A model generated the notes under the pieces. That model was not told where the DNA came from and did no database searches. It was given only the letters and a program-made list of their open reading frames with translations. Shown here in pieces: positions 1-64,000 of a stretch of 64,000 bases of DNA. A program made the translations under genes and the position numbers. Numbering within the stretch: the first letter of the stretch is position 1; each line of letters begins with the position of its first letter. The stretch comes from Pseudogemmobacter hezensis (GTDB lineage Bacteria; Pseudomonadota; Alphaproteobacteria; Rhodobacterales; Rhodobacteraceae), in assembly GCF_013155295.1 (NCBI RefSeq), contig NZ_JABJXT010000018.1, forward strand, positions 1 through 64,000, read 5' to 3'.

Positions 1-2
1 GT

Positions 3-347
3 TCAGATCCGCATCGCACTCATGAACCGCTTCACATCACTCGGAACGCCCGAGACCGTCCGCATGCGCTGAAGATAACCGGGAAAGGGGTATCTGCGCC
101 CCCAAGCCGAATAGCGCAACAAAGCCTGGTGGATGGTAAAAGGATTGAGTTGAGAAGCATTCATGACGGAATGGTGAATGGGCGTCATTGGGGCGTCGCG
201 CGAGAAATAAAAAATGGTTTCCACATAATAGCAGCTGACAACGTAAACTACGTCTTTGATCCGAACGAAAATGCGTTCGTTTCTGATCGAGGGTTTGTCT
301 TTCAATAGTGGCCCCGCTCTCGTCGTTTCTTCTCGGAGTCGTGGCAA
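3..347 (-). CDS. Unrecognised small ORF at the left edge of the phage remnant
   Basis: A 114-codon reading frame follows the HNH nuclease gene on the same strand and overlaps its 3' end. I do not recognise the protein. The second half, from an internal Met at about residue 62, is basic and rich in Arg, Phe and Tyr. The local base composition is lower in GC than the chromosomal genes further right, which fits a phage or island origin. Translation could start at either of two internal Met codons instead of the first, because the first 15 codons overlap the nuclease gene. It may be a genuine phage gene or a decayed one. Confidence 0.3.
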   Translation of the reverse strand: MPRLREETTRAGPLLKDKPSIRNERIFVRIKDVVYVVSCYYVETIFYFSRDAPMTPIHHSVMNASQLNPFTIHQALLRYSAWGRRYPFPGYLQRMRTVSGVPSDVKRFMSAMRI

Positions 348-643
348 TGCTTGCAGAGCGACTGAAGATTGTTCCAGTTCATCACCAGCGCCACGTTACC
401 GTGGTGGCGCTGGATATGGTCCACAACCTCGGCACCAGCACCGCAGAAGGCACAAGTCGGGTGCTGGCGCAGGAACTCAGCCCGCAGGGCTTCCCATTGG
501 CGCGTGTAACCGCGCTGGCGACTGTTCGGGCGGGTCGCATCATACCGGCGCTTGCGGGCGCGGATGGTGTCACGCTGGCAAGCGCATAGATCACCAGCCG
601 GAACAATGGCACCACAAGAACAAAGGCGGGGTGGCGCTGGCAC
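302..643 (-). CDS. HNH endonuclease, phage type
   Basis: A 113-residue protein with the layout of a small phage HNH nuclease. An N-terminal CSCG...CAC zinc-type cluster is followed by a basic RARKRRYD stretch and a CAFCG knuckle. The HNH core is VVDHIQRHHG (first His), then NLQSLCKHCHD (Asn and second His with the CxxC pair). Such nucleases commonly sit beside terminase and tail genes in tailed phages and help DNA packaging. Here it lies directly downstream of the tail assembly gene on the same strand, with adjacent ends. The gene looks intact although its surroundings are decayed. Confidence 0.8.
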   Translation of the reverse strand: MPAPPRLCSCGAIVPAGDLCACQRDTIRARKRRYDATRPNSRQRGYTRQWEALRAEFLRQHPTCAFCGAGAEVVDHIQRHHGNVALVMNWNNLQSLCKHCHDSEKKRRERGHY

Positions 644-1281
644 TACTTCCCGCCGATCTGCTTGAACAAGCCGCCTGCATCGGTGCTGGTCTTGCTGCCC
701 TTCTGGTTGATACTCAGCGCCTCGTTAATCAGGGTGCCACTCGTCCAGACGCGGCCATAAGCAATAGGGATGATGCCGCCCTCGCGGGTGGTGTTTTGCG
801 GGCCGGTCATGGTGAAGGACTTTTCAGTTTCCTCAGCTTTCAGTTCGGGGGCCAGCATAGTGGCCACGCCGGTAAGCATGAGGCTAGTTCCCATCGCACC
901 AGCAATGGAACCCATGCTCATGCTGCCGCCCGCGAACAGCGGGGCAGCAAGGGCCGCGCCATCGAAGGCGGCAAGCCCGATCAGCGCAACGCCTGCAATG
1001 ATCTTGCCAACGCCACCGCCCTTTGAACCTTTGATAACCGGGGTAACGAACAGCTCCTGATTGCCAAGTTTGAAGCCCGGCAACATGGCTTCATCCAATT
1101 CCATGCCGTTCTTTTGGGTCTTTCCGACGATCACCCGGAAGTGGCCGTTGCGGATATGGTTGAAGAACTTGGGGAAGTTCGCTTGCAGGGCCTGAATGGC
1201 CTCTTCCACGGTATCAACCGCCAGCCTGATTTTGTGGCCGAACTCAGCGCCCAAGCTGCCGTGAAGGTGAATCGTTCTCAT
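643..1281 (-). CDS. Phage tail assembly protein, lambda gpI family
   Basis: The 212-residue product matches the lambda tail assembly protein I family in layout. It has an N-terminal beta-grasp-like domain (MRTIHLHGSLGAEFG, residues 1–15), a GNQELFVTPVIKG segment near residue 75, then a long Gly/Ala-rich hydrophobic stretch (about 85–145). The C-terminal block contains IPIAYGRVWTSGTLINEAL. Family members act in tail tip assembly next to the NlpC/P60 and host-specificity proteins; neither neighbour is present here. The start overlaps the upstream frame by ATGA, so translation was coupled. Length is close to the family norm and I see no frameshift. Confidence 0.75.
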   Translation of the reverse strand: MRTIHLHGSLGAEFGHKIRLAVDTVEEAIQALQANFPKFFNHIRNGHFRVIVGKTQKNGMELDEAMLPGFKLGNQELFVTPVIKGSKGGGVGKIIAGVALIGLAAFDGAALAAPLFAGGSMSMGSIAGAMGTSLMLTGVATMLAPELKAEETEKSFTMTGPQNTTREGGIIPIAYGRVWTSGTLINEALSINQKGSKTSTDAGGLFKQIGGK

Positions 1282-1553
1282 TGGTGCCTCGCTTTCAATG
1301 CCTGAAGCGCGGCGCGATCAACGGCGGGGTCTATTCCATCGGCTTCAATCTCGCGCAGGCGCTCAGGCGTATATACCTCTGGCCCCTTGCCGTTGTCGGA
1401 TGGGATGCCAGCAAGGCGCAGTTCGCGCTCTGCCTGCGCTTCCAGCGCCGTGACGATCTCGGCCACCGATGTGTTCCAGACCTCGGACGGGGGCCAGTGC
1501 AGCCAGCTTGTGGCGCGGCTGAACAGTTCGGTGAAAAACCGGGAAAGCGGCAT
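1278..1553 (-). CDS. Putative small phage tail-region protein or fragment
   Basis: From an internal ATG the frame encodes 91 residues, beginning MPLSRFFTELFSRATSW and carrying WPPSEVWNTSVAEIVTALEA. The tryptophan/proline 'PPSEVW..(T/S)VAEIV' pattern resembles small tail assembly chaperones of phages and gene transfer agents, but I am not certain of the family. It ends with an ATGA overlap onto the gpI-like gene, so the two probably came from one tail operon. The frame stays open upstream to 1715, but those codons read as the antisense-like shadow of an integrase remnant, so the internal start is preferred. It may be truncated at its 5' end. Confidence 0.4.
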   Translation of the reverse strand: MPLSRFFTELFSRATSWLHWPPSEVWNTSVAEIVTALEAQAERELRLAGIPSDNGKGPEVYTPERLREIEADGIDPAVDRAALQALKARHQ

Positions 1554-1572
1554 GGGGTCGGATGAACTCGAC

Positions 1573-1893
1573 AGCCCGCGCATCCTGAATATCAGCTTCG
1601 GTCGGCTGGCTGGCGCGTTCCTTGTCGTCGTGGTCAAGGGCATCTGTGTAATGATCCCACACCGCATGGTCACGGTCAGCAGGAACCAGCGCACGGCGGG
1701 CGCGAAGGTCGTCAAAGCCGCGCTGCCATCAGGCGTTCACGGGATAGAGGCGGCGCTTCGCTGCGGTCGGATCGGTCGTGCCAATAGTCTGCACCAGTTC
1801 GCGCTTGCCCAGGATCTCCACCAGATCAAGCGGAACCCGCATCCTTGCGGAATAGGCGGCACCGCGCCGGAACAGGTGACTTGGAAGGGCCAG
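1573..1893 (-). pseudogene. Phage integrase N-terminal remnant with in-frame stop
   Basis: Reading the minus strand from 1893 gives an N-terminal integrase module. It contains LALPSHLFRRGAAYSAR and MRVPLDLVEILGKRELVQTI, then a TGA at 1729–1731. In the same frame after that stop it continues FDDLRARRALVPADRDHAV and ERASQPTEADIQDA. This is the SAM-like/DUF6538-type N-terminal half of a tyrosine recombinase of Rhodobacterales prophages (my recognition, not a search result). The expected ATG is CTG here, and at about 1573 the homology ends and phage tail-type sequence begins. The gene is therefore start-less, interrupted and truncated. Confidence 0.7.
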
Positions 1894-2068
1894 AACTGCA
1901 GCATGTGGAACTGCCGTGTGTTACAGTCATATGCTACAGTGTGGTCAAGAATAGTCGCTAAAATACAGATACTTGTTTGAAATTAAGGTCTTGGAAAAAG
2001 CGTGATTTTGTTCTCTCCGCCCCGACCAGCACTTGGCAGATATGCTGGTGCAGATTTTACACCAGATT

Positions 2069-2530
2069 TTACAGTTTTGTTCCTGCTCTGCTCCGCAGCA
2101 GAGCGAGTTTATCGCCGATTCCGTCTGCCATTTGGGGCGATAGGGCGACGTAGTTTTCGATCACTTCAGCCGCATGTTTGATCGACCACCCCATAGCGAC
2201 TGCGATCTCTTTGAGCTCAGCGCCGGCCGCAAGCAGCCGGGTGGCTGCGGTGCCTCTGGCATCGTAGAGGCGAAGTTCTTTCCGCATTCCCAATTTGTCA
2301 CGCCATTCGCTGACCGCATCTCCGAGATAGTTTTCGTGGCTGTAAGGCGCGCCGGCCTTATTGATGATCAGGTGGGTTTGCCCCTGGGGCATGGCGTCGA
2401 TCAAACCGCCCAGTCGCGGCGTCACCGGGATTGAGGCCAGTCTGCCGCGCTTCCGGGTGAACGTCTGCCAGCCATCATCCGACCATCCCGCGATTCCACC
2501 TATCCTCATCGCGGTTGCTTGCTGGTTGAC
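2069..2530 (-). pseudogene. Tyrosine recombinase C-terminal catalytic fragment
   Basis: The frame encodes the C-terminal catalytic half of a phage-type integrase: RIGGIAGWSDDGWQTFTRKR (first Arg region and the beta-hairpin Lys), PVTPRLGGLIDAMP, then RLYDARGTAATRLLAAG with the second catalytic Arg, and VIENYVALSP with the nucleophilic Tyr. The His that normally precedes the box II Asp-Leu-Arg is Tyr here. The open frame continues upstream to 2680, but the first ~50 codons do not look like an integrase. It lies upstream of, and is not collinear with, the N-terminal integrase remnant, so the two are either from different elements or rearranged. Confidence 0.65.
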
Positions 2531-2675
2531 GCCGCAAAAGGCAGTAATCGCCGGGTGTTTGTGGGCCATACCAGCCTTCGGGATCCTCATAGACTGGTTC
2601 GCCGCCAGCCCACACTCGGATCTCGGCAAGGCTTTGGGGCAGGCGGTCACCCACCATAAGCTCTTGGCACACGCC

Positions 2676-2990
2676 TCCATGCGTGCAGTTTTTCGCCCTG
2701 CATCACGCCGGAACGGTGGCGCAGGCGGGCCTCGGTGCCTTCCTCATATTCCCAGAGGTCATCATCGGAAGAGTGGATATTGGCCGAGATGCTGGTGATG
2801 TGGCCTGAGCGTCGGGCGAAGTCGATCAGGCCCTTGTAGCCCACAACGACCTGAAACTCTGTCACGCCCTTCTTACGGTTGTCGAAGGGGATCATATAGG
2901 CGTGGCCGAGGATGGTGTTCGGTTCCAGCCCAGGGCTTGCGCGTTGCATCGGTGCACCGAGGAACCTCATGGGCTCGCATTGCTGCATGT
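2676..2990 (-). pseudogene. RecT-family recombinase fragment
   Basis: About 105 residues match the N-terminal core of RecT single-strand annealing proteins. They include EPMRFLGAPMQRASPGLEPN, ILGHAYMIPFDN, FQVVVGYKGLIDFARRSG and the ISANIHSSDD turn. Phage RecT proteins are normally about 270 residues, so both ends are missing: the N-terminus is replaced by istB-like sequence in the same frame, and the C-terminus runs into unrelated sequence near 2676. RecT usually pairs with an exonuclease in a prophage recombination module; no exonuclease is visible. Confidence 0.7.
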
Positions 2991-3415
2991 CAACGGCGGC
3001 GCAAAAGTCGACATGGGTCTTGCCGGTGTCGGACGGGTCGAGGGCAATGACATTCTCCGGACGTTCGATCCATTCGCACCGGGCCCGTTCATGCAGCTGC
3101 CCTTCGCGAGCTCTCTCTGACCGTTGGCGTTCACCCGCTCGATGTTGAGCTTCGGGATGGCCGCAAAGTCGAAGCTGTCCAGGCTTTTGACGGCCGGGAA
3201 GTTAGCCACCTTGATGCGGCGCTCAACCATCCGCCGTTCCCGGTCGATCCGTTCCGGTTCGACAAGCCGCGGCCCAGGTATCGGAGGCCCAGGTATCGGA
3301 CATGGTCCAGCCCTTCCGTCGCGCCCCTTGCGCGGATGCGCAAAGAGTTTGGCGGCCTGCGCCGCCGGGGCGGAACAGCTTCAGCGCTTTCCCGGTCAGC
3401 GAGGTCTGCCGGACC
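2991..3415 (-). pseudogene. Degraded IS21-family istB helper ATPase
   Basis: Pieces of IstB appear in several frames. TEGLDHVRYL lies near 3305–3335, then MVERRIKVANFPAVKSLDSF and DFAAIPKLN lie at about 3150–3230, and ARCEWIERPENVIALDPSDT runs into GKTHV at 2995–3065. The last is the Walker A region, normally GPSGTGKTH and here DPSDTGKTH. At least two frameshifts and a 15-bp tandem duplication (ggcccaggtatcgga twice at 3271–3300) break the gene. After GKTHV the frame continues straight into the RecT fragment, so the downstream half of istB is gone. No partner istA was found. Confidence 0.7.
3271..3300. repeat. 15-bp tandem duplication inside the istB remnant
   Basis: The unit ggcccaggtatcgga occurs twice head to tail. 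It is in frame-neutral length but sits between two broken frames of istB. Confidence 0.9.
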
Positions 3416-3546
3416 GGCGAATGGATGCGCTGTTGTTTTGAGCTGTTCTCAACCTGCAGCCCGAGGCTTGCAAGGCGGGCGATTGGTGATGAGGCTGCAA
3501 TGACGTCCCGAAAGGGAACGGGAAGATGCGGCAGCGGGATTCGGGC

Positions 3547-3849
3547 TTAGCGGATGACGATCTCGTTTGAGCGCATATAGCCCAGCACATCGCGGGCGCG
3601 TTCGTCGAGCAGATCCATATCCAGATAGTCATCCGACAGCCGATGCGTCAGGTTTTCCATCCGGGCCAGCTGCAGTGCCAGCCTGTCACGCTCAACCGTC
3701 AGGCCAGCAGCCTCGGCACGGATTTCGACCCGGCGAAACACGCCGTAATCGCCCTGCACCGCTGCAAAGGTGAAGTAAGCGCCCAGCGTGAACATCAGGG
3801 CGAAATAAATCAGCCCGCCCATATTGCTGCGCCGTTGTTGCCTGGTCAT
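3547..3849 (-). CDS. ftsB: Septum formation initiator FtsB/DivIC family protein
   Basis: A 100-residue bitopic protein with a short basic cytoplasmic N-terminus (MTRQQRRSNMG), one membrane segment (about residues 12–30) and a coiled-coil-like periplasmic part rich in Arg, Glu and Leu. This is the layout of FtsB, which joins FtsL and FtsQ in the divisome. The C-terminus contains LLDERARDVLGYMRSNEIVI, the 'LDERAR..LGY' signature of alphaproteobacterial members. It is the first intact chromosomal gene to the right of the mobile remnants and lies downstream of the aldolase gene on the same strand, separated by a terminator hairpin. Confidence 0.85.
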   Translation of the reverse strand: MTRQQRRSNMGGLIYFALMFTLGAYFTFAAVQGDYGVFRRVEIRAEAAGLTVERDRLALQLARMENLTHRLSDDYLDMDLLDERARDVLGYMRSNEIVIR

Positions 3850-3918
3850 CTGCTGCCCGTCTCGCCTGTCGCCCTCTTTATGGGGGCGTTTGACAGAAAT
3901 ATGGCACAGCTCGAATCA

Positions 3919-3951
3919 AAAGGGAATCCCCCAAATGGCGGGATTCCCTTT
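3919..3951 (-). terminator. Rho-independent terminator after the aldolase gene
   Basis: A 12-bp perfect stem (aaagggaatccc at 3919–3930 with gggattcccttt at 3940–3951) and 9-base loop. On the minus strand it is followed by TTTTGATT. It also has a T-rich tail on the plus strand. Confidence 0.8.
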
Positions 3952-4016
3952 GTTTTCAGGCCTGAGGCATATCAGCCGCGACGGGCCCGACCTGCGGCCG
4001 ATCAGCCTGCCACCGA

Positions 4017-4910
4017 TCAGCCCGCGACAGAGGCCGCATGGATCGAATCGACCGCCGCCTTCAGCGTCGCGTCAAACTCGGCCTCGGATTGCTGGGCCTT
4101 CAGCCCCTCGGACAGGGCCCGCGAGAAAGAGGCGATCATGCCGCGGTTTTTGGCCAGAAGCGCATTGGCCTCATCGCGCGAATAGCCGCCCGACAGCGCC
4201 ACCAGTTTCAGCACCGCCGGATGATCGACGAGGGGCGCGTAGAAATTCGCCTCAGTCGGGATGGTCAGCTTCAGCATGACCTGCGTGCCCTGGGGCAGGG
4301 CGTCGAGATGGGCGAGGATCTCACGGCGCAGGATCGTCTCGGCGGCGGCCTTATCGGTGATCGAGATGGTCACCTCGGGCTCGACGATCGGCATCAGGCC
4401 ATGGCTGATCACCTGTTTGGCGATGGCGAACTGCTGATCGACCACCGCCTTGATGCCATCCTCATTCGCCGCAGAGATGACCGAGCGTTCCTTGGTGCCA
4501 TAGATCCCGGCCCGCACCGCCTTTTGCAAAAGCGCGTCGAGATCGGGCATCGGCTTCATGACCTGGCAGCCGTTCACCTCGGCATCGAGACCCTTGTCGA
4601 TCTTCAGGAAGGGCACCACGCCGCGCTTTTCCCACAGATAGGTGGCGGTCGGGATGCCGTCGATTTCGCGGTCCATGGTTTGCTCGAAGAGGATCGCGCC
4701 GATGACTTTCTCGCCCGAGAACGCCGGGGATTTGATGATCCGGGCGCGCATCGCATGAACCAGGTCGAACATGCCGGCCTCATCAGACCAGGCATCGGCC
4801 TCGACGCCGTAAAGTTTCAGCGCCTTGGGCGTCGAGCCGCCCGACTGGTCAAGGGCTGCGATAAAGCCCTGGCCCTTGCCGATCTGCGCCGTCATCTTTT
4901 CAGTGGTCAT
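4017..4910 (-). CDS. fba: Class I fructose-bisphosphate aldolase
   Basis: Cleaves fructose 1,6-bisphosphate to triose phosphates through a Schiff base. The 297-residue product (start at the Met of MTTEKMTAQIGKG, preceded by GGAAGGATT) has ALDQSGGSTPKAL near the N-terminus, the GAILFEQTMDREIDG block, VEPEVTI, and TQVMLKLTIPTEANFY with the Lys expected to form the imine. This is the short bacterial class I (Fda-like) form, not the metal-dependent class II enzyme. The longer frame to 4952 adds 14 residues without a good ribosome site. It follows pgk on the same strand; a LacI-type half-conserved palindrome lies upstream at 4981–4994. Confidence 0.9.
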   Translation of the reverse strand: MTTEKMTAQIGKGQGFIAALDQSGGSTPKALKLYGVEADAWSDEAGMFDLVHAMRARIIKSPAFSGEKVIGAILFEQTMDREIDGIPTATYLWEKRGVVPFLKIDKGLDAEVNGCQVMKPMPDLDALLQKAVRAGIYGTKERSVISAANEDGIKAVVDQQFAIAKQVISHGLMPIVEPEVTISITDKAAAETILRREILAHLDALPQGTQVMLKLTIPTEANFYAPLVDHPAVLKLVALSGGYSRDEANALLAKNRGMIASFSRALSEGLKAQQSEAEFDATLKAAVDSIHAASVAG

Positions 4911-4980
4911 GTCCAATCCTTCCCGGATCAAGATAGGGTTTGCACGCGCCATAGCCTTTCCGCCCCGGCGCGTGCAATCC

Positions 4981-4994
4981 TGTTAGCGCCAGCA
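4981..4994. promoter_or_regulatory. Imperfect LacI-type operator upstream of fba
   Basis: TGTTAGCGCCAGCA differs at two positions from the palindrome TGTTAGCGCTAACA. It lies 71 bp upstream of the aldolase start and just beyond the pgk stop. The core GTTAGCGC is shared with the perfect palindrome upstream of pgk. Confidence 0.5.
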
Positions 4995-5002
4995 GTCAGG
5001 GA

Positions 5003-6193
5003 TCAGCTTTGCAGCGCGGCAACCCCTGGCAATTCCTTGCCTTCCATCCACTCAAGGAAGGCACCGCCCGCCGTCGAGATGAAGGTGAAATCGCCCGCAG
5101 CCCCCGCCTGGTTCAGCGCGGCCACGGTATCGCCGCCGCCCGCGACAGAGATCAGGCGTCCGGCCTCGGTCAGCCGTGCCGCCTCTTTCGCCGCAGCAAC
5201 CGTCGCACCGTCAAAGGGCGGGATCTCGAAAGCGCCCAGCGGGCCGTTCCAGATCAGCGTGGCGCATTGGCCCATCACCGCTTTCAGCCGGGCAACCGTC
5301 TCGGGGCCCGCGTCGAGAATCATCGCATCCGCCGGGCAGCCTGATGCATTGGTGATCTGGCTGGCGGCCCCTGCTTTGAACTCGCGGGCGACCACCACAT
5401 CGACCGGCAGATGGATCTGACAGCCTGCCTCTTCGGCCTTTTTCAGGATGGCGCGGGCGGTATCGGCCATATCACGCTCAGCCAGCGATTTGCCGACCTC
5501 GATCCCCTGCGCCACGAGGAAGGTATTGGCCATGCCGCCACCAATGGCCAGGTGATCCACCTTGCCGACCAGATTGCCCAGAAGATCGAGTTTGGTCGAA
5601 ACCTTCGCGCCGCCCACGACTGCAATCACCGGGCGGGCGGGCTGGCCAAGGGCTGCGTCGAGCGCCTTCAGCTCTGCCTCCATCAGCCGGCCTGCGGCAT
5701 GGGGCAGCGCGCGGGCCAGCGCTTCGGTAGAGGCATGTGCCCGGTGCGCGGCCGAAAACGCGTCATTCACATAGACATCGCCAAGCGCCGCAAATTCGGC
5801 CGCAAGTGCCGGATCATTCTTTTCCTCGCCCGCGTGAAAGCGGGTGTTTTCCAGCAAAACAACGTCATTTTGCCCGGCTGAGGCAATGGCGGCACGGGCC
5901 GCCTCACCGATGCTTTCGGGCGAGAAGATCACCTTGCGGCCAAGGCTGGCCTCAAGCGCTTTTGCGATACGGCCCAGGCTCATTTCCGGCACGACCTTGC
6001 CTTTGGGGCGGTCGAAATGCGCCAGCAGCACGACCTTGCCGCCACGGGCGATGATATCCTCGACGGTGGGGCGGATCTTGTCGATGCGGGTGGTGTCAGA
6101 GACGCGATCCCCCTCCATCGGCACGTTGATATCGACCCGCGTCAGCACGGTCTTTCCGGCGAGTGCGATATCGTCCAGCGTTTTCCAGCCCAT
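5003..6193 (-). CDS. pgk: Phosphoglycerate kinase
   Basis: Transfers phosphate between 1,3-bisphosphoglycerate and ADP in glycolysis and the Calvin cycle. The 396-residue protein has normal length. Signatures are [12 protein letters not shown] with the substrate-binding Arg/Asp, [51 protein letters not shown] and WNGPLGAFE, and the C-terminal nucleotide loop [12 protein letters not shown]. It is followed at 93 bp by fba on the same strand. A perfect 12-bp palindrome lies about 70 bp upstream of the start, suggesting repression or activation by a LacI-family carbon regulator. Confidence 0.97.
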
Positions 6194-6263
6194 GTGGTTC
6201 TCTCCGTTTCGGCAGCCGTCCCTATTGGTCAGCCGTCGGGTTTGCAGTTGGGTATAGGGTTCG

Positions 6264-6275
6264 GTTAGCGCTAAC
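6264..6275. promoter_or_regulatory. Perfect LacI-type palindrome between pgk and the cyclophilin gene
   Basis: GTTAGCGCTAAC is a perfect dyad with a central CG, typical of LacI-family operators. It lies in the divergent 234-bp region between pgk (minus) and the cyclophilin gene (plus). From memory it resembles the sites of the alphaproteobacterial central-carbon regulator CceR/PckR; I could not check this. Confidence 0.6.
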
Positions 6276-6427
6276 AGGGGCGGCGGCCCCAGCGTTTTCC
6301 CGGCGTTTCCCCCGTTTCTTTCGGCCCATTTTTCCGGCCCGTCAACCGATCACGCCCATTTGCCCTTCCCCCCAGGACGATCAGCGGTTAATTTCCCGCC
6401 CGACCAGAAGCCTGCAAGGGAAGCACA

Positions 6428-6937
6428 ATGGCCGAGATCAAGGACCCCGAGAACACCATCATCCTGACGCTGAAAGACGGCGAAGTGGTGATCGAGCTTC
6501 TCCCGGATGTCGCACCGAAACATGTCGAGCGTATGAAGCAGCTCGCCCGCGACAAAGCCTATGACAATGTGGCTTTCCACCGCGTGATCGAGGGCTTTAT
6601 GGCCCAGACCGGCGATGTCGAGCACGCCAATATGGAAAAAGACTACAATCCGCGCCGCTCGGGCACGGGTGGGTCGCAATATGACGATCTGCCGGCAGAA
6701 TTTTCCAAACTGCCGCATGAGCGTGGCACCATCGGCGCTGCACGTTCGCAAAACCCGAACTCGGCCAATAGCCAGTTCTTCATCAATTTCACCAATAATT
6801 CCTTCCTGAACGGGCAATATACCGTTTATGGCCGGGTGATCTCGGGGATGGAATTCGTCGATAAAATCACCCGTGGTGAACCGCCGGTCACCCCGGATCG
6901 CATGATCACGGTAAGGGTTGCGGCTGATGTTGCGTAA
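6428..6937 (+). CDS. ppiB: Cytoplasmic peptidyl-prolyl isomerase, cyclophilin type
   Basis: A 169-residue cyclophilin without signal peptide. The catalytic Arg lies in NVAFHRVIEGFMAQTGD, and the active-site loop NPNSANSQFFINF and GRVISGM are present. It accelerates cis-trans isomerisation of Xaa-Pro bonds in the cytosol. The next gene, a second cyclophilin with a signal peptide, starts inside its last codons, so the two are translationally coupled. Assignment of ppiB is by similarity of architecture. Confidence 0.9.
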   Translation: MAEIKDPENTIILTLKDGEVVIELLPDVAPKHVERMKQLARDKAYDNVAFHRVIEGFMAQTGDVEHANMEKDYNPRRSGTGGSQYDDLPAEFSKLPHERGTIGAARSQNPNSANSQFFINFTNNSFLNGQYTVYGRVISGMEFVDKITRGEPPVTPDRMITVRVAADVA

Positions 6938-7685
6938 GGTTCTTGCAGCCTCGCTGCTGATGGCGGCCCCTGCCTTCGCGCAGGATGTGCCGGATCTGCC
7001 GGGCCCGAATCTGGTGCTGGAAATCTCGGGCGAGGCCAATGGCCGCGTCGTGATCGACCTGCTCTCGGACAAAGCGCCAAAGCATGTCGAACAGATCGTC
7101 ACGCTGGCCAAAGAGGGCGCCTATGACGGTGTCTCGTTCCACCGCGTGATCGAGGGCTTCATGGCCCAGACCGGCGATGTGGCCTTCGGGAACCCGGCCA
7201 AACGCGAGGCGGCGATTGCCGCTTTGCCCAAAGGCCAGACCCCGGGCAGCGTGATGCTGGATGGGATGGAGATCCCGGCGGAATATGTCGGCCCCGGCAT
7301 CGGTGGCTCGCATCTGCCTGATCTGCCTGCGGAATTTTCCGATATCTCGTTTGATCGCGGGATCGTCGGCATGGCCCGCAGCCAGGATCCGAACTCGGCC
7401 AACAGCCAGTTCTTCATCATGCTGGCCCCGAATACCGGCCTCGACGGGCAATATACCGTCGTCGGCCGGGTGATTGAGGGCATGGATGTGGTCGATAAGA
7501 TCAAGCGTGGCCCGAGCGAGCTGAATGGCGCGGTCGCTGAGCCCGCCGATCTGATCGTTCGGGCGAGCGTTGAGGCAGAAGCGGCCCCCGCGGCAGAGCC
7601 CGCAGGTGATGCGGGTGCGGTTGCGCCGAAAGCCGAAGAGCAACCCGCTGAGACTGCGCCTGCTGAGACCGCTCCGGCGGAATAA
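6927..7685 (+). CDS. ppiA: Exported peptidyl-prolyl isomerase, cyclophilin type
   Basis: A 252-residue cyclophilin beginning with a signal peptide (MLRKVLAASLLMAAPAFAQ, cleavage expected after AFA). The domain repeats the paralogue's motifs: VSFHRVIEGFMAQTGD, DPNSANSQFFIML and GRVIEGMDVV. It has a 35-residue insert around residues 85–115 (PKGQTPGSVMLDGMEIPAEY). The C-terminal ~40 residues are an Ala/Glu/Pro-rich low-complexity tail. The ATG at 6927 overlaps the upstream gene by 11 bp; a TTG nine bases earlier is possible but less likely. A strong terminator follows. Confidence 0.9.
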   Translation: MLRKVLAASLLMAAPAFAQDVPDLPGPNLVLEISGEANGRVVIDLLSDKAPKHVEQIVTLAKEGAYDGVSFHRVIEGFMAQTGDVAFGNPAKREAAIAALPKGQTPGSVMLDGMEIPAEYVGPGIGGSHLPDLPAEFSDISFDRGIVGMARSQDPNSANSQFFIMLAPNTGLDGQYTVVGRVIEGMDVVDKIKRGPSELNGAVAEPADLIVRASVEAEAAPAAEPAGDAGAVAPKAEEQPAETAPAETAPAE

Positions 7686-7708
7686 GGCCAGAGGCCAACA
7701 GATCAGAA

Positions 7709-7740
7709 GGGCGGGGTTCCAGAGGGGCCCCGCCCTTTTT
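7709..7740 (+). terminator. Rho-independent terminator after the cyclophilin pair
   Basis: Stem gggcgggg/ccccgccc (7709–7716 with 7728–7735), 11-base loop, followed by TTTTT. Confidence 0.9.
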
Positions 7741-7840
7741 CTTTGTGTTTGCCCCGGAAGGCACCCCGCTGCTTTACCTTGCGCAGCGCCCGCGCTATGC
7801 GCGGGGGAACTGGCTATTTTCACATGCGCGGAGGCGGGCG

Positions 7841-9145
7841 ATGGCTCTGTTCCTTTCCACAAAGGCTGCAGATTTCGAGGCGGAGTTCACCGCGTTTCTG
7901 GGCATGAAGCGCGAGGACAGCCCCGAGGTCGATGATGCCGTCGCCGCGATCATCGCCGATGTGCGGGCAAGGGGCGATGCGGCGGTGACCGAGCTGACCG
8001 CCCGCTTTGACCGTCTGAGCCTGACGCCCGATCAGCTGGCTTTCTCCCCCGCAGAGATCGAGGCGGAATGCGCCAAAGTCTCGCCCGAGGATGCGGCGGC
8101 GCTGACGCTGGCGGCGGAACGCATCCGCGCCTATCACGTGCGCCAGATGCCCCAGGATCAGCTGTGGACCGACCCAGAGGGCGCGACTCTTGGCTGGCGC
8201 TGGACGGCTGTTTCGGCGGCGGGGCTTTATGTGCCGGGGGGGCTGGCCTCTTATCCGTCCTCGGTTCTGATGAATGCGATCCCGGCGCGGGTGGCGGGGG
8301 TGGGGCGGCTGGTGATCACCTGCCCGACGCCCGGCGGCGAGGTCAATCCGCTGGTGATCTATGCGGCAAAGCTGGCAGGGGTCGATACGATTTACCGGAT
8401 CGGCGGTGCCCAGGCCGTGGCGGCCCTGGCCTATGGGACCGAAACCATCCGCCCGGTCGACAAGATCACCGGGCCCGGAAATGCCTTTGTGGCGGCGGCG
8501 AAGCGGCGGGTCTTTGGCAAGGTCGGCATCGATATGATCGCGGGGCCGTCAGAGATCCTGGTGATTGCTGACAGCAGCGCGGATCCGGATTTCGTGGCGC
8601 TGGATATGCTGAGCCAGGCCGAGCATGACGCCTCGGCCCAGGCGATTCTGGTCACGCCCGATGAGGATTTCGCCCGCGCCTGTGTGGCGGCGCTGGAGAA
8701 GCGGCTGGAGACACTGGAGCGGCGCGATATCGCATCGGCCAGCTGGCGCGACAATGGGGCGGTGATCCTGGTGCGTGATCTGGCCGAGGCGGCAGAGCTG
8801 TCGAACCGGGTGGCGCCTGAGCATCTGGAGATCTGCACCGAAGATCCCGAGGCGGTTTCCGCGCAGATCACCCATGCCGGGGCGATCTTCCTTGGTCAAT
8901 GGACGCCCGAGGCGATTGGCGATTACATCGGCGGCCCGAACCATGTGCTGCCGACGGCACGTTCGGCGCGGTTTTCATCCGGGTTGTCGGTGCTGGAGTT
9001 TCTGAAGCGCACGACGATTGCGAAGATGACGCCCGGGGCGCTGGCGGCAATCGGGCCTGCGGCCGAGCGGCTGGCGAAGTCGGAAAGCCTTGAGGCGCAT
9101 GGGCTGAGTGTGAGGGCCCGGCTGGACCGGCTGAACGGGGGCTGA
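7841..9145 (+). CDS. hisD: Histidinol dehydrogenase
   Basis: Oxidises histidinol to histidine with two NAD. The protein has about 434 residues starting at MALFLSTKAADFEAEF; the frame is open 32 codons further upstream, but that part overlaps the terminator region and lacks family similarity. Motifs include GLYVPGGLASYPSSVLMNAI, the GGAQAVAALAYGT block, KITGPGNAFVAAAK, DMIAGPSEILVIAD, and SQAEHDASAQAILVT with the zinc/catalytic His. NHVLPTARSARFSSGLS lies near the C-terminus. It is followed by UPF0262 and a phosphatase gene, an arrangement common in Rhodobacterales. Confidence 0.97.
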   Translation: MALFLSTKAADFEAEFTAFLGMKREDSPEVDDAVAAIIADVRARGDAAVTELTARFDRLSLTPDQLAFSPAEIEAECAKVSPEDAAALTLAAERIRAYHVRQMPQDQLWTDPEGATLGWRWTAVSAAGLYVPGGLASYPSSVLMNAIPARVAGVGRLVITCPTPGGEVNPLVIYAAKLAGVDTIYRIGGAQAVAALAYGTETIRPVDKITGPGNAFVAAAKRRVFGKVGIDMIAGPSEILVIADSSADPDFVALDMLSQAEHDASAQAILVTPDEDFARACVAALEKRLETLERRDIASASWRDNGAVILVRDLAEAAELSNRVAPEHLEICTEDPEAVSAQITHAGAIFLGQWTPEAIGDYIGGPNHVLPTARSARFSSGLSVLEFLKRTTIAKMTPGALAAIGPAAERLAKSESLEAHGLSVRARLDRLNGG

Positions 9146-9162
9146 CTGTTCGGGCCGGGCAT

Positions 9163-9229
9163 GGGGGGCTGTCTGCCCCCCAGCGGCCTGCGGCCTTCCC
9201 CCCGAGGATATTTTCAGACAGATGAAGGA
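9163..9229 (+). repeat. Conserved intergenic repeat, copy 1
   Basis: A GC hairpin (ggggggc/gcccccc, 9163–9181) is followed by a second small GGCC hairpin and the core CCCCCCGAGGATATTT, TCAGACAGATGAAGG. The same arrangement occurs at 20339–20387 (inverted) and 58818–58892. Here it lies between hisD and the UPF0262 gene. Confidence 0.85.
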
Positions 9230-9301
9230 AGGCTGCGGAGTGCTTGCGTGACGGCGCGGCCTCGGGCATCAAGGGGTGACGCATTGTTCGGAAATCGCCC
9301 T

Positions 9302-9781
9302 ATGACCAACTGCATTTGCCATATCGAGATTGATGAGCAGGGCCTGATGCGCCCGACGCCTGAGATCGAGCAGGAACGCAAGGTCGCCATTTTCGATCTG
9401 CTGGAAGAGAACAGCTTTGGCCTGCCGGTGCGTGAGGGGCGCGAGGTGCCCGCAGGGCCATACCGGCTGGCGCTGGCGATCCGCGAGGGGCGGCTGGTAT
9501 TCGGTGTTGCCTGCGAGGATGAGAGCCCGGTCGGTGAGTTTCACCTGAGCCTTGGGCCGTTTCGCCAGGTGGTGAAGGATTATTTCCAGATCTGCGAAAG
9601 CTATTTTGAGGCTGTTAAACGCCTGCCGCCAAGCCAGATCGAGGCGATCGATATGGCACGGCGCGGCATCCACAATGAGGGCGCGGCGATCCTGCAGGAG
9701 CGGCTGGAGGGCAAGGCCGAGGTCGATAAAGACACTGCGCGCCGTCTTTTCACCCTGATCTGCGTTTTGCACTGGGGGTAA
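9302..9781 (+). CDS. UPF0262 family protein
   Basis: A 159-residue protein starting MTNCICHIEIDEQGLMRPT. I recognise it as UPF0262, a family of unknown function almost confined to Alphaproteobacteria. Family features include TPEIEQERKVAIFDLLEENS and the FHLSLGPFRQVVKDYFQICE block. There is no signal peptide or membrane segment. The stop codon abuts the ATG of the phosphatase gene, indicating co-translation. The open frame extends 47 codons upstream through the intergenic repeat, which I treat as non-coding. Confidence 0.85.
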   Translation: MTNCICHIEIDEQGLMRPTPEIEQERKVAIFDLLEENSFGLPVREGREVPAGPYRLALAIREGRLVFGVACEDESPVGEFHLSLGPFRQVVKDYFQICESYFEAVKRLPPSQIEAIDMARRGIHNEGAAILQERLEGKAEVDKDTARRLFTLICVLHWG

Positions 9782-10237
9782 ATGGTGGTCGATTTCCCGC
9801 AGTCCGTTCTGTTCTGCTGCGACCATAACGCCGTGCGCTCGCCGATGGCCGAGGGCATGATGAAGAAGTTTTACGGCCAGCGGGCCTATGTGCAATCGGC
9901 CGGCGTGAAGAACGATATGGAGATCGACGGCTTCTCGGTCGCGGTCTGCCAGGAGATCGGCATCGAGCTGTCGCGGCATCGGGCGCGGTCCTTCGAGGAA
10001 ATGCAGGAATGGGGCGATGATCTGGGGCAGTTTGACCTGATCGTGGCGCTTTCCCCCGCCAGCCAGCGCCAGGCGCTGGAGCTGACGCGCTGGCATCACC
10101 TGGAGGTTGAGTACTGGCCGATCCTGGACCCGACCGGGCTTGGCGAAAGCCGCGAGGCGAAGCTGTCCGCCTATCGTCAGGCCCGCGATCAGATCCGCGA
10201 TCGCATCACCGCGCGTTTCGGGCCGCCAGAGCTGTGA
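9782..10237 (+). CDS. Low-molecular-weight protein-tyrosine phosphatase family
   Basis: A 151-residue protein with the P-loop CDHNAVRS (C-X5-R-S) at residues 13–20 and the acid loop WPILDPTGL near residue 118. These define the low-Mr phosphatase/arsenate reductase superfamily. Biological substrate cannot be read from sequence. In Rhodobacterales this gene habitually follows UPF0262 and hisD, and here its ATG immediately follows the UPF0262 stop. Confidence 0.8.
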   Translation: MVVDFPQSVLFCCDHNAVRSPMAEGMMKKFYGQRAYVQSAGVKNDMEIDGFSVAVCQEIGIELSRHRARSFEEMQEWGDDLGQFDLIVALSPASQRQALELTRWHHLEVEYWPILDPTGLGESREAKLSAYRQARDQIRDRITARFGPPEL

Positions 10238-10293
10238 TTCCGGGGGCAGGCCTGCCTGAATACAGGTGATTATGCCCAGGATTGGCCGCAAAG

Positions 10294-10332
10294 CCCCGCC
10301 TTTTGCCGTGATTGTTGCCGAATAAGGCGGGG
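10294..10332 (+). terminator. Possible terminator hairpin
   Basis: Stem ccccgcctt/aaggcgggg (10294–10302 with 10324–10332) in the 200-bp gap after the phosphatase gene. No T-run follows, so intrinsic termination is uncertain. Confidence 0.35.
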
Positions 10333-10438
10333 TGATCTGAAACGCCCGTGAATTTCCGGCATTGCGCCGAATGACTGACACATTGCGCCCCCAGGACTGA
10401 AGGCGGCGTAAACTGTTCAGGCAAAAGGCAGATTGCAG

Positions 10439-10981
10439 ATGTCACGGATCCCGGGTTCTTCATATTCGCTGCTGGCTTTCTATCTTTTCCTTACAGCTTT
10501 GGGGTGCCTGCTGATTGGCGGCATCGTGCCGATGATGGTGATGCTGGCGGGGCTGGCAATGACGATCCGGCGCAGCGATTGGCGCTATATGCAGAATGCG
10601 GGCCGCTTTATCGCGTGGTTTTACGGGGTGGCGGCGGTGATTTGTCTGCTGGTGGCGGGTGGTCATCTCGCGGCGCTTTCCTCGGCGCGCTTCCTGTCTT
10701 TAAGCACGGTCGAGCATCAGTATTACCTGTGGTTCTTCGGCATGGCCTGCTTGCTGAACGCCTTTGGCTGGGCGCTGACCAAACATGCGCTGCTGCCTGC
10801 GTTTCAGCCCTGGCGCCGCAGCATTGCCGCGCATGGGTTCTGGGGCAATCTGAACCGTGAGGGGGGGGCGCGAAACCGGCTTGCCATCGAGCTGATGAAA
10901 TGGAGCGATCTGCGTGAGGCGCCTGCGCATGGTGTGACGCGCATTATGTCTGCCGCGCCTTTGCCCGGTATCGCGGCCTGA
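10439..10981 (+). CDS. Uncharacterised membrane protein
   Basis: About 180 residues, not recognised. There are three or four hydrophobic segments (roughly residues 10–28, 28–45, 58–80 and 98–116), then a soluble tail containing WRRSIAAHGFWGNLNREGG and a hydrophilic end. The ATG at 10439 (MSRIPGSSYS) is preferred over a TTG two codons earlier. It stands alone, with a weak hairpin upstream, and is followed by the convergent HxlR gene. Confidence 0.6.
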   Translation: MSRIPGSSYSLLAFYLFLTALGCLLIGGIVPMMVMLAGLAMTIRRSDWRYMQNAGRFIAWFYGVAAVICLLVAGGHLAALSSARFLSLSTVEHQYYLWFFGMACLLNAFGWALTKHALLPAFQPWRRSIAAHGFWGNLNREGGARNRLAIELMKWSDLREAPAHGVTRIMSAAPLPGIAA

Positions 10982-11033
10982 ACGACCGGGTCTGATCGGG
11001 GGAGGCCCCTTGCAGGATAGGCGCAAGGGCCTC

Positions 11034-11528
11034 TCAGTCTGCGCCGATTCTGTCCTTTTCTGTCTGGGGCAGGCCAGGTGTCGGATTCCCGTCAGGGCCC
11101 GCCTGAGGGGCCGCCTGAGGGCCCGCCTGTCGCCCGGTCTGAGGACCCGCCGCCAGGATCGTCGCCAGCTCTGCCTCGATCCAGCCCACAAGTTCGATCA
11201 GCCGCGCGGCGGCTGCCTCGCCCAGCGGCGTCAGCTGGTAATCGACATGCGGTGGCATCACCGGATGCGCGGTGCGCAGCACGAAACCATCGGCCTCAAG
11301 ATCCTTCAGCACCTGCGACAGCATCCGCTCGCTGACGCCTTTCACCTGGCGCTTCAGGCCTGAAAAGCGCTGCGGCCCGGTTGCCAGCACCACCATCACC
11401 AAAGTGCCCCAGCGGCTGGTCAGATGCTGCAGGATCCGCCGCGAGGGGCAGGCCTCGGCCAGGACATCGCCCCGGCTCCAGGCCCCGATCAGCGCCTGTG
11501 CGCGGCTTTCAGATATGCTGTGCGTCAT
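11034..11528 (-). CDS. HxlR-family transcriptional regulator, QorR-like
   Basis: A winged-helix repressor of the HxlR family: CPSRRILQHLTSRWGTLVMV begins the HTH, followed by FSGLKRQVKGVSERMLSQVL and the wing residues DYQLTPLGEA. It is divergent from an NmrA-like NAD(P)-binding oxidoreductase, the same arrangement as E. coli ytfH/ytfG (qorR/qorB), which respond to redox-active quinones or thiol stress. An N-terminal Cys (residue 27) is the likely sensor position. The C-terminal 45 residues are an unusual Gly/Pro/Gln-rich tail built from a GPQxGxQA repeat. Confidence 0.8.
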   Translation of the reverse strand: MTHSISESRAQALIGAWSRGDVLAEACPSRRILQHLTSRWGTLVMVVLATGPQRFSGLKRQVKGVSERMLSQVLKDLEADGFVLRTAHPVMPPHVDYQLTPLGEAAAARLIELVGWIEAELATILAAGPQTGRQAGPQAAPQAGPDGNPTPGLPQTEKDRIGAD

Positions 11529-11535
11529 TCGCCTA

Positions 11536-11572
11536 TACTTACAAAATCATCAGTACTTACGAATTGTAAGTA
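11536..11572. promoter_or_regulatory. Operator for the HxlR/QorB divergent pair
   Basis: A perfect dyad TACTTAC-gaatt-GTAAGTA lies at 11554–11572. A third half-site TACTTAC lies at 11536–11542, exactly 18 bp upstream in the same orientation. The cluster begins 8 bp from the repressor start, which fits autorepression and control of the divergent oxidoreductase. Confidence 0.8.
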
Positions 11573-11628
11573 TTCCTGTATCAGGTCAGGGTCAAATCCG
11601 AATCCAATCCCTGTTGCAGGAGTTCACG

Positions 11629-12462
11629 ATGACCATTGCCATTACCGGGGCCACCGGCCAGCTGGGCCGCCTTGCCATTGCCGCCACCAAAGCCCGTGGC
11701 GCAGCCCCCATCGCTTTGGTGCGCAGCCCTGAAAAGGCCACCGATCTGGGCGTCGAGGCGCGTGCTTTCGACTATGACAAAGCGGATCCGGCCGCGCTGA
11801 AAGGGGTTGAGACCCTGGTGCTGATCTCGGCCAATGAGGTCGGCAAGCGCTTTCCGCAGCATAAGGCGGTGATTGAGGCGGCCAAAGCGGCGGGCGTGCA
11901 GCGTATCATCTATACCTCGCTGCTGAAGGGCGATGCCTCGACGATGAAGCTGGCGGCCGAACATATTGAGACCGAAGCCGCGCTGAAGGCCTCGGGGCTG
12001 GCCTATACGATCCTCAGAAATGGCTGGTATACCGAGAACCTGACCGGGACGCTGGCCCCCGCGATCGAACACGGCGCGATCATCGGCGCGGCAGGTGAGG
12101 GGCGCTATTCCGCCGCCGCCCGCCAGGACTACGCCGAGGCGATTGCCGTCACCGCGACCGGCGCGGGTCATGAGAACAAGGTCTATGAGCTGGCAGGCGA
12201 CACCGCTTTCACCGGCGCGGATCTGGCGGCCGAGGTCGCAAAGCAGGCCGGAAAGCCCGTGGCCTATGTGAACCTGCCCGAGGCTGACTATGCAAAGGCG
12301 CTGGAAGGTTTCGGCCTGCATCCGGGCTTTGCCGCGATCCTGGCTGACAGCGACGCGCAGACCGCGAAGGGGGCGCTTTTTGACGACAGCAAGACCCTGT
12401 CCGGCCTGATTGGCCGCCCGACCACGCCGCTGGCCGTGACGGTCAAAGCCGCCCTGGCCTGA
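11629..12462 (+). CDS. NAD(P)-dependent quinone oxidoreductase, QorB/NmrA-like
   Basis: A 277-residue Rossmann protein beginning MTIAITGATGQLGRLAI, the GxTGxLG nucleotide loop. It continues IIYTSLLKGD, YTILRNGWYTENL and AARQDYAEAIAV, the layout of the NmrA-like QorB group of atypical short-chain dehydrogenases. QorB reduces quinones with NADPH. The start is fixed by an upstream AGGAGTT and by the GxTGxLG motif; the longer frame upstream is antisense to the regulator gene. Expression is probably controlled by the divergent HxlR protein through the palindromes in between. Confidence 0.85.
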   Translation: MTIAITGATGQLGRLAIAATKARGAAPIALVRSPEKATDLGVEARAFDYDKADPAALKGVETLVLISANEVGKRFPQHKAVIEAAKAAGVQRIIYTSLLKGDASTMKLAAEHIETEAALKASGLAYTILRNGWYTENLTGTLAPAIEHGAIIGAAGEGRYSAAARQDYAEAIAVTATGAGHENKVYELAGDTAFTGADLAAEVAKQAGKPVAYVNLPEADYAKALEGFGLHPGFAAILADSDAQTAKGALFDDSKTLSGLIGRPTTPLAVTVKAALA

Positions 12463-12484
12463 ACGCCGCGCGCATCACTAACAT

Positions 12485-12514
12485 GCCTGGCCCCGCGCTT
12501 TGGGGCCGGCATTT
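12485..12514 (+). terminator. Possible terminator after the oxidoreductase
   Basis: Stem GCC-t-GGCCCC paired with GGGGCC-GGC around a 7-base loop, followed by ATTTT. Confidence 0.45.
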
Positions 12515-12621
12515 TGCGGGCGGTGCAATCCCCAGGCCGCCCGCAGAGCTGAACAGGACGTTTTCAGACTTTCCTCTGCTGTCGCAGCCGCTATCCTTGG
12601 AAAAAAATGAAAGGGAGAGCC

Positions 12622-13032
12622 ATGTCTGCCTCTGACAGCCGCAAGTTGATCGAAACCTATTATCAGGCCTTTAACGCCCTGAACCCGGCCGGGATGACGG
12701 CGCTGGTCAGCGACGATATCGAGCACCGCGTCAATGAGGGCGGTATCCGCCGCGGGCGCGAGAAATTCGCGGAATTCGGCTCGCATATGGGCGTCTCATA
12801 TCACGAGGAGCTGAAGGATATCGTGATTTTCGTCAATGAGGACGGCAGTCGCGCGGCAGCGGAATTTACCGTGCACGGCAAATATCTGCAGACCGATCCG
12901 GGCCTGCCAGAGGCCAAAGGCCAGACCTATATCCTGCCGGCGGGGTCTTTCTTTGACATCAAAGGCGGCCAGATCACCCGGGTGACCACCTTCTACAACC
13001 TGAATGACTGGATCGCGCAGGTCTCGAAATGA
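12622..13032 (+). CDS. NTF2-like, steroid delta-isomerase-related protein
   Basis: A 136-residue cone-fold protein of the SnoaL/ketosteroid-isomerase-related type: YYQAFNALNPAGM (helix 1), VSDDIEHRVNEGG, RRGREKFAEF, AAEFTVHGKY and the terminal ITRVTTFYNLNDWI. It has no detectable catalytic label that would fix a substrate. The start ATG at 12622 follows AAAGGGAGAGCC. The stop overlaps the ATG of the acetyltransferase gene (ATGA), so the two genes form a translationally coupled pair. Confidence 0.75.
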   Translation: MSASDSRKLIETYYQAFNALNPAGMTALVSDDIEHRVNEGGIRRGREKFAEFGSHMGVSYHEELKDIVIFVNEDGSRAAAEFTVHGKYLQTDPGLPEAKGQTYILPAGSFFDIKGGQITRVTTFYNLNDWIAQVSK

Positions 13033-13616
13033 GCCTGAGCGTCCGTGCCCTGACCGGCGCGGAACTGGAGGCCGCGCTGGATGACATGGCGCGGCTTCGC
13101 ATCACGGTGTTCCGCGACTGGCCCTATCTTTACGATGGCACGCTGGACTATGAGCGCGGCTATCTGCAGGCCTACCGCGACAGCCCCGGGGCGCTTTTGG
13201 TGGCGGCGCTGGATGGGGATCGGATCGTCGGCGCCTCGACCTCGGCCCCGATGGAGGATCACGCCAGCGAGTTCGCCGCGCCGGTGCGCCAAAGCGGGCT
13301 TGCGCTGGAAAACATCCTTTACGGCGCCGAGTCGGTTCTTTTGCCCGAATATCGGGGCAGGGGCATCGGGCACCGCTTTTTCGATCTGCGAGAGGTGCAT
13401 GCCCGCGCCCTTGGCCGCAGCCATGTGGCCTTTTGCTCGGTGATACGGCCTGAGGATCATCCGCTGCGGCCAGAGGCCTATCGCGGCAATGACGCATTCT
13501 GGCAAAAGCGCGGCTATGCGCCCTTGCCCGGGGCGATTGCGCATTTCACCTGGCGCGATATCGACCAGCCCACGGACAGCGAAAAGCCACTGCAATTCTG
13601 GATGCGTGAGGTCTGA
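13029..13616 (+). CDS. GNAT-family N-acetyltransferase
   Basis: A 195-residue GNAT protein. The acetyl-CoA loop is YRGRGIGHRFFDLRE (Q/RxxGxG/A type, residues 116–130), preceded by the beta-strand AESVLLPE and followed by SHVAFCSVIRPEDHPLRP. YAPLPGAIAHFTWRDID near the end resembles the C-terminal strand of the fold. Substrate is unknown. It overlaps the NTF2-like gene by four bases and converges on rlmJ. Confidence 0.8.
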   Translation: MSLSVRALTGAELEAALDDMARLRITVFRDWPYLYDGTLDYERGYLQAYRDSPGALLVAALDGDRIVGASTSAPMEDHASEFAAPVRQSGLALENILYGAESVLLPEYRGRGIGHRFFDLREVHARALGRSHVAFCSVIRPEDHPLRPEAYRGNDAFWQKRGYAPLPGAIAHFTWRDIDQPTDSEKPLQFWMREV

Positions 13617-13622
13617 GCGGCC

Positions 13623-14402
13623 TCAGCCCAGGTCGCGGAACATCTGATCCAGGCGGGCGGTTTCCGCGTCAATCCCAAAGGGCGGGTTCACGATGAACAT
13701 GCCCGTCCCGATCATCCGATGCCCTTCGCGGGCGGGGGGGAAGCGCAGCTCATGGCGCAGCGCCCCGGGATGCTGGCTTTCCAGCAAAGACAGCATCACC
13801 CGATGCGGCGCGTCGCGCAGGATCGGATACCACAGCATCAGCACGCCCACATTCCATTTGCGCGCCACCTGGGCGAAGAACTTCGGGATCAGGTCGTAAT
13901 CGGATTTCACCTCATAGGGCGGATCGACCAGCATCAGCCCGCGCCGCGGCGTCGGCGGGGTCAGCGACTGGGCGAAATCAAAGCCATCCTCGCGGCGGAT
14001 ATGCGCCCCCCAGGAGCCAAGCGCCTCATTCAGCGCGGCATTCTCCTGCGGGTGCAGTTCGGCCAGATGCAGGCGGTCGCTTTCGCGCAGCCCAAGTGCG
14101 GCAATCATCGGCGAGCCGGGATAGGCATCCGCGCCGAACATGCCTTTTGTTTCCTCAAGCCGTTCGCGGTAGGGATGGGTCTCGGGGAAGGCATCCCAGA
14201 GACGGCTGATGCCCTGCTCGGCCTCGCCGGTTTTCAGCGCCTCGGCGCTTTGCAGGCGGTAGAGGCCGCGCCCGGCATGGGTCTCGATGTAAGAGACCGG
14301 CTTATCCTTTTGCACCATATAGGCCAGCGTCCAGGCCAGCAGCGCATGCTTTTGCACATCGGCCATATTCCCGGCATGAAAGGCATGTTGATAAGACAGC
14401 AT
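13623..14402 (-). CDS. rlmJ: 23S rRNA (adenine2030-N6)-methyltransferase RlmJ
   Basis: Methylates A2030 of 23S rRNA using S-adenosylmethionine. The 259-residue protein begins MLSYQHAFHAGNMADVQKHA, the RlmJ N-terminal signature. It continues YIETHAGRGLYRLQS (SAM motif), YPGSPMIAALGLRESDRL, AELHPQE, and LMLVDPPYE, the N6-adenine catalytic (D/N)PPY motif. Length is normal. A four-copy 15-bp tandem repeat lies just upstream of the start. Confidence 0.93.
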   Translation of the reverse strand: MLSYQHAFHAGNMADVQKHALLAWTLAYMVQKDKPVSYIETHAGRGLYRLQSAEALKTGEAEQGISRLWDAFPETHPYRERLEETKGMFGADAYPGSPMIAALGLRESDRLHLAELHPQENAALNEALGSWGAHIRREDGFDFAQSLTPPTPRRGLMLVDPPYEVKSDYDLIPKFFAQVARKWNVGVLMLWYPILRDAPHRVMLSLLESQHPGALRHELRFPPAREGHRMIGTGMFIVNPPFGIDAETARLDQMFRDLG

Positions 14403-14420
14403 CTGAGACCCCGCGACTTT

Positions 14421-14480
14421 GCGCCCGTATTCTGTGCGCCCGTATTCTGTGCGCCCTTATTTTGTGCGCCCGTATTCTGT
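14421..14480. repeat. Four-copy 15-bp tandem repeat
   Basis: Unit gcgcccgtattctgt: copies 1, 2 and 4 are identical, copy 3 has two changes (gcgcccttattttgt). It occupies the intergenic space between rlmJ and the Lrp gene. A second short duplication (cgccttacaccgc twice, 14494–14523) overlaps the Lrp stop codon. Confidence 0.95.
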
Positions 14481-14514
14481 GCGCGTGCATCGCCGCGCCT
14501 TACACCGCCCCGCC

Positions 14515-14946
14515 TTACACCGCGCGGTCGATCCGGGTCGAGAGATGGATCAGACTTTCCGAGCTTTTCACCCCGGTCATCGCGCCGATCTGGTCCAGAA
14601 CCTGGTCCAGGATCTGCGTATTCGGGCAGGAGATCTGCAGCAAAAGGTCAAAGCGCCCCGAGGTGGTATAGACCTTCTCGACCTCATGAATGGATTTCAG
14701 CCGGGTCAGAATCGCCGCCTGGCCGCGCGGCTCGATGGTCAGAAGCACGCTGGCCCGCAGACGCCCCTCACGCGCGGCCTCGCCCAGTTTCAGCGTATAG
14801 CCTGCGATGATGCCAGAGGTCTCCAGCCGCTCCAGCCGGGCCTGGATGGTCGAACGCGCCACCTTCAGCCGCCTGGCCAGCGTTGCCACAGAGATGCGCG
14901 CATCGGCGCTGAGCAGGCCAATCAGACTGCGGTCGAGTTCATCCAT
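14515..14946 (-). CDS. Lrp/AsnC-family transcriptional regulator
   Basis: A 143-residue one-domain-plus-RAM regulator. The N-terminal HTH is MDELDRSLIGLLSADARISV ATLARRLKVARSTIQARLERL, followed by the GIIAGYTLKLG linker and the C-terminal ligand domain with VEKVYTTSGRFDLLLQISC. It is divergent from an ornithine/lysine-type decarboxylase gene 211 bp away, which is its probable target given that Lrp-type proteins usually control adjacent amino-acid genes. Confidence 0.85.
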   Translation of the reverse strand: MDELDRSLIGLLSADARISVATLARRLKVARSTIQARLERLETSGIIAGYTLKLGEAAREGRLRASVLLTIEPRGQAAILTRLKSIHEVEKVYTTSGRFDLLLQISCPNTQILDQVLDQIGAMTGVKSSESLIHLSTRIDRAV

Positions 14947-15156
14947 GCACTTTGTCCCCTGATGCTGTCATAATAACGATGATTTCAGTCATTTCTATAG
15001 TTTTGTTCGGTGAGATTGTCACACATATGCAGCATCCTTCTTGCAGGAAAAGGGCGGCTCATACGCACCTGGCCTGGTTTCTTCAAACCACGCAGGTGCC
15101 CGACCCGAATGCATGGGAAGGGCGAAGCGTCTTCATTGGCCGAAAGGGAAACGCCG

Positions 15157-16302
15157 ATGGGACTTTCACGGACGATCTTTAACAATCCGGCCGAATTCAT
15201 CCGGCTGCATCAGCCTGAAAATCCGGTGCTTTTCTTTGCGCCCTCGGTGGCCCAGGCGGCTGCGCGCCGCTTTATCCAGGGCTTTCCGGGGCTGGTCACC
15301 TATGCGGTGAAATCGAACCCCGGCGAAGAGATGATCGAGAACCTGGCGGCTGCGGGCATCCGTGGTTTCGACTGTGCCTCGCCCTTTGAGATCGACCTGA
15401 TCCGCGAGCTGGTTCCCGATGCGGCGATCCATTACCACAATCCGGTGCGCTCGCCTGCTGAGATCCGCCATGCGGTGGCGAAAAACGTCAAAAGCTACAG
15501 CGTCGATTCGCGCTCGGAACTGAAGAAGCTGACCGATCTGGTGCCGGTCGAGGGCGTTGAGATCTCGGTCCGGTTCAAGCTGCCGGTGGGGGGCGCTGCC
15601 TATAATTTCGGTGCGAAATTCGGCGCCACTGCTGAACTCGCGGTCGAGCTTTTGCAGATCGTCGCCGAGGCGGGCTATACCCCCTCGCTGACCTTCCACC
15701 CGGGCACCCAATGCACCGACCCCGAGGCCTGGGCCGCCTATATCCGCAAAGCCGCCGAGATCTGCGAAGAGGCGGGCGTGCGCATTGCGCGGCTGAATGT
15801 CGGTGGCGGTTTCCCGAACCACCGTCTGGCCGCCGTGCAGCCCGATTACGACGCGATCTTCGCCGCCATCGGCCGCACCGCTGATGAGGCCTTTGGCGAG
15901 GCCCGCCCGGCGCTGGTCTGCGAGCCTGGCCGCGCCCTTTGCGGTGATGCCTTCACCCTGGTTGCCCGGATCAAGGCGATCCGCGACGACGCGCATGTCT
16001 TTCTTAACGACGGCGTCTATGGCTCGCTGAATGAGATGCCGATGATCGGTATGATCGACCGGCTGCAGGTGATGTCGCCCGAGGGCGTGCTGCGCCATGG
16101 CGATCTGGTCCCGCGCATCGCCTTTGGTCCGACCTGCGATTCGGTTGACCGCCTGCCGGGTGAGCTGATGATGCCCGCCGACGCCGAAGAGGGCGATTAC
16201 GTCATCCTGCACGGGATGGGGTCTTATTCGGTGGTGACCAACAGCCGTTTCAACGGCTTTGGCGAATTGCAGATGGCAACGGTTCTGACCCTGGCCATCT
16301 GA
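15157..16302 (+). CDS. Ornithine decarboxylase, fold-type III (group IV)
   Basis: PLP enzyme of the eukaryotic-type ornithine/diaminopimelate decarboxylase fold, making putrescine from ornithine (some relatives also accept lysine). The 381-residue protein has FPGLVTYAVKSNPGEE with the PLP Lys, DCASPFEIDLI, TFHPGTQC with the PLP-contacting His, NVGGGFP, VCEPGRALCGDAF, and the active-site FGPTCDSVD Cys. The start ATG follows GAAAGGGAAACGCCG. It stands alone with its own terminator and is divergent from an Lrp-type regulator. Confidence 0.85.
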   Translation: MGLSRTIFNNPAEFIRLHQPENPVLFFAPSVAQAAARRFIQGFPGLVTYAVKSNPGEEMIENLAAAGIRGFDCASPFEIDLIRELVPDAAIHYHNPVRSPAEIRHAVAKNVKSYSVDSRSELKKLTDLVPVEGVEISVRFKLPVGGAAYNFGAKFGATAELAVELLQIVAEAGYTPSLTFHPGTQCTDPEAWAAYIRKAAEICEEAGVRIARLNVGGGFPNHRLAAVQPDYDAIFAAIGRTADEAFGEARPALVCEPGRALCGDAFTLVARIKAIRDDAHVFLNDGVYGSLNEMPMIGMIDRLQVMSPEGVLRHGDLVPRIAFGPTCDSVDRLPGELMMPADAEEGDYVILHGMGSYSVVTNSRFNGFGELQMATVLTLAI

Positions 16303-16320
16303 GGCGGCTTTCGCCTTATC

Positions 16321-16357
16321 GCCCCGCCGCATGGTTTGTCCTGCGGCGGGGCTTTTT
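16321..16357 (+). terminator. Rho-independent terminator after the decarboxylase
   Basis: Perfect 11-bp stem gccccgccgca/tgcggcggggc (16321–16331 with 16342–16352) and TTTTT. Confidence 0.95.
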
Positions 16358-16359
16358 CG

Positions 16360-17085
16360 TCAGCTCAGCCGCGCCAGCGCCCAGGTAAGCGCCGCCAGCA
16401 GCCCAATCAGCAGCGGCTGGTGGATCAGATAGATCGCCAGCGAATGCCGCCCGGGCCAGGCCAGCGCCCTGAGAAACCGGGTGCTGCGCGGCTCGATCCG
16501 CGCCCAGACCTGATGGCGTGCGAATAACTGCGCCAGCGACATCCCGGCCAGGAAGGGCGCGAACCAGGGGAAAAGCGGCTCATAATCCACCGTCACCGGA
16601 ATGCGCCCCGACAGGCCCAGCCAGACCAGCGGCCCATCCAGCGCCGGATGCGACCAAAGCCAGGGCAGCGCAAAGATCCCGCCCGCCAGCACCAGCCGCA
16701 GGATGGGCGGCCAGCGCAAAAAGGCCAGCCCCAGAAGCGACGAGACCGCGATGGAATGCAGGATGCCATAGAACACCCAGGCCTCGGGCATGGCGATGCG
16801 GGTGCCAAGCGTCACCAGCGCCGCCGCCAGCGCGATCTTTGCCAGCCTGCGCCAGAAGCCGGGCCAGCGGATCCCCGCGCCATGCGCCATCCAAAGCCCC
16901 ATGCCGGCAAGGAAGATGAAACTTCCCGCCGTTATCCGCGCGAAATACCAGAAAAAGCCGGAAAATGCGGTCTCGGGCGCGATCAGCCCAAACATCGCCA
17001 GATCCCAGGTGAAGTGAAACACCACCATCGCCACCAGGGCGAGGCTGCGCGCCAGATCCGGCAGCAAAAGCCTGTTTTCCGTCAT
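16360..17085 (-). CDS. DUF1624 membrane protein
   Basis: A 241-residue polytopic membrane protein of the heparan-alpha-glucosaminide N-acetyltransferase-like catalytic domain family (DUF1624): LLLPDLARSLALVAMVVFHF with the conserved His, then FARITAGSFIFLAGMGLWMA, and HSLAIYLIHQPLLIGLLAAL near the C-terminus. About seven hydrophobic segments are visible. Family members are thought to acetylate or otherwise acylate envelope sugars, but no substrate is known here. Three ATGs lie close together; the last (MTENRLLLP) is best placed behind GGGGAAATGGTG. Confidence 0.8.
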   Translation of the reverse strand: MTENRLLLPDLARSLALVAMVVFHFTWDLAMFGLIAPETAFSGFFWYFARITAGSFIFLAGMGLWMAHGAGIRWPGFWRRLAKIALAAALVTLGTRIAMPEAWVFYGILHSIAVSSLLGLAFLRWPPILRLVLAGGIFALPWLWSHPALDGPLVWLGLSGRIPVTVDYEPLFPWFAPFLAGMSLAQLFARHQVWARIEPRSTRFLRALAWPGRHSLAIYLIHQPLLIGLLAALTWALARLS

Positions 17086-17304
17086 CACCATTTCCCCATG
17101 CAACCGAATGGCTGTCTGCGCATGTTTTCACCCCGCCAGTCCTGACGCGTTTCACACGCCCCGGCAAGCGGTGGCGGGGGCTGATCCGGGGCAGGGCGGC
17201 TGCGGCGGGTTTTGAAAATTTCGTGATCCTGTTACCCGCTTCGGCTGGCGCAGCCGGGGCAGATGCGGTCTGATAGCGCCGTTCAAGCTGCGAGGTGCGC
17301 CATC

Positions 17305-18165
17305 ATGACATCCGATTCCCGTCCCGCCCATCAGAGCGCGGTGCTGACAGCCGGATCGGGGCTTGCCGCAACGCTGCCGCCCTCTGAGGTTGCGTCGCTG
17401 ATCCGCACCGCCCATCTGCTGGCCGATGCCGCGCGGGTGGCAACGCTGGAGTATTTCCGCCGCCCCGATCTTGCGGCCGACAACAAAGAGACCAATCGCT
17501 TTGATCCGGTGACCATGGGCGACCGCCTCTCGGAGCAGCGCATGCGCGAGATCCTCGCCCGCGAGCGCCCCCAGGACGCCATCCTCGGTGAGGAATACGG
17601 CAGCCAGCCCGGCAGCTCTGGCCTGACCTGGGTGCTTGACCCGATTGACGGCACCCGTGGCTTTCTGACCGGCAGCCCGACCTGGGGCGTGCTGATCTCG
17701 CTGCGCGATGACAGCGGCCCGGTCTATGGGCTGATCGACCAGCCCCATATCGGCGAGCGTTTTGAGGGCGGCTTTGGCCGCTCACGCGTGCAGGGGCCGC
17801 ATGGAGAAAAGCCGCTGGCCACCCGCCGTGCCCGCCCGCTGAGCGAAAGCTTCCTTTATACCACCTTCCCCGAAATCGGCTCGGCTGAGGAATATACAGC
17901 CTTCCGCCAGGTGGCAGAGCAGGTCAGGCTGCTGCGCTATGGGATGGATTGCTACGCCTATGCGCTGCTGGCGGCGGGGCAGATTGATCTGGTGATCGAG
18001 GCAGGGCTGCAGGCCTATGACATCCAGGCACCAATGGCGGTGATCCGCGCGGCGGGCGGGGTGGTGACAGCCTGGGATGGCAGCGATTGCAGCAATGGCG
18101 GGCGCGTGCTGGCGGCTGCCAACCCGGAAATCCATGCCGCTGCCATGGCCCTGCTGAACGCCTGA
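17305..18165 (+). CDS. hisN: Histidinol-phosphatase, inositol monophosphatase family
   Basis: Dephosphorylates histidinol phosphate, the penultimate histidine step. The 286-residue protein carries the Mg site GEEYG, then WVLDPIDGTRGFLTGSPTWG (DPIDGT motif with the Gly-Phe-hydrophobic continuation typical of HisN) and the terminal YDIQAPMAVIRAAGG motif. FDPVTMGDRLSEQRMREIL precedes these. The start after GAGGTGCGCCATC is preferred over an ATG 14 codons upstream. A general inositol-phosphate phosphatase is the alternative. hisD is 10 kb away, so histidine genes are scattered. Confidence 0.85.
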   Translation: MTSDSRPAHQSAVLTAGSGLAATLPPSEVASLIRTAHLLADAARVATLEYFRRPDLAADNKETNRFDPVTMGDRLSEQRMREILARERPQDAILGEEYGSQPGSSGLTWVLDPIDGTRGFLTGSPTWGVLISLRDDSGPVYGLIDQPHIGERFEGGFGRSRVQGPHGEKPLATRRARPLSESFLYTTFPEIGSAEEYTAFRQVAEQVRLLRYGMDCYAYALLAAGQIDLVIEAGLQAYDIQAPMAVIRAAGGVVTAWDGSDCSNGGRVLAAANPEIHAAAMALLNA

Positions 18166-18217
18166 AAAGCAGACGATCCGCTGGCCCGTCTGCCAATGCA
18201 GCGGGCGCCGCCGGGGT

Positions 18218-18535
18218 TCAGATGTCCAGTTCCCAGCCGTCGGGATAGAAATCAAAGCTGACCGCGATCTGTGTCGCGGCCTCTTCCCATTTCCAGATCT
18301 CTTCGGCGGTAATGGCGATGGGGCCGATGGCGGCGATCAGCATCTCATCCTCATCGGGGCGGCTGATGCGATACCCTTTGGCTTCCAGAGCGCGGGTGAT
18401 CCCGGCCCAGTTGGCCTCCTGTTCCTCAGGGAAAAAGGCATATTCGACCACCGCCTTTGCAGGCAGCTTCACCCCCTTGGATTCGCGGAAGGTGTCAAAG
18501 GTCTCGCGGCGCTGAAAGGCATAATCATGGCTCAT
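18218..18535 (-). CDS. RraB-domain protein (putative RNase E regulator)
   Basis: A 105-residue protein with the RraB fold signature: RRETFDTFRESKG, VEYAFFPEEQEANWAGITRA, GYRIS and WEEAATQIAVSFDFYPDGWE, with the acidic C-terminus typical of RNase E inhibitor B. In E. coli RraB binds RNase E and alters degradosome composition. Function in Alphaproteobacteria is inferred only from the domain. It converges on hisN. Confidence 0.7.
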   Translation of the reverse strand: MSHDYAFQRRETFDTFRESKGVKLPAKAVVEYAFFPEEQEANWAGITRALEAKGYRISRPDEDEMLIAAIGPIAITAEEIWKWEEAATQIAVSFDFYPDGWELDI

Positions 18536-18790
18536 GACATGATGTTAGCCCGAGTTGGCCGCAGGCTCAATCACTCCCGCGCGTGGCCCTGGTATATTTG
18601 CAGAACCGGCGGGAAAATGGCCGGAACCGCAGCCCCGATCCTGTCCATAAATCGCCCTATCCCCGCCCGCAGATCGACATGCGCGGGAATTAAGCTTGAC
18701 CGATAACGCGGTGGGATATCACAGTATTCACAACGCGGTGACCTCAGCGACAGCCGGAAATGGCTGCATCATCAATATCGGAGCCTCTCC

Positions 18791-19261
18791 TTGCGTGCGC
18801 TAGCCATTCTTGCCTCGATTTCAATGATCGTCAGCCTGTTTCTTTCCTGGACAGGGCCGGCACTGGCGGGGATTTCAATCTCTCCCTGGAATCTGTTCCG
18901 CTCATTGCAGCCCGATGTCGAGACGTTCCGCAGTTTTGTGACCGCCTCACCGATCGAGCTGGTGGTGTTCCTGGCCACATTCATCCTGGCAGCGCTGTTC
19001 CTGTTGCTGGTGCTGTTCAATATCCCGGCGCGCCTGATTGGCCTGATCGGGGGCGGGGCCGGGGTTGGCCTGATGGGCTGGATCCTGTGGAACCTGAACA
19101 AAGGTGATCAGCCGCTGCCGGTGCCGGTCAATATCGATCTTGGGAAGGCCGCAGATCTGAACCATGCGATCACCCAGCTGGCAGGCTATGGGGCCTGGGC
19201 CTGGGCCGGTGGTGCCGCGCTCCTGCTTCTGGCCTCGCTTGTGGGCTGGGACCGCCGCTAA
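18791..19261 (+). CDS. Uncharacterised membrane protein
   Basis: About 156 residues with three hydrophobic segments (residues 4–25, 57–80 and 80–100) and a fourth at the C-terminus (132–150). Family not recognised. The polar loop DQPLPVPVNIDLGKAADLN separates the last two. The start is unclear: TTG at 18791 gives a plausible signal-anchor (MRALAILASISMIV), while the next ATG would remove part of it. The 255 bp upstream, back to the RraB start, contains no gene I can support. Confidence 0.5.
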   Translation: MRALAILASISMIVSLFLSWTGPALAGISISPWNLFRSLQPDVETFRSFVTASPIELVVFLATFILAALFLLLVLFNIPARLIGLIGGGAGVGLMGWILWNLNKGDQPLPVPVNIDLGKAADLNHAITQLAGYGAWAWAGGAALLLLASLVGWDRR

Positions 19262-19278
19262 GCCCATTATCTGAAAAC

Positions 19279-19315
19279 AATAAGGTGGGGCCGCAAACGC
19301 GGGCCCCACCTTATT
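19279..19315. terminator. Bidirectional terminator
   Basis: Stem aataaggtggggcc/ggccccaccttatt (19279–19292 with 19302–19315). T-rich on both strands (TTCGTTTT and TTGTTTT). It serves the membrane-protein gene and nrdF. Confidence 0.9.
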
Positions 19316-19351
19316 TCGTTTTGCAGTGCTGACGACCTGCCAGGCTTTGGA

Positions 19352-22510
<3,159 letters not shown>

Positions 22511-22529
<19 letters not shown>

Positions 22530-22990
22530 TCCGTCCCCCAGAATAAATCGAGCCCGCGCCGGACGCGGGCGATATCGGTTTCCGTCCCCGCCAGCTCAAA
22601 CGAATAGAGCAGGGGGACATTGCATTTAGTGGCGATCACCTTGCCTGCAAGGGCGAAGGTGGCACCGAAATTACGATTGCCGCCCGCGATCACGCCCCTG
22701 ATCCCGGCCCGCAGGCCAGGGTCATTGAGAAAGCGGATCACCTGTTTCGGCACGGCGCCCCGGCCCTCGCCATCAGCGAAGGTCGGACAGATCAGCACAT
22801 ACCCGCCCGCAGCCGTCAGGGCCGACGGATCCGGCCCTGGCTCTTTTGGCGAAATGGGTATGCGGTAAAGCCCACGCTCAGGGGCTGAGGCACTGGCAGC
22901 CTGGGGCCCAGGCCCTGGGCCCCCGAAAAGACGCGTCACAAAACGCAGCGTATTGCCCGATGCAGAAGAGAAAAAGACAAGCCCGGGCAT
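22511..22990 (-). CDS. nrdI: Flavodoxin-like NrdI
   Basis: A 159-residue flavodoxin-like protein needed to assemble the dimanganese-tyrosyl cofactor of NrdF. FMN-binding loop [15 protein letters not shown] is near the N-terminus; [20 protein letters not shown] and [18 protein letters not shown] form the remaining flavin contacts. It lies 10 bp after nrdH and overlaps nrdE. A glycine/proline-rich insert ([18 protein letters not shown], residues 23–40) is slightly longer than I expect for the family. Confidence 0.93.
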
Positions 22991-23000
22991 GGCACGACCC

Positions 23001-23225
23001 TCAGCTTGCGAGACGGCCGATCATATCGGGGCGAAAGCCCGCCCAATGCGCGTCACCGGCGATCACGACCGGGGCCTGACGATAGCCAAGGGCCACGACG
23101 CGGCTCATCGCATCGGCGTCCTCGGTCAGATCAACAACGGAATAGGACAAGCCTTTGGCATCCAGCGCACGGGTGGTTGCGGTGCATTGAACGCATGCAG
23201 GTTTCGAGTAAACGGTGATGGTCAT
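23001..23225 (-). CDS. nrdH: Glutaredoxin-like NrdH
   Basis: A 74-residue redoxin that reduces NrdE. It has the CVQC active site (TVYSKPACVQCTATTRAL), VDLTEDADAMSRV, and the APVVIAGDAHWAGFRPDMI end, where WxGFRP is the NrdH hallmark. It is the first gene of nrdHIEF. The ribosome site is GAAGGATCAGGCA. Its 5' leader is long and contains a possible attenuator and an NrdR-like box. Confidence 0.95.
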   Translation of the reverse strand: MTITVYSKPACVQCTATTRALDAKGLSYSVVDLTEDADAMSRVVALGYRQAPVVIAGDAHWAGFRPDMIGRLAS

Positions 23226-23440
23226 TGCCTGATCCTTCTACTGTCCCGGATGGCGACGGTTCAAAGAAGATCGGACCGCCAGAATCGCTTCCGCCGCTGC
23301 CTGCCCTCCATGCCTGTCGCACGGTTTTGTTGCCTTCATTATGCTCTGGCTTTTCGCCTGATCTGCGGGTGCTGCATGACAGACCGTGAAGGGCTTTTTC
23401 CCCCTGGTTTGTCATAGCCTGGCTTGCCGCTGACACTTAT

Positions 23441-23484
23441 AAAAACGCCCGGCACAAGGCCGGATTTCACAACTGTCACCGGCC
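23441..23484 (-). promoter_or_regulatory. Possible transcription attenuator in the nrdH leader
   Basis: On the minus strand CCGGC (23463–23459) can pair with GCCGG (23453–23449) to make a small hairpin followed by GCGTTTTT. Upstream, GGCCGG (23484–23479) can instead pair with CCGGCC (23463–23458), which would break the terminator. The element lies between the NrdR-like box and nrdH, 216 bp before the ATG. Confidence 0.45.
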
Positions 23485-23534
23485 GCAAATCGGATCACCA
23501 GAACGACTTCATATTGATCCCGGACTGAGGGGGA

Positions 23535-23550
23535 TGTCAACATATTGTGT
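23535..23550 (-). promoter_or_regulatory. NrdR-box-like site
   Basis: Minus strand ACACAATATGTTGACA closely follows the NrdR consensus acaCwAtATaTwGtgt over its first 13 positions. It lies 310 bp upstream of nrdH. NrdR normally uses paired boxes; a convincing partner was not found. Confidence 0.6.
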
Positions 23551-23906
23551 CGCTGCTTTGATTGGCGGATGTGGTTCTGGTCAGGGTTGAAAAGGCAGGA
23601 AAATCACTGAAATCCCGGGGTTCCGGCCCGTTCTTGCGGGGAAATTACCTCTGAAATGGGATGAATGTGTGCCCCGAAAGCCATAGGGCGGCAGCGGGGT
23701 TTTTTCCCGCTTGCACAATATCTGGGGGCAGAGCTGTGGGTAAATCAAAGCCCTTAGCCCGGATCGGGGGACAGAATTGTGTATATCTCTGGAGATAAGT
23801 CGCAGAACCGGGCGCGGCCCGGCTTTTCGCGGAAAACCAGGGCGGGTCTGGGCAGGGGCCGGGTTGCGAATGATGCGAATCGGATTCGCCGGGGCCGCTG
23901 GCCCGC

Positions 23907-24350
23907 TCAGGATATGGCGGGTGGGGCGGCGGGCGGAATCGAATAGGTCATATTGGCCCTGGCCACCGGTTGGCTTTCGCCCTCAGAGAAGATCAGCGCA
24001 TCGGCCACCGCCAGCACCCGCCCCAGCTTCAGGATCCGCACATCGCAGTAAAGGTCGCGCCCGGCGGCGGGCTTGCGCATGAAATCCATCGCGCAGCCGG
24101 TGGTCACGGCCAGCGCAACCGGGCCGATACGCGACAGGATCGCCAGATAGACCGCCACATCGGCCAGGGCGAACATGGTCGGGCCAGAGACGGTGCCGCC
24201 GGGGCGCAGATGCCGCTCTGCCACCTGCAGGCGCAGCCGGATGCCCTGATCGGTGACCTGATCGACGGTGAAATCAGCCGCAACCTGGCCGAATTCCTGC
24301 GTCACAAAGGCGTTCAGCGCCTTTGCATCCATTATAATGGCGGCGGTCAT
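23907..24350 (-). CDS. PaaI-family hotdog thioesterase
   Basis: A 147-residue hotdog-fold protein. LRLQVAERHLRPGGTVSGPT followed by MFALADVAVYLAILSRIG is the PaaI/YbgC-like catalytic region with the Gly-Pro-Thr turn and Asp in the central helix; ALAVTTGCAMDFMRKPAAG forms the next strand. It probably hydrolyses an acyl-CoA of unknown identity. The start follows GGAGAGCATCGCA; the frame upstream of it is not conserved in character. It lies 132 bp downstream of the betaine monooxygenase reductase gene on the same strand and may be read through from it. Confidence 0.8.
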   Translation of the reverse strand: MTAAIIMDAKALNAFVTQEFGQVAADFTVDQVTDQGIRLRLQVAERHLRPGGTVSGPTMFALADVAVYLAILSRIGPVALAVTTGCAMDFMRKPAAGRDLYCDVRILKLGRVLAVADALIFSEGESQPVARANMTYSIPPAAPPAIS

Positions 24351-24481
24351 TGCGATGCTCTCCTCTCTTTGCGGACAAAGAGAGGGTAACAGGGGCTGGA
24401 CCTGCGGCAAGTGCCCAGCGGTCTCAGCCCCCGATTTTCAGCCCCAGATTTTCGGCCTCTGAGTTTCATAAGGCCCGGACG

Positions 24482-25573
24482 TCAGACCTCGACCGTGATC
24501 TTGCCCATCGGGTTCGAGCAGCAGGCCAGGATCCAGCCCTCGGCGATCTCATCATCCGAAATGCCGCCATTATGGACCATATGCACATCGCCATCGGTCT
24601 TTTTGATCTTACAGGTGCCGCAAAGACCAAAGGTGCAGCCCGAGGGGATGTTCAGCCCGGCGCGTTTGGCCACCGCCAGCACCGTATCCGTCTCAGCGCA
24701 GGGCGCGGTAACACCCGAGGCCGCAAAGGTGATCTGGGCGCGGGCATCCTCATCGGGAATCACATCCTCGATCACCGGGGCCTCGGCTTCCGAGCTGACA
24801 GGGGCGCCAAAGCTTTCCTGGTGGTAATGCTCCATGTCAAAGCCCAGCGAGACCAGCATCTCGCGCACCGCCTGCATGAAGGGCTCTGGCCCGCAGCAAA
24901 AGACCTCGCGCTCCAGATAATCCGGGGCCATCAGACCCAGCATGATCTGCGAAAGCCGCCCCTCATAGCCCGACCAGGTCTGGAAGGGATCACATTCCTC
25001 AACGGTAAAGCGCAGCTTCAGCCCCGGCACCCGGTCGGCAAACCCCTCAAGCCGCTTTTTCAGCAGGATCTCGGATGGGCGTTTCGCGGCATGGACAAAG
25101 ACGATGTCGGGCATCTGCCCCGAATCCCAGGCCCAGGTGGTCATCGACATCATCGGCGTGATGCCTGAACCCGCCGAGATAAAGAGATACTTCTTCGCCG
25201 GATGCCGATGCGAGCTGAAGATTCCCGCCGGGCCGTAAGCCTTGATCTTCATCCCCGGCTTCAGATGATCCAGCATCCAGCGCGTGCCGATGGATGTCGC
25301 CTGGGCCTTTACCGTGACCGAGATCGACAGCGGCCGCGAGGGCGAGGAAGAGATCGTATAGGTGCGCTGCACATTGCCCTTTGCGCCCTTTTTCGGATCG
25401 ACCGGCAGATCCAGCGTCACGAACTGGCCCGGCTGATAGTCGAACCAGGCCCCCGAGGGCGCGCGAAAGGTAAAGGTGGCGGTGTCGGCGGTTTCTGGCA
25501 CCACCATCGCGCATTCCAGCAGCTCGGAATCATCCCAGGGCTTTGCCGACCAGTTCAGCTGTTGCTTTGCCAT
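24482..25573 (-). CDS. gbcB: Reductase component of glycine-betaine monooxygenase type
   Basis: A 363-residue electron-transfer protein: FAD/NAD(P) ferredoxin-reductase module first (YQPGQFVTLDLPVD, RTYTISSSPSR, SAGSGITPMMSM, VFCCGPEPFMQAV), then a plant-type 2Fe-2S domain (CTFGLCGTCKIKK with C-x4-C-x2-C, and the last ligand in LACCSNP). It passes electrons to the Rieske oxygenase encoded 3 bp upstream. The pairing and order match GbcA-GbcB, which demethylate glycine betaine to dimethylglycine. Other quaternary-amine demethylases share the plan, so the substrate is an inference. Confidence 0.75.
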   Translation of the reverse strand: MAKQQLNWSAKPWDDSELLECAMVVPETADTATFTFRAPSGAWFDYQPGQFVTLDLPVDPKKGAKGNVQRTYTISSSPSRPLSISVTVKAQATSIGTRWMLDHLKPGMKIKAYGPAGIFSSHRHPAKKYLFISAGSGITPMMSMTTWAWDSGQMPDIVFVHAAKRPSEILLKKRLEGFADRVPGLKLRFTVEECDPFQTWSGYEGRLSQIMLGLMAPDYLEREVFCCGPEPFMQAVREMLVSLGFDMEHYHQESFGAPVSSEAEAPVIEDVIPDEDARAQITFAASGVTAPCAETDTVLAVAKRAGLNIPSGCTFGLCGTCKIKKTDGDVHMVHNGGISDDEIAEGWILACCSNPMGKITVEV

Positions 25574-25576
25574 GAT

Positions 25577-26827
25577 TTACTCCGCCGCCAGCGCCGGGCC
25601 ATTGCCGGAAAGCGGGCTAAGGCGGTCGGCCATCATCCCGGCATACCAGTCGACAAATTGCAAAACGCCCTCTTCCTGGATCGGCGAATAGGGGCCGGGC
25701 TCATAGGCGGGGGAAAGGATGCCCTTCTGGTTTTCCTCGACCACCTGACGATCCTCGTCATTGGTGTTCAGCCAGACGCGGGTCAGGGTTTCGATATCGT
25801 AATCGACGCCCTCGACGGCATCCTTATGCACCAGCCAGTTGGTGGTGACCTGGGTTTCAGTCGGGCTGATCGGCAGGATGCGGAAGACGATGGCATGATC
25901 GCCGAGGAAGTGGTTCCAGGTGTTCGGGTAATGGAAAAACAACAGGCTGCCCGCGTCATTGAAGGGCATAGTGCCCATCCGCTTCGCCACAGCCGCCTTG
26001 GTCGACATCGTATAGCTTTCGGCCCCGTTCAAAAGCGGGATCCGCGCCAGCCGCCATTGCATCTTCGGATGGTTGGTGAAGCGTGAGGGCAGGCCGGCCG
26101 CCTCGCAGCGCTTCCAGTGCTCGATGATATCGGGCGAGGCCGAATCGGGCCCCTCCATCGCCGTCATACGCGGGTTGTCGGAATAGGTGCGGCACAAAGA
26201 CGGGTGCGAGCCGCCGCAGTGATAGCACTCACGGTTGTTCTCGATCACCAGTTTCCAGTTGCCGTTCTCAATGATGGTAGAGCTGAAAGCGACCTTCGCA
26301 TCCGCCAGACCCGAGGGCGCAAGATAAGACATCAGCTTCGGCGCCAGGTCGGAAATGGGCGGCGGGATTTCAGCCAGACAGATGAAGACCATCCCGCCCA
26401 GATCGACGCAATGAACCTTCTTCAGGCCGAACTTCGCGGGATCAAATTCCTCACCCATATCGCGGGCGAAGATCAGCTTGCCCTCAAGGTCATAGGTCCA
26501 TTGGTGATAGGGGCAGACAAGGTTGGTGGTCGAGCCATTTGTTTTCGCGCAAAGCCGCTGGCCACGGTGGCGGCAGATATTGTGGAAGGCGCGGATACGG
26601 CTGTCTTTGCCCTTGATGATAACGACCGGATAGGCCCCCACCTGCAGCGTGGCGAAAGCGCCGGGCTTTTCCAGCTCGCAGGCGGGAATGGCAAAGAGCC
26701 ATTCCTTATACCAGATGTGTTGAAGATCGGCCTCTAACACGCCGGGATCGCAATATAAATCGCGCTCAAGCGCATAGCCGGGCTGGCGCGACAGAATGCG
26801 GTTCAGGGTTTCGGACTGGCTCAGCAT
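25577..26827 (-). CDS. gbcA: Rieske oxygenase, glycine-betaine monooxygenase type
   Basis: The 416-residue catalytic subunit has the Rieske motif ICRHRGQRLC...VCPYHQWTYD (C-x-H and C-x2-H) and the mononuclear iron site ENNRECYHCGGSHPSL. This arrangement, with WKLVIENNRECYHC, is that of Rieske N-demethylases acting on betaines rather than aromatic dihydroxylases. With the reductase gene behind it, glycine-betaine monooxygenase (GbcAB) is the best fit; stachydrine or carnitine-type oxygenases are alternatives. The start follows GCGAAGGACAGCAA. A cobalamin riboswitch lies 135 bp upstream, so expression should fall when adenosylcobalamin is abundant. Confidence 0.8.
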   Translation of the reverse strand: MLSQSETLNRILSRQPGYALERDLYCDPGVLEADLQHIWYKEWLFAIPACELEKPGAFATLQVGAYPVVIIKGKDSRIRAFHNICRHRGQRLCAKTNGSTTNLVCPYHQWTYDLEGKLIFARDMGEEFDPAKFGLKKVHCVDLGGMVFICLAEIPPPISDLAPKLMSYLAPSGLADAKVAFSSTIIENGNWKLVIENNRECYHCGGSHPSLCRTYSDNPRMTAMEGPDSASPDIIEHWKRCEAAGLPSRFTNHPKMQWRLARIPLLNGAESYTMSTKAAVAKRMGTMPFNDAGSLLFFHYPNTWNHFLGDHAIVFRILPISPTETQVTTNWLVHKDAVEGVDYDIETLTRVWLNTNDEDRQVVEENQKGILSPAYEPGPYSPIQEEGVLQFVDWYAGMMADRLSPLSGNGPALAAE

Positions 26828-26903
26828 TTGCTGTCCTTCGCAAGAGCCTGTTTCCCGCATTCCGGGTCTGAACAGGCAGGTTTGACTGACGATGGAGCGC
26901 AGA

Positions 26904-26950
26904 CGACAACCGGCCCGCGCGGGGATGGACCCGCGAGCCTGTTGTCGCTG
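26904..26950 (-). promoter_or_regulatory. Hairpin between riboswitch and gbcA start
   Basis: Minus strand AGCGACAAC pairs with GTTGTCGT, enclosing a second stem CGCGGG/CCCGCG. No T-run follows, so it could be a Rho-dependent or translational expression platform rather than an intrinsic terminator. Confidence 0.4.
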
Positions 26951-26961
26951 TGCCGCCCACC

Positions 26962-27160
26962 GCGGCTCGACATCTCGTGCGAAGGCTGGTTTCCGGGCTT
27001 GGCGAGCGGTCTTTCAACCCCGGCTGCGACACCTTCCCGGGCTCCTCCACCCAGTGGCCTTGTCGCAGCCTCTCTTCCTTACCGTTGCGGGGGCAGCGCC
27101 GGATTTAGACCCTTTCAGACCCGCACCGGCTTCCCAATTCTCCGCTGTTGTCAGCGGCAC
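26962..27160 (-). ncRNA. Cobalamin riboswitch upstream of gbcAB
   Basis: Reading the minus strand: GGGAAGCCGGTG, then AATCCGGCGCTGCCCCCGCA followed by ACGGTAA, then GCCACTGGG, GGGAAGGTGTCGC, and the B12 box region AAGCCCGGAAACCAGCCTT. These are the conserved blocks of the adenosylcobalamin riboswitch in the right order and spacing. The direction is toward gbcA; the divergent thiamin operon has its own TPP element. Confidence 0.9.
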
Positions 27161-27327
27161 CTTGCAAGCCTGAATTGAGCAGAGATCCGGGGGTAAACTT
27201 GTCTGTTTGCGACATGTCGCAAAGCGGAAAAGACAGCCGCCACTTTGCGGCCTGTTTCCCCGCCAAAAGCGTGATTTTGCCGGTTGCCAAACGAATTTCG
27301 GCCGCTTAACGATTAGGCAACTTACTC

Positions 27328-27416
27328 GTTGGGGTGTCCCGGGCAACCGGGGCTGAGAGGCTGAAACGCCAACCCATCGAACCTGATCCGGTTCATACCG
27401 GCGGAGGGAACGGGTA
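27328..27416 (+). ncRNA. TPP riboswitch (THI element)
   Basis: Conserved blocks in order: GGGGTG, GGGGCTGAGAGG, CCCATCGAACCTGATC, and the GGTTCATACCGGCGGAGGGA block. It precedes the thiamin operon by 80 bp. Bound thiamin pyrophosphate is expected to switch the operon off. Confidence 0.97.
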
Positions 27417-27461
27417 GTCTGATCACGCCTCTGGCGCCCAATTCGGGCGGCCATGGCGTCA

Positions 27462-27493
27462 GCCCCCATATCCTTTGCCGGTCATTTGGGGGC
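27462..27493 (+). promoter_or_regulatory. Ribosome-site sequestering pair for thiD
   Basis: GCCCCC at 27462–27467 can pair with GGGGGC at 27488–27493, which is the ribosome binding site just before the thiD ATG. Together with the lack of a T-tract terminator, this suggests the TPP riboswitch acts on translation initiation. Confidence 0.6.
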
Positions 27494-27496
27494 GCT

Positions 27497-28306
27497 ATGA
27501 CAGCGATTGCTTTGACCATTGCAGGGTCCGATTCCGGCGGCGGGGCCGGGATCCAGGCCGATCTGAAAAGCTTCGCCGCTTTCGGCGTCTACGGCGCCAG
27601 TGTGCTGAGCGCGATCACCGCGCAAAACACCCGGGCGGTGACGGCGGTGATGATGCTGCCGCCCGCGCTGGTCGAGGCGCAGCTGGCGGCGGTATTCGAT
27701 GATCTGCGGGTCGGGGCGGTGAAAATCGGCATGCTCGGCACGCCAGAGCTGGTCGAAACCGTGGCCCGCCACCTGCAGGGCCAGGACCTGCGGGCGCGGG
27801 GTATCGCGCTGGTGGTCGATCCGGTGATGGTGGCGAAATCGGGCGACAGGCTGCTGGCGGCTGAGGCCGTGGCGGCGCTGCGCGAGCATCTTCTGCCGCT
27901 GGCGGATCTTTTGACGCCGAACCTGCCAGAGGCCGCTGATCTGCTGGGGCTTGCCCAGGCTGACGGCCCCGTGGCCCAGGCTGAACAGGGCCAGCGCCTG
28001 CGGGGGCTGGGGCCAGCCTGGGTGCTGATGAAGGGCGGGCATGGCGAGGGCGTCGATTGCACCGACCTGCTGATCGGGCCGCAAACCCATGTTTTCACAG
28101 CCAAACGACAGCATACCCGCAATACCCATGGCACCGGATGCAGCTATGCGGCGGGGGTTGCGGCGGGGCTTGCGCAGGGGCTGGCGATGCCTGAGGCGGT
28201 GGCCCGGGCGCATCACTGGCTGCAGGGCGCGATTGCGGCGGCAGACCGGCTGCAGGTCGGCTCGGGTCACGGCCCGGTGCATCATTTCCACGCATTCGGG
28301 GGCTGA
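27497..28306 (+). CDS. thiD: Hydroxymethylpyrimidine (phosphate) kinase
   Basis: Phosphorylates HMP and HMP-phosphate to HMP pyrophosphate. The 269-residue ribokinase-fold protein opens with [20 protein letters not shown], then [38 protein letters not shown] and the anion hole [20 protein letters not shown]. It is the first gene of the operon and the direct target of the TPP riboswitch. The stop is 1 bp from the thiO start. Confidence 0.96.
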
Positions 28307-28307
28307 G

Positions 28308-29312
28308 ATGGGGCAGATCCATATCCTCGGCGCGGGCGTCATGGGGCTGGTGATGGCGACCGAGCTGGCGGCGCGGGGCCATCAGATCAGCATCAGCGAC
28401 CCGGCGGGCGGCCCGGGGCCGGGGGCCTGTTCCTGGTGGGCGGGCGGCATGCTTGCCCCTGAATGTGAGGCCGAATCCGCCGAAGAACCCGTGGCCCGGC
28501 TGGGGGCCGAGGCCGCTGCCTGGTGGCAAAAGCACAGCGGCTGCGTCTCTTACCAGGGCACGCTGGTGCTGGCCGATCCGCGCGACCGCGCCGATCTTTC
28601 GCGCTTTGCGCGGCTGACAAAGGGGCATCAAACGCTTGATGAGGCGGGGATTTCCGCGCTGGAACCCGATCTTGCAGGCCGCTTTCGCCAGGGGCTTTTC
28701 TTCGCGGATGAGGCGCATCTGGCACCAAGGGCCGCGCTGAAAGCACTGGTCGCAGGGCTTGCGGCGCGGGGCATCACCATCACCGCCGCGCCGCCCGCAA
28801 AGCCCGCGCTGACCACCGCGCTGACCCCCACGCTGACCATCGACTGCCGGGGGCTCGCCGCCCGTGATCAGCTGACCGATCTGCGCGGCGTGCGCGGCGA
28901 GATGCTGCTGATCCGCTGCGAGGGCGTGACCCTGTCGCGCCCGGTGCGCCTTTTGCATCCGCGCATCCCGCTTTACATCGTGCCGCGCGGCGATGGCGTT
29001 TTCATGCTGGGCGCGACGATGATCGAAAGCGATCTGCGCGGCGCCATCACCCTGCGCTCGATGATGGAGCTGATGGCGGCCGCCTGGGCGATCCATCCCG
29101 GTTTTGGCGAGGCCGCGCTGATCGCCACCGGGGCCGATGCCCGCCCCGCTTTCCCCGACAATCTGCCGCGCCTGATCCGCCGGGGCGATGTGCTTTTCGC
29201 CAATGGCCTTTACCGCCACGGTTTTTTGCTGTCGCCCGCCACGGCGCGGATGGCGGCCGAGCATATCGAGACCGGCGCGCAGCCTGAATTCTTGCATGAG
29301 GTAAGCCCATGA
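28308..29312 (+). CDS. thiO: Glycine oxidase ThiO
   Basis: FAD enzyme that oxidises glycine to iminoacetate (dehydroglycine) for the thiazole ring under aerobic conditions. The 334-residue product starts MGQIHILGAGVMGLVMATEL (FAD dinucleotide fold), has the CSWWAGGMLAPECEAE segment typical of ThiO, and ends with the FANGLYRHGFLLSPATAR FAD-contact region. A short degenerate repeat (PALTTALTPTLTI, residues 164–176) is present. It is placed between thiD and thiS and overlaps thiS by ATGA. Confidence 0.9.
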   Translation: MGQIHILGAGVMGLVMATELAARGHQISISDPAGGPGPGACSWWAGGMLAPECEAESAEEPVARLGAEAAAWWQKHSGCVSYQGTLVLADPRDRADLSRFARLTKGHQTLDEAGISALEPDLAGRFRQGLFFADEAHLAPRAALKALVAGLAARGITITAAPPAKPALTTALTPTLTIDCRGLAARDQLTDLRGVRGEMLLIRCEGVTLSRPVRLLHPRIPLYIVPRGDGVFMLGATMIESDLRGAITLRSMMELMAAAWAIHPGFGEAALIATGADARPAFPDNLPRLIRRGDVLFANGLYRHGFLLSPATARMAAEHIETGAQPEFLHEVSP

Positions 29313-29503
29313 AAATATTCGTAAACGGCGAGGCGCGTCAGACGCAGGCGCAGACCCTGGCCGAGCTTTTGGCCGAGCAGGGCTTTGGCCCGGCGGTGGC
29401 GACCGCGCTGAATGAGGGTTTTGTCCCGAAAGACAGCCGCGCCGATACTGCCCTCTCTGAGGGCGACCGGGTCGAGGTTCTTGCCGCGATGCAGGGGGGC
29501 TGA
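29309..29503 (+). CDS. thiS: Sulfur carrier protein ThiS
   Basis: A 64-residue beta-grasp protein ending in the Gly-Gly that is adenylated by ThiF and converted to thiocarboxylate. [11 protein letters not shown] and [12 protein letters not shown] mark its ends. The start overlaps the thiO stop. Confidence 0.95.
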
Positions 29504-29504
29504 G

Positions 29505-30269
29505 ATGCCGGTTTTCTACGGAACCCATATAGAGAGCCCACTGATGCTGGGCACGGCGCAATACCCCTCGCCAAAGATCATGGCTGAGGCTTTTCGCACC
29601 TCAAAAGCCGGGATCGCCACGGTCTCGCTCAGGCGCGAGCAGCGCAGCGGCCAGGATTTCCGCGCCCTTATCGCGGCGCTTTCGGTGCATATCCTGCCCA
29701 ATACCGCCGGGTGCCACAGTGTCAAAGAGGCTGTGACCACCGCGCATATGGCGCGAGAGCTGTTCCAGACCGACTGGATCAAGCTTGAGGTGATCGGCAA
29801 CAGCGACACCCTGCAGCCCGATGTTTTCGCCCTGGTCGAGGCGGCGCAGATCCTTTGCGCCGAGGGCTTCAGGGTGTTCCCCTATACGACCGAGGATCTG
29901 GGCGTTTGCGAACGTCTGGTGCAGGCGGGATGCGAGGTTCTGATGCCCTGGGGGGCGCCGATAGGCTCTGGCCGGGGGCTGATGAACCCCTATGGGCTGC
30001 GCATGCTGCGGGCGCATTTCCCCGATCAGGTGCTGGTCGTCGATGCGGGGATCGGGCTGCCCTCACATGCGGCGGCCGCGATGGAGCTGGGCTATGACGC
30101 GGTGCTTCTGAACACGGCGGTGGCGAAGGCGGGTGATCCGGTTGCGATGGCGGGCGCGATGGCGCTGGCGGTGCAGGCGGGGCAGCTGGCGGCCCGCGCA
30201 ATCCCGATGGAGCCGCGCGATATGGCCGCCCCCTCGACCCCGGTGCTGGGCCAGGGGCTGCTGGCATGA
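29505..30269 (+). CDS. thiG: Thiazole synthase
   Basis: Builds the thiazole phosphate from deoxyxylulose phosphate, iminoacetate and ThiS thiocarboxylate. The 254-residue TIM-barrel protein has [14 protein letters not shown], the catalytic Lys in [29 protein letters not shown] and [21 protein letters not shown] with the phosphate-binding loops. It begins 1 bp after thiS and overlaps thiE by 4 bp. Confidence 0.96.
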
Positions 30270-30892
30270 GCGCGGTCACCGATCAGACAGGGCAGGGGCC
30301 GCTGCCGCGCTTTTACCCGATTTTTGACCACCCCGACTGGCTGCAGCGGATGCTGCCTTTGGGCGTGCGTTTTGTGCAGCTGCGGCTGAAAGATCGCCCC
30401 GTGTCTGAGCTGCGGGCGATGATCCGCGCAGGCCAGGACCTGGCCCGGGCGCATGGGGCCACGCTGATCATCAACGATCACTGGCAGCTGGCGATTGAAG
30501 AGGGCTGCGACTGGGTTCATCTGGGACAGGAGGATCTGGACCAGGCCGATCCGGCGGCGATCCGCGCGGCGGGGCTGCGTCTTGGCGTCTCGACCCATGA
30601 CCGGGCCGAGCTGGCGCGGGCGCTGACGCTTTCGCCGGATTACATCGCGCTTGGTCCGGTCTGGCCGACGATCCTGAAGCAGATGAAATGGCACGCCCAG
30701 GGCGTGGAAAAGCTGACACGGTGGAAGGCGCAGATCGGCGCGGTGCCGCTGGTGGCGATTGGCGGGCTGACGCCTCAACGCGCGGATCTGGCGCTGGCGG
30801 CGGGGGCCGATCTGGTCTCGGTGGTGACAGATATCACGCTGAACCCCGACCCCGAGGCGCGGGTCCGCGAATGGCTGGGGCATCTGGCATGA
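30266..30892 (+). CDS. thiE: Thiamine-phosphate synthase
   Basis: Joins HMP pyrophosphate to thiazole phosphate. The 208-residue barrel has [40 protein letters not shown] followed by [28 protein letters not shown] and [20 protein letters not shown]. It overlaps neighbours on both sides by four bases. Confidence 0.93.
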
Positions 30893-31878
30893 ACCGCTAT
30901 CAGCGTCAGATCCAGCTGCCAGAGATTGGCCTGGCGGGGCAGGCGGCTTTCAGCCGCGCCCGGGTTCTGGTTGTGGGGGCGGGCGGCCTGGGCGTTCCCG
31001 TGCTGCAATATCTGGCCGGGGCCGGGATTGGCGAGATCACCCTGATCGACCCTGATCTGGTGTCGGAAAGCAATCTGCACCGGCAGGTGATTTACGGCGA
31101 ATCCATCGGCCAGCCCAAGGCTGAGGCTGCGGCCGGGGTGTTGCATGGCCTGAACCCCAGCATGCGCGTCACTGCGCATAAGGCCTGTCTTGATCCGCTG
31201 AATGCGCCGGATTTTGTGGCGGCGGCGGATTTGGTTCTTGACTGCGCGGACAGTTTCGCGGCCAGCTATATATTGTCAGATCAATGCCTTGTGCTGGGAA
31301 AGCCGCTGATCTCGGCCTCGGTCCTGGGGCTGTCGGGCTATGTCGGCGGGTTTTGCGGCGGTGCGCCCTCGCTCAGGGCGGTGTTTCCGCAGCTGCCCGA
31401 AAGCCTCGCTAGCTGTGAAAGCGCGGGCGTGCTGGGCCCGGTCGTGGGCATGTTCGGTACGATGATGGCGCAGATGGCGCTGGCGCAGCTGGCGGGGATC
31501 GGGGCCTCGCCTCTGGGGCAGCTGACCCGCTTTGACATGCAAAACTGGCGCTTTTCGGCGTTTCGTTTCACAGGGGCACCCGAGCCCGCGACCCATCACC
31601 CCTTTATCGCCGCCGCGACGACCGGCCCCGCTGATTGCGTGATCGAGCTGCGCCCCGAAACGGAGGCCCCGCGCCCGGTGACGCCGCAGGCGCATCGCAT
31701 CCCGCCAAACCAGCTGACGGCGACGCTTTTGCGAAAGATCGCGCCTGATCCTGGGCAGCGGCTGGTGCTGGCCTGCCGCTCGGGCCTCAGGGCCTGGCGT
31801 GCGGCGGATCTGCTGCGACCGCTTATTCCAAACCAGATCGCGCTGATCGCCGATCCGCAAACCGGAGACCAATCATGA
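30889..31878 (+). CDS. thiF: ThiF adenylyltransferase fused to a rhodanese-like domain
   Basis: E1-like enzyme that adenylates the ThiS C-terminus. Residues 1–240 hold the Rossmann ATP loop VLVVGAGGLGVPVLQYLAGA, IDPDLVSESNLHRQVIY and the LASCESAGVLGPVVG segment with a conserved Cys. Residues about 265–329 form a rhodanese-like module ending RLVLACRSGLRAWRAADLL, with CRSGLRA as the persulfide loop. The fusion would deliver sulfur directly to ThiS. The first CxxC zinc pair common in ThiF/MoeB is not visible. It overlaps the binding-protein gene by four bases. Confidence 0.9.
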   Translation: MNRYQRQIQLPEIGLAGQAAFSRARVLVVGAGGLGVPVLQYLAGAGIGEITLIDPDLVSESNLHRQVIYGESIGQPKAEAAAGVLHGLNPSMRVTAHKACLDPLNAPDFVAAADLVLDCADSFAASYILSDQCLVLGKPLISASVLGLSGYVGGFCGGAPSLRAVFPQLPESLASCESAGVLGPVVGMFGTMMAQMALAQLAGIGASPLGQLTRFDMQNWRFSAFRFTGAPEPATHHPFIAAATTGPADCVIELRPETEAPRPVTPQAHRIPPNQLTATLLRKIAPDPGQRLVLACRSGLRAWRAADLLRPLIPNQIALIADPQTGDQS

Positions 31879-32864
31879 CCCGCATCGCATTTGCGTTTTG
31901 CGCAGCCCTGGCCGCGCCCGCCCTCGCGCCCGCCCTCGTGCCCGGCCTTGCCCTGGCCGAAACTCCAGCGACTGAGCCTGACCTGCAGCCGCTGACCCTG
32001 ATCCTGGACTGGTATGTAAACCCCGATCACGCGCCGATCATCCTGGCGCAGGAACTGGGCTATTTCCGCGACGCGGGCCTGCAGGTTGAGATCATTCCCC
32101 CCGCCGATCCCAGCGAGCCGCCAAAGCTGGTGGCGGCGGGCCAGGCGGATCTGGCGGTTTCATATCAGCCGCAGCTGCATCTGCAGGTGCATGAGGGGCT
32201 GCCGCTGATCCGGGTCGGCACGCTGGTTGCGACGCCGCTGAATTGCCTGATGGTGGATGCGGGCGGCCCGGTGCAAAGCCTTGGGGATCTGAAGGGCAAG
32301 AAGATCGGCTATTCGGTCTCGGGTGTCGAATCGGCGGTGATGGTGGCGATGCTGGGCTCGGTGGGGTTGGCGGCGGCTGATGTTGAAATGGTGAACGTCA
32401 ACTGGTCGCTGACGCCCGCGCTGATGACGGGGCAGGTCGATGCGGTGATCGGGGCCTTTCGCAATTTTGAGCTGACGCAGATGCGGCTGGCGGGCGGAAA
32501 TGGGCGCTGTTTCTACCCCGAAGAGGCCGGGCTTCCCGCCTATGACGAGCTGATCTATGTCGCGCGGCCTGATTTCGACCCTGGCCCGATCAACCGCTTT
32601 CTGGCCGCGACCGAACGGGCGACCAGCTATATGATCAACCATCCCGAAGAGGCCTATGCGCGTTTCGCGGCCACCGCGCCGGATCTGTCAGACCCGCTGA
32701 ACGCCCAGGCTTTCCTTGATACGCTGCCGCGCTTTGCCCATTCCCCGGCTGCGCTGGATCATGGCCGCTATGCCCGGTTTGAGGCTTTCTTGCATGAGGC
32801 CGGGCTGATCGGCACCCCCCTTCCGGTGGCCGATCTGGCCCGCGATCCGGGTGCCGCACCATGA
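31875..32864 (+). CDS. Thiamin-pyrimidine ABC transporter, periplasmic binding protein (ThiY-like)
   Basis: An NMT1/ThiY-like solute receptor of 329 residues. The signal peptide is long and contains an Ala-Pro repeat (residues 10–30, APALAPALVPGLALAE). The mature part has LILDWYVNPDHAPIILAQEL, VAAGQADLAVSYQPQL, LKGKKIGYSVSGVESAVMV and the VDAVIGAFRNFE hinge. Relatives bind formylaminopyrimidine or HMP. The adjacent tenA, ATPase and permease genes complete a ThiXYZ-TenA salvage module. Confidence 0.88.
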   Translation: MTRIAFAFCAALAAPALAPALVPGLALAETPATEPDLQPLTLILDWYVNPDHAPIILAQELGYFRDAGLQVEIIPPADPSEPPKLVAAGQADLAVSYQPQLHLQVHEGLPLIRVGTLVATPLNCLMVDAGGPVQSLGDLKGKKIGYSVSGVESAVMVAMLGSVGLAAADVEMVNVNWSLTPALMTGQVDAVIGAFRNFELTQMRLAGGNGRCFYPEEAGLPAYDELIYVARPDFDPGPINRFLAATERATSYMINHPEEAYARFAATAPDLSDPLNAQAFLDTLPRFAHSPAALDHGRYARFEAFLHEAGLIGTPLPVADLARDPGAAP

Positions 32865-33544
32865 ACGCAGGCCCCCCCGATTATGGCCAGGGATTCCAAG
32901 CCCTCAGATCCTCTTGCCCCGGTGAATGGCAGGCCTATACGCAGCATGAGTTTGTGCAGGGCCTCGCAGATGGCAGCCTGCCGCAAAGCGGGTTCCTGAC
33001 CTATCTGCGCCAGGATTATATCTTCCTGATCCATTTTTCCCGCGCCTGGTCGCTGGCGGTGGTCAAGGCGGGCAACCTTGCTGAGATGCAGGCCGCCAGC
33101 GCCACCGTTCATGGGCTTTTGCATCACGAAATGGCGCTGCATCGGCGGATCTGTGCGGGTCATGGCATTGATGCCGCCAGTCTTGAGGCCACCGAAGAGG
33201 CGCCCGAGAACCTGGCCTATACGCGCTATGTGCTGGATGCGGGCCTCAGCGGCGATTTCCTTGATCTTCTGGCCGCGCTTTTGCCCTGCGTGCTTGGCTA
33301 TGGTGAGATCGGGGCGCGGCTTTTGCCCGGGGCTTCGGGCTCGCGTTACGGTGACTGGATCACGACCTATGGCGGGGCCGGGTATCAGGCGATCTGCCAT
33401 GAGGCGGGGGCGCTTTTCGACCGGGCGGTCAGGGCGCGACTGGGCGACAGCCCCCGCAGCCTGCCGCGCTGGCAGGGGCTTGAGCGACACTTTCGCATGG
33501 CCACCCGGCTTGAGGCTGCATTCTGGGGGATCGGGTTGGGATGA
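32861..33544 (+). CDS. tenA: Aminopyrimidine aminohydrolase TenA
   Basis: Hydrolyses the amino group of degraded thiamin pyrimidine, returning HMP. A 227-residue all-helical protein with FLTYLRQDYIFLIHFSRAWS, HHEMALHRRICAGHGID, and LLPCVLGYGEIG carrying the active-site Cys of the TenA_C subgroup. EAAFWGIGLG closes the protein. It lies inside the transporter genes, overlapping both flanking frames by 4 bp. Confidence 0.9.
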   Translation: MNAGPPDYGQGFQALRSSCPGEWQAYTQHEFVQGLADGSLPQSGFLTYLRQDYIFLIHFSRAWSLAVVKAGNLAEMQAASATVHGLLHHEMALHRRICAGHGIDAASLEATEEAPENLAYTRYVLDAGLSGDFLDLLAALLPCVLGYGEIGARLLPGASGSRYGDWITTYGGAGYQAICHEAGALFDRAVRARLGDSPRSLPRWQGLERHFRMATRLEAAFWGIGLG

Positions 33545-34251
33545 ACGGCCCGCTGATCCTGGAGGGCGAGGCCTGTCTCGCTGGCGCGCGGCTGTTCCCG
33601 CCGCTGCGGCTGACGCTGCAGCCGGGGAAATGGCTGACGCTGCTGGGGCCCTCGGGGGTGGGGAAAACCACGCTTTTGCGGTTGATCGCAGGCCTTCCGG
33701 TGGCGGCAGAGTTTCGCGGCCAGATCACAGGTGCCCGGCCTGCGGCGCTGATGGCGCAGGATCCGGGGCTTTTGCCCTGGGCGACGGTTGCGCAAAACAT
33801 CACCCTGGGGCCGAGGCTGCGCGGAACACGGCCTGATCAGGCGCGATTGCAGGCAATCCTGGACCAGACGGGCCTGGCAGATCACGCGCAAAAGCGGCCT
33901 GCCCAGCTTTCGGGCGGGCAGCGCCAGCGGGCCGCACTGGCCCGCGCCCTGATGGAGGATCGCCCGCTTTTCCTGCTGGATGAGCCATTCTCGGCGCTGG
34001 ATATCGCGCTGCGCCACCGCATGCAGGATCTGACCGCCAGCCTTTTGCGCGACCATATGGTGCTGATGATCAGCCATGACCCGGCCGAGGCAGCCCGGCT
34101 TTCCGACCATATATATGTGCTGACCCGGGCCGGGCTGCAGCAGGTCAGCCCGCCCGCTGATGATGGCCGGCTGCGCCCGCGCCCATTGGACGGGCCGGAT
34201 ACCCGCCGCTGCGAGGCAGAGCTGATCGCGCTTTTGATGGCGGCCACATGA
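33541..34251 (+). CDS. Thiamin-precursor ABC transporter, ATP-binding protein (ThiZ-like)
   Basis: A 236-residue ABC ATPase: Walker A LLGPSGVGKTTLLRLIAGLP, Q-loop AALMAQDPGLLPWATVAQNI, signature AQLSGGQRQRAALARALM, Walker B LFLLDEPFSALD and H-loop LMISHDPAEAA. Pairs with the permease encoded next and the ThiY-like receptor upstream. Confidence 0.9.
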   Translation: MNGPLILEGEACLAGARLFPPLRLTLQPGKWLTLLGPSGVGKTTLLRLIAGLPVAAEFRGQITGARPAALMAQDPGLLPWATVAQNITLGPRLRGTRPDQARLQAILDQTGLADHAQKRPAQLSGGQRQRAALARALMEDRPLFLLDEPFSALDIALRHRMQDLTASLLRDHMVLMISHDPAEAARLSDHIYVLTRAGLQQVSPPADDGRLRPRPLDGPDTRRCEAELIALLMAAT

Positions 34252-34276
34252 GGGGCGCGGGATTGAGGGGCGCGAC

Positions 34277-35008
34277 ATGATCCGGGCGGCACTGATCTTT
34301 TGCACGCTGATCGGGATATGGCAGGGTGTGATCTGGCTGACCGCCCTGCCGCCCTTTTTGCTGCCCGCCCCCCGCGCGGTGGCAGGGGCGCTTTGGTCCC
34401 ATCGGGCCGAGCTTGGCGCGGCATCCCTGCGCACCGGGGCCGAGACGATCTTAGGTTTTGCCCTTGGCGCGGTGATCGGCATTGGCCTTGCGCTGCTGAT
34501 GGCGGCCTCAGCTTTTGTGGCCCGCTGGATCCGGCCCGTGGTGGTGATCTCGCAAACGATCCCGATCTTTGCGCTGGCCCCGATCCTGACGCTCTGGCTG
34601 GGATATGGCATGGCGCCAAAGCTGGCGGTGGTGGCGCTGATCAGCTTTTTCCCAATCGCAGGCGCGCTTTATGACGGGCTGCAGCGGGTGCCTGCGGCGC
34701 GGCTGGATCTGGCCCAGGTGATGGGGGCTGGCGGGGGCGTGACGCTTTTCAGGATCCGGCTGCCCTCGGCGCTGCCGGATCTGGCCAGCGGGCTGCGGCT
34801 GGCGGCGGTGCTGGCGCCCGTGGGCGCGGTGATCGGCGAATGGGTCGGAGGCTCGCAGGGGCTGGGGGCGGTGATGCTGCATGCGAATGGCCGGATGCGC
34901 ATTGATCTGGTCTTTGCCAGCCTTGCGCTGGTGGTGGCGCTGTCGCTTGCCTTCCAGGCGCTGGTCAGCAGGGGCCTCGCCGCCCGGCTGGAACGGTTCG
35001 CCGGATGA
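34277..35008 (+). CDS. Thiamin-precursor ABC transporter, permease (ThiX-like)
   Basis: A 243-residue permease of the nitrate/taurine/HMP type with about six membrane segments and the cytoplasmic EAA-like loop ALYDGLQRVPAARLDLAQVM followed by GAGGGVTLFRIRLPSALPDL. GEWVGGSQGLGAVMLHA is near the C-terminus. It is the last gene of the operon; a hairpin follows within 13 bp. Confidence 0.9.
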   Translation: MIRAALIFCTLIGIWQGVIWLTALPPFLLPAPRAVAGALWSHRAELGAASLRTGAETILGFALGAVIGIGLALLMAASAFVARWIRPVVVISQTIPIFALAPILTLWLGYGMAPKLAVVALISFFPIAGALYDGLQRVPAARLDLAQVMGAGGGVTLFRIRLPSALPDLASGLRLAAVLAPVGAVIGEWVGGSQGLGAVMLHANGRMRIDLVFASLALVVALSLAFQALVSRGLAARLERFAG

Positions 35009-35020
35009 GAGCGGGGGCTG

Positions 35021-35054
35021 AAAGCGGGGGGCCTGGAAATCCGCCCCCCGCTTT
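35021..35054. terminator. Terminator between thiX and glmS
   Basis: Stem aaagcggggggc/gccccccgcttt (35021–35032 with 35043–35054), 10-base loop. It lies between converging genes and can serve both strands; T-tracts are short. Confidence 0.75.
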
Positions 35055-35060
35055 ATCAGG

Positions 35061-36884
35061 TCACTCGACCGTCACCGATTTCGCCAGATTGCGCGGCTGA
35101 TCGACATCGGTGCCTTTGGCAATCGCGGTGTGATAGGCCAGCAGCTGCACGGGCACCGCATAAAGGATCGGGGCCCAGACCGGATCGACCTCGGGCAGGG
35201 TCAGCTGCGCCCAGGTGCCTTCGCCAGCCTCATGCACGCCCCTGGCGTCCGAGACCAACAGCACCTTGCCATGACGCGCCATCACCTCTTGCATATTCGA
35301 CACCGTCTTGTCGAAAAGCGGGTCCGAGGGGGCCAGAACGATCACCGGCACCTTTTCATCGATCAGCGCGATGGGGCCGTGTTTCAACTCACCCGATGCA
35401 TAACCTTCGGCGTGGATGTAGCTGATTTCTTTCAGTTTCAGCGCGCCCTCCAGCGCCATCGGGAACATCGGTCCGCGCCCGAGGAACAGGATGTCGGTGG
35501 CCTTCGCCAGCTCATTGGCGATATCGGCGATCTGCTCGGAATGGGACAGCGCCGCATTCATCAGCCCCGGCAGATTGCGCAGCCCGGCGATATGGGCGGC
35601 CAGATCTGCGGCGCTGATCCGGCCGCGATCCGCTGCCGCCTTCAGCGCCATCAGCGCCAACACCAGAAGCTGACAGCTGAAGGCCTTGGTCGAGGCGACG
35701 CCGATCTCGGCCCCGGCCAGAATGGGCAGCGCCAGATCGCTTTCGCGGGCAATCGAAGAGGTCGGCACATTGACCACCGAGACGACTTTCGCCACCCGCT
35801 CTTTCACATGGCGCAGCGCGGCCAGGGTGTCGGCCGTCTCGCCCGACTGGCTGACGAAAAGCGCCATCGAGCGATCAGAAAGCACCGGCTCACGATAGCG
35901 GAACTCGGATGCGACATCGATTTCAGCCGGGATTCCCGCGATCTGCTCGAACCAGTATTTCGCCACATGGGTCGCATAGCTTGCGGTGCCACAGGCCACC
36001 ATGACCACCCGGTCAATCTGTGAGAAATCAAGACCTTCGGGCAGGTTCAGGGCCGGATTTGCGCCCGATCCGGTGTAATGGCGCAGCGCATCGGCCAGAA
36101 CGACAGGCTGTTCGGCGATTTCCTTGGCCATGAAATGCTTATAGCCGCCCTTTTCCACCCGGGTCGCACCGACCTGGATCACCGTCTCGGCGCGGTTGGC
36201 GCGGCGGTCTTCGGCGTCAAAAATCTCTGCGCCCTTGCGGGTGATCACCGCCCAGTCACCCTCTTCGAGATAGGTGATGCGGTCGGTCATCGGCGCCAGC
36301 GCAATCGCGTCAGAGCCGACGAACATCTCACCGTCACCACGGCCAATCGCCAGCGGGCTGCCCTTGCGGGCGCAGATCATCAGATCATCCTCACCCTCAA
36401 AGAGGATGCAAAGCGCGAAGGCCCCATCAAGACGCTTCAGCGTGGCGCGGGTGGCCTCAACCGGGGCAGAGCCGCCGTCCATCGCGCGTTTCAGCAAAAG
36501 CGCGACGGTCTCGGTGTCGGTCTCGGATTCCTGGATATAGCCATCTGCGGCCAGCTCTTCGCGCAGGGCGCGGAAGTTCTCGATAATGCCGTTATGGACC
36601 ACCGCCACGCTGCCTGCGCGATGGGGATGGGCGTTAAGCACGGTCGCCGCGCCATGGGTGGCCCAGCGGGTATGGCCGATGCCCGATTTCCCGGCCAGCG
36701 GCTCATGCACCAGCAGGTCGGAAAGGTTGACCAGCTTGCCCACCGCCCGCCTGCGATCCAGCACGCCATTGTTGATGGTGGCGATCCCGGCGGAATCGTA
36801 ACCGCGATACTCCAGCCGCTTCAGCCCCTCGACCAAAAGCGGCGCCACCTCATGATTGCCAAGCACACCTACAATACCGCACAT
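35061..36884 (-). CDS. glmS: Glutamine–fructose-6-phosphate aminotransferase
   Basis: Makes glucosamine 6-phosphate for peptidoglycan and LPS. The 607-residue protein starts MCGIVGVLGN, so the second-residue Cys is the glutaminase nucleophile. IGHTRWATHGAAT, VVHNGIIENFRAL and the SIS domains (ACGTASYATHVAKYWFEQIA, VSQSGETADTLAAL, HAEGYASGELKHGPIAL) follow, and the C-terminus is AKSVTVE. It is 4 bp downstream of glmU, giving a glmUS operon. No glmS ribozyme space exists between them. Confidence 0.98.
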   Translation of the reverse strand: MCGIVGVLGNHEVAPLLVEGLKRLEYRGYDSAGIATINNGVLDRRRAVGKLVNLSDLLVHEPLAGKSGIGHTRWATHGAATVLNAHPHRAGSVAVVHNGIIENFRALREELAADGYIQESETDTETVALLLKRAMDGGSAPVEATRATLKRLDGAFALCILFEGEDDLMICARKGSPLAIGRGDGEMFVGSDAIALAPMTDRITYLEEGDWAVITRKGAEIFDAEDRRANRAETVIQVGATRVEKGGYKHFMAKEIAEQPVVLADALRHYTGSGANPALNLPEGLDFSQIDRVVMVACGTASYATHVAKYWFEQIAGIPAEIDVASEFRYREPVLSDRSMALFVSQSGETADTLAALRHVKERVAKVVSVVNVPTSSIARESDLALPILAGAEIGVASTKAFSCQLLVLALMALKAAADRGRISAADLAAHIAGLRNLPGLMNAALSHSEQIADIANELAKATDILFLGRGPMFPMALEGALKLKEISYIHAEGYASGELKHGPIALIDEKVPVIVLAPSDPLFDKTVSNMQEVMARHGKVLLVSDARGVHEAGEGTWAQLTLPEVDPVWAPILYAVPVQLLAYHTAIAKGTDVDQPRNLAKSVTVE

Positions 36885-36888
36885 GAGA

Positions 36889-38238
36889 TTATCCTTTGCT
36901 TTTCGCAGCTTTGATGGCGCGCAGCTTTTCGAACAGCTTCACCGCCAGCCCGGGCTTTACCACCTGTTTCGCACGGCCAAGCGCCACCGCGCCCGCAGGG
37001 ACATCCTCGGTGATCACCGAGCCAGAGCCGGTCAGCGCATCATCGCCCACCGCCACAGGTGCCACCAGCATGGTATCCGAGCCGATAAAGGCGCGTTTGC
37101 CGATCGTGGTGCGATGCTTCATCACCCCGTCATAATTGCAGGTGACGGTGCCCGCGCCGATATTGGTGAACTCGCCCACATCGGCATCGCCGATATAGGT
37201 CAGATGGCCGACCTTCACGCCCTCATCGAGAATCGCATTCTTGATCTCGACGAAATTGCCGACATGGACATCCTCGGCCAGCTCGGCCCCGGGGCGCAGC
37301 CGCGCGAAAGGCCCGACATCGGCCCCACGCGAGACATGGCAGCCCTCCAGATGGCAAAAGCCCTTGATCTCGGCCCCGGATTCGATGGTGACGCCCGGCC
37401 CGAACAGCACATTCGGGCCGATGATCGCGTCGCGCCCGATCACCGTATCCAGCGCCAGGAATACCGTTTCCGGCGCGGTCAGGGTGACGCCATCCGAAAG
37501 CAGCTCTGCCCGGGCGCGGGTCTGGAAGGCGGCCTCGGCCCCGGCCAGCTCGGCGCGGGTATTGACGCCCAGCGTCTCTTCCTCGGCGCAGCGCACCACG
37601 GTTGCGGAAAGGCCTGCGGCACGGGCAAGGCCCACGACATCGGTCAGGTAGTATTCTCCGGCGGCATTTTCATTGCCAACGGCGGCGATCAGCGAAAACA
37701 GTTCTTTCGCAGAGGCGCAGATAACACCGGAATTGCAAAGCGTTACGGCGCGTTCTTCATCTGATGCGTCGCGATATTCGACGATCCGTTCCAGCCGGTC
37801 GCCATCGGTGATCAGCCGGCCATAGCGGCCCGGATCGCGGGCCTCAAAGCCCAGCACCACCACCGCATGCGACCTGCGCGCCTCAAGCATCGCCTCAAGC
37901 GTTTCGGGGCGGATAAAGGGGGTGTCGCCATAAAGCACGATCACATCGCCTGGCTGATCGGCCAGCAGGGCGCGGGCCTGATCGACGGCATGGGCGGTGC
38001 CGCTTTGCGTCTCCTGGCGCACGATTTCCGCCTCGGGGTCATAGCTTTGCGCCGAGGCCGCGACCAGGTCGCCGCCATGGCCGACGACGACCACGGTTTT
38101 CGCGGGCGAAAGCGCCGCGCCCGCCCGCATCGCATGATGCAAAAGCGGCGCAGCTGCGACTTTGTGAAGGACCTTCGGAAGGTCTGAATTCATACGCGAG
38201 CCCTGGCCTGCAGCCAGGATGATGAGCGAGACCTGCAT
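36889..38238 (-). CDS. glmU: Bifunctional GlmU: GlcN-1-P acetyltransferase / UDP-GlcNAc pyrophosphorylase
   Basis: Two domains in 449 residues. The N-terminal uridyltransferase carries LAAGQGSRMNSDLPKVLHKV and VLYGDTPFI. The C-terminal left-handed beta-helix carries hexapeptide repeats with KGFCHLEGCHVSRGADVGPF, NFVEIKNAI, YIGDADVGEFTNIGAGTVTC and NYDGVMKHRT. It supplies UDP-GlcNAc to the wall and forms an operon with glmS. Start and length are normal. Confidence 0.97.
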   Translation of the reverse strand: MQVSLIILAAGQGSRMNSDLPKVLHKVAAAPLLHHAMRAGAALSPAKTVVVVGHGGDLVAASAQSYDPEAEIVRQETQSGTAHAVDQARALLADQPGDVIVLYGDTPFIRPETLEAMLEARRSHAVVVLGFEARDPGRYGRLITDGDRLERIVEYRDASDEERAVTLCNSGVICASAKELFSLIAAVGNENAAGEYYLTDVVGLARAAGLSATVVRCAEEETLGVNTRAELAGAEAAFQTRARAELLSDGVTLTAPETVFLALDTVIGRDAIIGPNVLFGPGVTIESGAEIKGFCHLEGCHVSRGADVGPFARLRPGAELAEDVHVGNFVEIKNAILDEGVKVGHLTYIGDADVGEFTNIGAGTVTCNYDGVMKHRTTIGKRAFIGSDTMLVAPVAVGDDALTGSGSVITEDVPAGAVALGRAKQVVKPGLAVKLFEKLRAIKAAKSKG

Positions 38239-38323
38239 TCTGCCCCTTCCTTTTGTGTTGCCGCCGTTCTACCGAAGCCTTGCGGGGCCGCCAAGGGGGG
38301 CGGCGGTCACAGAGGATTTCGCC

Positions 38324-39067
38324 ATGTTGCAAAATGATGCGCCCGGCAATTCAGCGCCCAATGCACAGCAAGATGCCACGGTTCCCGGCATGGCCCGCCC
38401 CGGCGATTGCGTGGTTTTTGACCTGGATGGCACGCTGGCCGATACCAGCGCCGATCTGCTGGCGGCGGCCAATGCCTGTTTCATAGAAATGGGCGAAGAA
38501 CCGCCGCTGGATGCGGGCGACAGCCTGACCGCATTCCATGGCGGCAGGGCGATGCTGCGGCTGGGGTTCTCGCGCCTTGGGCGTGAGGTTCCCGAAGGCG
38601 CAGACCTCGAACGCTGGTATCCCGAGCTGTTGCGCCATTACCGCGCCGCGATTGCGGTGCACAGCCGTCTTTATCCCGGCGCGGTCGATGCGATCCTTGC
38701 GCTGAAATCGCGCGGCTACCGCGTGGCCGTTTGCACCAATAAGCCCGCCGCTCTGGCCGAGGATCTGCTGCGCGAACTGGGGGTGCGAGGGCTCTTTGAC
38801 GCGATGGTCGGCGCTGATACGCTGCCCGTGCGCAAGCCCGACCCCGCGCCTTATCTGCTGGCGGTGCGTCAGGCGGGGGGGGATGCGGCACGCTCGCTGC
38901 TGATCGGCGATACCGAGACCGATCTTCTGACGTCGCGGGCGGTGGGTGTGGCCTCGGTTCTGGTGACCTTCGGCCCTGAGGGTGAGGGGATCGCCCGCCT
39001 GCAGCCCGATGCGCTGCTGCACAGCTATCCGGTGCTGCCCGATCTGGTGGCGCAGCTGCTGGCCTGA
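38324..39067 (+). CDS. gph: HAD phosphatase, phosphoglycolate phosphatase type
   Basis: A 247-residue HAD-superfamily protein: motif I VVFDLDGTLADTSADLLAA, motif II VAVCTNKPAAL, the DTLPVRKPDPAPYLLAV Lys region, and motif IV LLIGDTETDLLTSRAVGVAS. It likely removes phosphate from 2-phosphoglycolate produced by DNA repair or Rubisco, though the family has broad specificity. There is an unusual N-terminal extension of about 25 residues before the first strand; a later start (MARPGDCVVF) would remove it but has a poorer ribosome site than the GAGGATTTC before 38324. Confidence 0.8.
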   Translation: MLQNDAPGNSAPNAQQDATVPGMARPGDCVVFDLDGTLADTSADLLAAANACFIEMGEEPPLDAGDSLTAFHGGRAMLRLGFSRLGREVPEGADLERWYPELLRHYRAAIAVHSRLYPGAVDAILALKSRGYRVAVCTNKPAALAEDLLRELGVRGLFDAMVGADTLPVRKPDPAPYLLAVRQAGGDAARSLLIGDTETDLLTSRAVGVASVLVTFGPEGEGIARLQPDALLHSYPVLPDLVAQLLA

Positions 39068-39127
39068 GCGAGCCTTCCACCGCTGTGCCGGCTTGCAAGG
39101 CGCGGGGGCTGCGGGCAAAAGAGGGCT

Positions 39128-40726
39128 ATGGATATGTTTGAAGACAGCAACCCGGCCCCCGGCCCCGGCAACAATCCCGAATTCACCGTCTCGGAACTTT
39201 CGGGCGCGGTCAAACGGGTGATCGAGGGCGAGTTCGGCCTTGTCCGGGTGCGCGGCGAGATCGGTCGCGTCTCGCGCCCGGCCTCAGGGCATCTTTACTA
39301 TGATCTGAAGGATGACCGTTCGGTCATCGCGGCGATCACCTGGAAGGGCCAGGCGGGTCGCCTGTCCGTGCGCCCCGAAGAGGGGATGGAGGTCGTGGCC
39401 ACCGGGCGGATGACCACCTTCCCGGGCCAGTCGAAATATCAGCTGGTCATCGACGATCTGGCACCTGCAGGGGCGGGTGCGCTGATGGCGATGCTGGAGA
39501 AACGCCGCGCCATGCTGCAGGCCGAGGGGCTGTTTGACCCCGCCCGCAAAAAGCCGATCCCCTGGCTGCCAAAGGTGATCGGGGTGGTGACCTCGCCCTC
39601 GGGCGCGGTGATCCGTGACATTTTGCACCGTCTGCGCGACCGCTTTCCGCGCCATGTGCTGATCTGGCCGGTGGCGGTGCAGGGCGAGAAATGCGCCCCC
39701 GAGGTTGCGGCGGCGATCCGGGGCTTCAACGCCATTCAGCCGGGCGGCCCGATTCCGCGCCCGGATCTGCTGATCGTGGCGCGGGGCGGTGGCTCGCTGG
39801 AGGATCTCTGGGGCTTCAACGAAGAGATCGTGGTGCGGGCGGCGGCGGAAAGCCGGATCCCGCTGATCTCGGCGGTGGGGCATGAAACCGATACCACGCT
39901 GATCGACTTCGCGGCCGATCTGCGTGCGCCGACGCCGACCGCGGCGGCCGAGCTGGCGGTTCCGGTGCGCCTTGAGCTGCTGGCGGCGCTGGATGCGCTT
40001 TCGGGGCGGCTTTTGCATGGGGTGGCGCAGGTCGCCAGCCGCAGGCGGCAGCGCTTTGCCGATCTGTCCAGGGCATTGCCACGCCCCGAGGCGCTGACCG
40101 GGCTGGCAAGCCAGCGGCTGGATCACGCGGTTGCGCGTTTGCAGGCGGCGCTTGGGCTGGGGCTGATGCGCAGGCGCGGCGATTTTGCGCGTGCGGCGGG
40201 GCGGATGCAGCCCGCGCTGCTGGCGGGGCTGTTGCGTGAACGCCAGGGCCAGATCACCGCCCGGGGCGAGGCGCTGGCCGCAAGGCTGCAGCGCCGCCTT
40301 GACCGCGCCGAGGCGCAATATGAGCGCTGGTCCTCGCGGCTGGAGCCCGCTTTGGCGCGGCTGACCGGGGATGCGTCGCGGCGTATCGCGGCCGATCACG
40401 AACGTCTGCAACAGCTGTCAGCGCGGCTGGATCTGCTGCCCGTGCAAAGGCTTTCGCGCCTGAATGAATCGCTGTCGCGGCTGGACCGGATGCGCGAAAG
40501 CCTTGGCTATGCGCAGACGCTGCAACGCGGCTTTGCAGTGGTGCGCGGCGATGGCCATGTGCTGACCGATACCGCCGCTGCGGCAAAGGCCCATAGTCTT
40601 GAGATCGAATTTGCCGATGGCCGCCTGACGGTCGGCGGCAAAGCGGCCCCGGCCCGCAAGGCAGGCACTGGCCCGGCCTCTGATGGGCCGCCCCCGCAGG
40701 GCGGAAGTCAGGGCAGTCTGTTCTGA
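39128..40726 (+). CDS. xseA: Exodeoxyribonuclease VII large subunit
   Basis: Degrades single-stranded DNA with XseB. The 532-residue protein has the N-terminal OB fold (FTVSELSGAVKRVIEGEFG, VRGEIGRVSRPASGHLYYDL), the catalytic region VIGVVTSPSGAVIRDILHRL, RGGGSLEDLWGFNEE, AVGHETDTTLIDFAADLRAP, a long Arg-rich coiled-coil middle (about 290–460), and the C-terminal LQRGFAVVRGDG. The last 30 residues are a Pro/Gly-rich tail. The xseB partner is not adjacent. Confidence 0.95.
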   Translation: MDMFEDSNPAPGPGNNPEFTVSELSGAVKRVIEGEFGLVRVRGEIGRVSRPASGHLYYDLKDDRSVIAAITWKGQAGRLSVRPEEGMEVVATGRMTTFPGQSKYQLVIDDLAPAGAGALMAMLEKRRAMLQAEGLFDPARKKPIPWLPKVIGVVTSPSGAVIRDILHRLRDRFPRHVLIWPVAVQGEKCAPEVAAAIRGFNAIQPGGPIPRPDLLIVARGGGSLEDLWGFNEEIVVRAAAESRIPLISAVGHETDTTLIDFAADLRAPTPTAAAELAVPVRLELLAALDALSGRLLHGVAQVASRRRQRFADLSRALPRPEALTGLASQRLDHAVARLQAALGLGLMRRRGDFARAAGRMQPALLAGLLRERQGQITARGEALAARLQRRLDRAEAQYERWSSRLEPALARLTGDASRRIAADHERLQQLSARLDLLPVQRLSRLNESLSRLDRMRESLGYAQTLQRGFAVVRGDGHVLTDTAAAAKAHSLEIEFADGRLTVGGKAAPARKAGTGPASDGPPPQGGSQGSLF

Positions 40727-40730
40727 TCGC

Positions 40731-40770
40731 CCAGTCTGATCGCCCTGTCTGGCCGCCAGTCTGAGCGCCC
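40731..40770. repeat. Degenerate short repeats after xseA
   Basis: Imperfect copies of agtctgatcgccctg follow one another immediately after the xseA stop. No hairpin with a T-run is seen. Confidence 0.6.
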
Positions 40771-40842
40771 TGGTTGCAGCGCAGATTTCACCGCTTAAAT
40801 CTGGCCCTGCAGAGAACGAACCCGGCGTAATCCGGGCAGCGC

Positions 40843-41406
40843 TTAGCTGCCCAGATAGGTCTCGCAGGTGACAAGGCCTTTGGCGGGGTAAAGCAGGATC
40901 GGCGTGAACTGCTCCATCCCTTCGTAAAAGCCCAGGATCCAGTCTTTGCGGTCGTAATAGGTCCAGCAATCGGGCGCGTCGGGCTGATCTTCATAGTGAA
41001 AGCAGATCTGCTCGCCGACCTGTTCCCAGGTGCCATGCATGCATTTATTCGCGTCGCGCCAGATCACCCGACGGCCTGACAGGAAGGTCTCAATCCCGTA
41101 AAGGCCTGTCGTTCCGTGATAGGTGTCAAAGGTCTTGCCACGGGTCAGCGCGTCCAGCTCTTCGGCGGTCAGAGGCGATTCCGCCGGATCACGGCTGAGA
41201 TCGGTGGCCGAGGGCATGCCGCCGGGCGGATAATCGCCAGCCTCTGGCTGCACATAGGTATTGTCCGTTTCGGGGGTATTGTCGGTTTCGGGGATATTAC
41301 CCGTTTCGGCGAAAGCCGGGCCCGCATGGATCAGCCCCAGGCCGATCAGCCCAAATCCCAGCGTCACTGCGGCAGCCCTAAGGCGGTCAGTCATGGCTTC
41401 AGGCAT
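40843..41406 (-). CDS. Secreted cysteine-containing protein, paralogue B
   Basis: A 187-residue exported protein: signal peptide (about MPEAMTDRLRAAAVTLGFG to AGPAFA), a repeat linker (ETGNIPETDNTPETDN), then a ~110-residue domain. The domain includes AEELDALTRGKTFDTYHG, YGIETFLSGRRVIWRDANKC, HGTWEQVGEQICFHYED and CWTYYDRKDW, with four or five Cys likely in disulfides. It is clearly homologous to the gene just upstream. The start codon lies 1 bp after the partner's stop, so the two are co-translated. I do not recognise a named family. Confidence 0.7.
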   Translation of the reverse strand: MPEAMTDRLRAAAVTLGFGLIGLGLIHAGPAFAETGNIPETDNTPETDNTYVQPEAGDYPPGGMPSATDLSRDPAESPLTAEELDALTRGKTFDTYHGTTGLYGIETFLSGRRVIWRDANKCMHGTWEQVGEQICFHYEDQPDAPDCWTYYDRKDWILGFYEGMEQFTPILLYPAKGLVTCETYLGS

Positions 41407-41407
41407 A

Positions 41408-41920
41408 TCAGGCTCCGACGTCCGGGGCGGGGCAGTCCAGCCCTTCGGCTGTCTCATCGATTGCGACGATATCCTGGCCGGGGAAGGCGAATTCGGCAAG
41501 GGCGGTCAGCCCCCCGTCTTTCATCGTAAAGACCCAGCAATGTTCGCCCGGAGAGTATTCATAGGCAAAGCAGATATAAGAGCCGCGCTGATACCAGCGG
41601 CCATACTGGCATTCCTCGGGGGCGGTTTTCCAGCGCACCCGGCGATCTTCCATATATTCCTCGATGCCGTAGACCTGGCCATATTGCGACCAGGTCAGGG
41701 TTTTGCCGGTGACATAGGCGTCAAACTCGGCCAGCGACATAGCCGATGTATCAGACTGGGGTGCATCAGACTGGAGTGTCCCGGATCGCGGCGCGTCTGA
41801 CTGCGGGGCACTGGGGGGCGGCAAATCAGGCTCTGCCTGCGCGGTCTGCGCCAGGGCTGTGAAGGGCAGCGCCTGGATCAGCATCGCCGCAGACAGCGCG
41901 GCGCAGAGGGAAAATCGCAT
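41408..41920 (-). CDS. Secreted cysteine-containing protein, paralogue A
   Basis: A 170-residue exported protein: signal peptide MRFSLCAALSAAMLIQALPF to TALAQ, then a repetitive Ser/Asp/Pro linker (PQSDAPRSGTLQSDAPQSD). The domain shares its order of motifs with paralogue B: AEFDAYVTGKTLTWSQYGQ, YGIEEYMEDRRVRW, C..G.W.....ICFAYEY and HCWVF. The shared YGIE-(R/K)-R-W-C-ICF-CW pattern suggests one fold stabilised by disulfides. The upstream part of the open frame (to 42016) has no family character and overlaps the intergenic region. Confidence 0.7.
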   Translation of the reverse strand: MRFSLCAALSAAMLIQALPFTALAQTAQAEPDLPPPSAPQSDAPRSGTLQSDAPQSDTSAMSLAEFDAYVTGKTLTWSQYGQVYGIEEYMEDRRVRWKTAPEECQYGRWYQRGSYICFAYEYSPGEHCWVFTMKDGGLTALAEFAFPGQDIVAIDETAEGLDCPAPDVGA

Positions 41921-42023
41921 CGTAACTCCGGTAAGCGGTTCGGGGCGCGGTGGCGCTGGCAAGAGGGGTCTTGCCGCAAACCTGGCAGAGTGCCCCCGGG
42001 ATTTCCAGTCTGGCATTCGCTAC

Positions 42024-43256
42024 TCAGGGATTGCGCTTTTCGACGTCGTGCCAGCGTTTGAGGTGGGGGCGGATGGCGCGGCGCCAGGTTCGCGGCAGGA
42101 AGGCCAGGCTGCAGGCAAGCGGCAGCGGCCAGGGCAGGCGCGGGGCCTCATCAGGCAGGCGCAGCGCGGGGTAGGGGCGCGACGGGTGCATATGGTGGTC
42201 GGAATGGCGCGGCGCATTCAGCATCATCGCCGATGAAAACCAATGCGCGGTGTTCCAGCTGTGGCGGGCGCTGACCGGCTCTGGTCGGCCATCTGGGCGC
42301 AGGCGGCGGCGCAGCCCGTAATGCTGCACATAATCAGAAACCAGCACCTGCATCTGCGCATGCAGCGCCAGCAGCACCCAGGTCGCCGCGCCAAAGGGGC
42401 CTGCCACCGCCATGCCCATAGAAAGCGAAATCACCGCGCCGATCGCATAGATCAGATAGGGGTGCAGGCCCTGGTGTTTCCTCTGGCCCTGACGCTTCGC
42501 CTTACCCGGACCATTCGCGCCAGCCTCGCGCAAAGCATTCTGCCGCGCACGCTCGCGCAATTCATCCTCGGCCTGCCAGCCCTGCAGAAATGAGCCGATC
42601 CAGGCGCGGGGGGCGAAATGGTAAAAGCTTTCGCCCTCGCGGGCCGAGTTCGGATCCTGGTCGGTGGCAACAAAGCGGTGATGCACCAGCCGATGCGCCG
42701 AGGCATGCTGGCCAAAGAGGATCGCGCCATAAAAGGCCCGTCCCAGCCGGAACAGCACCCGGTTGCTGCGGTGGATCAGCTCATGCGCGGCCGGATGCCC
42801 GACCTGGCCCAGCCAGAAGCCCGCACCGAAAAACAGCAGCACCCGCTGGCCGGTGGACAGGCCTGACGCCCCTGCAATCGCCCAGACCGCGACAGGCAGC
42901 AGCACCAGGGCCGAGACGCCGATGGCCGCCAGCAAAATATCCGCCCCGGGAAATTCCTGACCGTCCTCGCCATGGCCAGCCACATGCGGGATCAGCTGAT
43001 CCAGGATCAGTGACAATACCGCCATGTAAAGAAAGCCCGCCCAGATCCAGGTGCCACCAAAAATCGCCCCCAGCAGCAAAAGCGGCACCGGGGTCATGGC
43101 GGCCAGCGCGAATGCGACCATAGGGATCGGCCCCGGATGCGCCTGCGGATCTGCCGCGGCATCGGCTTTGGTCGGGGGCGGGCTGCCCGTGCCTGGCCGG
43201 TCTTCGGCTGGCCCTTCGTCGGGATCGGCTGGGTATTCGGGGAAGAGATCTGACAT
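42024..43256 (-). CDS. AlkB-family membrane di-iron hydroxylase (alkane 1-monooxygenase type)
   Basis: A 410-residue integral membrane protein with the histidine boxes of AlkB-type hydroxylases: HPAAHELIHRSNR, HASAHRLVHHRFVATDQDPN, DYVQHYGLRRR and NAPRHSDHHMHPSRPY. The last is close to the AlkB-specific LQRHSDHHA motif, separating it from ordinary fatty-acid desaturases. Several membrane segments lie at residues 45–140 and about 260–300. Substrate (alkane, fatty-acid or other chain) is not readable. No rubredoxin or reductase gene is adjacent. The start MSDLFPEYPADPDE is preferred; the frame upstream overlaps a promoter region. Confidence 0.85.
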   Translation of the reverse strand: MSDLFPEYPADPDEGPAEDRPGTGSPPPTKADAAADPQAHPGPIPMVAFALAAMTPVPLLLLGAIFGGTWIWAGFLYMAVLSLILDQLIPHVAGHGEDGQEFPGADILLAAIGVSALVLLPVAVWAIAGASGLSTGQRVLLFFGAGFWLGQVGHPAAHELIHRSNRVLFRLGRAFYGAILFGQHASAHRLVHHRFVATDQDPNSAREGESFYHFAPRAWIGSFLQGWQAEDELRERARQNALREAGANGPGKAKRQGQRKHQGLHPYLIYAIGAVISLSMGMAVAGPFGAATWVLLALHAQMQVLVSDYVQHYGLRRRLRPDGRPEPVSARHSWNTAHWFSSAMMLNAPRHSDHHMHPSRPYPALRLPDEAPRLPWPLPLACSLAFLPRTWRRAIRPHLKRWHDVEKRNP

Positions 43257-43448
43257 GATCGCCGAGGAAAGCACCAAATCATGGCAGGGAAAAGACCCCG
43301 CGATGTCGCAACCCACCCCGGAGCCTTTGGCGACAGCCTGTTCGGGGGGCAGGTTCAGGGGCAGGTTCAAGGGCCTGGCTGCGGCTGTGCCCTTTACTTC
43401 GCGGGTCAAAATGACCAGGTAAAATGAGCAAAGAAAAAAGGTCGCGCC

Positions 43449-44687
43449 ATGTCGTTGTTTCGCAAACTCAAGGATCGGCTGTTCCGCTCTTCCGACAAGA
43501 TCGGTGAGGGGCTGGATGCGCTGGTCCAGGAGGGATCAGAGCATGAGCTGGCAGATGATCTGGCTGTTGATCAGTCGGGTGATCAGTCGGGCGCTGGCCA
43601 GGCAGCTGCATCTGAGATTGCGGGCGATAAGCGCGAAGACCTGAGCCCCGCGCCACAACCAACCGGCAGCCGCGCAAGCACGCAGGCGGCCGTCGCCCCC
43701 GGCGCTACAGAGCCGGCCCCGGTTCCCGCGCCGAAAGTTGCGGCACCCGCTGTGGCTGCAGATACCTCTGCAGATGCAGGGGCGACAAATGCGGGGGCGG
43801 CAAAGCCTGGCCTGCTGGGGCGGCTTTTCGGGCGTTCGGATACGGCAGAGCCGCGCCGGGTGTTGGACGATCAGATGCTCGAAAGCCTCGAGGAATTGCT
43901 GATCCAGGCCGATCTCGGCGTCGATACCGCCGTGCGCGTCACTGCCAATATCGCCGAGGGGCGCTTTGGTCGCAAAGTCTCGACCCGCGAGCTGAAAGAG
44001 GCGCTGGCCAAAGAGGTTGCGCGGATCATGACCCCGGTGGCAAAGCCGCTGCCGCTTTATGCGAAACTGCCGCAGGTTGTGCTGGTGGTGGGCGTGAATG
44101 GCTCTGGCAAGACGACCACCATCGGCAAGCTGGCCAGCCAGTTCCGCGCGGCGGGCAAGAAGGTGGTGATTGCGGCAGGCGATACTTTCCGCGCTGCAGC
44201 CGTCGATCAGCTGAAGGTCTGGGGCGAGCGGGCGGGCGTGCCGGTTCTGACCGCGCCCGAGGGCTCTGACCCGGCAAGCCTTGCCTATGACGCGCTGACG
44301 AAAGCCCAGGCCGAGGGCGCGGATCTTCTGATGATCGACACCGCCGGGCGGCTGCAAAACCGCCAGGATCTGATGGAAGAGCTGGCCAAGATCGTCCGCG
44401 TCCTGAAGAAGAAAGATGAGACCGCGCCGCATAACACGCTTTTGGTGCTGGATGCGACGACCGGGCAGAATGCGGTGACCCAGGTCGATATTTTCCGCAA
44501 GATTGCCGATGTCTCGGGGCTGGTGATGACCAAGCTGGATGGCACCGCCAAGGGCGGCGTGCTGGTGGCGCTGGCCGATAAATTCGGCCTGCCGATCCAT
44601 GCGATCGGGGTGGGCGAGCAGATCGACGATCTTGCGCCCTTCGACCCCGATGATTTCGCCCGCGCCCTGGTCGGACTGGAAGAATGA
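43449..44687 (+). CDS. ftsY: Signal recognition particle receptor FtsY
   Basis: GTPase that docks SRP-ribosome complexes on the membrane. The 412-residue protein has a low-complexity acidic/Ala-rich N-terminal region (residues 15–120, with a VDQSGDQSG duplication), then the NG domain: LLIQADLGVDTAVRVTANIA, G1 GVNGSGKTTTIGKLA, DTFRAAAVDQLKVW, DTAGRLQNRQDLMEEL and TKLDGTAKGGVLVALAD. It is followed by a secreted protein and ispZ on the same strand. Confidence 0.97.
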   Translation: MSLFRKLKDRLFRSSDKIGEGLDALVQEGSEHELADDLAVDQSGDQSGAGQAAASEIAGDKREDLSPAPQPTGSRASTQAAVAPGATEPAPVPAPKVAAPAVAADTSADAGATNAGAAKPGLLGRLFGRSDTAEPRRVLDDQMLESLEELLIQADLGVDTAVRVTANIAEGRFGRKVSTRELKEALAKEVARIMTPVAKPLPLYAKLPQVVLVVGVNGSGKTTTIGKLASQFRAAGKKVVIAAGDTFRAAAVDQLKVWGERAGVPVLTAPEGSDPASLAYDALTKAQAEGADLLMIDTAGRLQNRQDLMEELAKIVRVLKKKDETAPHNTLLVLDATTGQNAVTQVDIFRKIADVSGLVMTKLDGTAKGGVLVALADKFGLPIHAIGVGEQIDDLAPFDPDDFARALVGLEE

Positions 44688-44741
44688 GCGCGGCCCTTAT
44701 GTAAACCCGGCCCTTTGTGGCCCCGCAGCGGTAGTGATGTG

Positions 44742-45716
44742 ATGTTTTTCAGAGTGCCCCGTTTCTGTCTGACGATGGCCGCAGCAGCGATGATCCTGCC
44801 TGCGGGCAATGCCATGGCGCAGGAGGTCTCGGCTCAGCGTTGCGAAAAAGCGCTGCGGGATCTGAGCGCCGAGCTGAAACGCAACGGCGCCACGCTGCGC
44901 GCGGTTTACGACGGGCAAAGCGGCGCCAGCTGCAGCTATCGTGATATCAGGATCGACGGCGGCTATCCGAAGGATCCAACTTTTGAAGCGGCGCGGATCA
45001 CCGTCGCGGGCAGCATTCTGGCCTGGAATGGCGAGGGCACTTTGCCCGGCAGCGACCTGATGCTAAGCGCCGAGGGCCTGCGGCTGATCCCCCGCGACAA
45101 TGACGCCCGCGCAGCGGCTTTGCAGCAGGCGCAGTCGCGGCTGGGCCCGCTGCGCCTGGATCTCAGCACCAGCTGGAACGCGGCGGCAAAGACGCTGCAG
45201 ATTGCTCGGCTTGATCTGGCCTCGTCTGAGATGTCGATCCTGCGGCTGGCGGCGGGGGTGAAGAATGTCGATCTCTCGACGCCCGGGGCCGCGCAGATGT
45301 CGCAGGTGGGCTTTGCGATCACCGATATGGATCTTGAGCTGAAGACCTTCGCCCTGGCTGAGACCGGCCTTTTGCCCATGATCTTTGGCGTGATGCCCGA
45401 GGCGCAGGGCGGTTCTGATCCGAACGCCGCGACCAAAAACATCACTGACAAAAAGCTGGCCTTGCGTGGCGAGATCAACAACCTGCCGGACGCGGCTTTC
45501 CCGCCCGCATCCGGTGCGGCGCTGGCGGCGTTTTTGTCTGACCTGCCCAATGCGCGTGGCAAGCTTTTGGTGAATTTCCGCTCGGGCAGCGGCTTTGGCC
45601 CGGTCAGGCTGGCGCGGTTTGCCCTGACTGGCCCGCCCGCAAATGTCAAAGAAGCCGCGCCGATCTTCGACGATACCCGTTTTGTGATCGAGTGGCGGCG
45701 CGGGGATCGCAGCTAA
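44742..45716 (+). CDS. Exported protein of unknown function
   Basis: A 324-residue protein with signal peptide (MFFRVPRFCLTMAAAAMILP to AMAQ) and two early Cys (RCEKAL and SCSYRDI) that probably form a disulfide. The body alternates beta-type strands (SDLMLSAEGLRLIP, NVDLSTPGAAQMSQVGFAIT, LLVNFRSGSGFGPVRLARF). I do not recognise the family. Its place between ftsY and ispZ is probably conserved among Rhodobacterales, suggesting an envelope role, but that is inference. Confidence 0.65.
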   Translation: MFFRVPRFCLTMAAAAMILPAGNAMAQEVSAQRCEKALRDLSAELKRNGATLRAVYDGQSGASCSYRDIRIDGGYPKDPTFEAARITVAGSILAWNGEGTLPGSDLMLSAEGLRLIPRDNDARAAALQQAQSRLGPLRLDLSTSWNAAAKTLQIARLDLASSEMSILRLAAGVKNVDLSTPGAAQMSQVGFAITDMDLELKTFALAETGLLPMIFGVMPEAQGGSDPNAATKNITDKKLALRGEINNLPDAAFPPASGAALAAFLSDLPNARGKLLVNFRSGSGFGPVRLARFALTGPPANVKEAAPIFDDTRFVIEWRRGDRS

Positions 45717-45808
45717 GCCGCGTCCTGGCCTGCCTCAGGTCTTGCCTATAGGTCTTGCCACCGCGGCCCGGGCGCGGCATGCCTTTGGCAGAAGAATGAA
45801 CGGAAGAG

Positions 45809-46465
45809 ATGATGACTGCAAAAACGATCAATCCCGTGCTGAAACAGGCGCTGGAGCTGGGCCCGGCAATCCTGTTCTTTGCGATTTACATGCTGATCAA
45901 GGATCGCAATTTTGTGGTCTTTGGCACGGATTATTCCGGCTTCATCATTGCAACGATTGTCTTTTTGCCGATCCTGCTGGCCTCTATCGCCACCCTCTGG
46001 GTGCTGACGGGCGAGCTGTCACGCATGCAGATCTTCACCGGGGTTGTCGCGGTGTTTTTCGGCGGCCTGACCGCATGGTTCAATGATGCCAGCTTCTTCA
46101 AGATGAAAACGACGCTGGTCTATGGCAGTTTCGCGCTTTTGCTGGGGATCGGGCTGTTGCGCGGCCAAAGCTGGCTGCAATGGGTGCTGGGCGCGGCGCT
46201 GCCGATGCAGCAAGAGGGCTGGATGATCCTGACGCGCCGCCTTTTGGTGGTCTTCGTGCTGCTGGCCATCGCCAATGAGCTGATCTGGCGCAATATGTCG
46301 GATGCGACCTGGGTAACGCTGGAGACCTTCGTCTTCCCGGCGGTGCTGTTTGCCTTCCTGATGGTGCAGATCAGCATGCTGGGCCGCTTTATGATCGAGC
46401 CCGAGGCCAGGGATGATGAGGCCCAGAATCACGCCCAGGACAAGGCCAAAGACAGCCAGGGCTGA
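45809..46465 (+). CDS. ispZ: Inner-membrane septation protein IspZ/YciB
   Basis: A 218-residue polytopic protein of the YciB/IspZ family, which interacts with the cell elongation and division machinery. It opens LKQALELGPAILFFAIYMLI and has TGVVAVFFGGLTAWFNDASF, FKMKTTLVYGSFALLLGIGL, and LTRRLLVVFVLLAIANELIW as the family hallmarks. The C-terminal 20 residues are a charged tail. A strong terminator follows. Confidence 0.9.
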   Translation: MMTAKTINPVLKQALELGPAILFFAIYMLIKDRNFVVFGTDYSGFIIATIVFLPILLASIATLWVLTGELSRMQIFTGVVAVFFGGLTAWFNDASFFKMKTTLVYGSFALLLGIGLLRGQSWLQWVLGAALPMQQEGWMILTRRLLVVFVLLAIANELIWRNMSDATWVTLETFVFPAVLFAFLMVQISMLGRFMIEPEARDDEAQNHAQDKAKDSQG

Positions 46466-46477
46466 AACCTGCTGAAA

Positions 46478-46521
46478 GACCGGGGGCGGTGGCTGTTCAG
46501 AGACAGCTATCGCCCCCGGTC
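46478..46521. terminator. Hairpin between ispZ and the GST gene
   Basis: Outer stem gaccgggggcg/cgcccccggtc (46478–46488 with 46511–46521) and inner stem ggctgt/acagct. Lies between convergent genes; no long T-run. Confidence 0.7.
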
Positions 46522-46536
46522 ATCCTGCAGGGCTGA

Positions 46537-47235
46537 TTACCTTTTGTAGAGGTTTTCGATAGCGGTCTTGTCCAGCTTTGCCTGGCGGGCCTCGGCGGCA
46601 AGGGCCACGCCTTTGATAAAGGCCGGGCGGGCGGACAGCCGATCCAGCCAGGCCGAGAAATGCGGCTTGTCGGAAATATCCTGCTGTTGCTTTTTCCAGG
46701 CCCGCGCCCAGGCCCAGATCGCAATATCGGCAATGCTGAGTGCCTCGCCCGCCACGAAAGGCCGATCTGCCAGCCTGCGGTCAAGCACCCCGTAAAGCCG
46801 CCCCACCTCGCGGCGATAGCGGTCCTGGGCATAGGGCAGGATCTGCGGCGGATCCATCTCGGGCGCATAGCGCAGGAAGTGGTTCGCCTGGCCCGCCATC
46901 GGGCCAACCCCGCCCATCTGCCACATCAGCCATTGCTCGACCTCGATCTGCCCGCGCGCGCCCTCGCCGTAAAGCCGCCCGGTCTTGCGGGCCAGATACT
47001 GCAGGATCGCCCCGGATTCGAAGAGTGAGACGGGCTGACCATCGGGGCCGTCGCGGTCGGTCAGCGCGGGGATGCGGTTGTTGGGGGCAATCTGCAGGAA
47101 GGCGGGCTCGAACTGCGCGCCGCGACCGATATCGACCAGCGAAACCTCATAGGGCAGGTCCAGCTCTTCCAGCGCGACAGAGATCTTATGGCCGTTCGGG
47201 GTGGGCCAGTAATAAAGGGTGATCGGGGCGGTCAT
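46537..47235 (-). CDS. Glutathione S-transferase, YfcG/YghU-like
   Basis: A 232-residue GST. The N-terminal thioredoxin-like domain opens LYYWPTPNGHKISVALEELD, where the T-P-N-G-H-K-I-S segment is the Nu-class (YfcG/YghU) glutathione or disulfide site. NNRIPALTD (cis-Pro) and LFESGAILQYLARKTGRLYG follow. The C-terminal helical domain contains ALSIADIAIWAWARA. Such proteins often act as disulfide-bond reductases. It is divergent from the GbdR-like regulator. Confidence 0.85.
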   Translation of the reverse strand: MTAPITLYYWPTPNGHKISVALEELDLPYEVSLVDIGRGAQFEPAFLQIAPNNRIPALTDRDGPDGQPVSLFESGAILQYLARKTGRLYGEGARGQIEVEQWLMWQMGGVGPMAGQANHFLRYAPEMDPPQILPYAQDRYRREVGRLYGVLDRRLADRPFVAGEALSIADIAIWAWARAWKKQQQDISDKPHFSAWLDRLSARPAFIKGVALAAEARQAKLDKTAIENLYKR

Positions 47236-47481
47236 TTCGGCTCCTGTCGTGGTTCATCGCGGCCATTTCCTGACCGCCTGTCATCGGCCCTGATCATGAC
47301 GGCCCAATCATGACGTCATGGCGCTGCGGCGGCAAGGTGCTGGCGCTGCATTGCAGCAATGCAGGGTTGTATGGGATGGACGCGAGACAGCCGCTTGCCC
47401 TCTCTTGCACAAGTGTGAAATTTCGGCTTCCATCATCCGTTAACGACATATCCTGTCGCGCAATGAGCAAAGGTCGAGCAG

Positions 47482-48696
47482 ATGCCCAGCCCCGCAAGCA
47501 AGGTGCAAACACCCGCTGGAGACACCCTTCGCCTGGCCGGTCAAAGCCCTGTTCGTGCACTCGCAGGCAGGGCAGGAACGGGCAGGGCGGGCACGGGTGG
47601 GGCAGGCACGGGTGGGGCAGGTTCTGCCGCCCCTGGCCCTGGCACCTCTGGCTCTGGCCAGAAAGCGGCAGCTGCAAGCAGCAGCACCGGCGGCGCTCAG
47701 GCCGGGCGCAGCGGCGGCAGGCGGCGCTTTGTCTTTTTGCTGCTGGAACGCTTCACGCTTCTGGCTTTTGCCTCGGCGATCGAGCCATTGCGGATCGCCA
47801 ATCGGGTCGCCGGTCGCAAGATCTACGATTGGGTGCTGGCGGGCGAGGGCGGGGTCTCGGCCACCTGCTCGAATGACACGGCCTTCAAGCTGGATATCGG
47901 GCTGGAAGAGATCGGCCGCGATGATGTGATTCTGGTCTGCGGCGGCATTGACGTGCAGCGCTCGACCACGAAAGCCGTGCTGTCCTGGCTCCGGCGTGAG
48001 GCGCGGCGCGGTGTGACCATTGGCGGGCTTTGCACGGGGTCATGGGCGCTGGCCAAAGCGGGGCTGCTGGACGGCAAAAAGGCGACCATCCACTGGGAGA
48101 ACCAGGATGGATTCGTCGAGGAATTTGAAGAGGTGCGGCTGACCAAATCGGTCTTTGTGATGGATGGCAACCGCTGGACCACGGCCGGGGGCACATCCTC
48201 GCTGGATCTGATGCTGAAGGTGATCGCGGCCGATCATGGCGAAACGCTTGCCAATACCGTGGCCGATCAGCTGATCTATTCCACCATCCGCACCGATCAG
48301 GATACGCAGCGCCTGTCGATCCCGACCCGGATCGGGGTGCGCCATCCGAAACTGAGCCTTGTCATCCAGATGATGGAGGGCAGCATCGAAGACCCGCTTT
48401 CCCCCGCCGATCTGGCCGAGCGGGTGGGGATGTCGACCCGCCAGCTGGAGCGGCTTTTCCGCCGCTATCTGAACCGCAGCCCCAAGCGCTATTATATGGA
48501 GCTGCGGCTGTCCAAGGCGCGTAACCTCTTGATGCAGACCGATATGTCGGTGATCAATGTGGCGCTGGCCTGCGGTTTTGCCAGCCCCTCGCATTTCTCG
48601 AAATGCTACCGGGCGCATTACAACACCACCCCCTACCGCGAGCGCGGCACCCAAAGCGGCGGCCCGGCGGCGATGCCGGTCTCTCTGCCAGGCTGA
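47482..48696 (+). CDS. GlxA/GbdR-type transcriptional regulator (DJ-1/PfpI plus AraC)
   Basis: A 404-residue activator: residues about 83–260 form a non-catalytic DJ-1/PfpI domain (FVFLLLERFTLLAFASAIEP, VILVCGGIDV, GGLCTGSWALAKAGLLDGKK, HWENQDGF), residues 285–395 an AraC HTH (LSPADLAERVGMSTRQLERL, FRRYLNRSPKRYYMELRLSK, INVALACGFASPSHFSKCYR). This layout matches GbdR, the activator of glycine-betaine catabolism, and related GlxA proteins. The first ~80 residues are a Gly/Ala/Ser-rich extension built from an AGTGGAGTG repeat that is absent from relatives I know. Whether it controls gbcAB in this window is a guess. Confidence 0.75.
   Translation: MPSPASKVQTPAGDTLRLAGQSPVRALAGRAGTGRAGTGGAGTGGAGSAAPGPGTSGSGQKAAAASSSTGGAQAGRSGGRRRFVFLLLERFTLLAFASAIEPLRIANRVAGRKIYDWVLAGEGGVSATCSNDTAFKLDIGLEEIGRDDVILVCGGIDVQRSTTKAVLSWLRREARRGVTIGGLCTGSWALAKAGLLDGKKATIHWENQDGFVEEFEEVRLTKSVFVMDGNRWTTAGGTSSLDLMLKVIAADHGETLANTVADQLIYSTIRTDQDTQRLSIPTRIGVRHPKLSLVIQMMEGSIEDPLSPADLAERVGMSTRQLERLFRRYLNRSPKRYYMELRLSKARNLLMQTDMSVINVALACGFASPSHFSKCYRAHYNTTPYRERGTQSGGPAAMPVSLPG
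47568..47630. repeat. GC-rich tandem repeat encoding the regulator's N-terminal extension
   Basis: Repeated ggcaggcacgggtgg-type units (15 bp, in frame), encoding Ala-Gly-Thr-Gly-Gly blocks. Confidence 0.8.
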
Positions 48697-48730
48697 GGCT
48701 TTCGCTGGCCCCGCGATGGGGGCGACCCGC

Positions 48731-49072
48731 TCAGGGCGCGGGGGCGATTGCAATCTCCTGGCGCAGGCTGCCATCTTTATTGAAGATCAGGATGCGGTCG
48801 CTGTCGGTCACCACGCCGATCCAGTCGCGGCCGGGAATGACGCTGGCCGGGGTCTCGCCTGCGGGCAGGCTCAGGCTCTGGGGCAGCGCTGCGGCGGGCC
48901 CAGGTGCTGCCTCATCGCCCGGGGGTATGCGCAAACGGGTGACAAGCATCAGGCTCACCGCTATGACACCCGCGATCATGCAAAGCATCAGAATGATCAC
49001 CAACGCCTTCAGAAAGCGCAGCGAGGGCGGCAGCGCAACCTCTTCGCCGTTTTCAACCGGAGCCTCAGCCAT
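48731..49072 (-). CDS. DUF6476-type membrane-anchored protein
   Basis: A 113-residue protein with one membrane helix (residues 20–45, FLKALVIILMLCMIAGVIAV), then LSLPAGETPASVIPGRDWIG and VVTDSDRILIFNKDGSLRQE. I recognise this as the Rhodobacterales DUF6476 family of unknown function. It is divergent from the pseudouridine synthase gene, and the two start codons overlap within one CATG. Confidence 0.75.
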   Translation of the reverse strand: MAEAPVENGEEVALPPSLRFLKALVIILMLCMIAGVIAVSLMLVTRLRIPPGDEAAPGPAAALPQSLSLPAGETPASVIPGRDWIGVVTDSDRILIFNKDGSLRQEIAIAPAP

Positions 49073-50177
49073 GACCTCTTCCTATTCTGACGATGATGAC
49101 ATCCAGGCCGATGACATTCTGGCCGATGACCGGAATGGCGCGGTGCTGGAGGTCACTCTGGGCGATGATGCCGCATCGCGCCTTGATAAGGCGCTGAGCG
49201 CGGCAGTGCCAGAGGAAGCGGCGCTTTCACGCTCGCGGCTGGCGAAACTGATCGAGGCGGGGGCGGTCTCGCGCGGTGGTGTGGTGGTCACCGACCAAAA
49301 GGCAAAGACCGCACCGGGCGAGGTCTGGCAGATCGCGCTTGGCCCGGCGGTGGCGGTTGAGACGCTGCCCGAGGATATCCCCCTGACCATCGTCTGGGAG
49401 GATGATGATCTGATCGTGATCGACAAGCCTGCGGGCATGGTGGTGCATCCGGCACCCGGCACGCCCTCGGGCACGCTGGTCAACGCGCTTTTGCATTATT
49501 GCGGCGATAGGATTTCCGGCATCGGCGGCGAGCGGCGTCCGGGCATCGTGCACCGGATCGACAAGGAAACCTCAGGCCTGATCGTGGCGGCGAAATCGGA
49601 TCGTGCCCACCACGGCCTTGCCGCACAGTTTGAGGCCCATAGCGTCACCCGCCACTATCTGGCGATCTGCAACGGTGTGCCCGAGGGATCGGATCCGCGC
49701 CTGCGCGGCACCCGCGGCATCAGCTTTGAGGCAGGCGGCGTGATCCGCGTCGCCACCAACTTGGCCCGCCACCGCACCGACCGTCAGAAGCAGGCGGTGA
49801 CCTGGCCGCCCGAGGGCCGCCACGCCGTCACCCGCGCCCATGTGGTTGAAGGCTTCCACGGTCAGGCCGCGCTGATCGACTGCTGGCTGGAAACCGGGCG
49901 CACCCATCAGATCCGGGTGCATATGGCCTGGGCGGGGCATGGGCTGATCGGCGATCCGACCTATGGCGGGCGGCGCAAGCTGTCAGAGAAGATCCTGGGC
50001 GAGGCGGCCCAGGCGGCAGCCGATTTCCCGCGTCAGGCGCTGCATGCCGCAAGCCTGGGCTTTACCCATCCGGTGACGGGCGAGCGGCTAGAGTTCACCT
50101 CAGAGCTGCCCGCAGATATGGCAGCGCTGCTGGAGGCGATGCGCCGGGGCAGTGGGGCGGCAGGCGGGGCGGGCTGA
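49071..50177 (+). CDS. RluA-family 23S rRNA pseudouridine synthase (RluD-like)
   Basis: A 368-residue protein with an S4 RNA-binding domain (ASRLDKALSAAVPEE, SRSRLAKLIEAGAVSRGG) followed by the catalytic domain: IVIDKPAGMVVHPAPGTPSG, GIVHRIDKETSGLIVAAKSD with the catalytic Asp, ETGRTHQIRVHMAWAGHGLI and GDPTYGG. The S4 domain and HR(I/L)DKETSG motif favour RluD or RluC type. A highly acidic 25-residue N-terminus (SYSDDDDIQADDILADD) is unusual. Its ATG overlaps the divergent gene's ATG. Confidence 0.88.
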   Translation: MTSSYSDDDDIQADDILADDRNGAVLEVTLGDDAASRLDKALSAAVPEEAALSRSRLAKLIEAGAVSRGGVVVTDQKAKTAPGEVWQIALGPAVAVETLPEDIPLTIVWEDDDLIVIDKPAGMVVHPAPGTPSGTLVNALLHYCGDRISGIGGERRPGIVHRIDKETSGLIVAAKSDRAHHGLAAQFEAHSVTRHYLAICNGVPEGSDPRLRGTRGISFEAGGVIRVATNLARHRTDRQKQAVTWPPEGRHAVTRAHVVEGFHGQAALIDCWLETGRTHQIRVHMAWAGHGLIGDPTYGGRRKLSEKILGEAAQAAADFPRQALHAASLGFTHPVTGERLEFTSELPADMAALLEAMRRGSGAAGGAG

Positions 50178-50437
50178 GGTCTGGTCGCAGGCCCCATGCG
50201 GCCCCCATGCGGGCCACAGCCGCCGGGCCTCAGTTGCAGGCCCCCTCCGTCGCAGGTTTTCCGTCGCAGGCCCTTTCCGTCGCAGGCGTCAGTCGCAGAC
50301 CACGCGCAGGCGGAGACGGATGGTTCCGGACGGAAGGTTACAGCCGGATGGTTACAGCCGGGGGGGCTACAGGCGGCGGGCTAGAGGTGGCGGGTCACGA
50401 ACGGCGGGCGTGACAGAAATCAGCCTCTGCATATGAA
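50178..50437. repeat. Degenerate short-repeat tract
   Basis: The 260 bp contains no gene. It holds about six copies of a gtcgcaggcc-like unit (50183–50300) and then three of ggttacagccgg/ggctacaggcgg (50335–50375). The units differ in spacing, so this is not a CRISPR. Confidence 0.7.
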
Positions 50438-50466
50438 AACGGCGCCCCTTGGGGCGCCGTTCTTTT
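50438..50466. terminator. Bidirectional terminator between the synthase gene and typA
   Basis: Stem aacggcgcccc/ggggcgccgtt (50438–50448 with 50451–50461) with a minimal TT loop, followed by CTTTTAT on the plus strand and TTCATAT on the minus strand. Confidence 0.85.
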
Positions 50467-50467
50467 A

Positions 50468-52285
50468 TCAGTCGTTGCGGCTCATGCGCTTGCGCTCATG
50501 GGGGTCGAGATAGCGCTTGCGGATGCGGATGATCTTCGGCGTCACCTCTACCAGCTCATCGTCCTGGATATAGGCGATGCTCTCTTCCAGGCTCATGCGG
50601 ACCGGAGTGGTCAGGCGCACGGCCTCGTCGGTGCCCGAGGCGCGGACGTTGGTCAGCTGTTTGCCCTTCAGCGGGTTGATCTCAAGATCATTGTCGCGGT
50701 TGTGCTCGCCCAGGATCATGCCCTGGTAGACGGCTTCCTGCGCGCCGATGAAGAAGTGGCCGCGGTCTTCCAGTTTCCACAGCGCGTAAGCCACCGAGAC
50801 GCCGTTCTCCATCGAGATCAGCACGCCCTGGCGACGGCCCTGGATCGGGCCCTTATGCGGCACCCAGCCGTGGAAGATGCGGTTCAGCACGCCCGAGCCA
50901 CGGGTGTCGGTCAGGAACTGGCCCTGATAGCCGATCAGCCCGCGCGAAGGCACATGCGCGATGATCCGGGTCTTGCCGACGCCTGCCGGTTTCATCTCGA
51001 CCAGATCGCCCTTGCGCTCGCCGGTCAGCTTCTCAATCACGACGCCGGAATATTCATCATCCACATCGACGATGACTTCCTCGACCGGCTCCATACGGAC
51101 GCCGTTCTCTTCTTTGAAGATCACGCGCGGGCGCGAGATCGACAGCTCGAACCCTTCGCGGCGCATGTTCTCGATCAGAACGCCCATCTGAAGTTCGCCA
51201 CGGCCCGAGACCTCAAAGGCGTCGCCGCCGGGGGTGTCGGCGATTTTGATGGCGACGTTTTGCTCGGCCTCTTTCATCAGGCGGTCACGGATGACGCGGC
51301 TTTGCACCTTGGTGCCGTCTTTGCCGGCCAGCGGCGAATCATTGATGCCGAAGGTGACGGTGATGGTCGGCGGGTCGATCGGCTGCGCGGGGATCGCGGT
51401 GTCGATCGACAGGTCGCAAAGCGTGTCGGCCACGGTGGCCTTGGTCATGCCCGCCAGCGTCACGATATCGCCTGCGACGGCCTCATCAATCGGGGTCTGG
51501 GCGATGCCGCGGAACGCGAGGATCTTGGTGACGCGGAACTGCTCGATCCGCTCGCCGTCGCGGGTCAGGGCCTTCAGCGAGGCGCCGGCCTGGATGGTGC
51601 CCGATTCGACACGGCCCGTCAGCAGACGGCCAAGGAAGGGGTCGGCGGAAAGGGTGGTCGCCAGCATCGAGAAGGGCTCGGCGGCCTTTGCCATTTGTTT
51701 GGGCGCGGGCACATGCTTCACGACCAGCTCGAACAAAGCGCTCAGATCCTTGCGCGGACCATCCAGCGAGGTATCGGCCCAGCCAGCGCGGCCCGAGGCA
51801 TAAAGATGCGGGAAATCAAGCTGTTCGTCGCTTGCACCCAGATTGGCGAAAAGGTCGAAAACCTCGTTCAGCGCGCGCTCGGGTTCGGCATCGGCCTTGT
51901 CGACCTTGTTCAGCACCACGATGGGACGCAGGCCAAGCGCCAGCGCTTTCGAGGTCACGAATTTGGTCTGCGGCATCGGGCCTTCGGCGGCGTCCACCAG
52001 CAGGACCACACCGTCCACCATGCTGAGGATCCGCTCAACCTCGCCGCCGAAATCGGCGTGGCCGGGGGTGTCGACGATATTGATGCGCAGGCCGTTCCAC
52101 TCGACCGAGGTGGCCTTGGCGAGAATGGTGATGCCGCGCTCGCGCTCGATGTCATTGCTGTCCATCACGCGTTCGGTCGTGGCCTGGCCTTCGCGGTACG
52201 TGCCCGACTGTTTCAAAAGTTCGTCGACGAGGGTTGTCTTGCCGTGGTCAACGTGGGCGATGATCGCGATGTTGCGAAGGTCCAT
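50468..52285 (-). CDS. typA: Ribosome-associated GTPase TypA/BipA
   Basis: Translational GTPase affecting ribosome assembly and stress growth. The 605-residue protein starts [20 protein letters not shown] (G1), then [14 protein letters not shown] (switch I), [16 protein letters not shown] (G3) and [14 protein letters not shown] (G4). C-terminal GIMGYQGQ-type sequence appears here as [16 protein letters not shown], with the BipA-specific [20 protein letters not shown] further on. The frame upstream of the chosen ATG is not conserved in character. Confidence 0.97.
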
Positions 52286-52343
52286 ATGGGTGTCCTGTTT
52301 GCTGCGGTGCCGCGCATACACCCGTTTTGCGCAAATGGCTAGG

Positions 52344-52958
52344 TCAGGTCACCACATACCAGTCACGACGGTGATTAAAGGTGATCACCGCATTCAGAAT
52401 GGCCGCCCCCAGCAAAGACCAGGCAACCAGCGCAAAAGGCAAAAGCGTCAGCGCGGCGGCGAAAAGCAGCAGATCATGGATCAGCTGCGTCCATCCGGCG
52501 CGAAATCCGGTTCTGTCCTGGATGATCAGCGCCAGAATCGACACCCCGCCAAGGCTGCCCGAATGGCGAAACAGCCCCAGCAGGCCAACCCCGGCCGAGA
52601 TGCCGAACAGCACCGCCGCTGCGCCGGGATGGATGGAACCGATCTGCAAAATCGGCTTCAGCGCCTCGGTCATAACCGAGACAAGTGTGACCGTGGCCAC
52701 GCTTTTTGCGCAAAAGACCGGGCCACGGGTGATCCAGGCGATGGCGAAAAAGGGCAGGTTCATCAAAAAGAACGTGGCCGAGAAATTCCAGTGAAACACA
52801 TAAGACAGGATCAGTGCCGTGCCTGCGGTGCCGCCCGTGACAAGGCCCGCCGCCCGCAAGAGATGTATCCCCAGGGCGGCCTGCGCCGAGGCGATCAGGA
52901 TGCCCTGGACATCCTCGAACCTGGTATAGTGGCGCTCTGGTGATAGGTCAGCTTGCAT
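52344..52958 (-). CDS. YitT-family membrane protein, paralogue 1
   Basis: A 204-residue protein of the YitT/DUF161 type with about five membrane segments. [40 protein letters not shown] and [20 protein letters not shown] are the family-like turns rich in Gly. The start [10 protein letters not shown] is favoured; 12 further codons are open upstream. It stands next to a close paralogue on the same strand. Transport function is suspected in the family but unproven. Confidence 0.75.
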
Positions 52959-53033
52959 GACCTTATATTGCGCCCTGATCGGGCGCGGGTCCATTGCGCT
53001 TTGCGCAGGGCGGATTTGCGCGGGGGGAATGGC

Positions 53034-53636
53034 TCAGATGGCGATATAGCGGTCGCGGCGGTGATTGATCGCCAGCACCAGGTTCAGGATCACCACGCCG
53101 GGCAGGGACCAGAGAACCCGGTCGGGCGCAATCCAGATCAGCGCGACTGTGAACAGCACGAGGTCAAAGATCATCTGCGTCCAGCCCGCCCGAAAGCCGC
53201 TGCGATCCTGGATCATCAGCGCGACAATCCCGATGCCCCCAAGGCTTGATCCATGGCGGAACAGCGCAAGCAACCCCGCCCCGGTGACAAAGCCGAAAAG
53301 GATGCCCGCCAGCAGCGGGTGCAGGGTCTGGAAGCTCAGGTAATGCGGCAGGATTTGCGCGAAGGCGGACAGCAGCGCCACCGAGATCAGGCTTTTGATG
53401 GTAAACCGCAGCCCGAGACGGCGATAGCCGAACCAGTAAAACGGCAGGTTCACCACGAAAAACACCGCGCCAAAGCCCCAGCCCGTCGCATAAGAGATCA
53501 CCAGCGCCAGCCCCGCCGTCTGCCCGGTGATCAGCCCGGAATGGGTCAGGAACTGCAGCCCAAGCGCACACATCAGCGTGCCGAAAATCAGGCCCTGGGC
53601 ATCATCGACAAGGGAATGAGAGGTGGTGTCTGACAT
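53034..53636 (-). CDS. YitT-family membrane protein, paralogue 2
   Basis: A 200-residue paralogue of the gene downstream, sharing GLITGQTAGLALVISY, GFGAVFFVVNLPFYWFGYRR, LLALFRHGSSLGGIGIVALM and [20 protein letters not shown]. The shared motif R-x-G-F-R-A-G-W-T-Q near the C-terminus is exact in both. The two genes lie 75 bp apart, the product of a tandem duplication, and may form a heteromer. Confidence 0.75.
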   Translation of the reverse strand: MSDTTSHSLVDDAQGLIFGTLMCALGLQFLTHSGLITGQTAGLALVISYATGWGFGAVFFVVNLPFYWFGYRRLGLRFTIKSLISVALLSAFAQILPHYLSFQTLHPLLAGILFGFVTGAGLLALFRHGSSLGGIGIVALMIQDRSGFRAGWTQMIFDLVLFTVALIWIAPDRVLWSLPGVVILNLVLAINHRRDRYIAI

Positions 53637-54019
53637 GATGCCCGGGTAGCCCCGGCGCCGTCCTGGCGCAAGGTTCTTTCGGTGATGGTCAGGTGGTTTC
53701 ATCACGCCTTGCCGACAATTCCGGCGCCTGGCAAAAAAAGTGCATGAGCGGCTCGCGCGGAACGGCGGAGAATGCGGGCGTAATCTTCGGCCGAATGACG
53801 CGCCCGGCAAGCGTAATTTCGGCGCGGCAAGGGCCGGTGCAGCAGCGAGGGGGGGGCGGTTCTGATCGGTATGGCTGAGCTGCTGATACCCTGATCGGAC
53901 AGGCGCACCCCCTCGCGCATATGCTTCAGCGATTCGATCTCATGGGCGCCAGAACAAGCCTTGTGACCCATAGGGAGAGGCGGCATCTCTGCCACCTCTC
54001 TTTGAAAGGCCGGTCAGGC
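53637..54019. other. Gene-free interval between icd and the YitT pair
   Basis: I see no supportable gene. The only clear structure is a hairpin at 53975–54000 (gagaggcggca paired with tgccacctctc), which has TTT on the plus-strand side and could help end transcription of icd poorly if at all. Confidence 0.5.
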
Positions 54020-55234
54020 TCAGCCCGCCAGCGCCTTGTTCAGATATTGGTCAACCTTTTCCAGATAGCCAATCGTGGTCAGCCATTTCTGATCGGGGCC
54101 GACCAGCAGCGCCAGATCCTTGGTCATGAACCCATCCTCGACCGTCTGCACACAGACCTTTTCCAGCGTCTCGGCGAAACGGGTCAGCTGCGCGTTGCCG
54201 TCCAGCTTCGCGCGGTGCTTCAGCCCGCCGGTCCAGGCAAAGATCGAGGCGATGGAATTGGTCGAGGTCTGCTTTCCGGCCTGGTGCTGGCGGTAGTGGC
54301 GGGTGACGGTGCCATGCGCCGCCTCGGCCTCGACGGTCTGGCCGTCGGGCGTCAGCAGGATCGAGGTCATCAGCCCCAGCGAGCCAAAGCCCTGCGCCAC
54401 AGTATCCGACTGCACGTCGCCGTCATAGTTCTTGCAGGCCCAGATATAGCCGCCCGACCATTTCAGCGCCGAGGCCACCATGTCGTCGATCAGACGGTGC
54501 TCGTAATGGATGCCTTTTGCCTTGAATTTCTCTTCAAATTCCTCGGCATAGACCTGGGCAAACAGATCCTTGAAGCGCCCGTCATAGGCCTTGAGGATGG
54601 TGTTCTTGGTCGAAAGATAGACCGGCCAGCCCTTGATCAGCCCGTAATTGAACGAGGACCGCGCAAAGTCGATGATCGACTGGTCGAGGTTATACATCCC
54701 CATTGCCACACCCGCTGCGGGCGCGTCAAAGACGTCATATTCCTGGGTGGTGCCATCCTCGCCCACGAATTTCATGGTGATTTTGCCGGGGCCGGGGAAG
54801 CGGAAATCGGTCGCCTTATACTGATCGCCAAAGGCATGGCGGCCAACCACGATGGGCCGCGTCCAGCCAGGCACCAGGCGCGGCACGTTTTTGCAGATGA
54901 TCGGCTCGCGGAAGATCACGCCGCCCAGGATGTTGCGGATGGTGCCATTGGGCGACTTCCACATTTTTTTCAGGCCGAATTCCTCGACCCGCTGCTCATC
55001 GGGGGTGATGGTCGCGCATTTGACGCCGACACCGTATTTCTGGATCGCATGGGCTGCATCGACCGTGATCTGGTCATTGGTGCGGTCACGCTCTTCAATG
55101 CCGAGATCGTAATATTTCAGATCGATATCGAGATAGGGAAGGATCAGCTTTTGCTTGATGAAATCCCAGATGATCCGGGTCATCTCATCTCCGTCCAGCT
55201 CTACAACCGGGTTGGCCACCTTGATCCTGGTCAT
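54020..55234 (-). CDS. icd: NADP-dependent isocitrate dehydrogenase
   Basis: TCA-cycle enzyme of the eukaryote-like (type II) homodimeric class. The 404-residue protein has [20 protein letters not shown] at its start, [13 protein letters not shown] (substrate loop), the [20 protein letters not shown] block, and metal-binding [56 protein letters not shown] with the NADP-selecting His/Arg comes later. Upstream at 55272–55285, TTTTAGCGCCAATC resembles the pgk/fba operator weakly. Confidence 0.97.
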
Positions 55235-55332
55235 GTTACGCCCTTTCTGACCTGGGTTTCGCCTGGGGGCCTTTTAGCGCCAATCCGGGAGGGGCGTAAG
55301 ATGGTATGCGATGGTATACAGAAATTTCATAT

Positions 55333-55863
55333 TCATTTCGGCGGAAACTGGCGCTGCAGGGCGCGGATTGCCCGTTTTACCAGCGTTTTCTGACGCGCCC
55401 CGCTCAGGGCCTCTGCCGAGGTCAGCCATTTTGCACCCTGCAGTTGCAGGGGCAGCGCCAAAAGCAGCCCCAAAACCATCGCCACCAGCTGTAAAGGCAG
55501 CGTGACAAGCCAAAAACCCCGGCACAGCCAAAGCGGCAGCCCGCGCCGCGCGGGCCAGTCAAGCAGCGTCTGCAGCCACAGCGCATGATCGGGGAAGGGG
55601 GCAAGCGGTGCATAAAAGAGCGTGAAATCCTGGTGCCCGCCAGAGGGGGCTGCACCGTCGCCCTTCACGGTCAAAAGCAGGCAGTAATGGCCCGTGCCGA
55701 CGCGATCGGTCAGCGAGAGGGTCTGAATGCCAGGCGGATCGCTTTCATCACGCAGCCATTGCCCCTGGCCCATATCCCGAAAGCCTGAGCCTTTCAGCGC
55801 CGGATGCAGCGCGAGGCGGATCTCCTGGCGCAACAGGCTTTGGGCGGTGGCGGGCTTTGTCAT
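55333..55863 (-). CDS. Uncharacterised membrane-anchored protein
   Basis: A 176-residue protein, not recognised. An N-terminal soluble part (about 1–105; LLRQEIRLALHPALKGSGFR, TGHYCLLLTVKGDG) is followed by a hydrophobic stretch (about 118–142, GFWLVTLPLQLVAMVLGLLL) and a basic tail. It is downstream of the HD phosphohydrolase gene with a 3-bp gap, so the two are probably cotranscribed. Confidence 0.55.
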   Translation of the reverse strand: MTKPATAQSLLRQEIRLALHPALKGSGFRDMGQGQWLRDESDPPGIQTLSLTDRVGTGHYCLLLTVKGDGAAPSGGHQDFTLFYAPLAPFPDHALWLQTLLDWPARRGLPLWLCRGFWLVTLPLQLVAMVLGLLLALPLQLQGAKWLTSAEALSGARQKTLVKRAIRALQRQFPPK

Positions 55864-55866
55864 GGC

Positions 55867-56526
55867 TCAGCGGTTCTGATCGAACCAGGGCCGGGCGCGG
55901 GCGGCGACCCAGTCCCAGATGCGCGGCGCGCCGCGGGCGATCTTCTGGCCGACGCGGGTGGTCAGCTGCTCCCATGTCACATTATAGCTGCCCCAGGTGC
56001 CGCCGCCTGACTGCAGATTGGCCAGCACCGGCTGCACCCGGTCCAGCGATTTGGCAAAGATCGCATCCGGGGTTTCTGCCACCTCGAACTCATCCCAAAG
56101 CGCGCGGAAGGCCTGGGCCTGATCGGCGGGCAGCAGGCCAAAGATGCGATTAGCGGCGGCGCTTTCGGCGGCGATGGTCTCGGCGCTGGCATGGGCCGCG
56201 CCATTTGCGGAATGGATCGGCACATCGCCGGTGTCGATCTCGACCAGGTCATGGATCAACAGCATGCGGATCACCCGGTCAATAGAGACCCCAGCGGGGG
56301 CCTGATCGGCCAGAACCATGGCGTAAAGCGCCAGATGCCAGGAATGCTCGCCCGAGTTTTCTCGCCGCGAGCCGTCACAAAGCGGCGAGGCCCGCAAGAC
56401 GCTCTTCAGCCGATCCGCCTCGTTGAGAAAGGTGAATTGGGCCGTCAGGCGGCCCGTGGAGTCAGCTGTGGTGTCCGCTGTGCTGTCGGATGCGGGTTGC
56501 GCGGTTTGGGTTGCATGTCCGGTCAT
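55867..56526 (-). CDS. HD-domain phosphohydrolase, YfbR-like
   Basis: A 219-residue protein of the HD superfamily. GSRRENSGEHSWHLALYAMV carries the first His, and RMLLIHDLVEIDTGDVPIHS the HD pair; FAKSLDRVQPVLANLQSGGG carries the last Asp. This pattern matches 5'-deoxynucleotidase (YfbR)-like enzymes. The first 25 residues are a Ser/Thr/Ala-Asp repeat (SDSTADTTADST) without structure. Confidence 0.8.
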   Translation of the reverse strand: MTGHATQTAQPASDSTADTTADSTGRLTAQFTFLNEADRLKSVLRASPLCDGSRRENSGEHSWHLALYAMVLADQAPAGVSIDRVIRMLLIHDLVEIDTGDVPIHSANGAAHASAETIAAESAAANRIFGLLPADQAQAFRALWDEFEVAETPDAIFAKSLDRVQPVLANLQSGGGTWGSYNVTWEQLTTRVGQKIARGAPRIWDWVAARARPWFDQNR

Positions 56527-56591
56527 CGGGGATCCTGGCGGCTTTGGGGCGTCTGCGCCGTTTTACCGGGGAAGGGCGCGCCTGCGAAAGG

Positions 56592-57062
56592 GGGCTAAGA
56601 TGTGGGCATCCCGATCAGGCCAGATCTGGCCAGCCAGGCGGTGATTTGGTCTGCGGCCTCTGCCGGGCGCATTTGCAGCGCGAAATGCGGTGCATCAAGC
56701 GGGGGCAGCATTTGGGATATGCCTTTGATATGATATGATATTTATGGGCTGATCAGGCGGTCTCGGGCTGCGGGAATACAGGCCAGCGGCAGTTTCAGCT
56801 CTGAAAGCAATGGCCGCATATCGGCCCGCATGACGGCTTGCAGGCGGGCGGTGATGGTGGGCATCGGCACGGCCCGCAAAACAGATCGGTAGCTTTGCGT
56901 CAGCTGCTTTGAGGCCCCGCACCCCGGCACGAAAGCATGGCTCAGCCAGCCGAGGAGGGCGGGCGCACGATCTTGGCCCGATATTGCGCCGATGCTGTCC
57001 CGACGGTTGGCCCGCTGCTGGCCTGGCCCGGTCCGCGATCTGCGGCCACCTGCAAGAGGGGC
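56592..57062 (-). pseudogene. Alpha/beta-hydrolase pseudogene
   Basis: One minus-strand frame carries the cap and C-terminal part of an alpha/beta hydrolase: DRAPALLGWLSHAFVPG, SYRSVLRAVPMPTITARLQA, MRPLLSELKLPLACIPAARD. It reaches a TAA after RLISP and then continues in frame as LPPLDAPHFALQMRPAEAAD QITAWLARSGL to a second stop near 56592. PAARDRL carries the acid region and DAPHF the catalytic His region of the fold. The N-terminal half with the nucleophile elbow is missing, so the gene is both interrupted and truncated. Confidence 0.7.
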
Positions 57063-57075
57063 AGCCGCAGTTTTT

Positions 57076-57348
57076 TCAGTGACCGCTGCCGAGGCTGAGG
57101 TCTTTGGGCGCGTCGGGGGCGGCGCCCCCTTCGCGTTTCGCCTTCAGCGCCTGCTCGAGGAATGCACGCCCCCGCGCCTCGGCCAGGCGAATGCGGATCG
57201 AGGTCATGAAATATTCCTGCAGCGTCGGCGAGGCCGCCATCAGAACCCGGCCAACCTGGTCATAGAAGCGCTCATCCTTCAGCTCTGTCTGAGCGTCTAG
57301 CACATCTTTGGCCAGCCTGTCGGCCAGATCCTGAATGAAAGCCGACAT
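57076..57348 (-). CDS. Small uncharacterised protein
   Basis: A 90-residue helical protein (FIQDLADRLAKDVLDAQTEL, SPTLQEYFMTSIRIRLAEAR) with a disordered acidic/Gly end. I do not recognise it by name. Its ATG shares the A of the upstream hydrolase stop codon (TGATG), so it is translationally coupled to that gene. Confidence 0.7.
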   Translation of the reverse strand: MSAFIQDLADRLAKDVLDAQTELKDERFYDQVGRVLMAASPTLQEYFMTSIRIRLAEARGRAFLEQALKAKREGGAAPDAPKDLSLGSGH

Positions 57349-58007
57349 CAGCGCGTGCTTTCGGTCATGCGGCGTTTGACATAGTCAGACACCGTTCCGA
57401 TCATCGGCTGCATATGCGCCTCTTCATCCTTGAAGAAGTGATCGGCACCCTCAACCTCGGTATGGGTGATGGTGATGCCCTTTTGCTCATGCAGTTTTGA
57501 CACCAGGCTGCGGGTGTCTTTGGGCGGCGCCACCTTGTCATTGGTGCCGTTGATGATCAGCCCCGAAGAGGGGCAGGGCGCGAGGAAGGTGAAATCGTAA
57601 AGATTTGCCGGCGGCGCGACCGAGATGAAGCCGGTGATCTCTGGCCGGCGCATCAGCAGCTGCATGCCGATCCAGGCCCCGAAGGAAAAGCCCGCGACCC
57701 AGCAATGCTTGGCGTTCTGGTTCATCGACTGCAGGTAATCCAGCGCCGAGGCGGCATCCGACAGCTCGCCGATGCCCTGATCATATTCGCCCTGGCTGCG
57801 GCCCACACCGCGGAAATTGAACCGCAGCACGTTAAAGCCCAGGTTGTAGAAGGCGTAGTGAAGGTTATAGGTAACCTTGTTGTTCATCGTGCCGCCATAG
57901 GCGGGATGGGGATGAAGGACGATGGCGATCGGGGCGTCGCGCTCTTTCTGGGCATGGTAGCGCCCTTCAAGACGACCATCGGGACCGGCAAAGATAACTT
58001 CGGGCAT
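57348..58007 (-). CDS. Alpha/beta hydrolase
   Basis: A 219-residue hydrolase: oxyanion region VLHPHPAYGGTMNNKVTYNL, FNFRGVGRSQGEYD, nucleophile elbow GFSFGAWIGMQ, INGTNDKVAPPKDT (acid), and GADHFFKDEE (His). This is the HPHP-x-x-GG family of small hydrolases, substrate unknown. It is divergent from iscR, with a 17-bp palindrome in between, so it may share iron-sulfur control. Confidence 0.85.
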   Translation of the reverse strand: MPEVIFAGPDGRLEGRYHAQKERDAPIAIVLHPHPAYGGTMNNKVTYNLHYAFYNLGFNVLRFNFRGVGRSQGEYDQGIGELSDAASALDYLQSMNQNAKHCWVAGFSFGAWIGMQLLMRRPEITGFISVAPPANLYDFTFLAPCPSSGLIINGTNDKVAPPKDTRSLVSKLHEQKGITITHTEVEGADHFFKDEEAHMQPMIGTVSDYVKRRMTESTR

Positions 58008-58039
58008 ATGCTCTCGCCTGATTTGTCCGGGATCGAAAC

Positions 58040-58077
58040 TTGACGGAAACGCCCGGGTAATTTAGAACAGTTCTAAA
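58040..58077 (+). promoter_or_regulatory. Promoter and IscR-type palindrome upstream of iscR
   Basis: TTTAGAACAGTTCTAAA (58061–58077) is a perfect dyad. A likely -35 TTGACG (58040–58045) is 17 bp upstream of TAGAAC, which could serve as -10, so binding would block polymerase. It resembles the Iron-Rhodo box of Rhodobacterales as I remember it. Confidence 0.7.
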
Positions 58078-58226
58078 GGGGGCAAGGCTTGCCCCCCGGA
58101 TCGCAACTCAGGTAATGGCCGCAGACCTATACGTCAATGGATGTGTGGGCGGATCTGCGGGCGGCACCCGGGCGAGCGCCTGATCGCGGCGCAGAAGGCG
58201 ACGGAATATTTGCAGGCGGCTTCGGT

Positions 58227-58258
58227 CAGTCTTTGGAGAGGCCAGTCTTTGGAGAGGC
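58227..58258. repeat. 16-bp tandem duplication in the iscR leader
   Basis: cagtctttggagaggc occurs twice head to tail just upstream of the ribosome site GGGGAGAGCAGG. A third degenerate copy (cggcccttggggagagc) follows. Confidence 0.9.
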
Positions 58259-58278
58259 CGGCCCTTGGGGAGAGCAGG

Positions 58279-58788
58279 ATGAAACTTTCGACAAAGGGCC
58301 GCTATGCGATGGTGGCGCTGGCCGATCTGGCGATGAGCGAGGCAAAGGCCCGGCGTGCCGCGCAAAAAGCGGGCGCGGCTGCGGGCGAGGCCGAGGAACT
58401 GGTGGCGCTGGCCGAGATCTCGAAACGCCAGGATATCTCGCTGCCCTATCTGGAGCAGCTTTTCGTGAAGCTGCGCCGCGCGGGGCTGGTGGATGCGGTG
58501 CGGGGGCCGGGCGGTGGCTATCGGCTGGCGCGCTCGCCGGATTCGATCCGGGTCAGTGAGGTTTTGCAGGCCGTTGAGGAAACGGTTGATGCGATGCATA
58601 CCGGCGCCGGGGCGACTGGCGGATCCTCGGGGACGCGGGCGCAGTCTTTGACCAATCGGCTGTGGCAGAGCCTTTCCGCGAATGTCTATGTGTTTTTGCA
58701 TCAGACGCGGCTGTCGGATGTGATCGGCAATGATATGACGCCATGCCCGGCGGTGCCGAACCTGTTCCGGGTGGTGGATGAGGAATGA
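58279..58788 (+). CDS. iscR: Rrf2-family regulator IscR, single-cysteine type
   Basis: A 169-residue Rrf2 protein: MKLSTKGRYAMVALADLAMS, VALAEISKRQDISLPYLEQL, FVKLRRAGLVDAVRGPGGGY (recognition helix and wing), RVSEVLQAVEETVDAM. Classical IscR uses three Cys in the sensing loop; here that loop (about residues 105–125) has none, and the only Cys is in the C-terminal TPCPAVPN. Rhodobacterales IscR proteins are known for such unusual ligation. An Ala/Arg-rich insert (residues 23–40) follows helix 2. It heads the suf operon and probably represses it. Confidence 0.88.
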   Translation: MKLSTKGRYAMVALADLAMSEAKARRAAQKAGAAAGEAEELVALAEISKRQDISLPYLEQLFVKLRRAGLVDAVRGPGGGYRLARSPDSIRVSEVLQAVEETVDAMHTGAGATGGSSGTRAQSLTNRLWQSLSANVYVFLHQTRLSDVIGNDMTPCPAVPNLFRVVDEE

Positions 58789-58817
58789 TTTCGATGCGCT
58801 CAGTGGCTGATCTTGCC

Positions 58818-58892
58818 GGGGGGCTGTCTGCCCCCCGCGCCGGACGCTGTGCGCCCGGCTCCCCCCGAGGATATTTGGGGACAGATGAAAGG
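58818..58892 (+). repeat. Conserved intergenic repeat, copy 3
   Basis: Hairpin ggggggc/gcccccc (58818–58836), a second stem ccgg.../ccgg, then CCCCCCGAGGATATTT and GGGGACAGATGAAAGG. It sits between iscR and the cysteine desulfurase start. Confidence 0.85.
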
Positions 58893-58900
58893 GGCGGGGT

Positions 58901-59956
58901 GTGAGTGACTTGGTGAGCGCACGGCTTTATCTGGACTGGAATGCGACAGCGCCTTTGCGGGTTGAGGCGCGGGCGGCGATGATTGCCGCGATGGATGTGG
59001 TTGGAAATCCGTCATCGGTGCATAGCGAGGGGCGGGCCGCAAAGGCGCTGATGGAGCGGTCTCGTGAGGAGATTTCTTCGGCTTTTGGAGCGGATGGCGC
59101 GGACCTGGTGTTCACCTCGGGGACGACCGAGGCCTCGGCGCTGGCCCTGGCGGGGCGGGGGCTGGTTTGTGCGGCGGTTGAGCATTCGGCGGTCTCTGCC
59201 TGGTGTGAGGAAAGCCTGGGCGTCGGGCGTGATGGCCGGGTGGCGGTGAGTGATCCGGGGCGGAGTGTTTTGCAGCTGGCCAATCCCGAGACCGGGATTT
59301 TGCAGGATCTGCCCGAGGGGCTGGCGGTCTCTGATCTGACGCAGGGGATGGGGAAGTTGCCGGTCGCCTTCAACTGGCTTGGCTGTGATATGGGGCTGGT
59401 TTCGGCCCATAAATTCGGCGGGCCGCGGGGGATCGGGGCGCTTTTGCTGAAGCGGGGCCTTGATGTATGCGCGCAGCTGAAAGGCGGCGGCCAGGAGATG
59501 GGGCGGCGCTCGGGGACGGAAAATCTGATCGGTATCGCCGGGATGGCGGCGGCGGCAAAGGCTGCGGCGCGGGATCTGGCGGATGGCGTCTGGGATGAAG
59601 TTGCCCGGATAAGGGATATTCTGGAATCAGCATTGTTTGCGGGGGCTGAGGGGATTATCTCGGTCTCGAAAGATCTGGCGCGGCTGCCGAACACGCTTTG
59701 TGTGATCGCGCCGGGCTGGAAGGGTGAGACCCAGGTCATGGCCATGGATCTTGTCGGTTTTGCGGTCTCGGCCGGGTCTGCCTGTTCATCGGGCAAGGTG
59801 CGGGGATCAAAAGTGCTTGGCGCGATGGGCTATGGCGATCAGGCGGGGCAGATGCTTCGCATTTCGATCGGTCCTGGCGTCAGTGAGGAAATGGTGCTGC
59901 GGTTCGCGGAGGCGTGGACCAGAGCATATGGAAAAGCCCGTGCCCGTGCGGCGTGA
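58901..59956 (+). CDS. iscS: Cysteine desulfurase, IscS/NifS family
   Basis: PLP enzyme that supplies sulfur to the SUF system. The 351-residue protein (GTG start) has [39 protein letters not shown], the PLP Lys in [37 protein letters not shown], and the sulfur-carrying Cys in [17 protein letters not shown]. It is shorter than SufS and belongs to the IscS/NifS (group I) type. Its GTG lies just behind the third repeat copy. Confidence 0.9.
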
Positions 59957-59987
59957 CGCCGGGCTGCGTGAGGATGGAGTGACCGAA

Positions 59988-61502
59988 ATGAATACCCATG
60001 TGGCCGAGGACAATATCCGCGAGGGCGTGGACCGCGAGACGATTGAAACCGTCCAGGCCATGGCCGGGAAGTATAAATACGGCTGGGAAACCGAGATCCC
60101 GACCGAATATGCGCCCAAAGGCCTGAATGAGGATATCGTCCGCCTGATCAGCGAGAAGAACGGCGAGCCGGAATGGATGCTGGACTGGCGTCTGAAGGCT
60201 TACCATCGCTGGCTGGAGATGAAAGAACCGCGTTGGGCGATGCTGAACTATCCTGAGATCGACTATCAGGATCAGTATTACTATGCGCGCCCGAAGAGCA
60301 TGGCGGAAAAGCCGAAGTCGCTGGATGAGGTGGATCCGAAGCTCTTGGCGACCTATGCGAAGCTGGGGATCCCGCTGAAAGAACAGGCTTTGCTGGCGGG
60401 GGTCGAGGCGCCGGAAGGCGAGCGCAAGGTGGCTGTCGATGCCGTATTCGATTCCGTTTCGGTGGGGACCACCTTTAAGGAAGAGCTGAAGAAAGCGGGC
60501 GTGATCTTCTGTTCGATCTCGGAAGCGGTGCGCGAATATCCCGAGCTGGTGAAGAAATACCTCGGCTCGGTCGTGCCGCAGTCGGACAACTTCTTTGCGA
60601 CGCTGAATTCGGCGGTCTTTTCCGATGGATCGTTCGTCTATATTCCCGAGGGCGTGCGCTGCCCGATGGAGCTGTCGACCTATTTCCGCATCAACGCCGA
60701 AAACACCGGGCAGTTTGAACGGACCCTGATCATCGCCGATAAGGGATCCTATGTCAGCTACCTTGAGGGCTGCACCGCGCCGAAGCGCGACACCATCCAG
60801 CTGCATGCGGCGGTGGTCGAAATTGTCATTCTGGAAGACGCCGAGGTCAAATATTCGACCGTGCAGAATTGGTTCCCCGGCGATGACGAGGGCAAGGGCG
60901 GCATCTATAATTTCGTGACCAAACGCGCCGATTGCCGGGGCGACCGGGCGAAAGTGATGTGGACCCAGGTGGAAACCGGCTCGGCGATCACCTGGAAATA
61001 CCCGTCCTGCATCCTGCGCGGCAATGACAGCCAGGGCGAGTTCTACTCGATCGCCATCGCCAACAACTTCCAGCAGGCCGATACCGGCACCAAGATGATC
61101 CATCTTGGCAAGAACTCGAAGTCGCGGATCGTGTCCAAGGGGATCTCGGCCGGCAAGGCGCAGAACACCTATCGCGGCCAGGTCTCGGTGCACCCCAAGG
61201 CCACCGGGTCGAGGAATTACACCCAATGTGACAGCCTGCTGATCGGCGATCAGTGCGGCGCCCATACCGTGCCCTATATTGAGGTGCGCAACAATTCCTC
61301 GCGCTGCGAGCATGAGGCGACGACCTCGAAGGTGGACGAGGATCAGCTGTTCTACTGCCGTTCGCGCGGGATGGATGAGGAAGAGGCGGTCGCCCTGGTG
61401 GTGAATGGCTTCTGCAAGGAAGTGCTGCAGGCCCTGCCGATGGAGTTCGCAATGGAGGCGCAAAGCCTGGTGGCGATCTCGCTGGAAGGGTCGGTGGGCT
61501 GA
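59988..61502 (+). CDS. sufB: Fe-S cluster assembly scaffold SufB
   Basis: Core of the SufBCD scaffold. The 504-residue protein begins [32 protein letters not shown] precedes the ATG. It has [103 protein letters not shown], and [20 protein letters not shown], with the Cys/Glu residues implicated in cluster assembly. The ybjQ-type gene begins 1 bp later. Confidence 0.97.
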
Positions 61503-61503
61503 T

Positions 61504-61821
61504 ATGGCGATTATTGTCACCACCACACCCACCGTCGAAGGGCGGCCCGCACGTCAGTATCTGGGCATCGTCACGGGCGAAGCCATTCTTGGCGCGAATA
61601 TCTTCAAGGATCTGTTCGCAGGTATCCGCGACATCGTTGGCGGGCGCTCGGCCGCCTATGAGCGTGAGCTGGGCAATGCCCGGCGCACCGCTCTGGCCGA
61701 GATGGAGGCCGCGGCCCATGCGCTCGGGGCGGATGCCGTCGTCGGTGTTGATCTGGATTATGAGGTCATCAACAATATGCTGATGGTCTCGGCTTCGGGC
61801 ACGGCGGTGCGGTTTGGCTGA
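61504..61821 (+). CDS. YbjQ/UPF0145 heavy-metal-binding-domain protein
   Basis: A 105-residue UPF0145 protein: [60 protein letters not shown] and [14 protein letters not shown]. Family members form pentamers and have unclear function. Its location between sufB and sufC is consistent with a role in metal or cluster handling, but this is positional inference. Confidence 0.85.
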
Positions 61822-62401
61822 GACGGCCCTCCAGCGCCCGGAACTGACCCTGCCGCCAGAAGCGGCAGCGGTCTGGGCTGACGCTTGCGCGGATGCGCAG
61901 GTGGTGCTGGAATATGGCTCTGGCGGCTCTACCCTGGTCGCGGCAGAGGCGGGGTGTCAGGTCTGGTCGGTCGAATCTGATCGCAACTGGGCGCAGATGA
62001 TGCTGGACTGGTTCGAGGCCCATCCCGCCGATGTGCATATCCACCAGGCCTGGATCGGAGATACCAAAGCCTGGGGCTATCCCAAAGACGAAAGCGCCTT
62101 TATCCGCTGGCCGGAATATGCGTTGAAAGTCTGGGACTTGCCGCGCTTTTCTCATCCGGATGTGGTGCTGATCGACGGCCGCTTCCGGCTGGGCTGTTTT
62201 ATGACCGTGGCTTACCGGATCACCCGTCCGGTCACGGTTTTCTTCGACGACTATCGCCGCCGCGAGGCCTATCACAAGGCTGAAGAGATCGCGCGGCCAA
62301 CTGAAATGATCGGGCGCATGGCGCGTTTCGATCTGGAACCTGTTCAACTGACGCCGGACCGGCTGCGTGCCTATACGCGGGCGCTGCTGCAACCGGTCTG
62401 A
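61814..62401 (+). CDS. SAM-dependent methyltransferase-like protein
   Basis: A 195-residue Rossmann protein with [20 protein letters not shown] (motif I), [20 protein letters not shown] (acidic motif II), WAQM and [20 protein letters not shown]. This fits class I methyltransferases, possibly of the Asn/sugar-modifying type. No substrate motif was recognised. TTG at 61814 overlaps the previous stop; the next in-frame ATG would be much too far in, so TTG is likely used. It lies within the suf operon. Confidence 0.65.
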
Positions 62402-62411
62402 GGAGAGAAAA

Positions 62412-63167
62412 ATGCTTGAGATCAAGAACCTGCACGTGAAACTTGAGGAAGAGGATAAAGTCATCCTCAAAGGCGTCGATCTGAAAATCGGCGCAGGCGA
62501 AGTGCATGCGATCATGGGGCCGAATGGCTCGGGCAAGTCGACGCTGTCTTATGTGCTGGCGGGCCGTGAGGGCTATGAGGTCACCGATGGCTCGGCCACG
62601 CTGGACGATGAAGAACTGCTGGAAATGGAGCCCGAAGAGCGCGCCGCCGCTGGCCTGTTCCTGGCCTTCCAATACCCGGTCGAGATCCCTGGCGTTGGCA
62701 ATATGACCTTCCTGCGCACGGCGGTGAATGCACAGCGCAAGGCGCGTGGCGAGGAAGAGCTGTCGGCGGGCGACTTCCTCAAAGTTGTGCGCGAAAAGGC
62801 GAAAACGCTGAAGATCGACGCCGATATGCTGAAGCGTCCGGTCAATGTGGGCTTCTCGGGCGGTGAGAAAAAGCGCAACGAAATCCTGCAGATGGCGATG
62901 CTGGAGCCGAAGATGTGCATCCTGGATGAGACCGATTCCGGTCTTGACGTCGATGCGATGAAGCTGGTGTCCGAGGGCGTAAATGCGCTGCGCTCGGAAG
63001 GGCGGTCGTTCCTGGTGATCACCCACTACCAGCGCCTGCTCGACCATATCAAACCGGACGTGGTTCATATCATGGCCAATGGCCGCATCATCAAAACCGG
63101 CGGGCCAGAGCTGGCGCTTGAGGTGGAAAACAACGGCTATGCCGATCTCTTGGACGGGGTGCAGTAA
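62412..63167 (+). CDS. sufC: Fe-S cluster assembly ATPase SufC
   Basis: ABC-type ATPase of the SufBCD complex. The 251-residue protein has HAIMGPNGSGKSTLSYVLAG (Walker A), LFLAFQYPVEIPGVGNMTFL (Q-loop), NVGFSGGEKKRNEILQMAML (signature), ILDETDSGLDVDAMK (Walker B) and the FLVITHYQRLLD His switch. AGGAGAGAAAA precedes the ATG. It overlaps sufD by one base. Confidence 0.97.
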   Translation: MLEIKNLHVKLEEEDKVILKGVDLKIGAGEVHAIMGPNGSGKSTLSYVLAGREGYEVTDGSATLDDEELLEMEPEERAAAGLFLAFQYPVEIPGVGNMTFLRTAVNAQRKARGEEELSAGDFLKVVREKAKTLKIDADMLKRPVNVGFSGGEKKRNEILQMAMLEPKMCILDETDSGLDVDAMKLVSEGVNALRSEGRSFLVITHYQRLLDHIKPDVVHIMANGRIIKTGGPELALEVENNGYADLLDGVQ

Positions 63168-64000
63168 TGGCCCTGCCGCAGGTGAAACAGGACGCGCTGG
63201 CGGCGCGTATCGCGGGCCTGTCGCTGGATGCGAAAGGCTGGGCCGCAAACGCCCGCGCCACCGCAGCCGAGCGTCTGGCGGCCCAGGGTCTGCCGGTCCG
63301 GCGCGATGAATACTGGCGCTATACCGACCCGTCCTCGCTGACAAAACCCGAGGTTTCGGGCGCGGCCCCGGATCTTGCGCCATCCTTTGCGGCGCTGGAT
63401 GCGGTGAAGGTGGTCTTTACCGATGGTGTCTTTGATGCGGGCGCCTCGGATGATCTGGCAGCCGCCGGGATCGAGCTGCTTTCGCAGGCCGATGCCGATA
63501 TCCACTGGGCGCAGGGGCTTTATGGTCAGCTGGAGGCGCGCGGCCAAAATCCGGTCGAACGTCCGCTTGCCACGCTGAACACCGCCTATGCGCGTGAGGG
63601 GCTGCTGATCCGGGTGACGGGCAAAGCGGCAAAGCCGGTCTCGGTGATTTACAACCAGAAATCAGCCAGTTCCGACGTGATCCTGCATTACCTTGTCAAG
63701 CTTGAGGCGGGGGCAGAGCTGACCCTTCTGGAAAGCGGCACGCCGGGGGCGCGGTTTAACACCGTGCTTGAGGTCGATGTCGCCTCGGGTGCGAAATTCC
63801 ACCATATTCGCACGCAAGGCCCCGATGCCGAGCGGCGCGGCGTCACCCATATCTTCGCCCATATCGCCGACAATGCGCTGTTCAAAAGCTTTACCCTGAC
63901 CGCGGGCGGCCGTCTGACCCGCAATGAGGCGATCCTTGAGATCACCGGCGATGATTCCGTGGCGCATGTCGCGGGCACTGTCATGGGCGATGGCAAGGAT
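63167..64000 (+). CDS. sufD: Fe-S cluster assembly protein SufD, 3'-truncated by the window edge
   Basis: The reading frame starts at the ATG that shares a base with the sufC stop (TAATG) and stays open for 278 codons to the right edge. It encodes ALPQVKQDALAARIAG, RRDEYWRYTDPSSLTKPE (SufD N-terminal hallmark), ERPLATLNTAYAREGLLIRV, VILHYLVKLEAGAELTLLES, FHHIRTQGPDAERRGVTHI and TAGGRLTRNEAILEITGDDS. The remaining ~150 residues lie outside the window. Confidence 0.95.
   Translation, partial: MALPQVKQDALAARIAGLSLDAKGWAANARATAAERLAAQGLPVRRDEYWRYTDPSSLTKPEVSGAAPDLAPSFAALDAVKVVFTDGVFDAGASDDLAAAGIELLSQADADIHWAQGLYGQLEARGQNPVERPLATLNTAYAREGLLIRVTGKAAKPVSVIYNQKSASSDVILHYLVKLEAGAELTLLESGTPGARFNTVLEVDVASGAKFHHIRTQGPDAERRGVTHIFAHIADNALFKSFTLTAGGRLTRNEAILEITGDDSVAHVAGTVMGDGKD

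Follow-up and report, generated by a model that had tools for sequence, protein, structure and literature searches.

A variant cobalamin riboswitch precedes a quaternary-amine-type Rieske oxygenase operon in Pseudogemmobacter hezensis and other alphaproteobacteria

A full-length cobalamin riboswitch with a variant core stands directly ahead of a Rieske oxygenase/reductase pair in a stretch of 64,000 nucleotides from Pseudogemmobacter hezensis, here called the window, which was analysed over its whole length. The pairing of switch and gene is conserved across relatives, and the split between variant and canonical cores tracks the gene, not the species. The enzymes resemble the Rieske demethylases of quaternary amines, and the same genome carries MtgB- and MtgC-like genes. 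To explain these results we propose, with moderate confidence, that this operon serves as a B12-free, O2-dependent backup to the corrinoid-dependent demethylation of quaternary amines (MtgBCD) and is repressed by cobalamin.

The riboswitch and the operon behind it

The features of the region, all on the minus strand, are as follows.

26967..27176, minus: cobalamin riboswitch aptamer (RF00174), Rieske-linked variant; Rfam and our own covariance model
27081..27139, minus: 5' half of the variant signature, AATTGGGAA to CAACGGT; exact pattern match, common core letters
26984..26999, minus: 3' half of the variant signature, AGCCCGGAAACCAGCC; other aligned switches have YCAGGAGACCTGCC-like letters
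26952..26966, minus: candidate hairpin GCCGC-GGTGG-GCGGC directly 3' of the aptamer, a possible part of the expression platform
26828..26951, minus: remaining leader, with AAGGA at its end and then ATG; sequence and fold
25577..26827, minus: Rieske oxygenase, 416 aa, GbcA/Stc2-like, ATG at 26827; PF00355, PF00848 (Rieske and ring-hydroxylating catalytic domains)
24482..25573, minus: reductase partner (FAD, NAD, 2Fe-2S), GbcB-like; profile matches
23907..24350, minus: hotdog thioesterase-like gene, ATG at 24350 (longer frame from TTG at 24410); PF03061, TIGR00369

When the whole window was searched with Rfam (cmscan), RF00174 matched at 27176-26967 (-) over its full length (model 1-189 of 189) with 103.7 bits and an E value of 7.2e-25, clearing the gathering score of 31.5 bits despite the variant core. 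This is the sole cobalamin riboswitch that Rfam finds in the window, and one of 8 in the host genome (4.6 Mb, 64 contigs). The covariance model that we built gives the aptamer, itself a member of the training set, 164.0 bits. An earlier sequence-only reading had put a cobalamin riboswitch on the minus strand ahead of the oxygenase and reductase genes and had named the family covariance model as its check; the significant match bears it out. Its interval, 26827-27160, covered the switch region, missed the first 16 aptamer bases and took in the leader (26828-26966) that lies between the aptamer and the Rieske start codon at 26827.

The Rieske/reductase pair spans 24482-26827, and the reductase starts 3 bases past the oxygenase stop. 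The thioesterase-like gene possibly belongs to the same transcript, given its strand and close spacing; it gave no clear sign of conservation when open reading frames were clustered at 81 loci, namely the window and the best 80 of at least 593 relatives. Further downstream on the minus strand (19352-23225) lie the genes of a class Ib ribonucleotide reductase, nrdHIEF, with no riboswitch of their own (nrdH assigned by eye). On the other side, about 140 bases from the cobalamin riboswitch and divergent from it, Rfam finds a TPP riboswitch at 27320-27426 (+) with 72 bits; the genes behind it look, by eye, like thiamine synthesis and transport genes.

Among curated models, GbcA and GbcB match the pair best, though both proteins fall under the cut-offs of these NCBIfam equivalogs (NF058607, 495.6 of 670 bits; NF058606, 368.9 of 500 bits). 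The gbcA-gbcB label of the sequence-only reading was thus right about a Rieske oxygenase with its reductase, of the quaternary-amine type, and went too far in the names: with both cut-offs missed, betaine is not established as the substrate. Of solved chains, 3n0q, a putative dioxygenase, comes nearest to the oxygenase with 562.6 bits, followed by Stc2 (3vca/4qup) with 545; carnitine monooxygenase reaches 118 bits. The oxygenase also has a Cys-X-X-Cys motif (CYHC, residues 201-204) that aligns with the pair in Stc2; part of the Group V Rieske enzymes, which act on quaternary amines, are described as having such a motif near the mononuclear iron (PMC10952381). The enzyme resembles the quaternary-amine Rieske demethylases and probably removes methyl groups from a betaine-like substrate, for which glycine betaine and related compounds, proline betaine among them, are candidates. 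Used as a query against its own genome, the oxygenase matches only its own gene. Proteins over the GbcA cut-off occur in 17 of the 349 genomes of a phylum panel. All 17 lie outside the window's class, within which the panel's best match to that model scores 551 bits.

A variant core that follows the gene

We aligned 59 riboswitches from 50 chosen loci: 41 Rieske-linked switches, 6 of which come from family group f10 or Sinorhizobium, and 18 others, 7 from the host genome and 11 from the vicinity of Rieske loci. Six letters, at alignment columns A84, T91, T92, G154, C295 and A303, are present in all 41 Rieske-linked switches and in 4, 4, 1, 0, 0 and 0 of the 18 others, respectively; a seventh, A299, is found in 40 of 41 versus 2 of 18. 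Since the alignment was fitted to the model and related rows are counted repeatedly, these counts are not independent events. Two pairs of columns change together: columns 154-295 form GC in 41 switches, UA in 17 and CG in 1, and columns 92-303 form UA in 41, AU in 15, CG in 1 and something else in 2. The covariation score was reached by none of 500 shuffles, and sliding abolishes the signal. The canonical core letters (CAACTGTAA, YCAGGAGACCTGCC) are absent from the window switch, two of the changes being swaps that preserve a pair. Of the eight switches in the host genome, the Rieske-linked one alone has the variant letters at columns 154, 295 and 303. The variant is common to Rhodobacterales, Hyphomicrobiales and further families of the class.

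The signature can be searched for with genes disregarded. The pattern that we used, AATTGGGAA, 14-44 bases and CTGCCCCCGCAACGGT, is half of the full signature. In a class panel of 385 genomes it occurs 11 times in 10 genomes and its reversed control 0 times; 7 of these sites precede a Rieske gene (45-100% identity), 3 precede another gene in a single genus and 1 precedes a formaldehyde dehydrogenase gene. In a family panel of 295 genomes it occurs 32 times in 31 genomes, again with 0 for the control, ahead of a Rieske gene at 25 sites (23 identified by tblastn, the window itself, and G118 by coordinates) and ahead of a small protein at 7. With the window, which is in both panels, counted once, the 42 distinct sites comprise 31 Rieske genes, 7 small proteins, 3 TonB receptors and 1 formaldehyde dehydrogenase. 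At the three sites of the single genus the second half of the signature is absent. The site in L222 precedes a TonB-dependent receptor below the cut-off for a B12 receptor, and the other two look the same by eye.

The formaldehyde dehydrogenase is of the glutathione-independent kind (711 bits against a cut-off of 637) and comes from one genome, G900, which has a variant switch at this gene and another at a Rieske gene scoring 635 of 670 bits on the GbcA model. Rieske N-demethylation releases formaldehyde as a by-product, which the dehydrogenase would clear, so that this one instance is in keeping with the proposed chemistry. The host genome has no protein over the formaldehyde dehydrogenase cut-off. 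In G900 (L210:6447-8356) two switches stand back to back, the variant one facing the dehydrogenase gene and a canonical one facing a homocysteine methyltransferase gene (PF02574).

The small protein has about 90-105 residues, with a GF-x-x-W-like motif and a C-terminal RRGGA-x-x-RR-like motif. It lies behind a variant switch at seven loci (L225, L226, L236, L240, L243, L248 and L253) and behind a canonical switch at two (L041:7170-7478 and L099:3281-3583); in L099 its gene is directly upstream of the Rieske operon. A UvrD/PcrA-like helicase gene adjoins it, by eye, in 5 of the 7 variant-switch loci. Two members scanned against Pfam gave no match, nor did a plasmid search with one small protein of this kind.

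Distribution and history of the pairing

The survey of upstream regions that the sequence-only reading had suggested finds the pairing well beyond the host. A scan of named genomes yielded at least 593 relatives, of which the best 80 were used. A full switch stands directly 5' of the Rieske gene in 26 of these 80 according to our covariance model, which was built from 21 riboswitches and had 10 of the 26 switch-bearing relatives in its training set; 54 of the 80 keep the gene without a full switch. A few of the 80 loci have little upstream sequence (357 bases in L026). Rfam agreed each time on 14 of the 80, finding 3 Rieske-linked switches and none that our model had missed, and at 13 further loci it recovered the expected switches, 14 in all. 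Weak, short riboswitch fragments precede the Rieske gene at L079:4184-4291 (36 bits) and L025:4260-4369 (34 bits) and are perhaps decaying switches.

Some Rieske match is found in 240 of the 295 genomes of the family panel, which holds one genome per genus. The loci examined were the 64 with matches above 500 bits and 4 with weaker matches. A full switch is present at 25 of the 64, and L127 has a weak one (52.7 bits). In family group f10, whose proteins branch with an Agrobacterium protein, all 6 loci have a switch. No switch was found at any of the 17 Paracoccus-named loci among the best 80 of at least 593 relatives, at one Agrobacterium locus, L087 (our model and Rfam), or at L188, another locus of the class; and none of the 17 loci with a gene over the GbcA cut-off has one. 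Plasmid-borne genes are of both kinds. A pSymB gene of Sinorhizobium meliloti and a Gemmobacter fulvus plasmid gene have the switch. It is missing from two genes that adjoin a LysR gene, one Stc2-like on pSymA and the other on a Cereibacter plasmid. Both kinds even share a single scaffold of Roseibium aquae (L044 without, L052 with).

On a tree of 79 proteins (two truncated ones of the 81, from switch-bearing L040 and switchless L082, were left out), the switch label changes 8 times against a mean of 22.1 in shuffles, and none of 500 shuffles was as low. A second tree, of 102 proteins and with GbcA as its root (13 of the 17 loci over the GbcA cut-off were used and 4 left out), separates with full support the proteins over the GbcA cut-off from those of the window type. 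Among its alphaproteobacterial rows the f10 group and Agrobacterium are outermost. Besides f10, the switch occurs in two large clades, and a switchless clade of 18 rows forms one side of a starred branch. The simplest reading, not proven, is that the switch is old and was lost several times, Paracoccus being an example; several of the deep forks have support below 95.

At the 81 loci (the window and the best 80 of at least 593), no clusters other than oxygenase and reductase are common to the loci with a switch, where each is present at 26 of 27; the exception is L052, where an overlapping frame was taken in the choice of genes. Loci without a full switch have neighbours of their own: an FMN oxidoreductase gene (PF00724) adjoins 14 of these 54 loci and a TetR regulator gene 12 of them, and each adjoins 0 of the 27 with a switch. 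Near the Rieske gene of Paracoccus kondratievae, Rfam reports a selenocysteine insertion element, SECIS_3 (L010:7571-7629, 80.4 bits).

Expression platform

A run of five T is missing from 23 of 25 leaders (L052 and L078 have one), and an intrinsic terminator was therefore rejected as the platform. By eye, a UCUCC that could mask the ribosome site is present in several Roseobacter leaders, not in all. A hairpin of 4-6 pairs lies 14-18 bases past the box in 19 of 25 loci, in a test so loose that 531 of 1000 shuffles pass it equally. In the window the bases 3' of the box are complementary to the region of the ribosome site, and the other leaders viewed by eye have no such match. Comparison of folds and hairpins across the 25 leaders established neither an L5-L13 kissing loop nor an expression platform. 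We infer that control acts on translation and that its sign is repression, not activation. Cobalamin riboswitches studied so far generally repress, and one that activates has been described (PMC10653944).

Proposed function and alternatives

The same variant switch recurs at the Rieske gene in many relatives, which suggests that the gene stands in for a B12-dependent enzyme. A candidate for this counterpart is present in the host. Its one MTTB protein is MtgB-like, scoring 717 bits against the S. meliloti protein 4yyc, 384 against a glycine betaine methyltransferase and 122 against a trimethylamine one. A corrinoid protein of 252 residues is encoded next to a DUF1638 gene; of three longer B12-binding proteins, one is probably MetH and the other two mutases, judging by length. 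Work on Ruegeria pomeroyi found that both methionine synthesis and B12-dependent betaine demethylation require MtgC and MtgD; it predicts DUF1638 to be a reactivation factor and terms gbcAB rare among marine bacteria (PMC12478193). The MtgB-type protein and the corrinoid protein/DUF1638 genes of the host, taken with the role of MtgC and MtgD in R. pomeroyi, make an oxygen-dependent substitute the best reading.

Plentiful cobalamin would bind the leader RNA and turn the Rieske oxygenase/reductase pair off, and the methyl groups of betaine would leave through the corrinoid system MtgBCD. When cobalamin is scarce, MtgBCD would stall and the leader would open. The Rieske pair would then use NAD(P)H and O2 to oxidise an N-methyl group, which leaves as formaldehyde. 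The sequence-only reading had likewise thought of an oxygen-dependent substitute; what stands of that idea is the switch at the head of a quaternary-amine-type pair and the MtgB-type and corrinoid genes in the genome, and what does not yet stand is betaine. The co-occurrence with mtgB-type genes that it wished to see surveyed does not discriminate. MTTB is present in all 25 switch-bearing genomes of the family panel and in 32 of the 36 others with a strong Rieske match (p 0.14), and with 281 of 295 genomes positive overall we rejected this comparison as uninformative for the stand-in role.

Alternatives differ in what they take the enzyme, or the switch, to be for. The substrate of the pair may be a different betaine, such as proline betaine or hydroxyproline betaine, or quaternary amines in general, with B12 repression serving the balance of methyl or one-carbon units and not the replacement of MtgBCD. 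We consider this unlikely, if worth keeping in mind. Besides the missed GbcA and GbcB cut-offs and the fully supported split between window-type proteins and those over the GbcA cut-off, it draws on the place of Stc2 on the 102-protein tree, beside a switch-bearing Roseobacter clade with up to 70% identity (L048). However, Stc2 sits there on a long branch, it is the pSymB paralogue and not the Stc2-like pSymA locus with its LysR neighbour that has the switch, and the switch-linked Rieske protein of G900 comes close to the GbcA cut-off. Quite doubtful, too, is a view of the Rieske-linked switches as a separate cobalamin riboswitch class with a small regulon, which would be tuned to a corrinoid state that reflects methyl transfer, for example methyl- or aquocobalamin. 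The proposed regulon would hold the Rieske demethylase, the formaldehyde dehydrogenase and the protein of about 95 residues. If it were true, the cell would sense the failure of corrinoid methyl transfer itself and not the adenosylcobalamin pool.

The riboswitch could also serve mainly the downstream nrdHIEF genes, with the Rieske pair as a passenger. These genes are on the same strand, a cobalamin riboswitch stands directly 5' of nrdH-nrdI in L089 and L141 (genes by eye), and nrdE/nrdF-type genes are near several other Rieske loci. Yet a gap of 681 bases separates nrdH from the thioesterase-like gene and contains a terminator-like site, and sequences ahead of nrdH resemble NrdR boxes by eye. 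At L089 and L141 the nrd switches have the canonical core, not the variant one, and the switch goes with the Rieske pair: by automatic clustering, nrdE-type genes are found at 3 and nrdF-type genes at 2 of the 27 loci with a switch (the window and the best 80 of at least 593 relatives). Thus nrdHIEF is highly unlikely as the true target.

The remaining alternative starts from the host's other switches. One of the seven precedes MesX-MesD (L122:5055-7091, G000:C3), and the rest precede, by eye, genes of the B12 synthesis and transport kind (btuB-, btuF-type binding protein-, bluB-, cobW- and cbtA-like) and one unnamed gene. MesX-MesD is a B12-free, folate-independent methionine synthase in which MesD depends on MesX and oxygen and works without B12 and methyl-folate (PMC7857596), and B12-free methionine synthesis in the host is the task of this pair. 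A second idea of the sequence-only reading, that one-carbon supply from betaine makes up for lost MetH activity, looks weak here because MesX-MesD sits behind a cobalamin riboswitch. The same location invites the thought that the Rieske pair cooperates with MesX-MesD, for example by providing a one-carbon unit for B12-free methionine synthesis, and a strong Rieske match is indeed found in 4 of 5 MesX genomes versus 61 of 295 overall (p 0.007). Against it, MesX occurs in just 5 of the 295 family genomes and the switch-bearing Rieske gene in 25, so MesX was rejected as the usual partner, and MesD and MesX are sufficient in E. coli (same source); such cooperation is extremely improbable.

Comparison with known systems

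The proposed backup would perform the same net job as MtgBCD, which needs cobalamin and makes methyl-tetrahydrofolate (PMC12478193), whereas the Rieske route would need O2 and yield formaldehyde. B12-independent isozymes form a class of cobalamin riboswitch targets (PMC3766115). The window switch is like those at metE and nrd operons in having an RF00174 leader and a product without need for B12; it differs in its target, a Rieske N-demethylase-type pair, and in the distinct variant letters of its core. With the glycine betaine monooxygenase GbcAB the pair shares the architecture of Rieske oxygenase and reductase, and departs from it in lying under both cut-offs and in bearing a switch, as none of the 17 genes over the GbcA cut-off does. 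The stachydrine demethylase Stc2 of Sinorhizobium meliloti is close in sequence; the Stc2-like pSymA locus examined is switchless.

Rodionov and colleagues in 2003 reportedly listed an alphaproteobacterial pair of a dioxygenase and a ferredoxin, ardX-frdX, with a B12 element; these are perhaps the same genes, and the bare association of switch and Rieske gene may already have been noted there. To our knowledge, neither a function nor the variant signature was given for ardX-frdX. Our literature searches, which were not aimed at formaldehyde dehydrogenase, returned no report of the switch-Rieske link, the variant or the formaldehyde dehydrogenase link; in the part of PMC12478193 available, the word 'riboswitch' occurs solely in the title of a reference on glycine.

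MtgBCD ties the betaine use of many alphaproteobacteria to B12. If the backup exists as proposed, an O2-dependent bypass would explain how betaine, an abundant osmolyte, continues to be used under B12 scarcity, and the switch-controlled bypass would be a genomic and transcriptomic marker of B12 limitation. With the variant signature the regulon can be recognised independently of protein homology, and ligand selectivity becomes a testable question. Work on the substrate can start directly, since the crystal structure 3n0q, which is 83% identical to the protein of L050, is close to a switch-bearing clade.
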